DNA from: a virus
Virus record (IMG/VR): IMGVR_UViG_3300046718_000208
Span: 1-40,249 of that record
Reading direction: 5' to 3' (one strand)
Length of the DNA: 40,249 nt
The translations under genes were made by a program, and so were the position numbers. This document shows, piece after piece, positions 1 through 40,249 of the stretch (position 1 is the first letter of the stretch; each line of letters begins with the position of its first letter). The notes below the pieces were generated by a model. That model saw nothing but the letters and a program-made list of their open reading frames with translations, did no database searches and was not told where the DNA came from.

Positions 1-144
1 GCTATCTGGTACCTAAGTGTGAGCCTCTTCCTTGCCGCGCTGGCCTTCTGGATAGGTTACATGAGAGGAAAAATCAAGGGGATGAACGATACTCTGGATG
101 GAATTCTGATACGACTAAGAGATGAAGGAGAGGATTATGAGTAA
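1..144 (+). CDS. Small membrane protein, 5' truncated
   Basis: The reading frame is open from the first base and ends at TAA 142-144, giving 47 visible residues. A hydrophobic stretch (about residues 3-20, IWYLSVSLFLAALAFWIGY) is followed by a basic segment (MRGKIKG) and a charged tail ending RDEGEDYE. This fits one membrane helix with a cytoplasmic C-terminus. The true start lies outside the window. It overlaps the next gene by 8 nt, as expected in a translationally coupled phage operon. Small one-helix proteins of this kind can be holin or spanin parts, but nothing here decides that. Confidence 0.6.
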   Translation, partial: AIWYLSVSLFLAALAFWIGYMRGKIKGMNDTLDGILIRLRDEGEDYE

Positions 145-298
145 TTTTAAGCTAACACAAGCAGAGGCAAACGCACCTAGACCAAAGCGGCCAACGAGTA
201 GTCGATTCATTGACTGGGAATATTATTACATTGATCTAGCTTGCTGGAAAGCTACTCAAGCTGAGAAACTATTATCGGGGGTGGAGGATTATGAGTGA
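137..298 (+). CDS. Hypothetical protein, 53 aa
   Basis: ATG 137 lies 8 nt inside the preceding gene and is preceded by GGAGAGG, a good SD. The 53-residue product begins MSNFKLTQAEANAPRPKRP and is polar with several aromatics (WEYYYID). I do not recognise it. It ends at TGA 296-298 and overlaps the next gene by 8 nt. Its 5' and 3' junctions share the same string GAGGATTATGAGT, so the coupling/SD element appears duplicated at consecutive gene borders. Confidence 0.6.
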   Translation: MSNFKLTQAEANAPRPKRPTSSRFIDWEYYYIDLACWKATQAEKLLSGVEDYE

Positions 299-752
299 CA
301 CTAATTCGAGAACACCAAAGGAGATTCTAGAGTATTGCAAGTGGAATGCTGACTTGCCCGCCAAAAATGCAGCTAATCCTGAATATAGCTTTGCTGATTG
401 GACAGTCGGGCAAAATCATAAGTTCGCAGATAAAGCCCGCATCGACCTACCCGCGATGACGCAGCGGGTGTTGGATCAGCAGGTGGAGATTAATCGGCTA
501 ATGGCCATCATTGGTGAACTAGCCGTGAATCACGAGACCGAGCGCGACAAGTTAGCCGAAGAAGTTAATGAATTATATAACCGCCTTATTGCTCAGGTGA
601 GGGATCGCAACAAGCTAGCCGGGCAGGTGCGGGAGGCCAAGGAGCTATTGCAAACTGCATTTGATGTACTGACAGTTACAGAGGATGAATGCGATAAGGA
701 TTGGGTAGCACGAACGGAAAGGTTCCTCGCAGAGACGGAGCAGGCTGGATGA
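291..752 (+). CDS. Hypothetical coiled-coil protein, 153 aa
   Basis: The ATG at 291 has the SD GGAGG 5 nt upstream. The N-terminal third (to about residue 50) is polar with aromatic residues. Residues about 55-125 have heptad-like spacing of Leu/Ile/Val with many Glu, Lys and Arg (for example LDQQVEINRLMAIIGEL and KLAEEVNELYNRLIAQV), predicting a coiled coil. The length and layout resemble small early proteins of the Ea22-like kind in tailed phages, but I see no diagnostic motif. It overlaps the next gene by 4 nt (ATGA). Confidence 0.7.
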   Translation: MSDTNSRTPKEILEYCKWNADLPAKNAANPEYSFADWTVGQNHKFADKARIDLPAMTQRVLDQQVEINRLMAIIGELAVNHETERDKLAEEVNELYNRLIAQVRDRNKLAGQVREAKELLQTAFDVLTVTEDECDKDWVARTERFLAETEQAG

Positions 753-865
753 GCCAAATTCGGTTGTGGTGTAGTTGCGGATTTGCCAAGCATTATACGT
801 ATGCAGAATTTTTATACTGTCTGCGTTTGGAGCAAGCCGCGAAGGAGAAGGAGGGCGGGAAATGA
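749..865 (+). CDS. Very small Cys-containing peptide, 38 aa
   Basis: ATG 749 forms an ATGA overlap with the stop of the coiled-coil gene, and TGA 863-865 overlaps the next start in the same way. The product begins MSQIRLWCSCGFAKHYTYAE and contains a C-x-C pair, a His and a later Cys, enough for a minimal metal knuckle. It is kept because both borders show the 4-nt overlap typical of this operon and it fills what would otherwise be a gap. Function is unknown. Confidence 0.5.
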   Translation: MSQIRLWCSCGFAKHYTYAEFLYCLRLEQAAKEKEGGK

Positions 866-1107
866 TAGAACTACTCACCGAAGAAACGGCGCTGGAGCTA
901 ATCGCCAAGACCGACATTGCCAATGTTCATCCAATAGCCAAAGATAATGCCCTAGCCTATGAACTTCTCCGCGCCCAGCAGATCGGCTACAAGCTGGGGC
1001 AGATTGCGGAACTTGAGCGAGGAATACAACACGATAGATTCCTATGGAGACAATCTGAGCACACTCGTCTCCGCGAGCTAAGAGAGGAATTAGAGAAACT
1101 AGTGTGA
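862..1107 (+). CDS. Hypothetical helical protein, 81 aa
   Basis: The frame is open further upstream, but the start at ATG 862 is chosen because it has a strong SD (AAGGAGGGCGGG) and a 4-nt overlap with the preceding gene. The product begins MIELLTEETALELIAKTD and is rich in Leu, Glu and Arg, probably all helical. It is the last rightward gene before the leftward block. Its stop (1,105-1,107) is only 3 nt from the stop of the converging gene, with no terminator between them. Confidence 0.65.
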   Translation: MIELLTEETALELIAKTDIANVHPIAKDNALAYELLRAQQIGYKLGQIAELERGIQHDRFLWRQSEHTRLRELREELEKLV

Positions 1108-1110
1108 TTC

Positions 1111-3255
1111 TTACTTTTGTACAAATTGTCCATCAGCGTCAACCTCTCCCCTAGTCTCCTTACCATCGGAGCCTATTAGAGTCATCACTCCGCCGCCTGC
1201 TGCCGCTTTAGCCACTGCTCTAGCGAATGCCTCGGTACTCATTCCTAGAGGAGCACCTGAAGCGGCAGCTATCAGAGCACGAGACATTCCCTTCATAGTC
1301 ATTAGCTTCCCTATCACTCCCATTCCAAGGCCCACAGCGGCAGTTGCTCCTGTACTCGGAAGGCCGCTAATATGCCCGAGAGCCAGACCAGGCATAACTG
1401 AGATACCCGCTTTAAGTGCCCAGAGTCTAGCGTTACTCATTTGCTGTTTACCCTGTGTGGCGGCTATTTGCTTAAAGAGTTGATCGTACTCTCCTTGGAG
1501 TTTCTGGGAGAATAAGAGGTCCTTAGAGTCCTTGAATTTAGGATCATTCCAAGTGTCCATTAGCTTAGCGGCATCGAAGACCTTCTTAGTAGGATCACTA
1601 GCACTCGTGCTCCAAGAGTCATTGTACATCTTCTGGATCTTATAAGTAATATAATCACTTCGTACTGACTGTTTAGCCTGTCCACCACCAGGGAACTGGA
1701 CTTCACCTAGAGCTAATGCCCTATGAAGTTGCTTAGGATCAGCTAGTATTTCATCGAGGACAGGAAGTTCAGTCTGCTTGGATTTAATCACGTCAATCAG
1801 TTTATCACCCTCAGCATCCATAAGAGCAAGCCTTTGACCGACTGCCGCTTTAGCATCTTTCCAGTAGCCTACGAGTTTAGCTTTCTCTAGAGGATTCCCC
1901 TTCAAGGTTTTAAGGCCATTATCTATGTCATCGTTCATACTCTCTGAGAGAGTCTTAAAGTATGGCTCACTACTCGTAGGATCTCTAAGCTCAAACTTAG
2001 ACCGTGATTTCTCATACATTTGGAAACGATCGGCTAGTTTCTTCAGGGTCCAGGCTTCTCTAAAGGATACGGGATTAACTCCTCCATTTGGATCACGAGA
2101 CTTATCAATGATACTCTGAGCCATCTTTCTAAGCTCAGCTTGCTTAGGATCTAAAAATCCCTGTCCTGCGGCTGAACCAGAACCACTGTCAAACTCAGCA
2201 ACCATTTTCTCTGCCGCGGCTAGGGTATTATTAAGAGGAATAGGAGCGGCCACCGTTTGCGGCAGTCTGACTGAGCCAGTGGGCGTTTGAACCGTCTGCA
2301 TGAAGGTATGAGGAAAGTTCTGAGCACTTGCTACAGCGGAATCACCTAGCCTGTTAGAGTTAGCTAAGGAATCTTCACCTGCGCTAGTAATCTTACCCTT
2401 GACAGTTTGAAAGAACTCATTAGGATTATAGTCCCCTTGACGTGCGCCGATTAACTCATTACCTGCTTTAGTCCCTAACTCAGCACTTTTATCAATAGCA
2501 GTAGCCTTAGCTCCAGATGCGAAGATATCTTCGATCCACTTAACGGATTGACTTACCAGTCCTTTACCTCCGAAGATATATTTATGTAGTTGAGCAGTAG
2601 TCGGATTTAATTGAGCGAAACTTCCAATCACTGAACCGGGATCACTTACCTCTTTATAGATATTCCCTATAGCGCGTGTTGCCGCTGGAATTGCCCAGTT
2701 CATCCCGGCGTTAATAAGTCCGCTCTTACCGGACTCAGTGAAGGCATCCAGGAGCGAGTCAGGCTTTTTAGACTTAGCATACTGGAGGGCCATATCAGCA
2801 GCAGAATATCCTGCCATATATCCACCAATGGTAGCAGGAATAGTTGCAGTGCCACCTGTTGAAGGAATTGATAAAGCACCAGTAGCGGCTCCAGTAAGAC
2901 CCCCGATAGTGTGCCCAAGAAGAGGACGCATGAAATCAATAACGTGGTCCGTATCAACTTGCGGCCCAAGATCACCAGAGCCACCTAGACCTTTGGCTAT
3001 TGGACTTGTGGATTCTATAGCTTTAGGGGACTCAAGAGGCTTGCCGCTCGGAGATCCCGTTAAGTGAGTAAGAATATCAGCTTCACTTACATCAGCCTTC
3101 TTGAGCGCCTCATACTTATCAGGACCGATAAGATGCGTAATGATGTCAGTGTCAGAGGGACTACTGCCGTCGGCTAATTTAATCTTACGCGCCTTCTCTA
3201 TCTTCTCTGCTATAGAAAGAGGTGCTGTCTCTAAGGGGACCGGAGCGGCTGCCAT
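1111..3255 (-). CDS. Probable DNA-ejection (internal virion) protein, 714 aa
   Basis: This large protein is at the distal end of the virion operon, where podoviruses encode the proteins that leave the capsid with the DNA. The N-terminal 60 residues are helical and charged. Residues about 90-190 are Gly/Ala/Thr-rich and mildly hydrophobic (GGLTGAATGALSIPSTGGT). The middle is long and helical (about 200-600). The C-terminal 100 residues have two Gly/Ala-rich hydrophobic stretches (WALKAGISVMPGLALG and KAAAGGGVMTLIG) that could insert in membranes. I see no lysozyme or transglycosylase motif. The start ATG 3,255 lies 3 nt after the upstream gene. Role rests on position and composition. Confidence 0.6.
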   Translation of the reverse strand: MAAAPVPLETAPLSIAEKIEKARKIKLADGSSPSDTDIITHLIGPDKYEALKKADVSEADILTHLTGSPSGKPLESPKAIESTSPIAKGLGGSGDLGPQVDTDHVIDFMRPLLGHTIGGLTGAATGALSIPSTGGTATIPATIGGYMAGYSAADMALQYAKSKKPDSLLDAFTESGKSGLINAGMNWAIPAATRAIGNIYKEVSDPGSVIGSFAQLNPTTAQLHKYIFGGKGLVSQSVKWIEDIFASGAKATAIDKSAELGTKAGNELIGARQGDYNPNEFFQTVKGKITSAGEDSLANSNRLGDSAVASAQNFPHTFMQTVQTPTGSVRLPQTVAAPIPLNNTLAAAEKMVAEFDSGSGSAAGQGFLDPKQAELRKMAQSIIDKSRDPNGGVNPVSFREAWTLKKLADRFQMYEKSRSKFELRDPTSSEPYFKTLSESMNDDIDNGLKTLKGNPLEKAKLVGYWKDAKAAVGQRLALMDAEGDKLIDVIKSKQTELPVLDEILADPKQLHRALALGEVQFPGGGQAKQSVRSDYITYKIQKMYNDSWSTSASDPTKKVFDAAKLMDTWNDPKFKDSKDLLFSQKLQGEYDQLFKQIAATQGKQQMSNARLWALKAGISVMPGLALGHISGLPSTGATAAVGLGMGVIGKLMTMKGMSRALIAAASGAPLGMSTEAFARAVAKAAAGGGVMTLIGSDGKETRGEVDADGQFVQK

Positions 3256-3257
3256 TA

Positions 3258-4526
3258 TTATTGTCCTCCTGGGGAGACTCCAGCGAATGCGGGGCCAAGG
3301 ATATCGGTAAGGGCTTTTTGCTTCTCTGGAGCTACTGAGTCCATAGGAGCCGGAGTAGTTTCACTAGACTTAGGACCGCCTATAGCATTCTCTTTATTAA
3401 GTAAGCCGCGCTGCGCGAGCCAAGAGTTAATTTGATGCGGCTTTAGTCCTTGAAGATTTTCCTTAGCTACATCAGTGAGGAGATCCCTGTAACTCTTCAT
3501 CGCCTGAGTATTGCTCTTAACTCCTCCCACAACCAGAGCGGCACCATAAGCATCTACTACCGCCTTAACTCTAGACTCAGCTAAGCGTGAGCCTTGACCG
3601 AGAATACCTAGAGTACTAATAAGCTTCTCTTTAACCTGAGCACCTAATCTCAGCGCCTCGATAAGATTTTCAGGATGAGTATATATACCCTCTTTAAGAA
3701 GATCGTTCACTCTCTGCATATCAGAGAGGAGCGAAATACCGCCGGCCATCTTAGCACCCAGCTCTTGCTGCTTAGGTGTATAGAAGTTAGAGCCAGAAGC
3801 ATTCATAGCCTTGACAAGAAGAGGATAACTTTTACCGTAGTCCCTCTTAGCTTGAACATCGGAAAGTTCTCCATTAACGGCTTGCTCATGGGCGTACTTA
3901 ATATCCTCAGGGCTATAGCCATTTTGTGCGGCCATTTGTAACATGGCCTTATTCATTAGAGCAGCCTGATTCCCAAGGGCTATTCGCTCTCTTGAATCAT
4001 TAGTGGCATTAGTACGGGCTTCATTGGATTGTCTCTGATTCTCCGCCTCTGTGGCCTTGGCTTGTTCCCTTTGAATTTCAAGATCTCTCGTCGCTCTAGC
4101 TCTGGGAGAAGAGGGACCGTGCGTTCTTTCTTCTATATCTGCTCTCCGAGCCTCAGCGGCTTCAGGCGACATGATAGATTGCAACCCCTCTTCAGGAGAA
4201 GCAACCATTATTTTACTCGGATCAAGTGGATGCGGAGTGACGTTAAATCCGGGAGGCGGCGGCATTCCGTTCTGGATATTACCGTAGATCTGCTGCATAG
4301 TTGCAGAATGGTGTAAGGCATTCATAGCCGCCTGAGCTTTTTCAGCTACAATCTCATGCTTACGATTATCCTCAAGTCGCTGAGACTCTAGATCAAGACG
4401 ATCCTTAGCCTCCTGTTGCCGCGCTAGTTGAGCCTCCTTCTCATTCTGAATACGAGAAGCCTCAAGACCGCGAGCGAATCTATTCTGAATCGCGCCTATT
4501 ATATTCTGAACATCCTCTTCGGCCAT
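3258..4526 (-). CDS. Probable ejection/internal virion protein, coiled coil, 422 aa
   Basis: The first 75 residues are strongly charged and heptad-like (LARQQEAKDRLDLESQRLED), followed by a Pro/Gly-rich linker and a second charged helical stretch near residues 130-200 (RATRDLEIQREQAKATEAEN). The C-terminal half is mixed helical, with SYRDLLTDVAKENLQGLKPH near the end. It sits between two other candidate ejection proteins. Long helical, Gln/Ala-rich proteins in this position are typically released through the tail in podoviruses. No enzymatic motif was seen, so the assignment is an inference from synteny. Confidence 0.6.
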   Translation of the reverse strand: MAEEDVQNIIGAIQNRFARGLEASRIQNEKEAQLARQQEAKDRLDLESQRLEDNRKHEIVAEKAQAAMNALHHSATMQQIYGNIQNGMPPPPGFNVTPHPLDPSKIMVASPEEGLQSIMSPEAAEARRADIEERTHGPSSPRARATRDLEIQREQAKATEAENQRQSNEARTNATNDSRERIALGNQAALMNKAMLQMAAQNGYSPEDIKYAHEQAVNGELSDVQAKRDYGKSYPLLVKAMNASGSNFYTPKQQELGAKMAGGISLLSDMQRVNDLLKEGIYTHPENLIEALRLGAQVKEKLISTLGILGQGSRLAESRVKAVVDAYGAALVVGGVKSNTQAMKSYRDLLTDVAKENLQGLKPHQINSWLAQRGLLNKENAIGGPKSSETTPAPMDSVAPEKQKALTDILGPAFAGVSPGGQ

Positions 4527-4536
4527 GAGTTCCTCC

Positions 4537-5271
4537 CTACGGAATAAACTTAGCTAGACTAGCCATAGTACCGGCAAGACCACCAAAGAAGCCGCCTACA
4601 CCGCCACCGCTCTTGGTCTTGGTAGTGGAGTCTGATTGAGTCTGGTAGTTAGTATCAGAAGTGCCGGTTTGTTTAGTGGAGCCTACTTGATTACTCGTCC
4701 CTGTCTGATCCTGGCTAGTGGTGGTAGAAGCTCCCCGCGGCAGGGCACTAAGCAAGGCTAACATTTGAGCCTGCCGCTGCTGGCGCATTTGCTCTTGGAG
4801 TAATGGTATGCTCTGATTGAGGTTAATCTGCTGCCCGAACCTCTGAGCATCAATATTTGCCGCTGTGGTTGCCGCTACAGGACTAGAAGCAACTCCCCTA
4901 GAGGCCATAATATTAGCTGCTGCCTGCTGCTGGAGATTACTTGCCCTATTGATTCCTTCAGCCTGTTGAGCTTGATAAGGGCGCAAGTTAATATTGCCCT
5001 GGTTGCTCATACTAGCGATAAGCTGATTCATGAACGCCGTAGCTTCCGGCGACATGGTAGGAGTTGTTACACTTGTACCAGCGGCATGTTGGGCGGAGTC
5101 GGACCTTAGGTTACTCTCAGTATCGCTGGCGCTAGTAGTATTCTGTTGACCACTGGCATTAGTGTTTGTAGTACTACTTCCGGTCTTAGGAAAGGCTCCA
5201 GCAATACCACCTGCACCGACCATGAAGTCGGTAAAGGGATTATTGAAATCCGGTGTTGAAAGTGTAGGCAT
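4537..5271 (-). CDS. Probable ejection or tail-tip protein, low complexity, 244 aa
   Basis: The N-terminus is hydrophobic and Gly-rich (FMVGAGGIAGAFPKTG). Two Ser/Thr/Gln/Asn-rich segments (about residues 30-70 and 180-220) flank a central helical, Gln/Ala-rich segment (about 75-175, with LQQQAAANIMASRG). The C-terminus is again glycine-rich and hydrophobic (GGGVGGFFGGLAGTMASLAK). Hydrophobic ends around an extended polar body fit a membrane-interacting ejection protein. ATG 5,271 has an upstream GAGGAGAAAAA SD. The family is not recognised. Confidence 0.6.
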   Translation of the reverse strand: MPTLSTPDFNNPFTDFMVGAGGIAGAFPKTGSSTTNTNASGQQNTTSASDTESNLRSDSAQHAAGTSVTTPTMSPEATAFMNQLIASMSNQGNINLRPYQAQQAEGINRASNLQQQAAANIMASRGVASSPVAATTAANIDAQRFGQQINLNQSIPLLQEQMRQQRQAQMLALLSALPRGASTTTSQDQTGTSNQVGSTKQTGTSDTNYQTQSDSTTKTKSGGGVGGFFGGLAGTMASLAKFIP

Positions 5272-5292
5272 TTTTTCTCCTCGCTTTGCGCT

Positions 5293-5907
5293 CTAAGTAG
5301 ATCCAGTGAGAATACCGCCCTTGAAAGTTAGGGTTCCTTGCAAGTTGCTAGGAAATTTGACATAGCTGATCGACCCGCTCAGACCAGGACTTCCGAGGCA
5401 CTGAAACCAGCTTAGCGCCTCTACTATATACCCGTCTATCTGTTTCCAGGTCTTAACTGGACTTCCTAGGATATAGAGATTATCCCCGACAGGCATAACA
5501 TTAAGACAGGTTATCGGCCCATTAAGAATTGTATCATTCTTAGTCGGAGTGGCTCCTAAGCCCTTAATACTCAGGATCGTACTTCCTGAAGAGTCCACGA
5601 TGACAAATATCGAGCCAGGTTGACCGCCAGGGTACTCATGAATAATAAGAGCAGGCTTAGTGCTATCAGTAGGTGTTATATCCTGAGAGGAAGTGAATTT
5701 ATTCTCCGCGTCGATCTTGGCTAGATCTTTAGGAAGGGACTTAGCATCAGGGGCCGGTGGAACTGCCGCTATTGCGGCTTTTAGTTGACTCAGAGTTACT
5801 AGGTCCTGAGGAGCCTCCGCGTCGGCGGAATTAGTATGCTTCCTGCCGTGGAGGTTGATCTCCTTAGTAGTTATTAGGTCTATCTTACCAAACCTTACGT
5901 CGCTCAT
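5293..5907 (-). CDS. Tail-associated structural protein, 204 aa
   Basis: The N-terminal 50 residues contain a phrase (NSADAEAPQDLVTLSQLKAA) typical of phage tail-fibre and baseplate-associated proteins. The rest is beta-rich with many Gly, Ser, Thr and Pro, ending SNLQGTLTFKGGILTGST. It starts at ATG 5,907, next to the stop of the nozzle gene, and the pair is probably co-translated. It could be a short fibre or a plug on the tail tip. No catalytic motif is seen. Confidence 0.6.
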   Translation of the reverse strand: MSDVRFGKIDLITTKEINLHGRKHTNSADAEAPQDLVTLSQLKAAIAAVPPAPDAKSLPKDLAKIDAENKFTSSQDITPTDSTKPALIIHEYPGGQPGSIFVIVDSSGSTILSIKGLGATPTKNDTILNGPITCLNVMPVGDNLYILGSPVKTWKQIDGYIVEALSWFQCLGSPGLSGSISYVKFPSNLQGTLTFKGGILTGST

Positions 5908-8900
5908 TTAATAATTCCCCCTCTCCTCAGGAAGATCTACCCACTGAAGCTCAGTGTCTTGGCCGCTCGGTAGTACCTGCATCCGGACATAATAGCGATG
6001 GAAGTTATAAGCGGTAGGACCGAATTCGATTCTGATTATCGTGCCCGCTGTGCCCTTAGGAACACCGATGAAATAAGAGTGCTCCTCATTATTAGTGACA
6101 GTAATATTGCCTGTCAGGAGGGTGTTATCATTAAACAGGAACTTCCAAGGGAGCAAGCTAGTAGCTCCAGGGCCGAAGGGCAAGAGCCTTATCTCGAATT
6201 GCTTAATACGACCATAGCGGAAGAACTCATGCGGCCCCACCTGGTCATACTGACGGGCAATAGGGAGAATCTGAACTACGTCAGGATTTACTGATTCCCA
6301 GAACTCGAAAGGGCCGCCGCTGATCGTTGCGCCGTAGTCAATACCGAATACGTCGGACTTGAAGAAGGTTAGGAGAGTAGTTTTATCTATTGAATTCAGG
6401 ACCGTAGAAGCGGCAGGAGAATTGTCCACGTAGGGAGTGAAAGTCGCATTATTGCCTAGAGTGTCGATGACTTGGGGCCAGACGCGGACCCGCTTCTTAG
6501 AGGCAGAGCCGAAGTTAGTATTATACAGGCGCAGGAAGGTAAGAGGAGAAGGCCTCGCGTCGAACTCTACTGACCAATCGGTTAGATTAAAGGCACTGAA
6601 GTTACCTGTGGCGTAGATCTGAAAGGTCTTGCTAATAGGGATCTTGCCGCTGATATCGAGGTACTGCTCTGTAGGAACGTCTCCAGGACCTGCTATTGCG
6701 CCTAGATAAGTCTGAACACCTTTTGCGTCAACCGCATAGACACTTAGGTAACTGCTCTGAGAAGCAAACCTCGCCTTAAAGGTATAGAGATCCTTTCTAT
6801 TCCGCGGCATAGGAGCTTCAGGCGGGCCATCGAAGACAGGAGATAACATGTTAATCGTCTGATTATCAGTGCCGTCGATCATGAGAGGTAGCTTCTCGTT
6901 GTCAATGATCCTTAGGTGATTATCCCCTCCGAAGAAAGCAAGGACGTTGCCATCCTGAGTATTAGTGATAGCGGTTACATCGCCCCGCGCGGCACCATAG
7001 TTAACTACCCTCCAATACTTACGAGTGAAGTCGAATACCTCAATACGGTGTTGATTAGTAATACAGCACCAGAGCTTATTCTTAGCAATCAGCACAGGGA
7101 ATCGAGCGGTCCCAGGCTGGATGTTCAGGTTAGGAGGATTATACCCGTAGCAGGCTACTCCTTGATACAGGCGGTCGATATTAGGAGACACTAGTGTGGA
7201 ATTAACTCCGCCGCCATAGGTCTGAGAATAAGCAGAAGGAGTTGCTATTCTCCAGCCATCAGCGGCAAGGTAGTAAGCGGCTCCCTCAAAGGCGGTACAG
7301 TCGGCAGTAATAGGAGGATACTTACAGCCAGTGGACCTGTAGTAGATGTCAACCGTGAAATCAGGCAAGGTCTGAAAAGTACCCGTTAGGAGGTAAATGT
7401 CTATACTCGTCCCGCAGAGGACAGCGGCATCACTTATTTTCCTGGCCCATAAGAACACTTCGCTATTAGTCCCTGTAGTCCGAACGGCGATACTAGAATC
7501 CACTAGATCGGGACAATTTATATCACTCGGATACATGAAGTTAGTAGTGAAGTAGTACCACCGGCCCTCAATAGGCCCAACTATGTCGCAGATCTTTTCG
7601 GGTATAGCTTGAACGCTTATCAGATTGATATTATAAATAATATCTAGATCAATAGCGTCGATGTCGCTTAAATAGTCGTTAACCGGCACTCCTCCGGTTC
7701 CTAGGATCCTTAAGACTCTATACCACTGTTGAAGGTTGCCACCGCGCCTGAAGATCCAAACCTCGTTGGCCGAGGAATCAGTAGCCGCCTGAGGAGTGAT
7801 CGAATAGTAATTCATGTCCGCCGATAGATTAGGCGTGGGCGGGCCAAGGATCGACTTAGCGAAGTAACTCCCCGTATTAAAGACATTCATCTGAGCATAT
7901 TGAATGTCAGTTCCCTGAAGGGCTTGCTTAGTACCTCCGTTGAAGTGGAGAGTTAACGTCCCGCCTACGTAGAGGGGATTAAGGTCAGTTCCGATAACAT
8001 AGGTAAAGGCACTTATGCCTATCAGGGTTATTCTTACCCCATAGACAGTAGACCAATAACTCTGGCCGCCCCCAGCTCCTACCTTCTCGAAATCCTCTCT
8101 CCTGATGACTAGGTTAAGAGAGTCTCCACCAATAGAGCCGTCATTAGTCCAGAGGTAAGTGTAGAAGTCACTAGCTACGGCTACCCCTGACGGGGCTACT
8201 GTTAGGAAATCGAGTCTAAAGCTCCCCAGGGAGGCGATACAATTAGGAGATGGAGATGTGATGTTAATTACCATCATATCCTGATCTGTCATGAATCCGT
8301 GCTGATCGGGCGGACTGATTCTCGGATTATACATATCAGTCATATCCCATGGGACTCCAGGATCAACACCTGACTGATAGGCGCATATATAGATCTTACT
8401 ACCTACAGGAGTTTCGGCCATAGCCATACGAGGGCCGGCCTGATCTCCTGGGAATGTTGTTGTTCCCCAGATATTTGTGAACACTGGAGTATTGAAGGGG
8501 ACTCCGGGGGAGATAAAGTTAGCGTGAAAGGCAGGATTGTTATTAGTACTATAGGTCGGAGCGGCAGTCGGAGGAGCTACACCTAGATTATAGAGAGAGG
8601 TAATGTTATCCTTTCTCTTGATGTTGCCGCTCGCTATAAGGGTGAAATCAAACGCTGTTCCGAACCCGCCTTGGCTTGTATCTCCGCCCCCCTGAAGGAT
8701 ATTCCCGTTGCGGAGACAGGTGCCGTTGTTATCATAAGCGTAATCATACCTGGTTCCGCCTATGGAGCGGCTATAGAGTCTATACACGTCGCTAGCATAA
8801 GAGCCGCCTAGCTTACTAGTGCCAGCGGCAAGACTGAGCGATCCATTCCGATCAAGCTCCAGATTATCCATCTGAAGAAGGCCATTCTTCCTCCCATTGA

Positions 8901-8961
8901 TAGAATCATCAGATGGAGTCCAACCTGCGCTGAAGTCTCTTATTAGGGCGATGTTTGGCAT
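5908..8961 (-). CDS. Tail nozzle protein (tail tubular B / P22 gp10-like), 1017 aa
   Basis: The N-terminus is typical of nozzle proteins: residues about 8-50 run DFSAGW...NGLLQMDNLELDRNGSL...AGTSKL, matching the usual 'N-rich, G-x-L-x-x-R-x-G' opening. The rest is beta-rich with repeated YDY, GGG and aromatic pairs, consistent with a beta-propeller body. Over 1,000 aa is at the long end for this family (T7 gp12 is about 790 aa). It lies downstream of the adaptor genes and the spike, as expected for the distal part of a short tail. Identity rests on these features, not an alignment. Confidence 0.7.
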   Translation of the reverse strand: MPNIALIRDFSAGWTPSDDSINGRKNGLLQMDNLELDRNGSLSLAAGTSKLGGSYASDVYRLYSRSIGGTRYDYAYDNNGTCLRNGNILQGGGDTSQGGFGTAFDFTLIASGNIKRKDNITSLYNLGVAPPTAAPTYSTNNNPAFHANFISPGVPFNTPVFTNIWGTTTFPGDQAGPRMAMAETPVGSKIYICAYQSGVDPGVPWDMTDMYNPRISPPDQHGFMTDQDMMVINITSPSPNCIASLGSFRLDFLTVAPSGVAVASDFYTYLWTNDGSIGGDSLNLVIRREDFEKVGAGGGQSYWSTVYGVRITLIGISAFTYVIGTDLNPLYVGGTLTLHFNGGTKQALQGTDIQYAQMNVFNTGSYFAKSILGPPTPNLSADMNYYSITPQAATDSSANEVWIFRRGGNLQQWYRVLRILGTGGVPVNDYLSDIDAIDLDIIYNINLISVQAIPEKICDIVGPIEGRWYYFTTNFMYPSDINCPDLVDSSIAVRTTGTNSEVFLWARKISDAAVLCGTSIDIYLLTGTFQTLPDFTVDIYYRSTGCKYPPITADCTAFEGAAYYLAADGWRIATPSAYSQTYGGGVNSTLVSPNIDRLYQGVACYGYNPPNLNIQPGTARFPVLIAKNKLWCCITNQHRIEVFDFTRKYWRVVNYGAARGDVTAITNTQDGNVLAFFGGDNHLRIIDNEKLPLMIDGTDNQTINMLSPVFDGPPEAPMPRNRKDLYTFKARFASQSSYLSVYAVDAKGVQTYLGAIAGPGDVPTEQYLDISGKIPISKTFQIYATGNFSAFNLTDWSVEFDARPSPLTFLRLYNTNFGSASKKRVRVWPQVIDTLGNNATFTPYVDNSPAASTVLNSIDKTTLLTFFKSDVFGIDYGATISGGPFEFWESVNPDVVQILPIARQYDQVGPHEFFRYGRIKQFEIRLLPFGPGATSLLPWKFLFNDNTLLTGNITVTNNEEHSYFIGVPKGTAGTIIRIEFGPTAYNFHRYYVRMQVLPSGQDTELQWVDLPEERGNY

Positions 8962-8986
8962 CGGTTTGCGGCTCAGAGTCGCTTAA

Positions 8987-9334
8987 TTAGTTCCAAAACA
9001 CTATTGTGACTTGACTTCCTGCCTTAAGAGTAATCGTAAACGTAACAACGCGCCTGCTTACTGTATAGAAAGTACTCGCTAAGACCGCCCCGTTAACATA
9101 GACAACAGTAGGGACATAAGGAGTTACGTTAGCCGGAAGCACTATTATATTAGTAGGTGCTCCTATACTAGCATTAAAGGAGTTCTGAGTATAAGCGGCT
9201 CCTACTGCTAGCTCATCGTTGAGGAAATTACGTAGGTATAGCTCATCATCGTAGTAGGGGAATAGACTCCTAGGTCCTCCCCATAGAGTCTTGCCCCAGA
9301 GAGTACCGCCCCAAGTGTTAGGGATAATCGCCAT
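8987..9334 (-). CDS. Small virion-associated protein, 115 aa
   Basis: The N-terminus has a tryptophan/glycine repeat (TWGGTLWGKTLWGG) like the WGG repeats of some tail and appendage proteins. Residues about 60-115 are beta-rich and end in alternating hydrophobic residues (VVTFTITLKAGSQVTIVFWN). It lies between the spike and nozzle genes, with 1 nt separating it from the spike stop region. It may be a small tail adaptor or an anchor for the spike. The start is ATG 9,334. Confidence 0.6.
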   Translation of the reverse strand: MAIIPNTWGGTLWGKTLWGGPRSLFPYYDDELYLRNFLNDELAVGAAYTQNSFNASIGAPTNIIVLPANVTPYVPTVVYVNGAVLASTFYTVSRRVVTFTITLKAGSQVTIVFWN

Positions 9335-9335
9335 A

Positions 9336-11672
9336 TTAGAAGGCTACTTGACCTCTAGACAGGACAACTACAGCAGGACTACCTATGTTAGAGACTCGAA
9401 AGACGAATTTATGCGAGAATCCACCGTTAGTAGTCAGGACTGAGGTGATACCCGCGGCCAGGGTGACTCCGGCTCCGAGGCCTAGAGTATTAACTCCGCC
9501 GCTCGCATTCCAGACCGTGAAGTCAAAGGTCATTCCGACCTGAGGATTAGGCAAGGCCGCTATGATGTTAGCCGCTGTATCGGTCGTATCAGTCTGTGCT
9601 CCACCGGCAGTCCTGAGCCATAGTCCGTTAATTAGGGAAGCGGCAGGAATCGCCATCGCTCCTACAGTTGCCGCTGTGGTCATTACAGTACTTCCGGTTA
9701 TTCTTCCCTGAGCACTCAAGTTGGAGTTCTGATCTATCCTAGCAGCAGGAAGGCCTCCTGTAGCGGCATTAGTCCTGAAGTTAATACCTACCGCATTCTG
9801 GACCGCTATGTTAAGATCACTGTCGGCATAGATACTCGCGTTAGCAGAGGCAGAGAAGAAATAACCGCTCCCTGCTGGCATATCCTCATTGAAGCCGCTT
9901 TCAATGGTCAGGTGAGTGTTATCGGTAATTCCTACGATAGTCCTTAGCTCATTGCCGTTAGCTAGGATTAGCTTGCCTACGGCGGCCTGAGATAGAAAGG
10001 TAGTCCCTACTCCAGTAACCGCATTACCTATAGAAGCAATAGATCCACTTCCGAGGGAGAAGAATCCCGCAAGCCTCAGGAGCGGCGAGGAAGTCTGGTT
10101 CCTAATAGTTAAGGCCCCCTGGAAGCTAAACCGAGGAATAACGGCTCCACAGTCGAAGAAATCACCATTAGCAAGCCAGCCGCGGTGCCCCTTGTTATTA
10201 GGCAGGCCGGAAGAGTCGCCTATCTGATAGGGCCAGTACTGACTTCCTATTCCTCTACCGGCATCGCCGCTTATCCCGATAGAAGATCCGTTACCAACAG
10301 GAGTACAGATAAACCTATTCTCCGAGGGCAGGAAATCATAGAGAGCGGCCCCTGCTGGCTGCCTGACATACTTAATAGCGGTACCTGTACCGGGGACTAG
10401 GTTAGGCTGAATCTGGCCGAGGAGGAACAAGTTATTATCGGCCCAGCCCAGGTATAGACCGTAGGACGCTGCTGTATCATTGGCATAGAGTATATACGGA
10501 TTGATAAAGACATTGAGGAAGTTCCCACTATTGAAGTTCAGGTTCGTTGGCCCGATCTGGATTCCATTCGCTCCACTCTGAGCCTGATCTATGAATAGAT
10601 TCATGAAGAGGTTATTCTCAGTAGCGGCATTGAAACTTGCTCCGGCATCTATACGCAATCCTATGCTACCAGGAGCACCGGCTACTAGGGACAGGAGAGG
10701 GAAATTTGCGAAGGATACGGCATAGATATCAAAGAGAATTCCAGCTTTAGCGTTGCCGTTAACCCTAAGATTCCCGAAGCCGCCGCTGAAAGTAGGGCCA
10801 TTATACCTCACCACGGTTCCGCCATTAGGCCCTAACCAGAGGAGGTCAGTAGCGGCAGGACTAAAGGCATTCCTACCGGAGCCGGAGCCATTGATCGTAA
10901 TATTCTGCTTAGTCGAGGTAGTAAAGCCTACTCCATTGCCGATATAGAGAGTCTGATAGAGGTTCCAGGTGCCCGGAGGAATATTAACTGTTCCGCCATT
11001 GGCAGGCAAGGTATTCATCGCCTCGAAAATCCCTGAGCTAGCCGAGCTTAAGCTCCAAGCGCCCGGATGGTTAATAGCAGGCGTAAACTGAACTGTCCCA
11101 GAGGCCGCTCCACTTACCGCTGTACCGCCAGTAATAAGAACAGCCTCTGAGTTAGCACCGTCGTTGATATACAAGTAATGATAAGCGTCGCCTCCATTAA
11201 CCCCATAAGGCACAGGAGAAAGCATTACACTTGCACCAACGCCGGCGGTAAGACCTCCGGTGAAGCTCTGGGAGGGGAAATTATAGACATCCGAGTAAAG
11301 AGTGGTTCGGAATTGAGAGACATTGGCCTCTAGAGATTTGATCTCAGCGGCCATTTGATTGTGATAATACCTGTTAATGAAGTTAGAGACCAATGCTCCG
11401 GCCAGGTGTGCTGCCGCGCTACTTCCGTCGAATCCGCGTCCACTAGGGGCTACGGTAAAGGTATTAGCGGTCATTCCGAGTACCGCTATGTACTCACTAT
11501 CAATGGCAATGATACAAGGGACTAGGAATCCCGTCGTGGAGAGGACTACTATAGTGCTGTCGCCCGCACCTATAGGAGAGACTAGAGTCGTAACGGCACC
11601 ATTAGCGGCAACGAAGAGATCATTGTCAGTGGCCGTTCTACCGGGGAAAACTGGAGTATTTGGATTGGGCAC
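9336..11672 (-). CDS. Tail spike / receptor-binding protein with beta-helix, 778 aa
   Basis: An N-terminal virion-binding part (residues 1-115) has a Gly/Ala/Thr-rich beta domain. After it come a helical linker (NQMAAEIKSLEANVSQF) and, from about residue 215, a pectate-lyase-like opening (MNTLPANGGTVNIPPGTW) followed by Asn/Gly-rich repeats to about 480. This is the usual pattern of right-handed beta-helix spikes that bind or cut surface polysaccharide. The C-terminal 250 residues hold further beta domains. The start is GTG 11,672, chosen for the SD TAGGAG 7 nt upstream. Catalytic residues cannot be assigned from sequence alone. Confidence 0.75.
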   Translation of the reverse strand: MPNPNTPVFPGRTATDNDLFVAANGAVTTLVSPIGAGDSTIVVLSTTGFLVPCIIAIDSEYIAVLGMTANTFTVAPSGRGFDGSSAAAHLAGALVSNFINRYYHNQMAAEIKSLEANVSQFRTTLYSDVYNFPSQSFTGGLTAGVGASVMLSPVPYGVNGGDAYHYLYINDGANSEAVLITGGTAVSGAASGTVQFTPAINHPGAWSLSSASSGIFEAMNTLPANGGTVNIPPGTWNLYQTLYIGNGVGFTTSTKQNITINGSGSGRNAFSPAATDLLWLGPNGGTVVRYNGPTFSGGFGNLRVNGNAKAGILFDIYAVSFANFPLLSLVAGAPGSIGLRIDAGASFNAATENNLFMNLFIDQAQSGANGIQIGPTNLNFNSGNFLNVFINPYILYANDTAASYGLYLGWADNNLFLLGQIQPNLVPGTGTAIKYVRQPAGAALYDFLPSENRFICTPVGNGSSIGISGDAGRGIGSQYWPYQIGDSSGLPNNKGHRGWLANGDFFDCGAVIPRFSFQGALTIRNQTSSPLLRLAGFFSLGSGSIASIGNAVTGVGTTFLSQAAVGKLILANGNELRTIVGITDNTHLTIESGFNEDMPAGSGYFFSASANASIYADSDLNIAVQNAVGINFRTNAATGGLPAARIDQNSNLSAQGRITGSTVMTTAATVGAMAIPAASLINGLWLRTAGGAQTDTTDTAANIIAALPNPQVGMTFDFTVWNASGGVNTLGLGAGVTLAAGITSVLTTNGGFSHKFVFRVSNIGSPAVVVLSRGQVAF

Positions 11673-11684
11673 TCTTCGCTCCTA

Positions 11685-12362
11685 TTAGTAACCTTCGTCT
11701 ACGCTGATACCAAATTGGCCGATAGGCAGGACCGGCGCGGCAGGATAGTAATTGCTGCTCACGATCTCATTAACGATCAGCTTGCGCGGCCTGCTGTAAA
11801 GCTCGTCCAGGTGATTATAGAAATCAGCACTCATCGCTTCCCACTTCTTGCCGAAGTAAGCGGATAACTTCATGTTCTGACCAGGACCTTCAATATTGAA
11901 GAGGAGCTTAGCGGCAAACTGCTTAAGAAGCTGCCGCCGGGCATATTCAGGCACCCTGAACAAGTTATTGTCAGTAGCCCTATAGAACTCCACTATACAA
12001 CCCTTAAGGATATTCTGGCCGAGGAACAAGCTACCTGTCACCACAGGCAGGTTATCAGGAGGATTCGGAAATAGCTGGATCTGGTTCAGACCTACGTTAT
12101 TATACACGTACCAGAAAGGCTTGCCTTTTTGGCCTGCGCTTTGGAAGACCTCGCGGAAATTCCTTTGCGGCAGGGGATCGAGTTTCTGACTTAGGTAAGT
12201 GATTCTCTTAATCGAGCAGACATAATCAGGCAGAGTATAGATATTAGTACCTGCTACTATAGGCAAGGAGAGCCTGTCTATGAGAAACGGATGCTCAGTA
12301 GAGAGTTCATTCTCCGCCTGGAAGTAATACCTCTGGAGGACAGTAGTATCGAATAAGGGCAA
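11685..12362 (-). CDS. Head-tail adaptor-like neck protein 2, 225 aa
   Basis: It has the opening and phrasing of phage adaptor proteins: an N-terminal helical segment (QRYYFQAENELS), then YTLPDYVCSIKRITYL, a 'GKPFWYVYNN' segment and an 'IQLFPNPP' strand. These match the pattern TLP..., K-R-x-T-Y, G-K-P, L-x-P-x-P of the adaptor/tail tubular A group. It follows a second adaptor-like gene, so two proteins of related design may form successive rings below the portal. The start is TTG 12,362, with the SD GAGG upstream. Confidence 0.65.
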   Translation of the reverse strand: MPLFDTTVLQRYYFQAENELSTEHPFLIDRLSLPIVAGTNIYTLPDYVCSIKRITYLSQKLDPLPQRNFREVFQSAGQKGKPFWYVYNNVGLNQIQLFPNPPDNLPVVTGSLFLGQNILKGCIVEFYRATDNNLFRVPEYARRQLLKQFAAKLLFNIEGPGQNMKLSAYFGKKWEAMSADFYNHLDELYSRPRKLIVNEIVSSNYYPAAPVLPIGQFGISVDEGY

Positions 12363-12364
12363 GG

Positions 12365-12994
12365 TCAGATCCTCATAAGCAGGTCAGCATTACAGAGGCG
12401 GCGACACCGAGTCTTATAGTCCTCGCGATTAGCATAATAGGACTGCCAGAAGGGAGCCGCCTTGCCTGGTTCCTCTGCTGATTCCAGCAGGTCTGCGGTA
12501 CAATAATCCCAGAACATATTCTGAACATCGCTCGCTATGAGCGGAGAATCCAGGTCACTTATCAGGATAGGAGCCTTGGCCCAATAAAAGAGCTTAAACG
12601 ACTGTCCTGTCCCTATCAGCAAGTGAGGAGCCACCGCTATATACTGTCTTGCATGACTGGCCCAGAATTGCGGCATTCCGTTCCATATTTCCCAGTCCCT
12701 CCGCAAGCGGTCGAAGTCACGTAGTGACACGTCATCACGCAACCATTGATTAGTAGCAATGTTGAATATAGCGATAGTTCCCATGTAGTCTGGAACACCG
12801 TTATGCTCAAAATCATAGTAAACCAGATCATCCTGCCAGGGGAGGACTACTGTCTTAACTAGGCACTGAGTCTTGGATACGATCTCGTTATAAGCATCCT
12901 GGATCGAATCGTTAATATCGCCCAGAGCATAGTAGGTTATAGCCGCGTCGGCCAGGTTCCTCTGTATGGTCGCTACTATCTCGCCGCGTGTCAT
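12365..12994 (-). CDS. Head-tail adaptor (neck) protein 1, 209 aa
   Basis: The N-terminus is helical (MTRGEIVATIQRNLADAAIT), followed by YDFEHNGVPDYMGTIAIFN, FDRLRRDWEIWNGMPQFWA and a C-terminal helical hairpin (FWDYCTADLLESAEEPGKAA). This layout is common for the portal-binding adaptor of podoviruses (P22 gp4 / T7 gp11 type). ATG 12,994 forms an ATGA overlap with the methyltransferase stop, so the two are translationally coupled. Placed between head genes and tail spike, it should join the portal to the nozzle. Confidence 0.65.
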   Translation of the reverse strand: MTRGEIVATIQRNLADAAITYYALGDINDSIQDAYNEIVSKTQCLVKTVVLPWQDDLVYYDFEHNGVPDYMGTIAIFNIATNQWLRDDVSLRDFDRLRRDWEIWNGMPQFWASHARQYIAVAPHLLIGTGQSFKLFYWAKAPILISDLDSPLIASDVQNMFWDYCTADLLESAEEPGKAAPFWQSYYANREDYKTRCRRLCNADLLMRI

Positions 12995-13572
12995 TTCTTC
13001 AGGACTAGCCCTTTCATCTCAGCGGCAACGAGTGCCTCATAGGGGATATAAGCCTCGCCCTTCCTACAGGCGGTTATCGTATTAAACTCTTCTCCCTCTT
13101 CGGGCATGGACTTAATGTTTTTGAAGCCCACTTCGCGCAAGAGGCCTTCAAGCTCAAGACTGTCCATAAGGGCAACGTGATAGTCAGAAGGATACAGTTG
13201 TCGTCCATAGATGGTTGCTTCCCAGAAAGTCTTAAGCCCTCCCTTATTAGTCTTCCAGTTCTCTACGCACTTGATGAACTCAGGATAGCTAATATAGAAG
13301 ATGCCGTCCATCTCTAGTACTCGATGAATCTCTCCGAGGATGCTTCTGTGCAGGCGCTTGCTTATGTGCTCAATAGTATGGAAGAAAAAGACCTGCTTAA
13401 TGGTTCCGTTCTCAAAGGGCAGGGCTTTCTTAGTAAAGTCATGAACTAGGTCAGGGTGACAGGAAATCTCGCTGTCGATGTTAACCGCTCCCTCGATCTT
13501 ACTAGACCCGCAGCCCAGATTCAATACTAGCGGCTTCGCTTCTGGCGACTGTTTCTTGGACTTTTTTTGCAT
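12991..13572 (-). CDS. SAM-dependent methyltransferase, class I, 193 aa
   Basis: Motif I is clear near residues 15-28 (LVLNLGCGSSKIEGAVNID), with the acidic D after the beta-2 strand. A later FFFHTIEHIS segment (H-x-x-E-H) is typical of small-molecule or protein class I methyltransferases such as methyltransf_11. No DPPY/NPPY motif of DNA N-methyltransferases is seen. I chose ATG 13,572; the frame stays open to 13,611, but the extra N-terminus lacks a good SD and only lengthens the overlap (71 nt) with the upstream glycosyltransferase. The tight pairing suggests both act on the same substrate. Substrate unknown. Confidence 0.75.
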   Translation of the reverse strand: MQKKSKKQSPEAKPLVLNLGCGSSKIEGAVNIDSEISCHPDLVHDFTKKALPFENGTIKQVFFFHTIEHISKRLHRSILGEIHRVLEMDGIFYISYPEFIKCVENWKTNKGGLKTFWEATIYGRQLYPSDYHVALMDSLELEGLLREVGFKNIKSMPEEGEEFNTITACRKGEAYIPYEALVAAEMKGLVLKK

Positions 13573-14296
13573 AAGTAGTGCCCCTGTCTCCTGCCTCATT
13601 AGGCTTATCAAGCAGCTCAGGAAACTGCCGCTCCATGTAGGCCTTATAGTTCTTCTTATTAGTACTGTCGATCACTTCATTCCAGAGAATGTGCCCGCAC
13701 GTGACCGTTGTATCCGCTTTGATAACGGCATCCGGAACTTGAATCTTAGCCTTGAGGCAGAAGTAAATGTCCTCGGTATTAGTCGGCCCAGTGATGAAAT
13801 GAGGAATACCTACGCGCTTGAGCAGGCTCACCTTGATTAAACAGAAGGAAAAGCCTACCGCATCTACAGGAATCGGGCCGAGCGGCTTAGGGAGAGTCTT
13901 TAGCGGCTTCAGGGACTTCTTAGCTTTATCCGTATATCGAAATAGCATGTGATCGAAGGGATAGCCCCTTATTATCACATCGCCTGCCGCTATGTCTGCA
14001 TCAAGAGCTATGAGCTTCTTTAGGCCATCGACAGGGAGAAGCACATCGTCATCAATAAAGAGGAGGTAATCGCACTCCTCACGCATGGCTAGTTCAGAGG
14101 CCATATTACGCATCCGATCTATGCTCATCCTGGGCGGATTAACTAGCATCACGTCAACGTCAGGATACGAGCGACCTAAGCGATAGAAGAACTGGATATG
14201 ATTAGAGTAGGCAGGATGAGTAGTCGTTACGAGCGAGTTTATGCCTATGGCTATTTTAGTCCTCTTAACCTTCTTCTCTACAAAATACTCTTTCAA
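13502..14296 (-). CDS. Glycosyltransferase-like protein, GT-A fold, 264 aa
   Basis: The N-terminus reads KIAIGINSLVTTTHPAYS, the usual first strand and loop of family 2-like enzymes. The segment MRNMASELAM precedes LLFIDDDVLLP, where D82-D83-D84 is the metal/nucleotide-sugar binding DXD-type motif. Near residues 205-210 a GHILW segment can supply the C-terminal metal-binding histidine. The start is TTG 14,296, supported by the SD AAAGGA 5 nt upstream. It lies just after a terminator hairpin and overlaps the methyltransferase gene. The acceptor could be a virion protein, DNA or a host surface component; the sequence does not say. Confidence 0.75.
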   Translation of the reverse strand: MKEYFVEKKVKRTKIAIGINSLVTTTHPAYSNHIQFFYRLGRSYPDVDVMLVNPPRMSIDRMRNMASELAMREECDYLLFIDDDVLLPVDGLKKLIALDADIAAGDVIIRGYPFDHMLFRYTDKAKKSLKPLKTLPKPLGPIPVDAVGFSFCLIKVSLLKRVGIPHFITGPTNTEDIYFCLKAKIQVPDAVIKADTTVTCGHILWNEVIDSTNKKNYKAYMERQFPELLDKPNEAGDRGTTYAKKVQETVARSEAASIESGLRV

Positions 14297-14307
14297 GAAT
14301 TCCTTTC

Positions 14308-14350
14308 AAAAAGAGCCGCCCGAACCACATGGCAGGAATCCGAGCGGCCC
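14308..14350 (-). terminator. Rho-independent terminator between decoration protein and glycosyltransferase
   Basis: On the minus strand a G/C-rich hairpin (arms 14,350-14,335 and 14,326-14,313, about 12 pairs including G-U) with an 8-nt loop is followed by five T residues (14,312-14,308). It lies after the decoration gene stop and immediately before the SD of the glycosyltransferase gene. It should limit read-through from the capsid genes into the modification and neck genes. Confidence 0.7.
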
Positions 14351-14390
14351 AAATCTCTAAGCCCCCTCAGACTTAGAGTAACCTATTAGC

Positions 14391-14915
14391 CTAGAGCATC
14401 CTTACGAATACCCTAGCTCCCACCGAGGATAGAGTCTGAGTGCTACCAGGTCCGGAAGTTACGCTCGCCTGAGTAGCTTGAGCGGCCACCGAATCGACCA
14501 GAATAGCAAACGGAATGTAATTGCTCGCCGGGGCCGCCGCTGCCGCTAATTGAAACATGTTATTAACGGTATCGAGCTGAAGTACACCGCCAGCGGCACT
14601 ACTTGCAATAGCGGGCCAATTAGCACTTGTTGCGCTCCTGGTAAGCACTTCAACAAGGGCGAAACGAGCAAGCCCGTATGCGATTACGTCTCCGTACTCA
14701 CCAGGAGCCATATTCTTAGTAGCTACGCCGTAAGCATAGCCAAAAGCGCCGGCTGACGCCGTGGATGGAAGAACTACATCCAGTCCGTCATTAGCATCAG
14801 CCACGCCCGTAAGCTGAAGACAAACGGGCTGTCCACGTAGAATAGTAACTGTGTCATCATTACGAGCTACGTGCATCTCAGAGTCGGCTTTGTTACCTGC
14901 AAGTTTTAGTCTCAT
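14391..14915 (-). CDS. Capsid decoration / head stabilisation protein, 174 aa
   Basis: It directly follows the major capsid gene and has the look of small decoration proteins: an early GQPVCLQLTGVADANDGLDV segment (the G-x-P-V phrase of DUF2190-like head proteins), then a beta-rich, Ala/Gly/Val-rich body with AYGVATKNMAPGEYGDVIAYG. The composition is low in charge and high in small residues. The ATG 14,915 has a GGAG-type SD. A terminator follows it, so it closes the head-gene transcript. Confidence 0.7.
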   Translation of the reverse strand: MRLKLAGNKADSEMHVARNDDTVTILRGQPVCLQLTGVADANDGLDVVLPSTASAGAFGYAYGVATKNMAPGEYGDVIAYGLARFALVEVLTRSATSANWPAIASSAAGGVLQLDTVNNMFQLAAAAAPASNYIPFAILVDSVAAQATQASVTSGPGSTQTLSSVGARVFVRML

Positions 14916-14939
14916 GGTTATCTCCTAAGCCTCCTCTCC

Positions 14940-16049
14940 TTAAGTAAGAGTCCTGGCAATCTTAGCCAAGACGCCCTGTTTCCGCCTGTTGTTAATAGTA
15001 GTCTGGCCCATCCAGCCGACATGACCGACACGAGAATCGCCGTTAATAGGCTTGACGAAGGACTTGCCGTTCTCATCCTTCAGAAGTTCCCAATTCCGGT
15101 CCTTATGATACCGGACCTTGAAGAACTTCGTGTTGAGGAAATAGCAGGAGCCGTACTGCATCGTAGTCGGATCTACTACGCCGCCGCTTTGGACACCGGG
15201 AAGGCCGTTGAATACGTCGGGCACCTTGTCATCCATTACGACCTTGGCGTTGAGGAATTTCTTGCCTACGAACGGATAGTGACCGTCAATGGCATCTGGC
15301 GATGCCTTATAGACAGAGAAGTACGCATGGATGAAGTTCTGGTAAGTTACCTGATCCATGAGCATCAGATTAGGCTGGCCGCCGGTCCCCAGAGCGCAGA
15401 GATTGTACATGTTCTCCAGCTCATAGAGGAATCCACTGTAGGTGGTAGCGGCAGAAGTAGCCCACTTATTCTTCCACCAAGCGTTAGTACCTTCGGGGAT
15501 GTTCCCTACTGTGAGGTTCGTGTTATAGGAAACAAGCAGCGGCAGGGGATTGATACCCAATGAGCCGTTAACGCCGCTAACTCTGGGACTCGTAATCAGG
15601 CCACCGCTAGGCTGAGCGCCCCAATAGAAGGCCTTAGCCCAACCTTCCTGGATTCCTAGCTCGCTCTGCGATATTCGAGACTTAACCAGATCAATAATCC
15701 GGTGCTGATTCTGAATTACCTCCTTCATGTTATACACGATAGGAGATGCCATCTGACGCCACTCATAAATAGCCTGAGTAATACCGTCAGTGGGAAGTGT
15801 GGAGAGTTCGTCGTATCCGTCGTAGGAGTCCGCGTCTGCCAGCCCGTACATTAGGTCTTCACCAAAGTACGTGCCGCCGTCGGCTTCTTCGTAAGAATCG
15901 GAGGCGAGAATCTCATAAAGCAGGGCGTTCGTTGCGCCGATATTGTCTATTAACTGCTTTCGATAATTCGCCAGTGATTGCGCGAAGACCGAATCCAGAT
16001 AAGTAGTAATATTCGACGGAGCGGACGTAGAGCCGAATGTGATTGCCAA
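14940..16049 (-). CDS. Major capsid protein, 369 aa
   Basis: Position after scaffold and before the decoration protein, and the length, fit a major capsid protein. The sequence has the familiar run of this phage group: YGLADADSYDGYDELSTL, then PTDGITQAIYEWRQ and VYNMKEVIQNQHRIIDLVK, and near the C-terminus YQNFIHAYFSVYK with later FFKVRYHKDRNW. An HK97-type fold is assumed from the group. The start is TTG 16,049, with the SD GGAG 7 nt upstream; no in-frame ATG lies near. TTG for the most abundant virion protein is unusual. Confidence 0.8.
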   Translation of the reverse strand: MAITFGSTSAPSNITTYLDSVFAQSLANYRKQLIDNIGATNALLYEILASDSYEEADGGTYFGEDLMYGLADADSYDGYDELSTLPTDGITQAIYEWRQMASPIVYNMKEVIQNQHRIIDLVKSRISQSELGIQEGWAKAFYWGAQPSGGLITSPRVSGVNGSLGINPLPLLVSYNTNLTVGNIPEGTNAWWKNKWATSAATTYSGFLYELENMYNLCALGTGGQPNLMLMDQVTYQNFIHAYFSVYKASPDAIDGHYPFVGKKFLNAKVVMDDKVPDVFNGLPGVQSGGVVDPTTMQYGSCYFLNTKFFKVRYHKDRNWELLKDENGKSFVKPINGDSRVGHVGWMGQTTINNRRKQGVLAKIARTLT

Positions 16050-16061
16050 TTATTTGCTCCG

Positions 16062-16075
16062 GAGCCTTAAGGCTC
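16062..16075. repeat. Perfect 14-bp palindrome between scaffold and capsid genes
   Basis: GAGCCTTAAGGCTC is a perfect palindrome overlapping the scaffold stop codon and lying 13 nt upstream of the capsid TTG start, just before its SD. As RNA it would form at most a short hairpin that could affect capsid translation or mRNA processing. It has no following T-run, so it is not a terminator. Confidence 0.5.
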
Positions 16076-16871
16076 AGTTGGTCTTTCCAAGAGCCTCTAC
16101 TGCTTTCTCAATAGAGTCTCGGAGAGACATTTTCTCGTTTTGAACTACATCTCCCTCTTTAGGAGCGGCAGCCCGTGCGGATGCGAGCCTTGACGGCGCA
16201 TCAGTGCGATTACGCTCAATACGAGCGGATTTGTCGATAGTCTTAGGAGTAATCCCTTCCTTAAAGGCCACGACCGAGAAAACATCAGTGATATAGTCCT
16301 CAACTGACATACCTTCGGTGGGATTCATTTTCTCCATTTGTTTCTGCATAGCGGACTGAACTTTATCAGGAATAGCGTCCGCATCGAAGTATCGCTTAGC
16401 TAGGCTACTCATCACCGTGCCAGCATCAGCGGCTAGTTTTGCTTCCTCACTCTCCTTAATAGTGGAGCGGATATCAGCCTGACTCTCGGCTACTTTCTTA
16501 GAGATGATCTTATCAAGAGCGGGACCGAGGCGTTTGGAGATGATCTCGAACTCAGGGCCTAGGTTCTCCTCAAGGACGCTCATAATATCATCCTTGACGA
16601 CTGCCGCTGCCTTGTTATCTCTAATGTATCCGGCTTGCTCTGCTAGGTACTTCAGAATAGCAGGAGCCTGTCCCGGATCCTTCAGAGCGGCAAACAACTG
16701 CTTAGCCTGGACCTGCTCGACTTCACTTAGACCGAGGCTAGTATCAGGCTCTGGCTCTTTAGCCTCAGGAGCCTTTTCCTCAGCAGGAGCAGAAATCTCC
16801 TCCGCAGGAGCAGGAGCAGGAGTATTCTTAACTGCGTCTTCTATTGCACTTCCTAGTGTCTCTTCTGGCAT
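16074..16871 (-). CDS. Scaffolding protein, 265 aa
   Basis: The N-terminal 60 residues are Ala/Pro/Glu-rich and disordered (PAPAEEISAPAEEKAPEAKE). The rest is highly charged and helical with heptad-like stretches (for example EVEQVQAKQLFAALKD and KKVAESQADIRSTIKESEEA), and the C-terminus is charged. This is the usual composition of phage scaffolds, and the gene lies between portal and capsid genes as expected. The ATG 16,871 follows a tandem 12-bp repeat that supplies the SD. Confidence 0.8.
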   Translation of the reverse strand: MPEETLGSAIEDAVKNTPAPAPAEEISAPAEEKAPEAKEPEPDTSLGLSEVEQVQAKQLFAALKDPGQAPAILKYLAEQAGYIRDNKAAAVVKDDIMSVLEENLGPEFEIISKRLGPALDKIISKKVAESQADIRSTIKESEEAKLAADAGTVMSSLAKRYFDADAIPDKVQSAMQKQMEKMNPTEGMSVEDYITDVFSVVAFKEGITPKTIDKSARIERNRTDAPSRLASARAAAPKEGDVVQNEKMSLRDSIEKAVEALGKTN

Positions 16872-16880
16872 AATAGTGAC

Positions 16881-16916
16881 CTCGCTTCGCTTCTCGCTTC
16901 GCTTCTCGCTTCGCTT
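16881..16916. repeat. Three perfect tandem 12-bp repeats upstream of scaffold gene
   Basis: CTCGCTTCGCTT occurs three times without change at 16,881, 16,893 and 16,905. On the transcribed (minus) strand the unit is AAGCGAAGCGAG, rich in GAAG/GCGAG, so it offers several weak SD-like sites ahead of the scaffold ATG. It overlaps the last codon of the preceding 55-aa gene. It resembles a slippage-expanded linker. Confidence 0.7.
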
Positions 16917-17082
16917 ATTTCTTAAGTGCCCAGCCCTTAGGCTCGCCTGACTTCACTCCCTTAAAATGCCCACTTGCCATTAACGCCTTAAGCTTACCGT
17001 GGAGCATACTCCGTATAGCGAGCCGCTTGAGCTTATAGGGCTTAGGGATTCTAACAGGCTCGATTTTCGATAGGTTTTCCAT
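16915..17082 (-). CDS. Small basic protein, 55 aa
   Basis: ATG 17,082 begins 1 nt after the portal stop, and the frame ends at TAA 16,917-16,915. The product starts MENLSKIEPVRIPKPYKLKR and is very basic, with Lys, Arg and His spread along it (SMLHGKLKALMASGHFKGVK). It sits between portal and scaffold. Small basic proteins in this spot could bind DNA or the scaffold, but I do not recognise the family. Confidence 0.65.
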   Translation of the reverse strand: MENLSKIEPVRIPKPYKLKRLAIRSMLHGKLKALMASGHFKGVKSGEPKGWALKK

Positions 17083-17083
17083 C

Positions 17084-18982
17084 TTATTGTACCTGCTGAT
17101 TCAGTTGTTGATCCATCTGGGCGTCATCAGGAGTAGCCTGTTGAGCTACTTGAGCCTTCGCTACATTAAAGCCGCCGCCGGCTCCCTGATCCTGCGGATT
17201 ATTATTAGGCTGAGCACCTTGGCCCGGTGGAAGTGCCCCTTGATTCATCTGTTGAGCCTTAGCAGTCAGAGCGGCAATAGCTACTTGCTGCATCTGGCCT
17301 ATTATCTTCTCATTCCGGTAGCCACACCTATAGGCGTTTTCCCTTATCATCGCCGGGGACATAGTTGTTTCAGGGAAGTTCTTACAGATACTCAGGAACG
17401 TCAGATAACTCTGCTTAGCCTTGTCCTGAGCGGCAGGAGTTGCGTTCATTACATCAATATCCACGTCACAATCATAGCCGTCGGCCAGGTCTTGCGCTCT
17501 GATCCACTTGTAATAGGGCTGATTGACCTGTACTTCAGTCAGGACTTGCTCACCAGGATTAGTGCTATACTTAACCCAGAGACCATCGGTTAGCTTTTCT
17601 GCCGCTTGAGCCAAGGTCTCACGGCCTATGTCACATATAAAGTTGGAGAAGTCTAGTTGCTCAGCGGACTCTCTTATCTGCGATCTCGCGTCGATTATCT
17701 TAGCGGCTGTCGCGGTCTCCCTATCAGCCGACTGTCCGCGTGCTTCAGCCGATGTCCCAGAGATGATATTAAAGTCCTCCTTAGCAATAACCAGAGCCTC
17801 TTCTGCCGTCCTGCCTTGCTCCGGATTCTGGATAGGAGTAATCGCGTCAGCCTGCTTGACCGTGATAATAACTCCATCAGGACCGCTAGCGAACTTCTCT
17901 TTCTCTAGTTCATCAATAGTATTCTCGACCGCCTGGAACTTCCTGGTGAACCGCCTCCGGAAAGAGCGAGTCTGCTCCCTAGCCTCATTGATTTCATCCT
18001 GAGAGGATATCCACTGAAAGGCAGGCGGAATAGGATACCAGCCTTCTGTCCTAAGGTCCCATCTAAGATCCAGAAAGGGTAGCCGCTCGAAGTCCTCGGT
18101 CCAGATTTCCTCGAAGTTTCCGTCAAGGAGGAGCATTTGCTTATGAGCTATCTCGTCCCAGATTCTCCAGACCTTGCTAATCTTGCCTGTAGTGAGGAGC
18201 CTGATGAACTCAGGATTATTAGCCCTAGTGCCTGGATCGCTCAGAACTCCGCCGCTATAGTCGAGGCTCAGTGTCTGAGATTCATAGTCCTTGGGGAACT
18301 TGATTCCCTTGGTGTGGCGGAGAGTCTCAGTGTAATAATAGTCATAGTAGCCGCACCAGTCTAGCTCGCTTAGCTCAGAGCCGTCAGAGACGGAGGTCCG
18401 GAATCGCTTCGGATTAACCCGCTTGAAATAGAACCTCTCATTTAGCGGCAGTTCGTTGTCTTCTATGACCTTAATCTTCTCCGAAGGAGTATCCCCTATC
18501 GCCTCATCATGATTAGAGAGTAGAGGCTCCTCCTTAAGCGGATTCCTCCAGTCAGCGGCATAGCCTACTTCTAATATAGCAAACCTGAAGAAGGAGTCCA
18601 GCGCGGCCAACTTAAGCTGCTGAGTGAAGTTAACCCTGGGATTCTGGATAATGGTGTTAAGAGTATCCTGCTTAATCTCAGCACTCCTAACCGCAAAGTC
18701 AAGGTCCCAGTTACTATTCCCCGGACGCGGCGTAACTAGGTAACTCGGCCTCTGGAAGAGAAGGCTAGCAAGCTTAATCTTAATCGTAGAGTAAAACAGG
18801 TTAATAGTATACGGATTATAGTTAACCGTCTGGAAATCCTTCTTCCCCTTCCATTGAAAGCCTTCATAGTACTCCTCAAGAATATCGCAGCGGAATTTAG
18901 TATGCCACTCACCAAAGAACTTATTGGAGTTGGTGACCTTAGTCTTCCAGGGATTGTATACGCTCTCTTGAGGACTGTCCAT
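17084..18982 (-). CDS. Portal protein, 632 aa
   Basis: It follows the terminase gene and begins with a helical N-terminus (KFRCDILEEYYEGFQWKGKK), then VNYNPYTINLFYSTIKIKLA, the phrase by which portal proteins of this group introduce the wing domain. Further on are WRIWDEIAHKQMLLLDGN, WISSQDEINEAREQTRSFRR (long stem helix) and RETATAAKIIDARSQIRESA. The last 60 residues are Gln/Pro/Gly-rich and probably disordered. Twelve copies would form the DNA channel at one vertex and dock the terminase and the neck adaptor. Confidence 0.8.
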   Translation of the reverse strand: MDSPQESVYNPWKTKVTNSNKFFGEWHTKFRCDILEEYYEGFQWKGKKDFQTVNYNPYTINLFYSTIKIKLASLLFQRPSYLVTPRPGNSNWDLDFAVRSAEIKQDTLNTIIQNPRVNFTQQLKLAALDSFFRFAILEVGYAADWRNPLKEEPLLSNHDEAIGDTPSEKIKVIEDNELPLNERFYFKRVNPKRFRTSVSDGSELSELDWCGYYDYYYTETLRHTKGIKFPKDYESQTLSLDYSGGVLSDPGTRANNPEFIRLLTTGKISKVWRIWDEIAHKQMLLLDGNFEEIWTEDFERLPFLDLRWDLRTEGWYPIPPAFQWISSQDEINEAREQTRSFRRRFTRKFQAVENTIDELEKEKFASGPDGVIITVKQADAITPIQNPEQGRTAEEALVIAKEDFNIISGTSAEARGQSADRETATAAKIIDARSQIRESAEQLDFSNFICDIGRETLAQAAEKLTDGLWVKYSTNPGEQVLTEVQVNQPYYKWIRAQDLADGYDCDVDIDVMNATPAAQDKAKQSYLTFLSICKNFPETTMSPAMIRENAYRCGYRNEKIIGQMQQVAIAALTAKAQQMNQGALPPGQGAQPNNNPQDQGAGGGFNVAKAQVAQQATPDDAQMDQQLNQQVQ

Positions 18983-19063
18983 ATTTCCTTACTTACTTAA
19001 GCAATTAAACAAGCACTTCCTTCAGCAAATCCTTCAGCGCGGCGGCGGTGATGGCGAACACCC

Positions 19064-19081
19064 TCCGGACAATAGTCCGGA
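19064..19081. other. Short perfect hairpin between terminase and portal genes
   Basis: TCCGGAC and GTCCGGA (7 bp) enclose a 4-nt loop in the 131-bp spacer between terminase and portal. No T-run follows on either strand, so it is unlikely to terminate transcription; mRNA processing or stability is possible. I see no credible gene in the rest of this spacer (18,983-19,113). Confidence 0.5.
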
Positions 19082-19113
19082 TAATCTAGAGGAGAGGTCA
19101 ATCCCCTGAGCGA

Positions 19114-20631
19114 TTAACCGCCCGCTGATCCTGCAACTAATTGCTGCTGTTGCTTATAACGTAGCAGAGCATTATAATAAGCAAAGCTGTTCCTAGCCGG
19201 ACGCTTACGGCTATTATTAGGCTGACTTCCGTGCATTGCGACGAAATACCTAGTGGGATCATAAGCATGATCTGGGACGGAGGGATCGCGGTCATCAGAG
19301 TAAATAGTCTTGCCCTCTATGGTTCCCAGCTCTTTTCTCCTCTGAGCCTGAAGCTGAATAATAGCTTGTTTGCAGCCGTGGGGATAAGCCGGTGATTCTT
19401 TAATAAAGTAAAGCCCCGGTGCCGCTTCGCGATACTTACTTTCTCCGAGTACAACTGGCAGGTTAGCCAGCGGGTGTCTGTACTTGCTTGACACCAGCAG
19501 TAGCTCATTGATCCTGTTCCTTGTCGCATACTCATTATTATCTGCCGCTAAGAGAGTCAGAGGAGGGGCGTCTATATCCTTAGTTATGTACTCATCATAA
19601 GTCCGCCAGAATCCGCCGTCCTTTTGACTAGTCTTCTTGAAGATCTGGGGATCAGCATAATTCCCTGAATATTCCTCGGTGCCGCTTAGGTCAGCAATCG
19701 CTTGCCTATGATAGCTAATTACCTTGCCAGGAGAATAGTATTCCCGGTAACAGATATAAACACCGTCCAAAGCGGCAAACCATAGTACACAGGTCGGCGC
19801 GGCCTCTCCGTGGTCTAGCGAGCGGAATAGGTTCCCCCTAGATTTAATACGCGCAAGCAACTCCTCAGTAGGCTCTAGAATACTCATCTTATCCAGTGTG
19901 TGTATCTGAGCCTTAGAGCGTCCCCACTGCCCCTTTACGTACTTAGAGACCCATTCAGGATCCCTCTTAAGGGCCTCGGTATAGGATTCATAAGATCCAA
20001 GCGAGCTATCCCAGGCTCCTTCGGTATAGAAGTAATTAGAATTCCTCTCAAGAGAGTCCGGGTGATACTTCCTATAGATAAAGTGGAATTCAGTGTCAGG
20101 ATTACAGAGAAGCATGTGATACGAGGGGGCTAATTTAAGCCCGTAAGGGGTGGTGGGCCAGTTTGGTAAACTATTAAGCAGGCTATCAGGTATCGAGTAG
20201 CCGTCCCACCTGCCTAAGCGGCTATCGAGCACGTCATAGACCTTCTCATCTATCTCTTCCGCCTGATCTACTAGGATCGAGTTAGGTTCAATCCCGCGTA
20301 GCGAGTGCTCATCAGAGGCATCGAGATGGAGCCAGTAAACAGTAGAGCCGTTCTTAAGTTTAGTGATTCCTTCTTGCTCATTGTGGCTCTCCACCAGGCC
20401 AGGCGGCAGGAGCTTAAAGAAGGTCTGCATCGTAGTTTTCTTGAGATCGGTATACCGCTGGCGGGCTATTATCATGCGGTACCGCGGGAAGGTAAGGAGG
20501 AGAGTAATTGCCTTCAGACAGCCGGCAAAGGTCTTGCCGTTATTGAAGGCTCCGGAAAATACTTGATTGCGAGGAGTGGCGTAGTAGAATTCTTTCTGCC
20601 CCGGATTTCTAAATTGAACCTCGAACTCCAT
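19114..20631 (-). CDS. terL: Terminase large subunit, 505 aa
   Basis: The packaging motor and nuclease. The Walker A motif is G27-A-F-N-N-G-K-T34, an adenine-binding Gln lies before it (Q23), and Walker B is ILVDQAEE (119-126) with the catalytic glutamate. The nuclease domain begins near residue 268 with SLDHGEAAPT (first Asp), has an ADPQIFKK segment, and ends with a DHAYDPTRYF segment (D near 455). Length is normal for the family. ATG 20,631 lies after a 35-aa zinc peptide gene. A separate small terminase subunit is not certain. Confidence 0.92.
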   Translation of the reverse strand: MEFEVQFRNPGQKEFYYATPRNQVFSGAFNNGKTFAGCLKAITLLLTFPRYRMIIARQRYTDLKKTTMQTFFKLLPPGLVESHNEQEGITKLKNGSTVYWLHLDASDEHSLRGIEPNSILVDQAEEIDEKVYDVLDSRLGRWDGYSIPDSLLNSLPNWPTTPYGLKLAPSYHMLLCNPDTEFHFIYRKYHPDSLERNSNYFYTEGAWDSSLGSYESYTEALKRDPEWVSKYVKGQWGRSKAQIHTLDKMSILEPTEELLARIKSRGNLFRSLDHGEAAPTCVLWFAALDGVYICYREYYSPGKVISYHRQAIADLSGTEEYSGNYADPQIFKKTSQKDGGFWRTYDEYITKDIDAPPLTLLAADNNEYATRNRINELLLVSSKYRHPLANLPVVLGESKYREAAPGLYFIKESPAYPHGCKQAIIQLQAQRRKELGTIEGKTIYSDDRDPSVPDHAYDPTRYFVAMHGSQPNNSRKRPARNSFAYYNALLRYKQQQQLVAGSAGG

Positions 20632-20653
20632 TATTTGATCACGTTTAATCGGA

Positions 20654-20761
20654 CTACTTCCCTTTCTTCTTAGAAACAGGAGCCATCTTCTTAACCGCTA
20701 GGTTGATAGTGCTATGATCCTTACAGTTAATAGCTCCACATTTCGGGCATTTATCGCTCAT
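20654..20761 (-). CDS. Zinc-knuckle micropeptide, 35 aa
   Basis: The peptide starts MSDKCPKCGAINCKDHSTIN. C5-x2-C8 and C13-x2-H16 give a complete C-C-C-H metal site in the first half; the tail is lysine-rich (SKKKGK). ATG 20,761 has a 4-nt ATGA overlap with the preceding 57-aa gene, and it ends 22 nt before the terminase start. The perfect metal spacing and coupling support a real gene. Confidence 0.65.
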   Translation of the reverse strand: MSDKCPKCGAINCKDHSTINLAVKKMAPVSKKKGK

Positions 20762-20931
20762 TTCTTACTCCTATTCTTGAATTTGGATGCTAAAGTCTTA
20801 ACAAATCCCTTGTGCATATGTCCCATTGCTGGGTCAGCATGTAATTCGCCCTTCATTTTCTGCTTCTTCTCAGCAGAGAGAGGACTGCCGTTAGAGAGAA
20901 GATATCTTACCTGCTTGGGAGTCCAGGGCAT
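20758..20931 (-). CDS. Conserved small phage protein, 57 aa
   Basis: The product starts MPWTPKQVRYLLSNGSPLSA and continues with a KKQKMKGELHADPAMGH segment. The 'MPW-T-x-x-Q-V-R-x-L-L-S-x-G-S-P-L' opening is familiar from small proteins near terminase genes of many podoviruses, which decides the start at ATG 20,931; an upstream in-frame TTG (20,961) is less likely. The ATG sits at the base of a GCGAAGC-type hairpin. It ends in an ATGA overlap with the zinc micropeptide. Function unknown. Confidence 0.65.
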   Translation of the reverse strand: MPWTPKQVRYLLSNGSPLSAEKKQKMKGELHADPAMGHMHKGFVKTLASKFKNRSKK

Positions 20932-20944
20932 TTTGCTTCGCAAA
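20932..20944 (-). other. GCGAAGC-type mini-hairpin at a start codon
   Basis: On the minus strand TTTGC-GAA-GCAAA is a 5-bp stem with a GNA triloop, immediately followed by the ATG of the 57-aa gene. Such d(GCGAAGC) hairpins are exceptionally stable. It may alter access to the start codon. Similar elements lie at 16,881-16,916, 22,600-22,614 and 31,234-31,244. Confidence 0.5.
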
Positions 20945-21026
20945 GAGTAATCAGCCCCCAATAGGGAGAATCAGGGCACAGGAGACGAGTCTTGATCCCT
21001 GAGAACTCCCTACCAGGAGCTATTAG

Positions 21027-21554
21027 CTAGTAATTAGTCGTCTTCGGCGCGGCGCCTTCTGGAGGCTTGGTCCCGGCATCAGGCGGCTTGGTGTCAATAG
21101 CAGGCGGCTTCCCGAAGTCAGGCGGCTTAGGTAACCAGCCCCAAAGCGGCGGCTTAGGTTTACTCGGCCCACAGCCATGAATAGGAATTCCATAATCAGG
21201 ATCACACGGAATCCAGACGCCTCCGGGGAGGGAATTATCCGGCCCGACTGGAGATTCCTCGATGCCGAATCCCGGATCAGTGGGGAAGAATACCAACAGA
21301 GGAGGCTTTCCCCAGCCAGGATCTACTATCTCCCAGCGGCCAGGAAGCCAGGGGTGTGCGGGAGCAACGGGCGGCTTATTATCGACGTGCGGGGGTAACA
21401 CTGGCCTTCCGGGCGGCTTATTACCTACGTGGGGCGGCCTACCTCCTGGCAGGCTATTATCGGGCCGCTCGCCTGACTCTATACCGTAGTCAGGATCAAC
21501 TCCCGTAGAAGTCTCACTAACCTCTAGCCAACCACTTACATGAACTCTGCTCAT
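21027..21554 (-). CDS. Pro/Gly-rich repeat protein, 175 aa
   Basis: After a short start (MSRVHVSGWLEVSETSTGVD) the protein is made of repeated phrases: DPDYGI appears twice and DPGFGI once, PDNSLPGG appears twice, and K-P-P occurs at many places, especially in the last 50 residues. No catalytic motif is visible. Proline-rich proteins with P-D-x-x-L-P-G-G phrases are found near packaging genes of many uncultivated podoviruses. A virion surface or host-interaction role is possible. It has an ATGA overlap with the upstream 32-aa membrane peptide. Confidence 0.65.
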   Translation of the reverse strand: MSRVHVSGWLEVSETSTGVDPDYGIESGERPDNSLPGGRPPHVGNKPPGRPVLPPHVDNKPPVAPAHPWLPGRWEIVDPGWGKPPLLVFFPTDPGFGIEESPVGPDNSLPGGVWIPCDPDYGIPIHGCGPSKPKPPLWGWLPKPPDFGKPPAIDTKPPDAGTKPPEGAAPKTTNY

Positions 21555-21649
21555 TTTCTTTTGTCTCCTCTGTCCTTATCGTTATGTATTGCATAGCCTA
21601 CAGCAAGAAGCGCTACGGCTAATAAGAACCACTCTACTGCTGTTGGCAT
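21551..21649 (-). CDS. One-helix membrane peptide, 32 aa
   Basis: The peptide starts MPTAVEWFLLAVALLAVGYA and has a charged tail (HNDKDRGDKRK). This is one clear membrane helix with a basic C-terminus. ATG 21,649 follows a purine-rich GGCGAGAAG sequence, and TGA 21,553-21,551 overlaps the next start. It is one of three small membrane proteins in a row (21,551-22,356). Confidence 0.6.
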   Translation of the reverse strand: MPTAVEWFLLAVALLAVGYAIHNDKDRGDKRK

Positions 21650-21662
21650 CGCTTCTCGCCTA

Positions 21663-21743
21663 CTCTTGTGAGGTACTTAGTCGAACCAGGGTGCATCCTC
21701 AGGTTCCTAGAGGCCTTACCCCTACCAAGTACCTCAACAAGAG
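21663..21743 (-). other. Long structured element, possible RNA, between two membrane-peptide genes
   Basis: Two arms, 21,663-21,678 and 21,727-21,743, pair over 16 bp with one bulged base. The 48-nt interior has further pairing (CCTC/GAGG and AGGG/CCCT) and a GGTTCGACT string like a T-loop. From GAGGTAC to GTACCTC the element is 66 nt, shorter than a tRNA, and the T-stem and the base before the anticodon do not fit. No T-run follows, so it is not a terminator. It would be transcribed inside the leftward mRNA. Confidence 0.45.
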
Positions 21744-21744
21744 A

Positions 21745-21882
21745 TCATCTAATCTTTCCGCTCCCCTTCCAGAGAATTAGGATCAGGGCGCCTCCGACCA
21801 CAACTAGGAGCAGGATAGCAATAGCGGCCAAAATAGCGCCTTTCTCCGCATCACTATAGTGTAGGGCTAATAGCAGGCTCAC
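21745..21882 (-). CDS. One-helix membrane peptide, 45 aa
   Basis: The frame is open to 21,945, but the start is placed at GTG 21,882 because GGAG lies 6 nt upstream and this removes most of the overlap with the 105-aa gene. The product has a polar start (ALHYSDAEKG), a long hydrophobic helix (AILAAIAILLLVVVGGALIL) and a basic end (WKGSGKIR). It resembles a small holin or pinholin-type peptide in layout only. No ATG is available, which lowers confidence. Confidence 0.45.
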   Translation of the reverse strand: MSLLLALHYSDAEKGAILAAIAILLLVVVGGALILILWKGSGKIR

Positions 21883-22171
21883 GCTTAGCTCCAAAGGCGT
21901 CTCCCTGGCTTGCCGTGTGAGCAGACTCTTCCGCTTCGAGATCACTTATCAGGGCCGCTGTTGATACGTACCTATAGCCCATTACCTTACAGTGAGCCTT
22001 AGCCCTAGCCGCGGCAGCAGTTAAGCCGCCTAGGTCGAAGAGAAATACCTTGAAGCTGGTTTGAGTGATATTGGTCCTATAATAGAGGATATAAGGCACC
22101 ACTTCATCAGATCGCCCGCTTATTGCACTGCTTAGGGCATTAGATAGGTCAGATACCGTTAGTTTGCTCAT
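21854..22171 (-). CDS. Conserved hypothetical phage protein, 105 aa
   Basis: The centre of the protein reads SFKVFLFDLGGLTAAAARAK followed by HCKVMGYRYVSTAALISDLE. The phrase 'A-x-x-H-C-x-x-M-x-Y-R-Y/F-V/I' and the acidic 'D-L-E-x-E-E' after it are familiar from small proteins near the packaging genes of many tailed phages. No function is established to my knowledge. ATG 22,171 is 11 nt downstream of the stop of a two-helix membrane protein. Confidence 0.65.
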   Translation of the reverse strand: MSKLTVSDLSNALSSAISGRSDEVVPYILYYRTNITQTSFKVFLFDLGGLTAAAARAKAHCKVMGYRYVSTAALISDLEAEESAHTASQGDAFGAKREPAISPTL

Positions 22172-22182
22172 GCTTTCGTCTC

Positions 22183-22356
22183 CTATTTAACCGGCGCACC
22201 GAATACGCCCCATCCGAGGATCAGAAGGAGGACAAAGAGCAATAGATTCCCGCCCCATACCTTAAACGGGTAAGGCTGTCCGGGAACATAGTCACTCCAG
22301 AGGCCAAGGACCAGCCACAATAGCATCAGTACCCAAAAGAATATCTGTAGCGGCAT
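22183..22356 (-). CDS. Two-helix membrane protein, 57 aa (possible holin)
   Basis: The product has two hydrophobic segments: residues about 4-20 (QIFFWVLMLLWLVLGLW) and 36-53 (NLLLFVLLLILGWGVFGA), joined by a 15-residue loop with SDYVPGQPYPF. ATG 22,356 is preceded by a strong SD (AGGAGGAG) 8 nt upstream. Two closely spaced helices and small size fit a class II holin, but no endolysin gene lies nearby, so this is a guess. Confidence 0.65.
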   Translation of the reverse strand: MPLQIFFWVLMLLWLVLGLWSDYVPGQPYPFKVWGGNLLLFVLLLILGWGVFGAPVK

Positions 22357-22358
22357 GA

Positions 22359-22553
22359 TTATTTCTCCTCCTTAGGAGTCTCCTTCGGAGCTGACTTCTG
22401 AGCTTCCTGAGCCTGAGGCAAGGTCCCCAGAGCCTCAAGAGTCCTCTCAAGAGCAAGCTTCTCTACCATTAGATCCCTCATGGCGGCATCAGTTATTAGG
22501 GCTACTGAATTAGGGAGGAAAGGCGAATTAGGGTCGGTTGGTCTTAGAGTCAT
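22359..22553 (-). CDS. Hypothetical protein, 64 aa
   Basis: The product starts MTLRPTDPNSPFLPNSVALI, has a helical middle (DAAMRDLMVEKLALERTLEA) and ends in a Lys/Glu/Pro tail (KETPKEEK). The central helix is amphipathic and could form a dimer. ATG 22,553 is about 70 nt from the stop of the preceding gene, in a stretch that contains a GC-rich hairpin. It is not recognised. Confidence 0.55.
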   Translation of the reverse strand: MTLRPTDPNSPFLPNSVALITDAAMRDLMVEKLALERTLEALGTLPQAQEAQKSAPKETPKEEK

Positions 22554-22599
22554 GGCTTTTTATCTTATTAGTAATCTTGCCTGAATAAGCAAGCCTGCC

Positions 22600-22614
22600 G
22601 CCCGCTTCGCGGGC
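22600..22614 (-). other. GC-rich hairpin with GAA loop
   Basis: On the minus strand GCCCGC-GAA-GCGGGC is a perfect 6-bp stem with a GNA triloop, lying just after the stop of the 112-aa gene. The sequence that follows (GGCAGGCTTGC) has no T-run, so it is a processing or stability element rather than a typical terminator. It belongs to the GCGAAGC-type set described under findings. Confidence 0.5.
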
Positions 22615-22622
22615 CGGGGGAC

Positions 22623-22961
22623 TTATTGTATAGTCTCCTGCTCCGCAGTAGCGGCAGCGCGAGGGATTAGAATAGGATTAACTAGAGGAGCGCCGCTGTC
22701 CCTGATTACTATAGTAACACTCGGTACAGTAGCGCCAGCGTCTTTCATAAGGCCCCTGAGCTTTAGGGCAGTATTAGCAGCATTTAGCCTAATGGTATCA
22801 GTATCTCCATGATCCATTATATGCGAGACTGTATTGAGGGTACTTTCGAGGCTGAGTCCTGCGCTATCGAGGCTATCCTCTAGACTAGAGCCTTCAGGCT
22901 TGTCTTGATTCAGGCCGACTGACTTCAGGACTTTCTTGATTTCCGGTGTGAGGATTGGCAA
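22623..22961 (-). CDS. Hypothetical protein, possible terminase small subunit, 112 aa
   Basis: A helical N-terminus (LTPEIKKVLKSVGLNQDK) is followed by SLESTLNTVSHIMDHGDTDT and IRLNAANTALKLRGLMKD; then a beta-like VPSVTIVIRD and NPILIPR. The 'helical repeat with T-R-L-x-A-A-x-x-A-L-K-L' and 'N-P-I-L-I-P-R' phrases recall small packaging-associated proteins encoded upstream of terL. I cannot see a clear helix-turn-helix. The start is TTG 22,961, inside the preceding reading frame. Confidence 0.55.
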   Translation of the reverse strand: MPILTPEIKKVLKSVGLNQDKPEGSSLEDSLDSAGLSLESTLNTVSHIMDHGDTDTIRLNAANTALKLRGLMKDAGATVPSVTIVIRDSGAPLVNPILIPRAAATAEQETIQ

Positions 22962-23064
22962 CAGCAGTTGCCCTTTCAGCCATGCGCTGTCTGAGCAGTA
23001 GGAGGGGAGAATTCTCTAAGCGAGAAAGGGCATATTCGAGTGGGTGGAGAGTATTAGGTGTCAT
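22894..23064 (-). CDS. Hypothetical protein, 56 aa, overlapping next gene
   Basis: ATG 23,064 has the SD AAGAGAAG upstream and is the first ATG after the promoter at 23,168-23,197. The product starts MTPNTLHPLEYALSRLENSP and continues LLLLRQRMAERATAVANP; the last third is polar. It overlaps the 112-aa gene by 68 nt in another frame. A real N-terminal half is likely; the C-terminal part overlapping the next gene may be the less constrained one. Confidence 0.5.
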   Translation of the reverse strand: MTPNTLHPLEYALSRLENSPLLLLRQRMAERATAVANPHTGNQESPEVSRPESRQA

Positions 23065-23167
23065 TATCTTCTCTTCTTATAAAACAAGGGAGAGAAATGA
23101 GAAAAGCTAACCGAGAACCGCGTCTTTCCTCAAACCTCTCCCCACTTAGCCACTCGATGTGTCTCTT

Positions 23168-23197
23168 ACCGTATCACGAGCGGCAGGCGTTTGTCAA
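23168..23197 (-). promoter_or_regulatory. Sigma-70-like promoter for the packaging/head operon
   Basis: On the minus strand TTGACA (23,197-23,192) is followed by an 18-nt spacer and TACGGT (23,173-23,168), with TG one base before the -10, an extended -10 element. The -35 is perfect; the -10 keeps the T-A---T positions. A roughly 100-nt leader would precede the 56-aa gene. Confidence 0.55.
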
Positions 23198-23294
23198 GCC
23201 TTTTTTGCCTTTGGTTTCAGTCACTTAGAGACTATTTCTCCCAGGCCCGAAGCGGCAGGAAAACAGGCCCCAGATCACTGAACTATTAGCCTCC

Positions 23295-23765
23295 CTATCT
23301 CCTCCCCGTATGCACATCAGGCGGATTAACTACCGGACTTGCTTGCGGAAGCAGGGGATTAGGAATCGTGTATAGAGTCGTCCCCGGCTCCAAAGCCCAG
23401 GCCTTTGTCTCCAGTCCTTCTCCAGCCACAGTAGCAGGCTTATAGCAGTACCCTATATCCCCTAGCGGCGGAGGCAGCTTATATCCATAAGTATTCTTCT
23501 CTCCCCCGTTATCCCAATACTGACAAACCGAGTTGTTATACTCCCTAATTACCTTCTCCGCCTCCTTATTCCCCATACCAATCGCCTCCTGATTACAGAT
23601 AAGCTGCATCATCTCCAGCTCCCCGCCCGGATTCTCCGCCTGATAAGCCAACCTGTCAGCGGCAGAGTCCTCCGGTCTATAAGGATAGGGAAGCTCAGGT
23701 ACAGTTACCTCCACTTGAAGAGCAAAGCCCTTATAATAGGTTCCGTCGGTGTATTTTTCGCTCAT
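23295..23765 (-). CDS. Hypothetical protein, 156 aa
   Basis: ATG 23,765 has a good SD (AAGGAG). The product contains VEVTVPELPYPYRPEDSAAD near residue 20, a central charged part (NKEAEKVIREYNN), CQYWDNGGEKNTYGYKLPPP, and a proline-rich C-terminus (IPNPLLPQASPVVNPPDV). Three Cys are spread out and do not form a metal motif. It is the last gene before the 875-bp non-coding region. It is not recognised. Confidence 0.6.
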   Translation of the reverse strand: MSEKYTDGTYYKGFALQVEVTVPELPYPYRPEDSAADRLAYQAENPGGELEMMQLICNQEAIGMGNKEAEKVIREYNNSVCQYWDNGGEKNTYGYKLPPPLGDIGYCYKPATVAGEGLETKAWALEPGTTLYTIPNPLLPQASPVVNPPDVHTGRR

Positions 23766-23826
23766 ATTTCTCCTTTTTTATACATCTGTACAACTACGTG
23801 TTGGGTCGGTTGAAAATTGTCAGACT

Positions 23827-23866
23827 CCACCCCTCCCGCCTGGGGGAGTACTCCACCGGAGGGTGG
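23827..23866. other. G/C-rich hairpin at the left border of the non-coding region
   Basis: CCACCCCTCC (23,827-23,836) pairs with GGAGGGTGG (23,858-23,866) with one bulge. Between them is the palindrome GGAGTACTCC (23,845-23,854). It lies 60 bp upstream of the 156-aa gene and next to the 34-bp repeats. On the minus strand only a weak T-run (AATTTTC) follows 8 nt later, so it may be an inefficient terminator for RNA entering from the right, or a structural element. Confidence 0.45.
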
Positions 23867-23878
23867 TGGTTTCGGCTC

Positions 23879-24062
23879 GGAATCATCCTAAATCTGGTGG
23901 AGTAAACATGATTAAATCATCCTATCTCTAGTAGAGTAGAGTAGAAGGAATCACCTATTGTCTAGTAGAGTAGGGTAGATTGAATCATCCTTAGTCTACT
24001 AGAGATTGGGTATTGGAATCTAGACTACTCTACTAGACTAGCTACGCTTCTACTCTACTAGA
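23879..24062. repeat. 34-bp-period iteron array
   Basis: Units begin with AATC at 23,881, 23,915, 23,949, 23,983 and 24,017, exactly 34 bp apart. Three of the five continue as AATCATCC. Twelve bases after each AATC start is a core: TCTGGTGGAG, TCTAGTAGAG (twice), TCTACTAGAG and TCTACTAGAC. TCTA(G/C)TAGA is itself a 9-bp palindrome. One more core (24,054-24,062) lies 25 bp after the last unit. The units are alike along their length, so this is an iteron or operator array rather than repeats with spacers. Related single or double copies are at 25,720 and 30,008-30,072. Confidence 0.75.
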
Positions 24063-24085
24063 CTAGAGCCTCAGTCGGCTGAGTC

Positions 24086-24108
24086 TAGTATTAGGTAACC
24101 TTATACTA
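24086..24108. repeat. 23-bp near-perfect palindrome
   Basis: The arms TAGTAT (24,086) and ATACTA (24,108) enclose AGGTAACCT with one mismatch: 10 of 11 base pairs match around the central A at 24,097. It follows directly on the 34-bp repeats and contains TATACT at its right end, close to a -10 element. A dimeric regulator binding site or a cruciform is likely. Confidence 0.55.
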
Positions 24109-24326
24109 ATAGAGCGAACAAAAGGCAAAGATAATATCAGTCTAGCTTATACTGAGAGAGCCTGCTAGTATTAGAGAAACTGATACTAAGATCGGCTCTC
24201 CTATTGTACACCCATAGGTAGTGTATTGGCGACACGCATTTTAATAGCCAAAATCATTAGAGGCTCTTGGCTGATCTGATCTCCCCCGCGTCATAGGTCA
24301 CTGGCTGAAAAAATAGCGGTCTCCCT

Positions 24327-24536
24327 GAGCGGCTGAGAGCCTCAGGAATCCCAGGTCTCCTATTGAACGTCGATAGGTGTAATAGTTACTCGAAACTAGG
24401 GTATTATACTGAGCGGCTGTCGGCTGAGCTTAGAGACCTGCTAGAGAGCGGCTGAGCGGCTGAGGATGAGACTTAGAAGAGACTGCCAGGAGACTGCTAG
24501 GAGCGGCTGAGAGATCGAGAGCGGCTGAGCGGCTGA
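24327..24536. repeat. Seven copies of GAGCGGCTG(A/T), two as tandem doublets
   Basis: Copies start at 24,327, 24,411, 24,446, 24,454, 24,501, 24,519 and 24,527. The pairs 24,446/24,454 and 24,519/24,527 are tandem with an 8-bp unit (GAGCGGCT), and the two doublets are 73 bp apart. No reading frame covers the region. The core AGCGGC is the hexamer over-represented throughout the window. It may be a replication, recombination or packaging element. The remaining non-coding DNA (24,110-24,326) shows short hairpins only. Confidence 0.65.
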
Positions 24537-24558
24537 GATATGCTCAAGCCCTAACGTC

Positions 24559-24600
24559 AAAAAGCCTACTCACTCGGATATGCTCCGGAATGAGTAGGCT
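24559..24600 (-). terminator. Rho-independent terminator after the zinc-peptide gene
   Basis: On the minus strand AGCCTACTCA (24,600-24,591) pairs perfectly with TGAGTAGGCT (24,572-24,563) around an 18-nt loop and is followed at once by a T-run (24,563-24,559). It lies 43 nt after the stop of the 73-aa gene and ends that monocistronic transcript before the repeat region. Confidence 0.75.
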
Positions 24601-24642
24601 ATTAGGAAAGCGAAACTGAGAGACTAGCGCGGGGAGGAGACC

Positions 24643-24864
24643 TTAGCGCCATCCTCGCTTTCCCTGAGGCTTAGTCGTGAATAAACCGCAAAGGATAGCG
24701 TCATCAGCACAATCGGGACAAAAGAGAGTCCCTGTATTGTCGATCATATCAATGCGATAAAGGACTCGCGAGCCGTCCTGAAAGCAATGGGCAAAATGCT
24801 CGTGAACGGGACATTGATAATCGGAGCATTCGCAGTAGGTTTGTTTCGTTCTAGGGTTTGTCAT
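24643..24864 (-). CDS. Small zinc-binding protein, 73 aa, leaderless mRNA
   Basis: The product contains C11-E-C-S-D-Y-Q-C-P-V-H-E-H, then H26-C27 and later CPDCADDAILC (C49, C52, C59), enough ligands for two zinc sites. No enzymatic motif is seen. It may be a small transcription or takeover protein. ATG 24,864 has no SD, and the promoter at 24,873-24,901 places the RNA start about 2 nt before it. The gene has its own promoter and terminator, so it is expressed apart from its neighbours. Similar small zinc proteins are common in the rightward block. Confidence 0.7.
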   Translation of the reverse strand: MTNPRTKQTYCECSDYQCPVHEHFAHCFQDGSRVLYRIDMIDNTGTLFCPDCADDAILCGLFTTKPQGKRGWR

Positions 24865-24872
24865 AGGACTCT

Positions 24873-24901
24873 ATCTTATCAAATGAGAAAACCCCTGTCA
24901 A
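24873..24901 (-). promoter_or_regulatory. Consensus-like promoter of the 73-aa gene, overlapping a terminator
   Basis: On the minus strand TTGACA (24,901-24,896), a 17-nt spacer and TAAGAT (24,878-24,873). The -10 ends 8 nt before ATG 24,864, so the transcript would start about 1-2 nt before the start codon. The -35 and part of the spacer lie inside the hairpin that terminates the upstream gene. Confidence 0.7.
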
Positions 24902-24926
24902 GCCTAGAATGACCTAACAGGGGTTT
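24889..24926 (-). terminator. Terminator after the first leftward gene
   Basis: AAACCCCTGT and ACAGGGGTTT form a perfect 10-bp stem around an 18-nt loop, followed on the minus strand by TCTCATTT; the stem itself ends in TTT. It lies 27 nt after the stop of the 148-aa gene. The T-run is short, so read-through is possible. Confidence 0.65.
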
Positions 24927-24952
24927 AATAGGACAACGAGGTTTAATAGAAG

Positions 24953-25399
24953 TTACGCGAGAGCCGCTCCGTTCTTTTTCAATCCCTCGCGGATGTCGGC
25001 GGTATTCTTGATAAGGGTCATAGCGGACTCTTTCGCTTTCGCCTTATCCGATGCTGACATTTCCTTAGAGTAGCGGTATACCGTTTTGGCGAGGTTCAGG
25101 ACCAACGCTCCAACTGCTACGGAATCAGCCGGAGTCCCTGTAAACGGAGTCAGGTTACCGTCTTCATCTTTTAGCATCCAGCCGGAAGGATCAGCGCGGA
25201 ACTGACGCTGATACTCAGCCTTGAGTCCTTCGTTAACGAGCGCGAGAAACTTGCTGGCATCGTTTCCGACTCGCGCTAACGCGCTAGCGGTATCCGCGAC
25301 TGGTTCGAAGCTTCCCTCCTTAACGAGGGTCACGTCCTCGAAACTGTCGAGATCGAAAAAGCTTTTCTGTACTGGTACTGGAATCGTTTGTTCTGCCAT
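24953..25399 (-). CDS. Hypothetical acidic/helical protein, 148 aa
   Basis: This is the first gene behind the strong leftward promoter at 25,453-25,481 and has its own terminator. The product starts MAEQTIPVPVQKSFFDLDSF, then has a helical part (SKFLALVNEGLKAEYQRQFR), a segment WMLKDEDGNLTPFTGTPADS, and a lysine-rich end (SDKAKAKESAMTLIKNTADI). No helix-turn-helix or enzymatic motif is evident. Single-gene placement next to a divergent control region would suit an abundant binding or regulatory protein, but this is inference only. ATG 25,399 lies after a leader of about 50 nt containing an inverted repeat. Confidence 0.65.
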   Translation of the reverse strand: MAEQTIPVPVQKSFFDLDSFEDVTLVKEGSFEPVADTASALARVGNDASKFLALVNEGLKAEYQRQFRADPSGWMLKDEDGNLTPFTGTPADSVAVGALVLNLAKTVYRYSKEMSASDKAKAKESAMTLIKNTADIREGLKKNGAALA

Positions 25400-25416
25400 G
25401 CTAGGTCATCCTTAGT

Positions 25417-25432
25417 TGCGGCTCAGCCGCTA
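25417..25432. repeat. Inverted repeat in the leader of the first leftward gene
   Basis: GCGGCT and AGCCGC flank a single base (about 25,419-25,431), a 13-bp palindrome between the leftward promoter and ATG 25,399. In RNA it could only form with a larger loop, so it looks more like a DNA site. It carries two inverted copies of the over-represented GCGGC core. Confidence 0.4.
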
Positions 25433-25452
25433 GTGAATTTGACTACACTATG

Positions 25453-25481
25453 ATGATAAGCCTATCGTGGCTCGTTTGCAA
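25453..25481 (-). promoter_or_regulatory. Leftward promoter of the 148-aa gene
   Basis: On the minus strand TTGCAA (25,481-25,476), a 17-nt spacer and TATCAT (25,458-25,453). Both hexamers are close to the sigma-70 consensus. The start of transcription should be near 25,446, giving a leader of about 47 nt. Confidence 0.6.
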
Positions 25482-25553
25482 GCCCTTTTTGGAGGAACTT
25501 CAAAGTATTTTCGCTCCACTTCGGCAAGCGGAGGCGCTAGTTGCGGCTCTCGG

Positions 25554-25690
25554 AGGCTAACTTCACTCCAAAAGCGGCTCACTTCAGGTCGGCTGAGCCT
25601 CACTTCGCCCCGCGAGAGCCTAACTCCACTCGAAACAGCCTAACTCCACTCCAAAAAGCCCAATTTGCGGCGCAAAAAGCCCAAAAGGCG
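25554..25690. repeat. Degenerate 20-21-bp tandem repeats upstream of the leftward promoter
   Basis: The best two units are AGCCTAACTCCACTC(G/C)AAA(C/A), 25,617-25,636 and 25,637-25,656, directly adjacent. A third (AGGCTAACTTCACTCCAAAA) is at 25,554-25,573. Weaker ones lie between (AGCGGCTCACTTC, 25,573; GAGCCTCACTTCGC, about 25,595) and after (AGCCCAATTTGC, 25,657; AGCCCAAAAGG, 25,678). They start about 70 bp upstream of the leftward -35 and could be activator or replication-protein sites. Confidence 0.6.
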
Positions 25691-25719
25691 AGTTAATAGA
25701 AAAAATATCCTAGGATTTT

Positions 25720-25745
25720 AATCCCCCTTACTCTAGTAGAGAAGT
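25720..25745. repeat. Single copy of the 34-bp-array element
   Basis: AATC at 25,720 is followed after 12 bases by TCTAGTAGAG at 25,732-25,741, the same spacing and core as in the array at 23,879. It lies in the divergent control region and suggests that the same protein binds here. Confidence 0.6.
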
Positions 25746-25755
25746 ATTTTCCCAT

Positions 25756-25801
25756 TATCGGACAGTATAGCACAGCGCGAAACTGGATACTATCGGACAG
25801 T
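25756..25801. repeat. Two direct repeats TATCGGACAGT
   Basis: Identical 11-mers start at 25,756 and 25,791, 35 bp apart. The first overlaps the candidate leftward -10 element at 25,764-25,769. The near-34-bp distance resembles that of the iteron array. They may be paired operator half-sites. Confidence 0.5.
25764..25774 (-). promoter_or_regulatory. Candidate second leftward promoter (extended -10)
   Basis: The minus strand reads TGTGCTATACT, a TATACT -10 with an upstream TG one base away. The same 11-mer is part of the strong promoter at 29,952-29,980. No TTGACA-like -35 is found 17 nt upstream, so the call rests on the extended -10 only. Confidence 0.35.
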
Positions 25802-25909
25802 TGGACTACGTTTATATACGCTTAAAGTCGCCTAAGTGCTTTAGAATGAGTAGGTTAGCGGGAAAAAGTGCCTTGCCAGAGGGAGGGGTCTTTTACCGGC
25901 GAGGCCTCG

Positions 25910-25932
25910 CTATGTGTGTAAAATTTACATAG
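25910..25932. promoter_or_regulatory. Palindromic operator-like site O1
   Basis: CTATGT and ACATAG flank a core containing GTAAAATTTAC, itself a palindrome. It matches O2 (26,051-26,069) and O3 (26,243-26,259), which suggests one dimeric regulator for the divergent control region. Confidence 0.55.
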
Positions 25933-25935
25933 TGG

Positions 25936-25980
25936 GTTAAGTGCTTAGTTATATAATAATATATATATAATAGATAAACC
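25936..25980. other. AT-rich segment, possible unwinding region
   Basis: A run of almost pure A/T lies at about 25,948-25,977 (with ATATAATAATATATATATAA inside), between O1 and a large hairpin. With nearby repeats and the absence of genes it could be the opening region of a replication origin. It also contains weak -10-like TATAAT strings. Confidence 0.4.
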
Positions 25981-25983
25981 CTC

Positions 25984-26020
25984 CCCCCCTATACGGTCTC
26001 CTCTGAGACCCTATGGGGGA
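25984..26020. other. Large imperfect hairpin in the control region
   Basis: GGTCTC (25,995-26,000) and GAGACC (26,005-26,010) form a perfect 6-bp stem with a CTCT loop. The pairing extends through mismatches to CCCCC on the left and GGGGG on the right. There is no T-run on either side, so it is not a terminator. It may be single-strand structure at an origin. Confidence 0.45.
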
Positions 26021-26050
26021 AAGAGGCTTTAGAATCAACTACTTAAGTTA

Positions 26051-26069
26051 CTATGTAATTTCTACATAG
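26051..26069. promoter_or_regulatory. Palindromic operator-like site O2
   Basis: CTATGTA-ATTTC-TACATAG is a perfect 7-bp inverted repeat with a 5-bp centre, about 90 bp upstream of the rightward -35. It is related to O1 and O3. Confidence 0.6.
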
Positions 26070-26156
26070 CGAGGGTGTGCCCGTCGGCAAAGGGAGGGGG
26101 AGAGACCCGCTGTGCGAAAAAGCCGGAAATACTTGAGGCTAAAGCCCTTAAAGCCC

Positions 26157-26185
26157 TTGACACCATACAGGATCGTAGCTATACT
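26157..26185 (+). promoter_or_regulatory. Strong rightward promoter for the replication operon
   Basis: TTGACA (26,157-26,162), a 17-nt spacer and TATACT (26,180-26,185). The -35 is perfect and the -10 differs at one base. Transcription should start near 26,192, leaving a leader of about 97 nt that contains O3. Three palindromes of one type lie around it, so it is probably repressible. Confidence 0.8.
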
Positions 26186-26242
26186 GTCTAGAGCCGCCCA
26201 CTCACCTACTGAGGCGTGAGGCGAACAGAGGGCGAAACTGGG

Positions 26243-26259
26243 GTATGTAAGATTTACAC
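26243..26259. promoter_or_regulatory. Palindromic operator-like site O3 in the 5' leader
   Basis: GTATGTAAGATTTACAC is an imperfect inverted repeat and in reverse orientation resembles O1 (GTGTAAA...TTACATA). It lies about 50 bp downstream of the expected start of transcription, where bound protein could block elongation. Confidence 0.5.
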
Positions 26260-26288
26260 GGTGCCCCGATTAGGAGGTTTAATAGAAG

Positions 26289-26882
26289 ATGACACCTATT
26301 GAAAGCGACTATAATCCGGCTGAGGCTCTATGCTCAGCTTGTGGCCTAGGTCTAACCGAGACCGAGTATCGGTGGTCTAACTCTCGTCAGGGAGAGCCGC
26401 TAATTCACCCTCGCTGTGCCGCGTTTGCTATTCAGCGGGAGGGAACGGTAACCATCTCCCTGAGAGAGTACGATATCCTGAACGCAGCTAGACTCTTGAT
26501 AGAGCCGCTTATGGATTGCTCACCCTCTACTAATCGCTACCATGCGGAATGTCAGCTAGGTGCGACTAGGTGGCTAGCTGAAATGAATCAGGACTCCCTC
26601 TTCTTAGTCCTCGCGAGGTTCGAGGCAATTTCAGCGGGGCTGAGTCTAATACTCGCTAAGAACTATAAGAACATCAAAGCGGCTCTCGATGAGCGAGAGA
26701 AAGCGAAGTTCGCTAAGGTAGCAGTGATACGCGAGGAGCCGACTAAGCGAGAGAGAGTCGCCCTCTCGGATAGGGATAAGGCGCTCCGCGCTCTAATGAA
26801 TAACGGAGTCTCGGAGTCAGCCGCTAAGCAGATAGTGGATGCGGAGTTTATTAAGCAAGGGAGAATTAAGCTAAAGGTCTGA
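26289..26882 (+). CDS. Hypothetical zinc-knuckle protein, 197 aa
   Basis: This is the first gene of the rightward operon. The N-terminus has C15-S-A-C18 and, about 22 residues later, H-P-R-C, a C2HC-type metal site. The centre is helical (REYDILNAARLLIEPLMDCS, then FLVLARFEAISAGLSLILAK) and the C-terminus is very charged, ending in a UBA/helix-like part (ALMNNGVSESAAKQIVDAEF). ATG 26,289 has AGGAGG 11 nt upstream. First place behind the main promoter suggests an early regulatory or takeover protein, but the family is unknown. Confidence 0.65.
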   Translation: MTPIESDYNPAEALCSACGLGLTETEYRWSNSRQGEPLIHPRCAAFAIQREGTVTISLREYDILNAARLLIEPLMDCSPSTNRYHAECQLGATRWLAEMNQDSLFLVLARFEAISAGLSLILAKNYKNIKAALDEREKAKFAKVAVIREEPTKRERVALSDRDKALRALMNNGVSESAAKQIVDAEFIKQGRIKLKV

Positions 26883-26913
26883 AGGGAAGTCTAAACACCT
26901 AAAGGAAAACACT

Positions 26914-27204
26914 ATGAGAAACCTAACGTATTGGGAAGACCCGCCTTACATGGATAAGGCAAAAGACCCTGACGCCTATGACGGTATCAGGACAATTCAC
27001 GATGTTAAAGCGGCTGACATTTGGGAACTAGTGAGACAGAGACCAAACCATTGCACTATGGTAAGCATAGAGCATTCTTATGAGCGGACTCTAAAGTCAG
27101 GACGAAAGACTAATTTTTTCAAGGTACTCTGGGAGGGGCCTGCTAGAGATCAGTTCGCCCCTAGACCGCATTGCAAGTTCTGTAATGGAACGGGGAGGCT
27201 CTAG
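26914..27204 (+). CDS. Hypothetical protein with C-terminal zinc knuckle, 96 aa
   Basis: The product starts MRNLTYWEDPPYMDKAKDPD and ends CKFCNGTGRL, a DnaJ-like C-x-x-C-x-G-x-G half site. With H-C at residues about 46-47 and H near 89, one metal site is possible. ATG 26,914 has the SD AAAGGAAA. The leader (26,888-26,913) closely matches the one before 31,288. Function unknown. Confidence 0.6.
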   Translation: MRNLTYWEDPPYMDKAKDPDAYDGIRTIHDVKAADIWELVRQRPNHCTMVSIEHSYERTLKSGRKTNFFKVLWEGPARDQFAPRPHCKFCNGTGRL

Positions 27205-27208
27205 GCTT

Positions 27209-27382
27209 ATGAACCTCTACACAATAATGCTCTCGGCATTTCACGCGATGAGCTTTCACGCTACATGCGACGATGACAGGCGAACATCACCTGCTAGGTT
27301 CCTCGCCGCTATCAGGACCTTTGACAAGATATACACCGAATGGAAGCTTAAGGTAGAAGAGACTCAGGGGTTTAAGATATGA
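27209..27382 (+). CDS. Hypothetical protein, 57 aa
   Basis: An upstream in-frame ATG (27,185) lies inside the preceding gene and has no SD; ATG 27,209 is preferred because GGGGAGG is 11 nt upstream. The product starts MNLYTIMLSAFHAMSFHATC and ends with a charged helical part (TFDKIYTEWKLKVEETQGFK). It overlaps the next gene by 4 nt (ATGA). Not recognised. Confidence 0.55.
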   Translation: MNLYTIMLSAFHAMSFHATCDDDRRTSPARFLAAIRTFDKIYTEWKLKVEETQGFKI

Positions 27383-27561
27383 TCGCCTTCACTGGACTCT
27401 CTACAGCCTACTCTTTCGCCTACCGGGCGAATGGCCCTCTATGCCTATTAGTAGCAGGATGCCGCTATACCTTCTGGACTCTCGCCTCTGGAGTCCTTCA
27501 CTACAGAAAATTAGAATACACCCTAACTAGACTAGCGGGAGGTGATTCATGGCTAAGCTAA
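27379..27561 (+). CDS. Hypothetical small protein, 60 aa
   Basis: ATG 27,379 forms an ATGA overlap with the preceding stop, and its end overlaps the helicase start by 13 nt and contains the helicase SD (GGGAGGTGA). The product (MIAFTGLSTAYSFAYRANGP at the start) is rich in Tyr, Leu and Ala with two Cys. It may mainly serve to couple translation into the helicase gene. Moderate confidence. Confidence 0.45.
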   Translation: MIAFTGLSTAYSFAYRANGPLCLLVAGCRYTFWTLASGVLHYRKLEYTLTRLAGGDSWLS

Positions 27562-29279
27562 CAACTCTCTGCGCTATATGCGGAAGGACTCTAGAACTAA
27601 CCTCCGAGGTAAAAGTATCCGAGACTGAGCGGCTCGCTACTTACAAGTGTGGCCATAGTTTCGTAGAGCCGCTAGCAGTCGCCCCTAAGCTTGATGAGCT
27701 TAAGTTCACTTCGGTATCCGGCGACAAAGTGGCTCGCGATTATCAGAAGGACGGAATTAAGTTCATTCTGGACTCAGGCTTCAATTGCGTGATAGGCGAC
27801 CAAATGAGACTAGGTAAGACTCCTCAGTCTCTCCTAGCCCTCGCGAATGCCTACTCGGAACGGACTCCCTGTTTAATACTCGTCAGGTCAGCTAACCTCT
27901 GGCAGTGGATCAGGGAATATAAGGAATGGACTGACTCTCTCCCTCTTGGTATCTATCCGATAATCGGAAGCAAAGGTTTCATACCTCCGGCTTTCTCAGC
28001 CTACATTATGAGCATGGATACCTTCTCTAAGAAGGGTGTAGTAGAGAAGCTTCTAACTTTCGGCTTTAAGCTAGTGATTATTGATGAAGCTCATTCCTTT
28101 AAGAATGCTCAGTCGCAGCGTTCTACGGCGCTGATTCAGTTCCTTCAGGAGATATCGAAGTCTGAAATAGTCATGAGCATACCCTTCACCTGTACTAACT
28201 GCGCTCATGCTTGGACGGAGGAGGTAAAGATTCAAGAGACCGCGAGGGCGCGAGTCGCCTCTAAGACCGCCTATTGTCCTCAGTGTAACGCCTATAACCA
28301 TCACACGAGCCACCTAGAGAAGATCGAGACTAAGCGGAAGTGTGGAGTTATCATGCTCACTGGTACCGCTATTAAGAATAGGGCTGAGGAGTACTTTGTG
28401 CCGCTAAACATCATTGCCCCTGATAAGTTTCCCTCGCTAGCGAGCTTCCGGAGAAACTACCTAACTCAGTCCGAGAGCGGGAAGTGGAATAGGATTCACC
28501 CTTACAGGATGGATGCCTTTAAGAACATCATAGCGCCGTTTGTCCTGAGGCGAGAGAAGGAAGACGTTTACACTGACCTTCCGGCGCTGAATCGGCTCTA
28601 CACGATTATTCCTATGGCTGACGATAACCTAAGGAAAGCCTATAACGCCACTCTCGACAAGATAGAAGAGAATGCCGCTAGGAATAACTTTAAGTTCTTT
28701 GACAACATAGGTGAGTTAATGACCTTGCGCCGTATATGCGGAATCGCTAAGGTGGATTGGGCGGTCTCTTATGCTAGTGACCTGCTAGACGAATCAGACA
28801 CTCAGCGGCTCGCGATAGGGATTCACCACCATTCGGTAAGAGACCTCCTAACATTCAAGCTTAAGCCGATAGGAGGAGCCCTCCGGCTGAGCGGCGAGGA
28901 TAACGCGGAAAATAAGGACCGGGTTATGAGAGCCTTTGAAACCTCAGCCGAAAGAGTCCTAGTTATTAACACCCTCGCGGGAGGAGTTGGGATGGACTTT
29001 CACTATGTCAATAATGTCCTGATCCTAGAGCGGCAATGGTCTTCCGCTGATGAAGAACAATTCGAGTTTCGCTTTTATAACCCGGATAAATCCATAAAGA
29101 CAGCCGCTACTAACGTAGAGTATGTCCTGATGAAGGATACAATTGACGAATTCTTTCACGACCTTGTTTCTGAGAAGCACAAGATATTTGGGGAGACGAT
29201 AGGGAACAACTGGAGTCTACAGGAAGACCTGACGGGATTTAAGGCTCTCTTAGAGCGGACTATCGGTGGCCGCTTATGA
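27549..29279 (+). CDS. SNF2-family DNA helicase/translocase, 576 aa
   Basis: Superfamily 2 motifs are in order: an N-terminal zinc knuckle (C8-x2-C11 ... C34-x-H36); Walker A G83-DQMRLGKT91; motif II DEAH (179-182); motif III TGT (271-273); and in the second RecA domain LVINTLAGGVGMDFHYVNNV and LILERQWSSADEEQFEFRFY near residues 475-520. A four-Cys zinc insert (C215, C218, C243, C246) lies between motifs II and III. The final motif lacks the usual Q-x-x-G-R-x-x-R-x-G-Q and reads EEQFEFRFY. It probably remodels replication or recombination intermediates. ATG 27,549 has a strong SD. Confidence 0.85.
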   Translation: MAKLTTLCAICGRTLELTSEVKVSETERLATYKCGHSFVEPLAVAPKLDELKFTSVSGDKVARDYQKDGIKFILDSGFNCVIGDQMRLGKTPQSLLALANAYSERTPCLILVRSANLWQWIREYKEWTDSLPLGIYPIIGSKGFIPPAFSAYIMSMDTFSKKGVVEKLLTFGFKLVIIDEAHSFKNAQSQRSTALIQFLQEISKSEIVMSIPFTCTNCAHAWTEEVKIQETARARVASKTAYCPQCNAYNHHTSHLEKIETKRKCGVIMLTGTAIKNRAEEYFVPLNIIAPDKFPSLASFRRNYLTQSESGKWNRIHPYRMDAFKNIIAPFVLRREKEDVYTDLPALNRLYTIIPMADDNLRKAYNATLDKIEENAARNNFKFFDNIGELMTLRRICGIAKVDWAVSYASDLLDESDTQRLAIGIHHHSVRDLLTFKLKPIGGALRLSGEDNAENKDRVMRAFETSAERVLVINTLAGGVGMDFHYVNNVLILERQWSSADEEQFEFRFYNPDKSIKTAATNVEYVLMKDTIDEFFHDLVSEKHKIFGETIGNNWSLQEDLTGFKALLERTIGGRL

Positions 29280-29647
29280 CACTAGCGGAAGCGGAGCTTA
29301 TTGTCAGCACGTCAGTAAGATGTACTCAAGCCGCGCTAAGAGGTATTGCTGGAATATCGGCAGTACCTCTCACTGGAAGCGGCTGTCTCACTTATCTAAC
29401 CTCAGCCGGATATAAGGTCAAGTCACTTCCGGCTGACATTCCGCTAGCGAGGTTCAAGTACTCTAAGGATAAGACCTATCTACTCGCAACCAAGGGTCAC
29501 GCGATGGCCTTGGTTGACGGTATCCTTATTGATACAATGCGAAAGACCCTCGACAAGCGGATACTTGAACATGCTTGGGAAGTTAGCCGCCCTGAGGGCG
29601 AGGGAGACTCGCAAGGCGAGGACTCACGGGGCGAGGGGGAGGTATGA
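29276..29647 (+). CDS. Cysteine-peptidase-like protein, 123 aa
   Basis: C16-T-Q-A-A-L lies at the start of a helix and GHAMALVDG with H75 lies on later strands, followed by an Asp (D86, GILIDTM). This Cys-His-Asp order and the G-H-A phrase fit a small papain-like or C39-like fold. The last 20 residues are acidic and glycine-rich (PEGEGDSQGEDSRGEGEV). It overlaps the helicase stop by 4 nt. Catalytic activity is inference; it may be an inactive fold member. Confidence 0.55.
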   Translation: MTLAEAELIVSTSVRCTQAALRGIAGISAVPLTGSGCLTYLTSAGYKVKSLPADIPLARFKYSKDKTYLLATKGHAMALVDGILIDTMRKTLDKRILEHAWEVSRPEGEGDSQGEDSRGEGEV

Positions 29648-29697
29648 TGTTCTGGCTTATCGTCTTCATCCTGTTAGTGTTACTGAGTGAGGACTAA
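29644..29697 (+). CDS. Membrane micropeptide, 17 aa
   Basis: ATG 29,644 overlaps the preceding stop by 4 nt (ATGA), with GAGGGGGAGG upstream as SD. The product MMFWLIVFILLVLLSED is one hydrophobic helix with an acidic end. The coupling and SD are good, but at 17 residues it may be fortuitous. It is the last frame before the terminator. Confidence 0.35.
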   Translation: MMFWLIVFILLVLLSED

Positions 29698-29717
29698 CGG
29701 GCTGAGGGGGGAGAAGC

Positions 29718-29756
29718 TGGGGGAGACCTGATACCTCCCCCACCACCTTATTTTTT
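29718..29756 (+). terminator. Terminator of the first rightward segment
   Basis: TGGGGGAG (29,718-29,725) pairs with CTCCCCCA (29,735-29,742) around a 9-nt loop, and six T residues follow at 29,751-29,756. It ends the helicase transcript and overlaps the 3' end of the converging leftward gene. Confidence 0.65.
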
Positions 29757-29945
29757 CCTCTCCAGTTCAATAGGTGCGTGTCCTTTTGGGTAGGTCATCA
29801 TTCCCATTCCGTCTACCGTAGTATCAGGGTGGATAGAGTAGGCTATCCACTGTTTAGGTCTCTCAGCTTTACTGACAGCCTCTTTCAAGGTCGGGGCGAT
29901 AGCCCATAGGTGGTTACTGCCAAAAACAATCACTAGTCTAGTCAT
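29748..29945 (-). CDS. Conserved small phage protein, 65 aa, leaderless mRNA
   Basis: The frame continues to 30,047, but ATG 29,945 is chosen because the promoter at 29,952-29,980 lies inside that extension and would start the RNA at this A. The product starts MTRLVIVFGSNHLWAIAPTL, then has KEAVSKAERPKQWIAYSIHP and DGMGMMTYPKGH. The 'V-x-G-S-x-H-L-W-A-x-A-P-T-L' phrase is familiar from small proteins of many podoviruses. It is a lone leftward gene in the rightward block. Function unknown. Confidence 0.7.
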   Translation of the reverse strand: MTRLVIVFGSNHLWAIAPTLKEAVSKAERPKQWIAYSIHPDTTVDGMGMMTYPKGHAPIELERKK

Positions 29946-29951
29946 GATACT

Positions 29952-29980
29952 AGTATAGCACAGGGGGAAACAAATGTCAA
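29952..29980 (-). promoter_or_regulatory. Strong promoter giving a leaderless mRNA
   Basis: On the minus strand TTGACA (29,980-29,975), a 17-nt spacer and TATACT (29,957-29,952), with TGC before the -10 (extended). Six bases separate the -10 from ATG 29,945, so the normal start of transcription is the A of the start codon. No SD is present. Confidence 0.8.
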
Positions 29981-30007
29981 GAACATTAACAAAATTTAAT
30001 TTTTGCC

Positions 30008-30072
30008 GGAAGATCTCTATTCTACTAGACAAGGGGCCATCAATCATCCCATCTCTACTAGACTAGGGGCGA
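30008..30072. repeat. Two copies of the 34-bp-array element
   Basis: TCTACTAGAC cores are at 30,021-30,030 and 30,054-30,063, both followed by (A/T)AGGGGC. The second is preceded by AATCATCC at 30,042, the same 12-base offset as in the main array. They lie about 40 bp upstream of the -35 of the leftward gene and upstream of the rightward gene at 30,250. The rest of this gene-free stretch (30,073-30,228) holds only a poor promoter match (TTGACT near 30,151). Confidence 0.6.
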
Positions 30073-30228
30073 TCCACCTCGGCTCCGGCCTATAGCCCGA
30101 CTCCCTATTTAATCGGTGCTCCAATTTACTATTTGGGAATCGAAATCATTTTGACTTTCAGGAAGGGAAAGTTTCTCAGAAAGATCGGCTTTCGCTAAGG
30201 ATAGCTAGTAATAAATCTCAGAAAAGGA

Positions 30229-30242
30229 CCCGCGAAGGCGGG
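30229..30242 (+). other. Hairpin just upstream of the 156-aa gene
   Basis: CCCGC-GAAG-GCGGG is a 5-bp stem with a GNRA-type loop. It ends 7 nt before ATG 30,250 and includes the only SD-like sequence (GGCGGG), so it may lower or regulate translation. Confidence 0.4.
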
Positions 30243-30249
30243 AAACAAG

Positions 30250-30720
30250 ATGCCAAAATTTATCGGAACTATTGGTAATACTAAGGATATATTAGACGGA
30301 GGTGGACTTATCTATCAAGGGGATAAGGACGAGGAACTAGGTTTTAGGTCTCCGGATCAGATAATTCTCTTCTCGCAGGATGAGGACTCTGAACTAGATC
30401 TTAATTCGGTACTAGTCTATAAGATCGAGATAGCGGCGGAGCCGGAATTAGAATTCTGGTGGCAGGACTTAAGGGAAATCGCCACTGGTCTTGAAATCGC
30501 CATTGGTTTTGATTTAGCCTATATCAATCTTAAGTCTGCCGCGCTGAGCAGGGACCTGATGGTGAAGGCAGAACTATATGCCCACCTAATAAGTTACTAC
30601 GGTCCTGATGACTTCGACTCCTCGCCCGGCACTCTTACCCTGACTGAGGCCAGAGAAATCTATGCCGAGGAACTAGCTTCACTAAAGAAACAAGAAGGAG
30701 AAAAAGAGTGCAATTCATAA
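30250..30720 (+). CDS. Hypothetical acidic protein, 156 aa
   Basis: It opens the second rightward gene group. The product contains GGLIYQGDKDEELGFRSPDQ and IILFSQDEDSELDLNSVLVY in the N-terminal half, then a helical part (WWQDLREIATGLEIAIGFDL) and an acidic end (TEAREIYAEELASLKKQEGE). No motif is recognised. It overlaps the next gene by 13 nt. Confidence 0.6.
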   Translation: MPKFIGTIGNTKDILDGGGLIYQGDKDEELGFRSPDQIILFSQDEDSELDLNSVLVYKIEIAAEPELEFWWQDLREIATGLEIAIGFDLAYINLKSAALSRDLMVKAELYAHLISYYGPDDFDSSPGTLTLTEAREIYAEELASLKKQEGEKECNS

Positions 30721-30902
30721 TAAGAGCAAGCAAACTGATCTTTGATGAAACATCGGAGGAAGAGATCGCTGAGGAAGCCCTATTAGTCCTCAGGGTAACG
30801 AGGAAAGGTAACCTTCGGTTAGTGGAATCTCGCTTTGCTACTAAAGAGGAAGACTATCGAATACCCTCTTCTAATTCACCTGTAAGAAAGAAGGATTCCT
30901 AA
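30708..30902 (+). CDS. Hypothetical small protein, 64 aa
   Basis: The start is GTG 30,708 with the SD AAGGAG 8 nt upstream, inside the end of the preceding gene. The product starts MQFIIRASKLIFDETSEEEI and continues with EEALLVLRVTRKGNLRLVES, alternating charged and hydrophobic. It ends in a TAATG overlap with the next start. Not recognised. Confidence 0.55.
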   Translation: MQFIIRASKLIFDETSEEEIAEEALLVLRVTRKGNLRLVESRFATKEEDYRIPSSNSPVRKKDS

Positions 30903-31084
30903 TGCCTAAGATCATCTGTCCCGACTGTCTCTCACCCGATGCTGAAATCGAGGATGATAACGTAATTACCTGTAAGGCCTGTCCGGAGACTCTATACTTT
31001 AAGTTCTATGCCCCGGAGAGAATCAGGTACTTCAATTTTTTAGCTCCGTGGAGGGAGAAAAGATCCAGGACGCCCTCCTCCTAA
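30902..31084 (+). CDS. Zinc-ribbon protein, 60 aa
   Basis: C6-P-D-C9 and, about 18 residues later, C-K-A-C (near 24-27) form a four-Cys zinc ribbon typical of TFIIB/RNA-polymerase-like ribbons. The rest (ETLYFKFYAPERIRYFNFLA) is aromatic and basic. The start forms a TAATG overlap with the preceding gene. It may bind nucleic acid; no partner is evident. Confidence 0.6.
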   Translation: MPKIICPDCLSPDAEIEDDNVITCKACPETLYFKFYAPERIRYFNFLAPWREKRSRTPSS

Positions 31085-31248
31085 GATGTCCGGTCTGCTC
31101 GCACGTTCATCAGGATAGATCGAGTACACTATTAGCCTGCTTTAGTGAGGCTAAGATGCAAAGTGGAATCTTGACTCAAAGGTATGCTCTGATGAATCTC
31201 TATATGGAGCATTTAAGGAAGAAGAGGCTTTATCCGCGAAGCGGCTAA
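31048..31248 (+). CDS. Small protein with one Cys pair, 66 aa
   Basis: The start is GTG 31,048, 37 nt inside the preceding gene, without a clear SD. The product contains C-P-V-C-S-H-V-H near residues 14-21 and a further Cys near 31, a possible metal site, then a basic helix (ALMNLYMEHLRKKRLYPRSG). A CCGC-GAA-GCGG hairpin lies over its last codons (31,234-31,244). The start is uncertain. Confidence 0.45.
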   Translation: MEGEKIQDALLLRCPVCSHVHQDRSSTLLACFSEAKMQSGILTQRYALMNLYMEHLRKKRLYPRSG

Positions 31249-31287
31249 CGCCTGAAGGAAAGAAGACTAAACGACTAAAGGAAACCT

Positions 31288-31539
31288 ATGCCAATAACAC
31301 TAGAGAACTTAGAAAGAGTCTGGGCCGCTAGGAGTCAGGACTCACTCGATGAACTAGAAGAAGCTACTAAATGGATACAGCAGAGTGACCTGATGCTTAC
31401 TACACTCATGACAATGCTCCTATGTATACAGACCAAGGGATCAATCGTGAGCTTCCTGGTAAGTCACTCGGCTATTTGCCTGAAGCTAGGCTATGAGATA
31501 GCTAAACTTGAGGAACTGGAAAGGATGGGGAAGCTATAA
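31288..31539 (+). CDS. Hypothetical helical protein, 83 aa
   Basis: ATG 31,288 has the SD AAAGGAAA. The product is almost all helical: ENLERVWAARSQDSLDELEE, then TTLMTMLLCIQTKGSIVSFL, which is hydrophobic enough for a membrane or buried helix. It overlaps the nuclease start by 1 nt (TAATG), suggesting a partner of the nuclease, but no family is recognised. Confidence 0.6.
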   Translation: MPITLENLERVWAARSQDSLDELEEATKWIQQSDLMLTTLMTMLLCIQTKGSIVSFLVSHSAICLKLGYEIAKLEELERMGKL

Positions 31540-32459
31540 TGACACTGCTCGAAGAATTAACTACACTCGACACTAGACTCCTGGCCGCTAAGAGGCTACC
31601 TGATCGAGGGGCGCGGGAATCCCTACACGGTAAAAAGGCCCTGATTCTCGATTCAACTCAGATCGACGCTTATATTAACTGTCCTACTGCCTGGAAACTC
31701 GGATATGTGGACAATTTAGAGCGGGCTGAGGCTGAGACCCGTACTGCTATGGTTATGGGGACTCTGGGACATAAGATGCTTGAGCTTTATTATAAGGCCC
31801 GCGCTCTTGGCTCCTCTTGGGGAGAAGCAAAAGACCTTGCTCTCTCTTATACTCCTGAGGAAAGCTTTCCTCTCGGCGCTATCGACAGGGAAACAGTCAG
31901 GAAATCCTTTGACCTATACACGTATACTTATGTCAATAACGACATAGCGGCAGACTCCCCTGATTCAGTAGAAGTAGGATTCTCCACTAAGCTATACGAG
32001 GATCATTCCTGGATCTTTATCCTAGAGGGCCGCGTTGACCTAATAGGCCAGCTAGGAGGCCAGCCTACCTGGTGCGATCATAAGTTCCAGATGCGGAAGA
32101 AGAACCTCTATCACGAGTCTATTCAGTTCAGGAACTATGCTCTCGCAACTGGAATGACTCTAGGCTTTGTGAACTATATCAGGTTTGCTAAGGAAGTGAC
32201 TAAAGACACATTCGTGAGGAGTACGCTGAGCTTCACTAAGCCTAAGCTAGACTGGTGGAAGAAGGAGCTAATAGCTATCTACACGAGCATAGCAAAGAGC
32301 ATAGAAACAGATTCCTTCCCTCAGCACTGGTCCGCTTGCTCAGGCCGCTTTAACTATCCCTGCGAGTTCACTCCGCTTTGCGAGGAACTGAATCCCTATG
32401 TGCGGGAGAATCAGAAGAAGATGCTCTATCAGATCAAGGAAGAATGGAAGCCCTGGTAA
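31539..32459 (+). CDS. PD-(D/E)XK nuclease with Fe-S cluster (Cas4/AddB-like), 306 aa
   Basis: The fold signature is complete: C48 (INCPTAW), G-x-x-x-H78 (GTLGHKM), then E163-G-R-V-D167, D180-H-K182 and Q196-x3-Y200 (motif QFRNY). Three cysteines at the C-terminus (C267, C275, C281 in CSGRFNYPCEFTPLC) together with C48 give the four ligands of the iron-sulphur clamp known from Cas4 and AddB. This family makes 5'-3' or 3'-5' ssDNA exonucleases. Next to the SNF2 helicase, Sak4-like ATPase and SSB it likely processes DNA ends for recombination. No Cas genes or CRISPR are present. Confidence 0.85.
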   Translation: MTLLEELTTLDTRLLAAKRLPDRGARESLHGKKALILDSTQIDAYINCPTAWKLGYVDNLERAEAETRTAMVMGTLGHKMLELYYKARALGSSWGEAKDLALSYTPEESFPLGAIDRETVRKSFDLYTYTYVNNDIAADSPDSVEVGFSTKLYEDHSWIFILEGRVDLIGQLGGQPTWCDHKFQMRKKNLYHESIQFRNYALATGMTLGFVNYIRFAKEVTKDTFVRSTLSFTKPKLDWWKKELIAIYTSIAKSIETDSFPQHWSACSGRFNYPCEFTPLCEELNPYVRENQKKMLYQIKEEWKPW

Positions 32460-32468
32460 GGAGATACT

Positions 32469-32663
32469 ATGGAATTCATCAAACTGACTCACACTGAAAT
32501 CGAAACGCTTATCTCTCTATTAAGCGAGATGGAGGACCTATCTCTTGATGAGCAGGAAGTCTTAATTAAGCTCAAGAGGATACGCGAGGGACAGAAGGCT
32601 AAGCTCGGACGGACTAAGAAGAAGGAACCAGAAACTAAATCAACATTTGTATCTTATCCCTAA
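32469..32663 (+). CDS. Hypothetical protein, 64 aa
   Basis: ATG 32,469 follows the SD AAGGAG. The product starts MEFIKLTHTEIETLISLLSE, an amphipathic helix, then DLSLDEQEVLIKLKRIREGQ and a lysine-rich tail. It probably forms helical oligomers and is not recognised. The next gene starts 13 nt later. Confidence 0.55.
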   Translation: MEFIKLTHTEIETLISLLSEMEDLSLDEQEVLIKLKRIREGQKAKLGRTKKKEPETKSTFVSYP

Positions 32664-32676
32664 GGAGACTAAAAAC

Positions 32677-33129
32677 ATGGCAACAGCACTATACACAGTT
32701 AAGAAGTTCTTTCCGAAAGTAAAGAGAGTAGTCGATGCAACAAAGAATGCGACCATCGAAGTAACCGCAAGTGATGCCGCTAAGTCAGACCTGAAGAATC
32801 ATAAGAGTTGCGCGATGGCGGTGGCCTGTAAGAGGAAGTTCCATCTGGACGGAGTAATTATCTCTCGATCGACGAGTTATTTAGTTAAGGGAACTATTGC
32901 TCGTCGGTTCAAGGTCCCTGAGAGTGTAAGCAGGGAGGTAGTCTCTTTTGACCGCGGCAGCGGATTCTCTCCTGGGACTTATGAACTCCAGAGGGTTCCG
33001 CCATCAAGCCGATTCGGAATAAGACCGGGGCGGACGGCTAAGAACAGGAAGAGTAATCCTGATAAGCCTAAGAGATTCCGACATATTACGGATAAGGTTA
33101 GAGCGGTCTTAGGGGGAGAGCGCGCCTGA
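32677..33129 (+). CDS. Conserved phage protein of unknown function, 150 aa
   Basis: ATG 32,677 is chosen over an upstream TTG (32,647) because AAGGAG lies 8 nt upstream. The central part is highly characteristic: CAMAVACKRKFHLDGVIISR, STSYLVKGTIARRFKVPESV and SREVVSFDRGSGFSPGTYEL, familiar from many tailed phages. The C-terminus is very basic (GRTAKNRKSNPDKPKRFRHI), fitting nucleic-acid binding. I know of no established function. Confidence 0.7.
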   Translation: MATALYTVKKFFPKVKRVVDATKNATIEVTASDAAKSDLKNHKSCAMAVACKRKFHLDGVIISRSTSYLVKGTIARRFKVPESVSREVVSFDRGSGFSPGTYELQRVPPSSRFGIRPGRTAKNRKSNPDKPKRFRHITDKVRAVLGGERA

Positions 33130-33169
33130 GCGCGGAAGGGCTAAGGCGCTTATACACGGAGAATAACTT

Positions 33170-33514
33170 ATGCCAGCTATTAACCATGTTCATACGTATA
33201 GAAGGATAAACAAAGACCTGTGGAAGTGTAACGATCCTTATTGCACCCATACTTGCCGAAGGGAGCTAGTTCAGGGGAAAGCAAGTATATGCAACAAGTG
33301 CGACAAGGAAATAGTTATGACTCCCTCGGCAATGCAAAGACGCTCGCCGCTTTGTCTTGAATGCTCGAATACGGCTGAGGCTAGGAGCTATAAGAAGGCT
33401 AAGGCGCTTGTTGAATCACTTAGGACCCTGACTGAACCGCCTGCTCCTGAGCCTAAGTCAGCAGAAAAGCCTACTGATCCCGACCTGAGGGATTGGTTGA
33501 GTGATAATAACTAA
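33170..33514 (+). CDS. Zinc-finger protein, 114 aa
   Basis: Two zinc sites are visible: H8..(YRRINKDLWKCNDPYCTHTC) with C20, C25 and C29, and ICNKCDKEI ... PLCLECS with C41, C44, C62 and C65. The C-terminal 40 residues are Lys/Glu/Pro-rich and disordered (PPAPEPKSAEKPTDPD). Small phage proteins with this H-x-Y-x-R opening are widespread. Nucleic-acid or protein binding is likely; no specific role is seen. Confidence 0.65.
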   Translation: MPAINHVHTYRRINKDLWKCNDPYCTHTCRRELVQGKASICNKCDKEIVMTPSAMQRRSPLCLECSNTAEARSYKKAKALVESLRTLTEPPAPEPKSAEKPTDPDLRDWLSDNN

Positions 33515-33539
33515 AGGCGCGAGAGCGCGAGGAGAAAAT

Positions 33540-34181
33540 ATGCTTGACTTTAAGTTTCTAGACGCTGATCCCTATGAGGATCGACTTGTTGCTCGTACCG
33601 AAGGGGCTTGGGGCTATATCTCGACAGCTAGTATTAATGACAGCCCCCTTCCCTTCGAGACAGCCATAAGCCACGAACTATACAAGGAGGGCAGGCTTAT
33701 TATCGTAGAGGAATACTCTTCAAGAGGAGCTGCCGCGCTGGGTCATGCTGTATGGGTAGCTTTAATGGAGACTAACCCGGTGGCTCTCACTGATGTTAGC
33801 TCCACTGAAGACGCTATTCTCTACAGGGAGCTAGGCGGGCAGACTACTTGGCTCAGGAAAGACCTGACGGCTGAAGAGGTTAATGATATAGCCGACGCCA
33901 TTGAACTTCAGTCAATTATTAACGAAGGAGCAACTTCAATTCTAAAGGGAAGCACTAGGCAAGCCTCCGAAGGAGAACTCATGATTATCGGATCGAACAC
34001 TCCTCTGGAGATCGGAGAAATAATGGATTTCTGTACTGTGGAGGGAATCGAGACAGTCAAGATCAACCGAGCGGCAACTCCTGAGGAAATTAAATCCTGC
34101 GTAAAACTAATCCCTGAGGATGAACCTGCATATTTCTATCAGGTAACTAAACTAAATCGACAACTAGGAGGCAAGAACTAA
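33540..34181 (+). CDS. Hypothetical protein, 213 aa
   Basis: An in-frame GTG at 33,501 lies in the preceding gene; ATG 33,540 is preferred because of the SD AGGAGA. The product is acidic and mixed, with LDADPYEDRLVARTEGAWGY, EGRLIIVEEYSSRGAAALGH, and a later part ELMIIGSNTPLEIGEIMDFC. It overlaps the ATPase start by 1 nt (TAATG), so it may act with it. No family was recognised. Confidence 0.6.
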   Translation: MLDFKFLDADPYEDRLVARTEGAWGYISTASINDSPLPFETAISHELYKEGRLIIVEEYSSRGAAALGHAVWVALMETNPVALTDVSSTEDAILYRELGGQTTWLRKDLTAEEVNDIADAIELQSIINEGATSILKGSTRQASEGELMIIGSNTPLEIGEIMDFCTVEGIETVKINRAATPEEIKSCVKLIPEDEPAYFYQVTKLNRQLGGKN

Positions 34182-35011
34182 TGCCATCGGCTGAGAATCT
34201 AACACCAGAAGGCCGCTTTGTAGGCCTATTTGTAGGAAAGAGCGGGTCCGGGAAGAAAACAGCAGCTTGCTCATTTCCTCATCCGATCAAGTACTTTGAC
34301 TTTGACGGGAGAATAAGAGGCATCCTCGGAGCGGACTGGATAGACAGGAAGGATATCAATTACGACTATTATCCTCCTCGCGCCGCTGGTAACAACCCCC
34401 TGCCGGTATTCCAGAAGCTGAATGATGATCTAGCCGGCCTATTAGCTCAGTGCCAGACAGGACAGTGCCCATATAAGACAGTAATCGTTGCCAGTCTAAC
34501 AGGGATGACATTCGATTTCATCATGGATGCGATGCCGCTAACTCATGGAATGGGAAAGGATAACAAATTTAAGGGCAAGAAGCTAGGAGTCCTGAACATG
34601 CCTGGACCTGAGGACTATGGCTTTGAGGCTAACGGGACCTATCAAGTTATGAGCTTCTTGCGCTCCCTTCCTATTCCAAACATAATCGTCATGGCCCACG
34701 TAATAGATCGCTACGGTAAGGCTGATCCGAATGATGACTACTCGGAGCGCGTTGTCGTGGGAGAGAAAATCTCTCTGAGAGATAAGATTAGCGAGAACGT
34801 ACAGGTCTATTTCGATCATATCTTCAAGTTCGATAAATCAATGGTGAATCAGTTTGAACACTATACTTGTCAATTTCGCTCCGACATCGCCAGGACCACC
34901 TTTAAGGACCTGCCTAATGGCGTAGTTGATATAACTAAGCGGGATTTCTATAAGGGAATTATGGCTAAGGTTAATCCGCCTGAAGTCGAGGCCGCTTTGG
35001 TGAAACCGTGA
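34181..35011 (+). CDS. Sak4-like RecA-fold ATPase (AAA_24 type), 276 aa
   Basis: The N-terminus has the layout of phage Sak4/AAA_24 proteins: GLFVGKSGSGKKTAACSFPH, then IKYFDFDGRIRGI, and later NIIVMAHVIDRYGK. The P-loop G19-K-S-G-S-G-K25-K26 has Lys where Thr/Ser normally binds Mg. The Walker B strand (KTVIVASLT) has Ala104 where Asp is expected. Known relatives act as single-strand annealing or recombination mediators with SSB, and a probable SSB gene follows. Because of the changes, ATP hydrolysis is uncertain. Confidence 0.7.
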   Translation: MPSAENLTPEGRFVGLFVGKSGSGKKTAACSFPHPIKYFDFDGRIRGILGADWIDRKDINYDYYPPRAAGNNPLPVFQKLNDDLAGLLAQCQTGQCPYKTVIVASLTGMTFDFIMDAMPLTHGMGKDNKFKGKKLGVLNMPGPEDYGFEANGTYQVMSFLRSLPIPNIIVMAHVIDRYGKADPNDDYSERVVVGEKISLRDKISENVQVYFDHIFKFDKSMVNQFEHYTCQFRSDIARTTFKDLPNGVVDITKRDFYKGIMAKVNPPEVEAALVKP

Positions 35012-35217
35012 GCGGAGTTTACTATAGGATCACAATTCCTCGCTATAAGCCGATCAGGTCTGAAGGCTATAATGTCTACACGGATCTGGACTATAATATG
35101 ATCTATATAGTCAGGGCCGCTTCAGCTAGAGAAGCAATCTCTAAACTACCTCCAGCGGAGAGCCAAGACATAATTACATCAGTTGAATACTTAGGAAGTA
35201 TCTATGTCATTGAATAG
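35008..35217 (+). CDS. Hypothetical protein, 69 aa
   Basis: GTG 35,008 overlaps the ATPase stop by 4 nt (GTGA). The product starts MSGVYYRITIPRYKPIRSEG and continues YIVRAASAREAISKLPPAES and TSVEYLGSIYVIE, a small alpha/beta protein with a VRAAS-x-x-E-A phrase common in small phage proteins. It may be co-translated with the ATPase. Function unknown. Confidence 0.6.
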   Translation: MSGVYYRITIPRYKPIRSEGYNVYTDLDYNMIYIVRAASAREAISKLPPAESQDIITSVEYLGSIYVIE

Positions 35218-35428
35218 ACCCCTCAAGTTTCCCTACGATCCCCTGCTACCAGGATCGACAAACCAAGCTCTGAAGTTAGTACTCCTTAAGACAACAGAGA
35301 AACCAAAAGAAAGAGAGACAAAAACAAAGTGCCAATCATTAAATTCACAACAGCCGATATCCTTCGCTCAAAGCTTATTGATGAGGGCTGGTATCCTGCT
35401 AAAGTTACTGAGATCCAAGGGCCTATAG
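35204..35428 (+). CDS. Doubtful overlapping frame, up to 74 aa
   Basis: ATG 35,204 lies inside the end of the preceding gene, and the frame runs 100 nt into the SSB gene. The first 40 residues (MSLNRPLKFPYDPLLPGSTN) are plausible, the rest looks like a shadow of the SSB gene. No clear SD. It is listed because otherwise 35,218-35,328 is empty; that stretch may be only the leader of the SSB gene. Confidence 0.25.
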   Translation: MSLNRPLKFPYDPLLPGSTNQALKLVLLKTTEKPKERETKTKCQSLNSQQPISFAQSLLMRAGILLKLLRSKGL

Positions 35429-35748
35429 TATCAACCAAGGGCGATAGTCACAACTTCATCGTCCGCTATACGCTTGGGGATAAGTCCCCCGCACCGGGGA
35501 AGATCATCGAGGAGTACTTTAACTCTAAGGCGATGGGCAAGATGATTCCTCTGGTGGCCGCTTGCAAGGGATCGGATACTAGCACTATTGTAGATAATCC
35601 GGCTGAGTTCAACCTCGATACTGATGAGATCCTGGGGAAAGAACTCGACCTGAAAGTAATCAGGGAACAATACGAGGGCCAGTGGAATAACAAGGCCGGC
35701 GGTTATCTCCCCAAGGGCAAAGCGGCAGGAGTTGCGGTTCCCTTTTAG
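35329..35748 (+). CDS. Probable single-stranded DNA-binding protein, 139 aa
   Basis: The start is GTG 35,329 (weak SD AGAGAG). The product has the order of phage SSB/DUF669-type proteins: a beta-strand with EGWYPAKVTEIQGPIVSTKG, then NFIVRYTLGDKSPAPGKIIE and a later ILGKELDLKVIREQYEGQWN with GYLPKGKA. 'G-W-Y-P-A/V-x-V' and 'G-K-E-L-D-x-K-V' are typical of this group. It follows the Sak4-like ATPase, a usual pairing. No acidic C-terminal tail like bacterial SSB is present (it ends AAGVAVPF). Confidence 0.65.
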   Translation: MPIIKFTTADILRSKLIDEGWYPAKVTEIQGPIVSTKGDSHNFIVRYTLGDKSPAPGKIIEEYFNSKAMGKMIPLVAACKGSDTSTIVDNPAEFNLDTDEILGKELDLKVIREQYEGQWNNKAGGYLPKGKAAGVAVPF

Positions 35749-36081
35749 GCTATTAGGGGAATCCTTAAAGAGTTATATTCTCTCTCTTAAGCATAAGATC
35801 TTCAGGAGAGAGCTTTAAGTTTGCTCTTAGGAGTTATGAACCTAGGAGTAATCGGAGGGGATTCATTCTTGATCGGGGGAGTCCCCTCCTCTTAAGTGGG
35901 AACCGGAACTGTAAAATTGATTCCTTGTTAGGCTGTCTTATTCTCAGCACGAGCCAATAAGATCGTCAGAGGTTAGTTCCGATTCCCTCTTCTTATAGGA
36001 TCTTGGAGTCATCCGCGACGTTCGAGAGCCTCATCACCTCTCAACTCCTCCAATGGTTCCAGGGTCCTATAAGGAGACACT
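35749..36081. other. Gene-free stretch before the polymerase genes
   Basis: This 333-bp region has no credible gene; only a 19-codon frame at 35,836 begins 2 nt after an AGGAG. A stem GGAGGGGA (35,854-35,861)/TCCCCTCC (35,882-35,889) encloses the palindrome GGGGAGTCCCC, followed by CTCTTAAG rather than a T-run, so termination is weak at best. Another stem, CTCTCTCT/GGAGAGAG, lies near 35,780-35,812. No consensus promoter was found. Confidence 0.4.
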
Positions 36082-36294
36082 ATGATTTGTCAAGTATACT
36101 TAGACATAGACAAGGATTCCACGGAGGATGACCTCTTGGCGATACTTAGCCACCTGAGAATTATTCAGGGGATCTATATTCCGCCGGGGAGAGAGAAACT
36201 TCCAGCTTCGCTGGAGATTATAGCAGACATCCTGGATCAAGGGAAATCTCTGGTTAAGGCTCCTTTTATTGCTCGCGTTAAGAAGGAAAACTAG
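36082..36294 (+). CDS. Hypothetical protein, 70 aa
   Basis: ATG 36,082 has a strong SD (AAGGAG). The product starts MICQVYLDIDKDSTEDDLLA and continues HLRIIQGIYIPPGREKLPAS, then a helical end. It overlaps the polymerase GTG start by 1 nt (TAGTG), so it may act with or regulate the polymerase. Not recognised. Confidence 0.55.
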   Translation: MICQVYLDIDKDSTEDDLLAILSHLRIIQGIYIPPGREKLPASLEIIADILDQGKSLVKAPFIARVKKEN

Positions 36295-38708
36295 TGCTTC
36301 AGGGCAGAGGATCATCGAGTCCGATAGCAATTCTTATTGCTGATGGAGGGCAGGGCGAGGACATAAAGACTAACTATGCCCTTTCGGGCTATCAGGAGAG
36401 CCTGCTTTCTCAGTTCTCAGAGGAAAACAATCTAAGCCTGAATAGCTTCTGGAGAACGGCTCTAGTTAAAGAGGAAGTTACTAAGGCTGAGGACTGGTCT
36501 TCCGCATACCTTGCCGCTAATGAGGCTAAGGTAACTCAATACGCTCCCATTTTACTCGAAGAGATTAAGGCCCTGGGAGCTAACCTGCTTATCCCCTTAG
36601 GAGAGTTAGCCTTTAATTTCCTCACCAACATGACAGGCATAAGGAAGTTCCGCGGCTCTGTCCTCCCCTCTAATCCAACTACCTATGGAATCCTGAATCG
36701 AGAGTATAAGGTCCTGCCGATCCTGGGACCATATCCTTACCTGTACTCTGATTATAAGCAGAGGTATATAACTAGGATCGACTTCGGTAAGATCTCCAGG
36801 AATCTGGGGCCGAATCCTGTACCTGAATCCCTATTCAATGTATGGATATGTAGGAGTTCAAGCGCCTTCAGGAACTTCGTCGAGCGGCACTATGGGAAGT
36901 CTGAGTTCATGGTATTCGACATTGAGACATTTAAGGGCCTGCCTACTTGTATATCCTTTTGCTTTGATGGCCGCGAGTCGGTTTGTGTCCCCTTACTAGA
37001 TAAGAGTATCGACGTTGATATGCGAGTCCTGATGCTAGGACAAGTGGCTAAGCTCCTGGCTAGTCCGATACCTAAGGTCAATCAGAATATTAAGTTCGAC
37101 TGGAAGATCCTAGAGCGATGGAACTTCAAAGTAGCTAATGTAGTCGGAGACACGATGCTAGCGGCAGGCTGTCTCTATTGCGAGTTCCCTAAGAACCTAG
37201 GATTCCTAACTTCGATCTATACTGACCTCCCTTACTTCAAGGATGAGGGCAAGGAATTCGATCCGGCCCGGATTAAGAAGGATCAGTTCTATCTCTATAA
37301 TGCTAAGGACTCTCTTGCCTGTCATCAGATCTATACTAAGCAGAAAGTGGAACTCTTAGAGCAGGGAGTAGACGAGGTATATAAAAAGACCATAAGTATC
37401 CTGCCGCTATACAAGCAGATGGAAGAGAACGGAATTAGGATAGATCAGGAGGAGAGAGAGCGGCTCCATGCTAAATACTCCTCACTCTTTAGGATTCATA
37501 ACCTCAAGCTGAATAGCCTAGCGAGCAGAGAGTATAACCCACTGTCAAGTCTCGCTATGGATAACCTAATCTTTAAGGAGTTGAAGTATAAGACTCTACG
37601 CGGAGCAAATGATACTAGCGAAGATTCCTTAATGCTCCTCCGCCTCCTTAGTGAAGCGACTGCCGCACCGAGCACCGGACCTCTGATAATTGATGAAATC
37701 ATCGCCTGTCGGAAACTCCACAAGGTTATAGAAATCCTCGAACTTCCTCAGTATCCGGACCACCGCTTCAGGTGTGAGTTTAAGATAGGCGGTGCGGAGA
37801 CAGGCAGGACTACTGGAGGTAAATCCCTAGATGAACTCCTAACTCTAACTGATAAGGGAAAGACAGGAATCCTCCGCCTGGGCTATTCTCTCCAGACAAT
37901 AGGAAAGCATGGATTCTCGATTGACGGGATGACCTACGGGCGGGATATTAGGTCTATGTTTGTGCCATCTCGGGGATATAGATTCGTAGAGAATGATCTA
38001 TCTCAGGCTGAAGCCAGAGTAGACGCGGTACTAGCCGGTAACTTTAATATCCTAGCGATATTCGATGGTCCTATTGGTATCCACAGGCTAACAGGCTCCT
38101 GGGCTTATGGATGCCCTCCTGAAGAGGTTAAGAAGAACGTCCTAGTAGACGGAATAGACCGCTATCATGTTGCTAAACAAGTCCGCCACTCAGGGGAGCG
38201 TAACATAACAGCAGAAGGCCTAGTAACCAAATTCCTCTGGGGCCTCTCCCTCTCCGAAGGAAAGCGGCTCCTAGACGTATTCCATAAGTATCAACCGGAG
38301 ATCAGAGAGGTCTTTCATCGTGATATCATTAGATCTATTGACAGTACTCACTCCCTTATTGCTCCTAACGGCAGGCGCCGGGATTTCTTTGATCGCGTCA
38401 CACGTTCGACGTATAATGAGGGATTCTCATTTCTCCCCCAGGCCATTGTATCCGATCAGACCAAGTTTTCGCTTCTGGAGACGATGGATAGATTTCCTGA
38501 AGCGAGACTCCTAACAGAAGCTCATGATGGAGTTCTTGCAGAAGTGCCTGTCGAGAGAGTAATGGAGTACATAGAGATTTACAAGACAAGTATTGAAAAA
38601 CCTATAGATTTCCGTAAAGGGTCTCTTCCAAGAGATTACTCTTTAGTTATTCCTTGTGAAGCGAGCGCCGGGGATAACTGGAACGATCTGGTAGAGATTA
38701 AGCTCTAA
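36294..38708 (+). CDS. Family A DNA polymerase with N-terminal uracil-glycosylase-like domain, 804 aa
   Basis: The start is GTG 36,294 with the SD AAGGAA. Residues 1-170 resemble a family 4-type UDG fold (PILLEEIKALGANLLIPLG, then GIRKFRGSVL and a late ILGPYPYLYSDY in place of the usual H-P). The 3'-5' exonuclease is complete: D209-I-E211, N265 to D269, Y335 to D339. The polymerase has motif A D568-LSQAEAR and a motif C-like HDG (744-746) where the family has H-D-E; the O-helix region (K628 to N637, KQVRHSGERN) lacks the usual aromatic residue. SPO1 polymerase has a comparable UDG-like fusion. It should be the replicative polymerase. Confidence 0.85.
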   Translation: MLQGRGSSSPIAILIADGGQGEDIKTNYALSGYQESLLSQFSEENNLSLNSFWRTALVKEEVTKAEDWSSAYLAANEAKVTQYAPILLEEIKALGANLLIPLGELAFNFLTNMTGIRKFRGSVLPSNPTTYGILNREYKVLPILGPYPYLYSDYKQRYITRIDFGKISRNLGPNPVPESLFNVWICRSSSAFRNFVERHYGKSEFMVFDIETFKGLPTCISFCFDGRESVCVPLLDKSIDVDMRVLMLGQVAKLLASPIPKVNQNIKFDWKILERWNFKVANVVGDTMLAAGCLYCEFPKNLGFLTSIYTDLPYFKDEGKEFDPARIKKDQFYLYNAKDSLACHQIYTKQKVELLEQGVDEVYKKTISILPLYKQMEENGIRIDQEERERLHAKYSSLFRIHNLKLNSLASREYNPLSSLAMDNLIFKELKYKTLRGANDTSEDSLMLLRLLSEATAAPSTGPLIIDEIIACRKLHKVIEILELPQYPDHRFRCEFKIGGAETGRTTGGKSLDELLTLTDKGKTGILRLGYSLQTIGKHGFSIDGMTYGRDIRSMFVPSRGYRFVENDLSQAEARVDAVLAGNFNILAIFDGPIGIHRLTGSWAYGCPPEEVKKNVLVDGIDRYHVAKQVRHSGERNITAEGLVTKFLWGLSLSEGKRLLDVFHKYQPEIREVFHRDIIRSIDSTHSLIAPNGRRRDFFDRVTRSTYNEGFSFLPQAIVSDQTKFSLLETMDRFPEARLLTEAHDGVLAEVPVERVMEYIEIYKTSIEKPIDFRKGSLPRDYSLVIPCEASAGDNWNDLVEIKL

Positions 38709-38962
38709 TGCCTAAAGAGCGTAAGTGCGAGTGTAGCCGCTGTGACCACTGTAGGAAACTTGACTGGCAATTCAGGAGGAGATATAATGGAGATAATACT
38801 TTGGTGGAGCAACAAGGTAAAGAGGAATCCGGCCCCGATAAAGGACTTCATGCAACTTATGTTGAATCGCTTAATAGTCGGGCAACTGAGATACGGAGAC
38901 GTAAATTCATCACAAAACTACTTAGCAAGGCTAAGGGCCGAGCTAAGTGCCTACACCCGTAG
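38708..38962 (+). CDS. Cys-rich small protein, 84 aa, overlapping next gene
   Basis: ATG 38,708 forms a TAATG overlap with the polymerase stop. The start MPKERKCECSRCDHCRKLDW carries four Cys in 10 residues and a His (C-x-C-x2-C-x-H-C), a compact metal site. From 38,787 to 38,962 the same DNA is coded in another frame by the 98-aa gene, and this C-terminal part is likely the less constrained. The N-terminal 27 codons are the supported part. Confidence 0.5.
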   Translation: MPKERKCECSRCDHCRKLDWQFRRRYNGDNTLVEQQGKEESGPDKGLHATYVESLNSRATEIRRRKFITKLLSKAKGRAKCLHP

Positions 38963-39083
38963 CGGCAACGCCGAGCAGCTAATAAACATTGCTAATTATG
39001 CCTTCCTGGAGAGTCAAGCGCCTCAGAATAAGAAGTTTCACTTCGACAACACGGCGGGATCGGCAACTAGAAAGAACGAATAG
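38787..39083 (+). CDS. Conserved phage protein of unknown function, 98 aa
   Basis: The frame begins upstream (38,742), but ATG 38,787 has a perfect SD, CAGGAGGAGA. The product contains LMLNRLIVGQLRYGDVNSSQ, YLARLRAELSAYTRSGNAEQ and LINIANYAFLESQAPQNKKF followed by HFD. The 'R-Y-G ... Y-x-x-R-L-x-x-E-L-x-x-Y-x-x-T-G-N-x-E-x-L-I/V-N-I-A-N-Y' signature is found in many tailed phages. No function is established to my knowledge. It overlaps the next gene by 1 nt (TAGTG). Confidence 0.7.
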   Translation: MEIILWWSNKVKRNPAPIKDFMQLMLNRLIVGQLRYGDVNSSQNYLARLRAELSAYTRSGNAEQLINIANYAFLESQAPQNKKFHFDNTAGSATRKNE

Positions 39084-40249
39084 TGAACTTTATTCAAGCA
39101 CTCTTAGAGCATACGAAACTATATGAATCTCCCAACTCATTCTGGAAGTGGTCTGCCTTTGGAGCTATATCGGCGGTCTTGCGGGATAACTGCTATCTTA
39201 AGCAAGGAGACGACATGCTATTCGCTAATATGTATATACTCCTCCTTGCCGACAGTGCGGTTCAGCGGAAAGGGCGTCCGGTAAGATTCTGTGAAAAGCT
39301 CGTTACTAAGGTCGGAAACACAAAGATCATCAGTGGAAAAGCCTCTATTCAGGGGATTCTTGACACTATGGCTACTAACGAAACAGATCCAATCACGGGG
39401 AAGGTTAACAAAGGAGGAGCGTCAGTATTTTTTGCAGAGGAATTATCAGCTGCGCTTGTCGCTGATCCCCAAGCGGTTGCCACCCTTACGAATATGTATG
39501 ACTATAAGGAAAGATACACCGAACTCCTGAGGACGCGGGCTAAGACTCAGATCAGTAACATGGTATTTAGCCTTATAGCGGCCTCTAACGAGGATCTACT
39601 GAAACAGCTATACGATAAAGCCGCGGTCTCTGGCGGATTACTCGGCAGAACTTTCCTAATAGTTCCTAATGAGTTTCGGCCCTCTAATTCTCTCTTCGAT
39701 ATCGAGGATAAATCAGCTAGTTTTGCCGCGCTGGCAACCTTGCTCTCTCAGGTGAGTGATTTGCGGGGAGCTTTCATAGTTGAGGAAGAAGCTAAGAAAG
39801 AGTACGATAGCTGGTATAAGCCCTTCCGCGCCTCTTATAAGGATAGAGCAGACAGGTCCGGAATCGTAGGCCGCTTGCATACTGGAGTCCTGAAGCTCGC
39901 CTTTATCATGGCGGCTAATGACCTGACTGTAAGCGTTAAGAAGACTCACATGGAAGAAGCGATCAACGAAGGAATGACTCTTGTGCCCAACTATAATACG
40001 TTTATTTTCGCAAGCGGAAAGAGTACGATAGCAGAGGCGGGAGGGATAATTATCAATGATCTCCTAGCGGCTAATCATCAGGAGCATACGCTTACGCGGA
40101 AGGAAATACTAAGGTCACACTGGAAGGACTTCGATAGTAAGGTGATGGATGAAGCCGTCTTGACTCTGGAGCTGGGCGGGCATATTAAGACGATTATTAG
40201 GAACAACGAAATGGCTTTTCAGCTAACTGATTACTGTCTCACTTTTATG
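39083..40249 (+). CDS. DUF3987-like helicase/primase-associated protein, 3' truncated, 389 codons visible
   Basis: GTG 39,083 starts a frame open to the window end. It has the order of DUF3987-type phage helicases: FWKWSAFGAISAVL, then MYILLLADSAVQRKGRPV (residues 50-67) in the P-loop position, SGKASIQGILDTMA, a Walker B-like VFFAEELSAAL, SNMVFSLIAASNEDLL (sensor-like) and GGLLGRTFLIVPNEFR with a possible Arg finger. The P-loop lacks the normal G-x4-G-K-(S/T). Known relatives act near polymerase genes in replication initiation. The C-terminal part (about 325-389) looks like a winged-helix domain. Loading or ATPase activity is uncertain. Confidence 0.65.
   Translation, partial: MNFIQALLEHTKLYESPNSFWKWSAFGAISAVLRDNCYLKQGDDMLFANMYILLLADSAVQRKGRPVRFCEKLVTKVGNTKIISGKASIQGILDTMATNETDPITGKVNKGGASVFFAEELSAALVADPQAVATLTNMYDYKERYTELLRTRAKTQISNMVFSLIAASNEDLLKQLYDKAAVSGGLLGRTFLIVPNEFRPSNSLFDIEDKSASFAALATLLSQVSDLRGAFIVEEEAKKEYDSWYKPFRASYKDRADRSGIVGRLHTGVLKLAFIMAANDLTVSVKKTHMEEAINEGMTLVPNYNTFIFASGKSTIAEAGGIIINDLLAANHQEHTLTRKEILRSHWKDFDSKVMDEAVLTLELGGHIKTIIRNNEMAFQLTDYCLTFM

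Follow-up and report, generated by a model that had tools for sequence, protein, structure and literature searches.

An array of 34-bp repeats with a palindromic core lies at the head of the late operon of an uncultured phage, next to an element that is conserved across its clade, and further copies of the same site stand at two other intergenic locations. Most simply, these would be sites at which a phage protein binds, clustered in a conserved control locus. The fuller reading that we tentatively favor, giving it slightly less than even credence, is that of a lineage-specific, protein-bound control locus that serves as a replication origin, as the switch between early and late genes, or as both. 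We infer the protein binding, the identity of the protein, and the origin or switch role. A literature search found no description of this locus.

The window, that is, the whole stretch of DNA analyzed, is an entire IMG/VR virus record of 40,249 bases. A contig of the same virus from another sample crosses the junction from 40,249 to 1, where it has about 23 additional bases; over the rest it is at least 99.9% identical. The genome is therefore nearly complete, and it is either circular or circularly permuted. Family searches recognized a portal-like protein, DNA polymerase A, a SNF2-like helicase, an exonuclease, and a Sak4-like protein, and distant similarity to annotated large terminases identified the terminase. 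The late genes extend leftward from 23.8 kb and the early genes rightward from 26.3 kb, and intergenic DNA makes up 16% of the record. Comparison with phage records showed no DNA similarity, and protein searches against them gave distant matches only (terminase, polymerase), with none for the 148-amino-acid protein encoded at 24953-25399. The relatives discussed here are other uncultured contigs, and a scan of bacterial genomes yielded no confirmed relative. Elsewhere in the record, 53 bases inside the DNA polymerase gene (37138-37190) are missing from contig G001, and at this point the polymerase match breaks into two parts. A long reading frame running from 39084 to 40249 and into position 1 seems to reach the record end, and by eye its product looks DUF3987-type-like. 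Between genes, CTCGCTTCGCTT occurs in three exact copies at 16881-16916, and words containing AGCGGC are strongly overrepresented genome-wide (AGCGGCAG, 29 occurrences on both strands versus 1.1 by base composition).

The locus itself, with its left flank, is made up as follows.

22623 to 22961, minus strand: conserved small protein on the left flank (family of 45 open reading frames), a small-terminase candidate by position only
23818 to 23870, minus strand: clade-conserved element with core AGTACTCCCCCAGG at 23839-23852, lying in a GC-rich stretch that can fold, immediately before the first late-side gene
23881 to 23914, plus strand: repeat unit 1, AATCATCCT box and degenerate core TCTGGTGGA at 23893-23901
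23915 to 23948, plus strand: repeat unit 2, AATCATCCT box and core TCTAGTAGA at 23927-23935
23949 to 23982, plus strand: repeat unit 3, AATCACCTA and core TCTAGTAGA at 23961-23969
23983 to 24016, plus strand: repeat unit 4, AATCATCCT box and core TCTACTAGA at 23995-24003
24017 to 24050, plus strand: repeat unit 5, core TCTACTAGA at 24029-24037
24054 to 24062, no strand: sixth core TCTACTAGA, 25 bp after the fifth and off the 34-bp phase
23926 to 24068, no strand: nested inverted repeat formed by the array, with unit 4 in the loop

There are exactly eight TCTASTAGA cores in the record (at 23927, 23961, 23995, 24029, 24054, 25732, 30021, and 30054), while the number expected per genome for both variants together is 0.93 under a first-order model and 0.56 under a second-order model. 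The probability of eight or more is about 6e-6 and 1.5e-7, respectively, and a chance origin of the sites was rejected. The preliminary description had put the expectation well below once per 40 kb, which was somewhat too strongly worded, and the excess that it had pointed to is real. Its statement that no such core lies inside a gene was borne out by a scan of the whole record, which placed all eight outside likely genes. The five AATC starts (23881, 23915, 23949, 23983, and 24017) are spaced by exactly 34 bp, a period already proposed and also reported by TRF. The accompanying claim that a core or a close variant follows 12 bases after each AATC needs two corrections: the core of unit 1 is degenerate, and the AATC of unit 5 is part of AATCTAGACTAC, an inverted copy of the right flank of unit 3. 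The true AATCATCC box therefore stands at 23881, 23915, 23983, and 30042, and it is present in degenerate form at 23949 and 25720. Farther right, six copies of AGCGGCTGAG, all on the plus strand, were seen in the noncoding stretch at 24328-24537.

The additional copies named in the preliminary description, at 25,720/25,732 and 30,042/30,054 together with a core at 30,021, are all present. They lie among the following promoter-like and other features to the right of the array.

24873 to 24901, minus strand: leftward promoter-like TTGACA-17-TAAGAT, the candidate late promoter upstream of the array
24889 to 24926, minus strand: intrinsic-terminator-like hairpin after the gene at 24953-25399
24953 to 25399, minus strand: gene for a conserved acidic protein of 148 amino acids flanking the locus (family of 33 open reading frames including relatives)
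25720 to 25740, plus strand: single dispersed site, AATCCCCCTTAC-TCTAGTAGA
25764 to 25775, minus strand: leftward extended -10 CTGTGCTATACT, 24 bp from the 25732 core, a possible promoter of 24953-25399
26157 to 26185, plus strand: rightward (early) promoter-like TTGACA-17-TATACT
29952 to 29980, minus strand: promoter-like TTGACA-17-TATACT with extended -10 CTGTGCTATACT, about 57 bp from the 30,021 core
30021 to 30029, no strand: dispersed core TCTACTAGA without an AATC box
30042 to 30062, plus strand: dispersed site, AATCATCCCATC-TCTACTAGA

Two of the three sites outside the array (25,720 and 30,042) carry AATC at -12, an arrangement for which the chance of at least two in three is about 6.5e-5. 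There is no array hairpin at these sites, and the recurrence of the box supports the view that the motif is a real protein-binding site. The extended -10 CTGTGCTATACT occurs exactly twice in the genome, at 25764 and 29952, both times leftward and beside one of two of the three site clusters. The 30,021 core overlaps the ATG-extended open reading frame 29748-30047, and the TTGACA-17-TATACT promoter (29980-29952) sits within that extension, which makes 29,945 the probable start of the gene. As with operators and stoperators, the motif is found near promoters in several intergenic regions and is absent from genes. The earlier proposal of dispersed sites for one phage DNA-binding protein thus gains support from the intergenic placement, the palindromic core, the AATC box at a fixed distance outside the array, and the two of three clusters that adjoin leftward promoter-like sequences sharing CTGTGCTATACT.

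On the favored reading, each repeat would be a site for a phage-encoded protein, consisting of the palindromic TCTASTAGA and, 12 bp to its left, an AATC(ATCC) box. At 25.7 and 30.0 kb, this protein would also bind the single or paired copies that adjoin the two leftward promoters, and these outlying copies would adjust early promoters. By filling the array cooperatively, it would mark the point where early and late genes diverge, as a replication origin, a late-transcription switch, or both. The locus would combine two parts, a small conserved element of hairpin type (ACTCCCCC core) and a repeat array that evolves fast.

The array starts about 40 bp from the conserved element (minus strand GGTACTCCCCCAAA), which usually lies within a hairpin of changing arms and, at several of the loci read, about 40 to 60 bases upstream of the first late-side gene. 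A matrix built from 19 relatives, with this genome excluded, ranked position 23,839 (minus strand) first among about 80,470 positions. In leave-one-out matrices, the element ranked first in 14 of the 19 relatives and failed in G004, G008, G010, L034, and L122. Because the matrix members had been chosen by eye after their loci had been read, only three rankings are free of that choice, namely those in this genome, L026, and L027; in the latter two, the element also came first. The matrix missed the element position picked by eye in L126, L128, and L131. A minus-strand specificity of the element hairpin, suggested by eye from one G-U pair position, was discarded after a strand test in which hairpin stability showed no preference (10 lineages versus 12).

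Searches with the terminase returned first 37 loci and later 80. The relatives, with terminases 47 to 67% identical, show conserved synteny and mostly keep the conserved element. The preliminary description had named absence of the array from close relatives that otherwise conserve the region as grounds for refuting it, and the comparison went half of the way to such a refutation. No TCTASTAGA array was found in the relatives outside near-identical contigs, despite the synteny, and a few hold one or two scattered single cores; several carry other repeats at the same place. A search of IMG/VR for AATCN8TCTASTAGASTAG returned the same virus and single matches, which by a rough estimate are due to chance, given the size of the collection. 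Other repeats or long inverted repeats are present at the locus in about seven lineages, a count that is descriptive and not a test, since the lineages inspected were chosen after the repeat scores had been seen. They include 17-bp direct repeats in L027 and in the L128/L131 group (17 being half of 34), palindromes beside the element in L019 and L020, a 9-bp-based repeat in G010, and a long inverted repeat in L122. At least six relatives (G004, G005, G007, G008, L034, and L016) have no repeats there. This genome, L019, L027, and L026 have their most repeat-rich 300-bp windows adjoining the element, and windows near it are among the top four in L020, G010, L122, L126, L128, and L131. In most of the repeat-carrying lineages examined, the repeat motif is confined to the locus. 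Just left of the element, L034, G007, L016, and L020 have small leftward open reading frames with matches to LuxR/GerE-type or sigma-4-like helix-turn-helix domains (Pfam E values of 1.3e-10 to 0.005), and none was seen in this genome.

A broader claim, possible but on balance unlikely, is that the locus represents an undescribed class of cis-element, in which the conserved ACTCCCCC hairpin-type element repeatedly gains new, unrelated repeat or long-inverted-repeat arrays at its side, with a phage factor that coevolves with them. Such a factor, whether a protein or one acting at the RNA level, would control the start of replication or the late switch.

The array also forms a long inverted repeat, absent from the preliminary description, with arms at 23926-23947/24047-24068 and 23960-23981/24017-24038 that are each 91% complementary. 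The arms pair at 40 of 44 positions, versus a maximum of 29 in 20,000 shuffles in which the cores were fixed and the flanks shuffled. This is beyond what the cores explain, and it counts against the favored reading and for a role as RNA. The array would then be transcribed leftward from the candidate promoter near 24.9 kb, and the RNA would form a long double-stranded stem ahead of the first late gene. This stem may serve for processing by RNase III, for stability, or for antitermination (as a put/nut-like signal), with its sequence free to vary if pairing is kept. We regard such a structured late-leader RNA as doubtful, though a serious contender. The array folds strongly as RNA or DNA (minus-strand fold z of -4.7), and leftward transcription across it would agree with the promoter-like and terminator-like sites found upstream. 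Also in favor of this reading, the whole 877-nucleotide intergenic gap gave a fold z of -9.1 on the plus strand and -5.3 on the minus strand (20 shuffles each). That the plus strand of this genome is the better folded one, rather than the strand that the leader would use, speaks against it. For the 200 nucleotides right of the conserved element, z (20 shuffles) was -6.2 plus and -4.5 minus in this genome, -0.7 and -7.2 in L027, +0.7 and -4.9 in L131, about -6.5 on both strands in L122, and near 0 in many other relatives. The L027 and L131 repeats, with many G-U pairs, thus fold only on the would-be late-leader strand, which favors the RNA role. Standing against it, the sites at 25.7 and 30.0 kb share box and core without the stem, the neighboring element hairpin lacks a strand preference, and the Rfam 15 covariance models gave no match at gathering score for the locus. 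Known RNA families and tRNA or tmRNA were looked for and none was found, and the array as a large conserved noncoding RNA was set aside, as relatives share no sequence there in which to look for covariation. Terminator-like hairpins lie right of the conserved element in L098 and L124. The second most structured 200-nucleotide stretch of the genome is the minus strand of 25401-25600, the leader of the 148-amino-acid protein gene.

Decidedly unlikely, in our estimation, is a pure transcription regulon, in which one phage repressor or activator would use the sites as operators in three promoter regions and replication would not be involved. The palindromic core, the dispersal, the array upstream of the late operon, and the two clusters near leftward promoter-like sites with the same extended -10 would all fit. 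Yet no regulator gene was recognized, there are only three locations, and the changing repeats beside one conserved element, with motifs confined to the locus in most lineages examined, would be left unexplained. Stoperators of the mycobacteriophage L5 type are asymmetric, about 13 bp long, present in many places, and bound by a known repressor. The phage described here resembles L5-type phages in having one motif dispersed over intergenic regions and differs in having three places, a palindromic core, an array, and no repressor found. Promoters of a phage single-subunit RNA polymerase were also considered and rejected, as there was no RNA polymerase gene among the open reading frames scanned.

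A packaging-initiation site (pac or cosB-like) for a small terminase is very improbable: the locus lies upstream of a terS-like gene in relatives, the conserved 22623-22961 protein is encoded less than 1 kb away, and the genome looks circularly permuted, as in headful packaging, but contigs span the array with scattered ends and no fixed terminus there, the copies at 25.7 and 30.0 kb are unexplained, and the terS candidate is acidic with no helix-turn-helix match. The scattered ends reject a fixed cos end at the array and only weaken a headful pac site, which leaves no fixed end. The repeat cluster upstream of a small-terminase-like gene recalls lambda cosB and SPP1 pac; unlike in those systems, there is no fixed genome end, and copies lie far from the terminase genes.

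Returning to the favored protein-bound control locus, the origin role proposed in the preliminary description is consistent with the position between divergent gene blocks and with a GC-skew minimum 1 bp from the conserved element, a minimum that is confounded by gene direction and that in four relatives lies 2 to 4.7 kb from the element. The array has tandem direct repeats at a constant 34-bp period, as iteron origins do. GC content beside the element is 0.40 to 0.45 versus 0.48 overall, with no marked A+T-rich unwinding tract, and several relatives are richer in A+T left of the element. No initiator, repressor, helix-turn-helix, or other DNA-binding domain was recognized among the open reading frames scanned, and most early ones are without annotation, so that an initiator or repressor may have gone unrecognized. 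Overall, the interpretation given in the preliminary description is partly supported, with the origin role as its less secure half. Two of the binders suggested at the outset, the products of 24953-25399 and 26289-26882, have no recognizable DNA-binding domain. The former has an AlphaFold model with a mean pLDDT of 86 and a pTM of 0.50 and no PDB match at an E value of 0.001 or lower, and the latter has a CxxC...HxxC zinc-knuckle-like N terminus and a low-confidence structure model. The early protein encoded at 32647-33129 is very basic (pI 10.6, net charge +22) and is a candidate DNA binder.

The lambda origin, the P1 iteron origins, and P4 ori/crr each have an initiator gene, an A+T-rich unwinding tract, and an established function. 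The array shares with them tandem repeats of similar size and, with P4, dispersed extra copies, whereas its origin role is a proposal. In the Vibrio cholerae satellite PLE, the RepA_N initiator binds its iteron, a semipalindromic direct repeat, in vitro (PMC7145576). Like the PLE origin, which holds several repeat types, the array occupies a noncoding region between divergently transcribed operons (PMC7145576); unlike in PLE, no initiator was recognized in this phage, and cores are also present at two other intergenic sites. Extrachromosomal mycobacterial prophages have RNA-based origins next to parABS, with a demonstrated transcript and no Rep protein (PMC7157519). The likeness lies in a noncoding region in a phage without a recognized Rep protein; that the region is needed for replication was shown for those prophages, whose replication loci lie beside parABS.

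If the favored reading is right, this one locus would show where a clade of uncultured phages, for which no cultured close relative was found, starts replication or switches to its late genes. It would also provide a natural series in which the repeats change while the neighboring element stays fixed, suited to the study of how a DNA- or RNA-binding factor coevolves with its sites.
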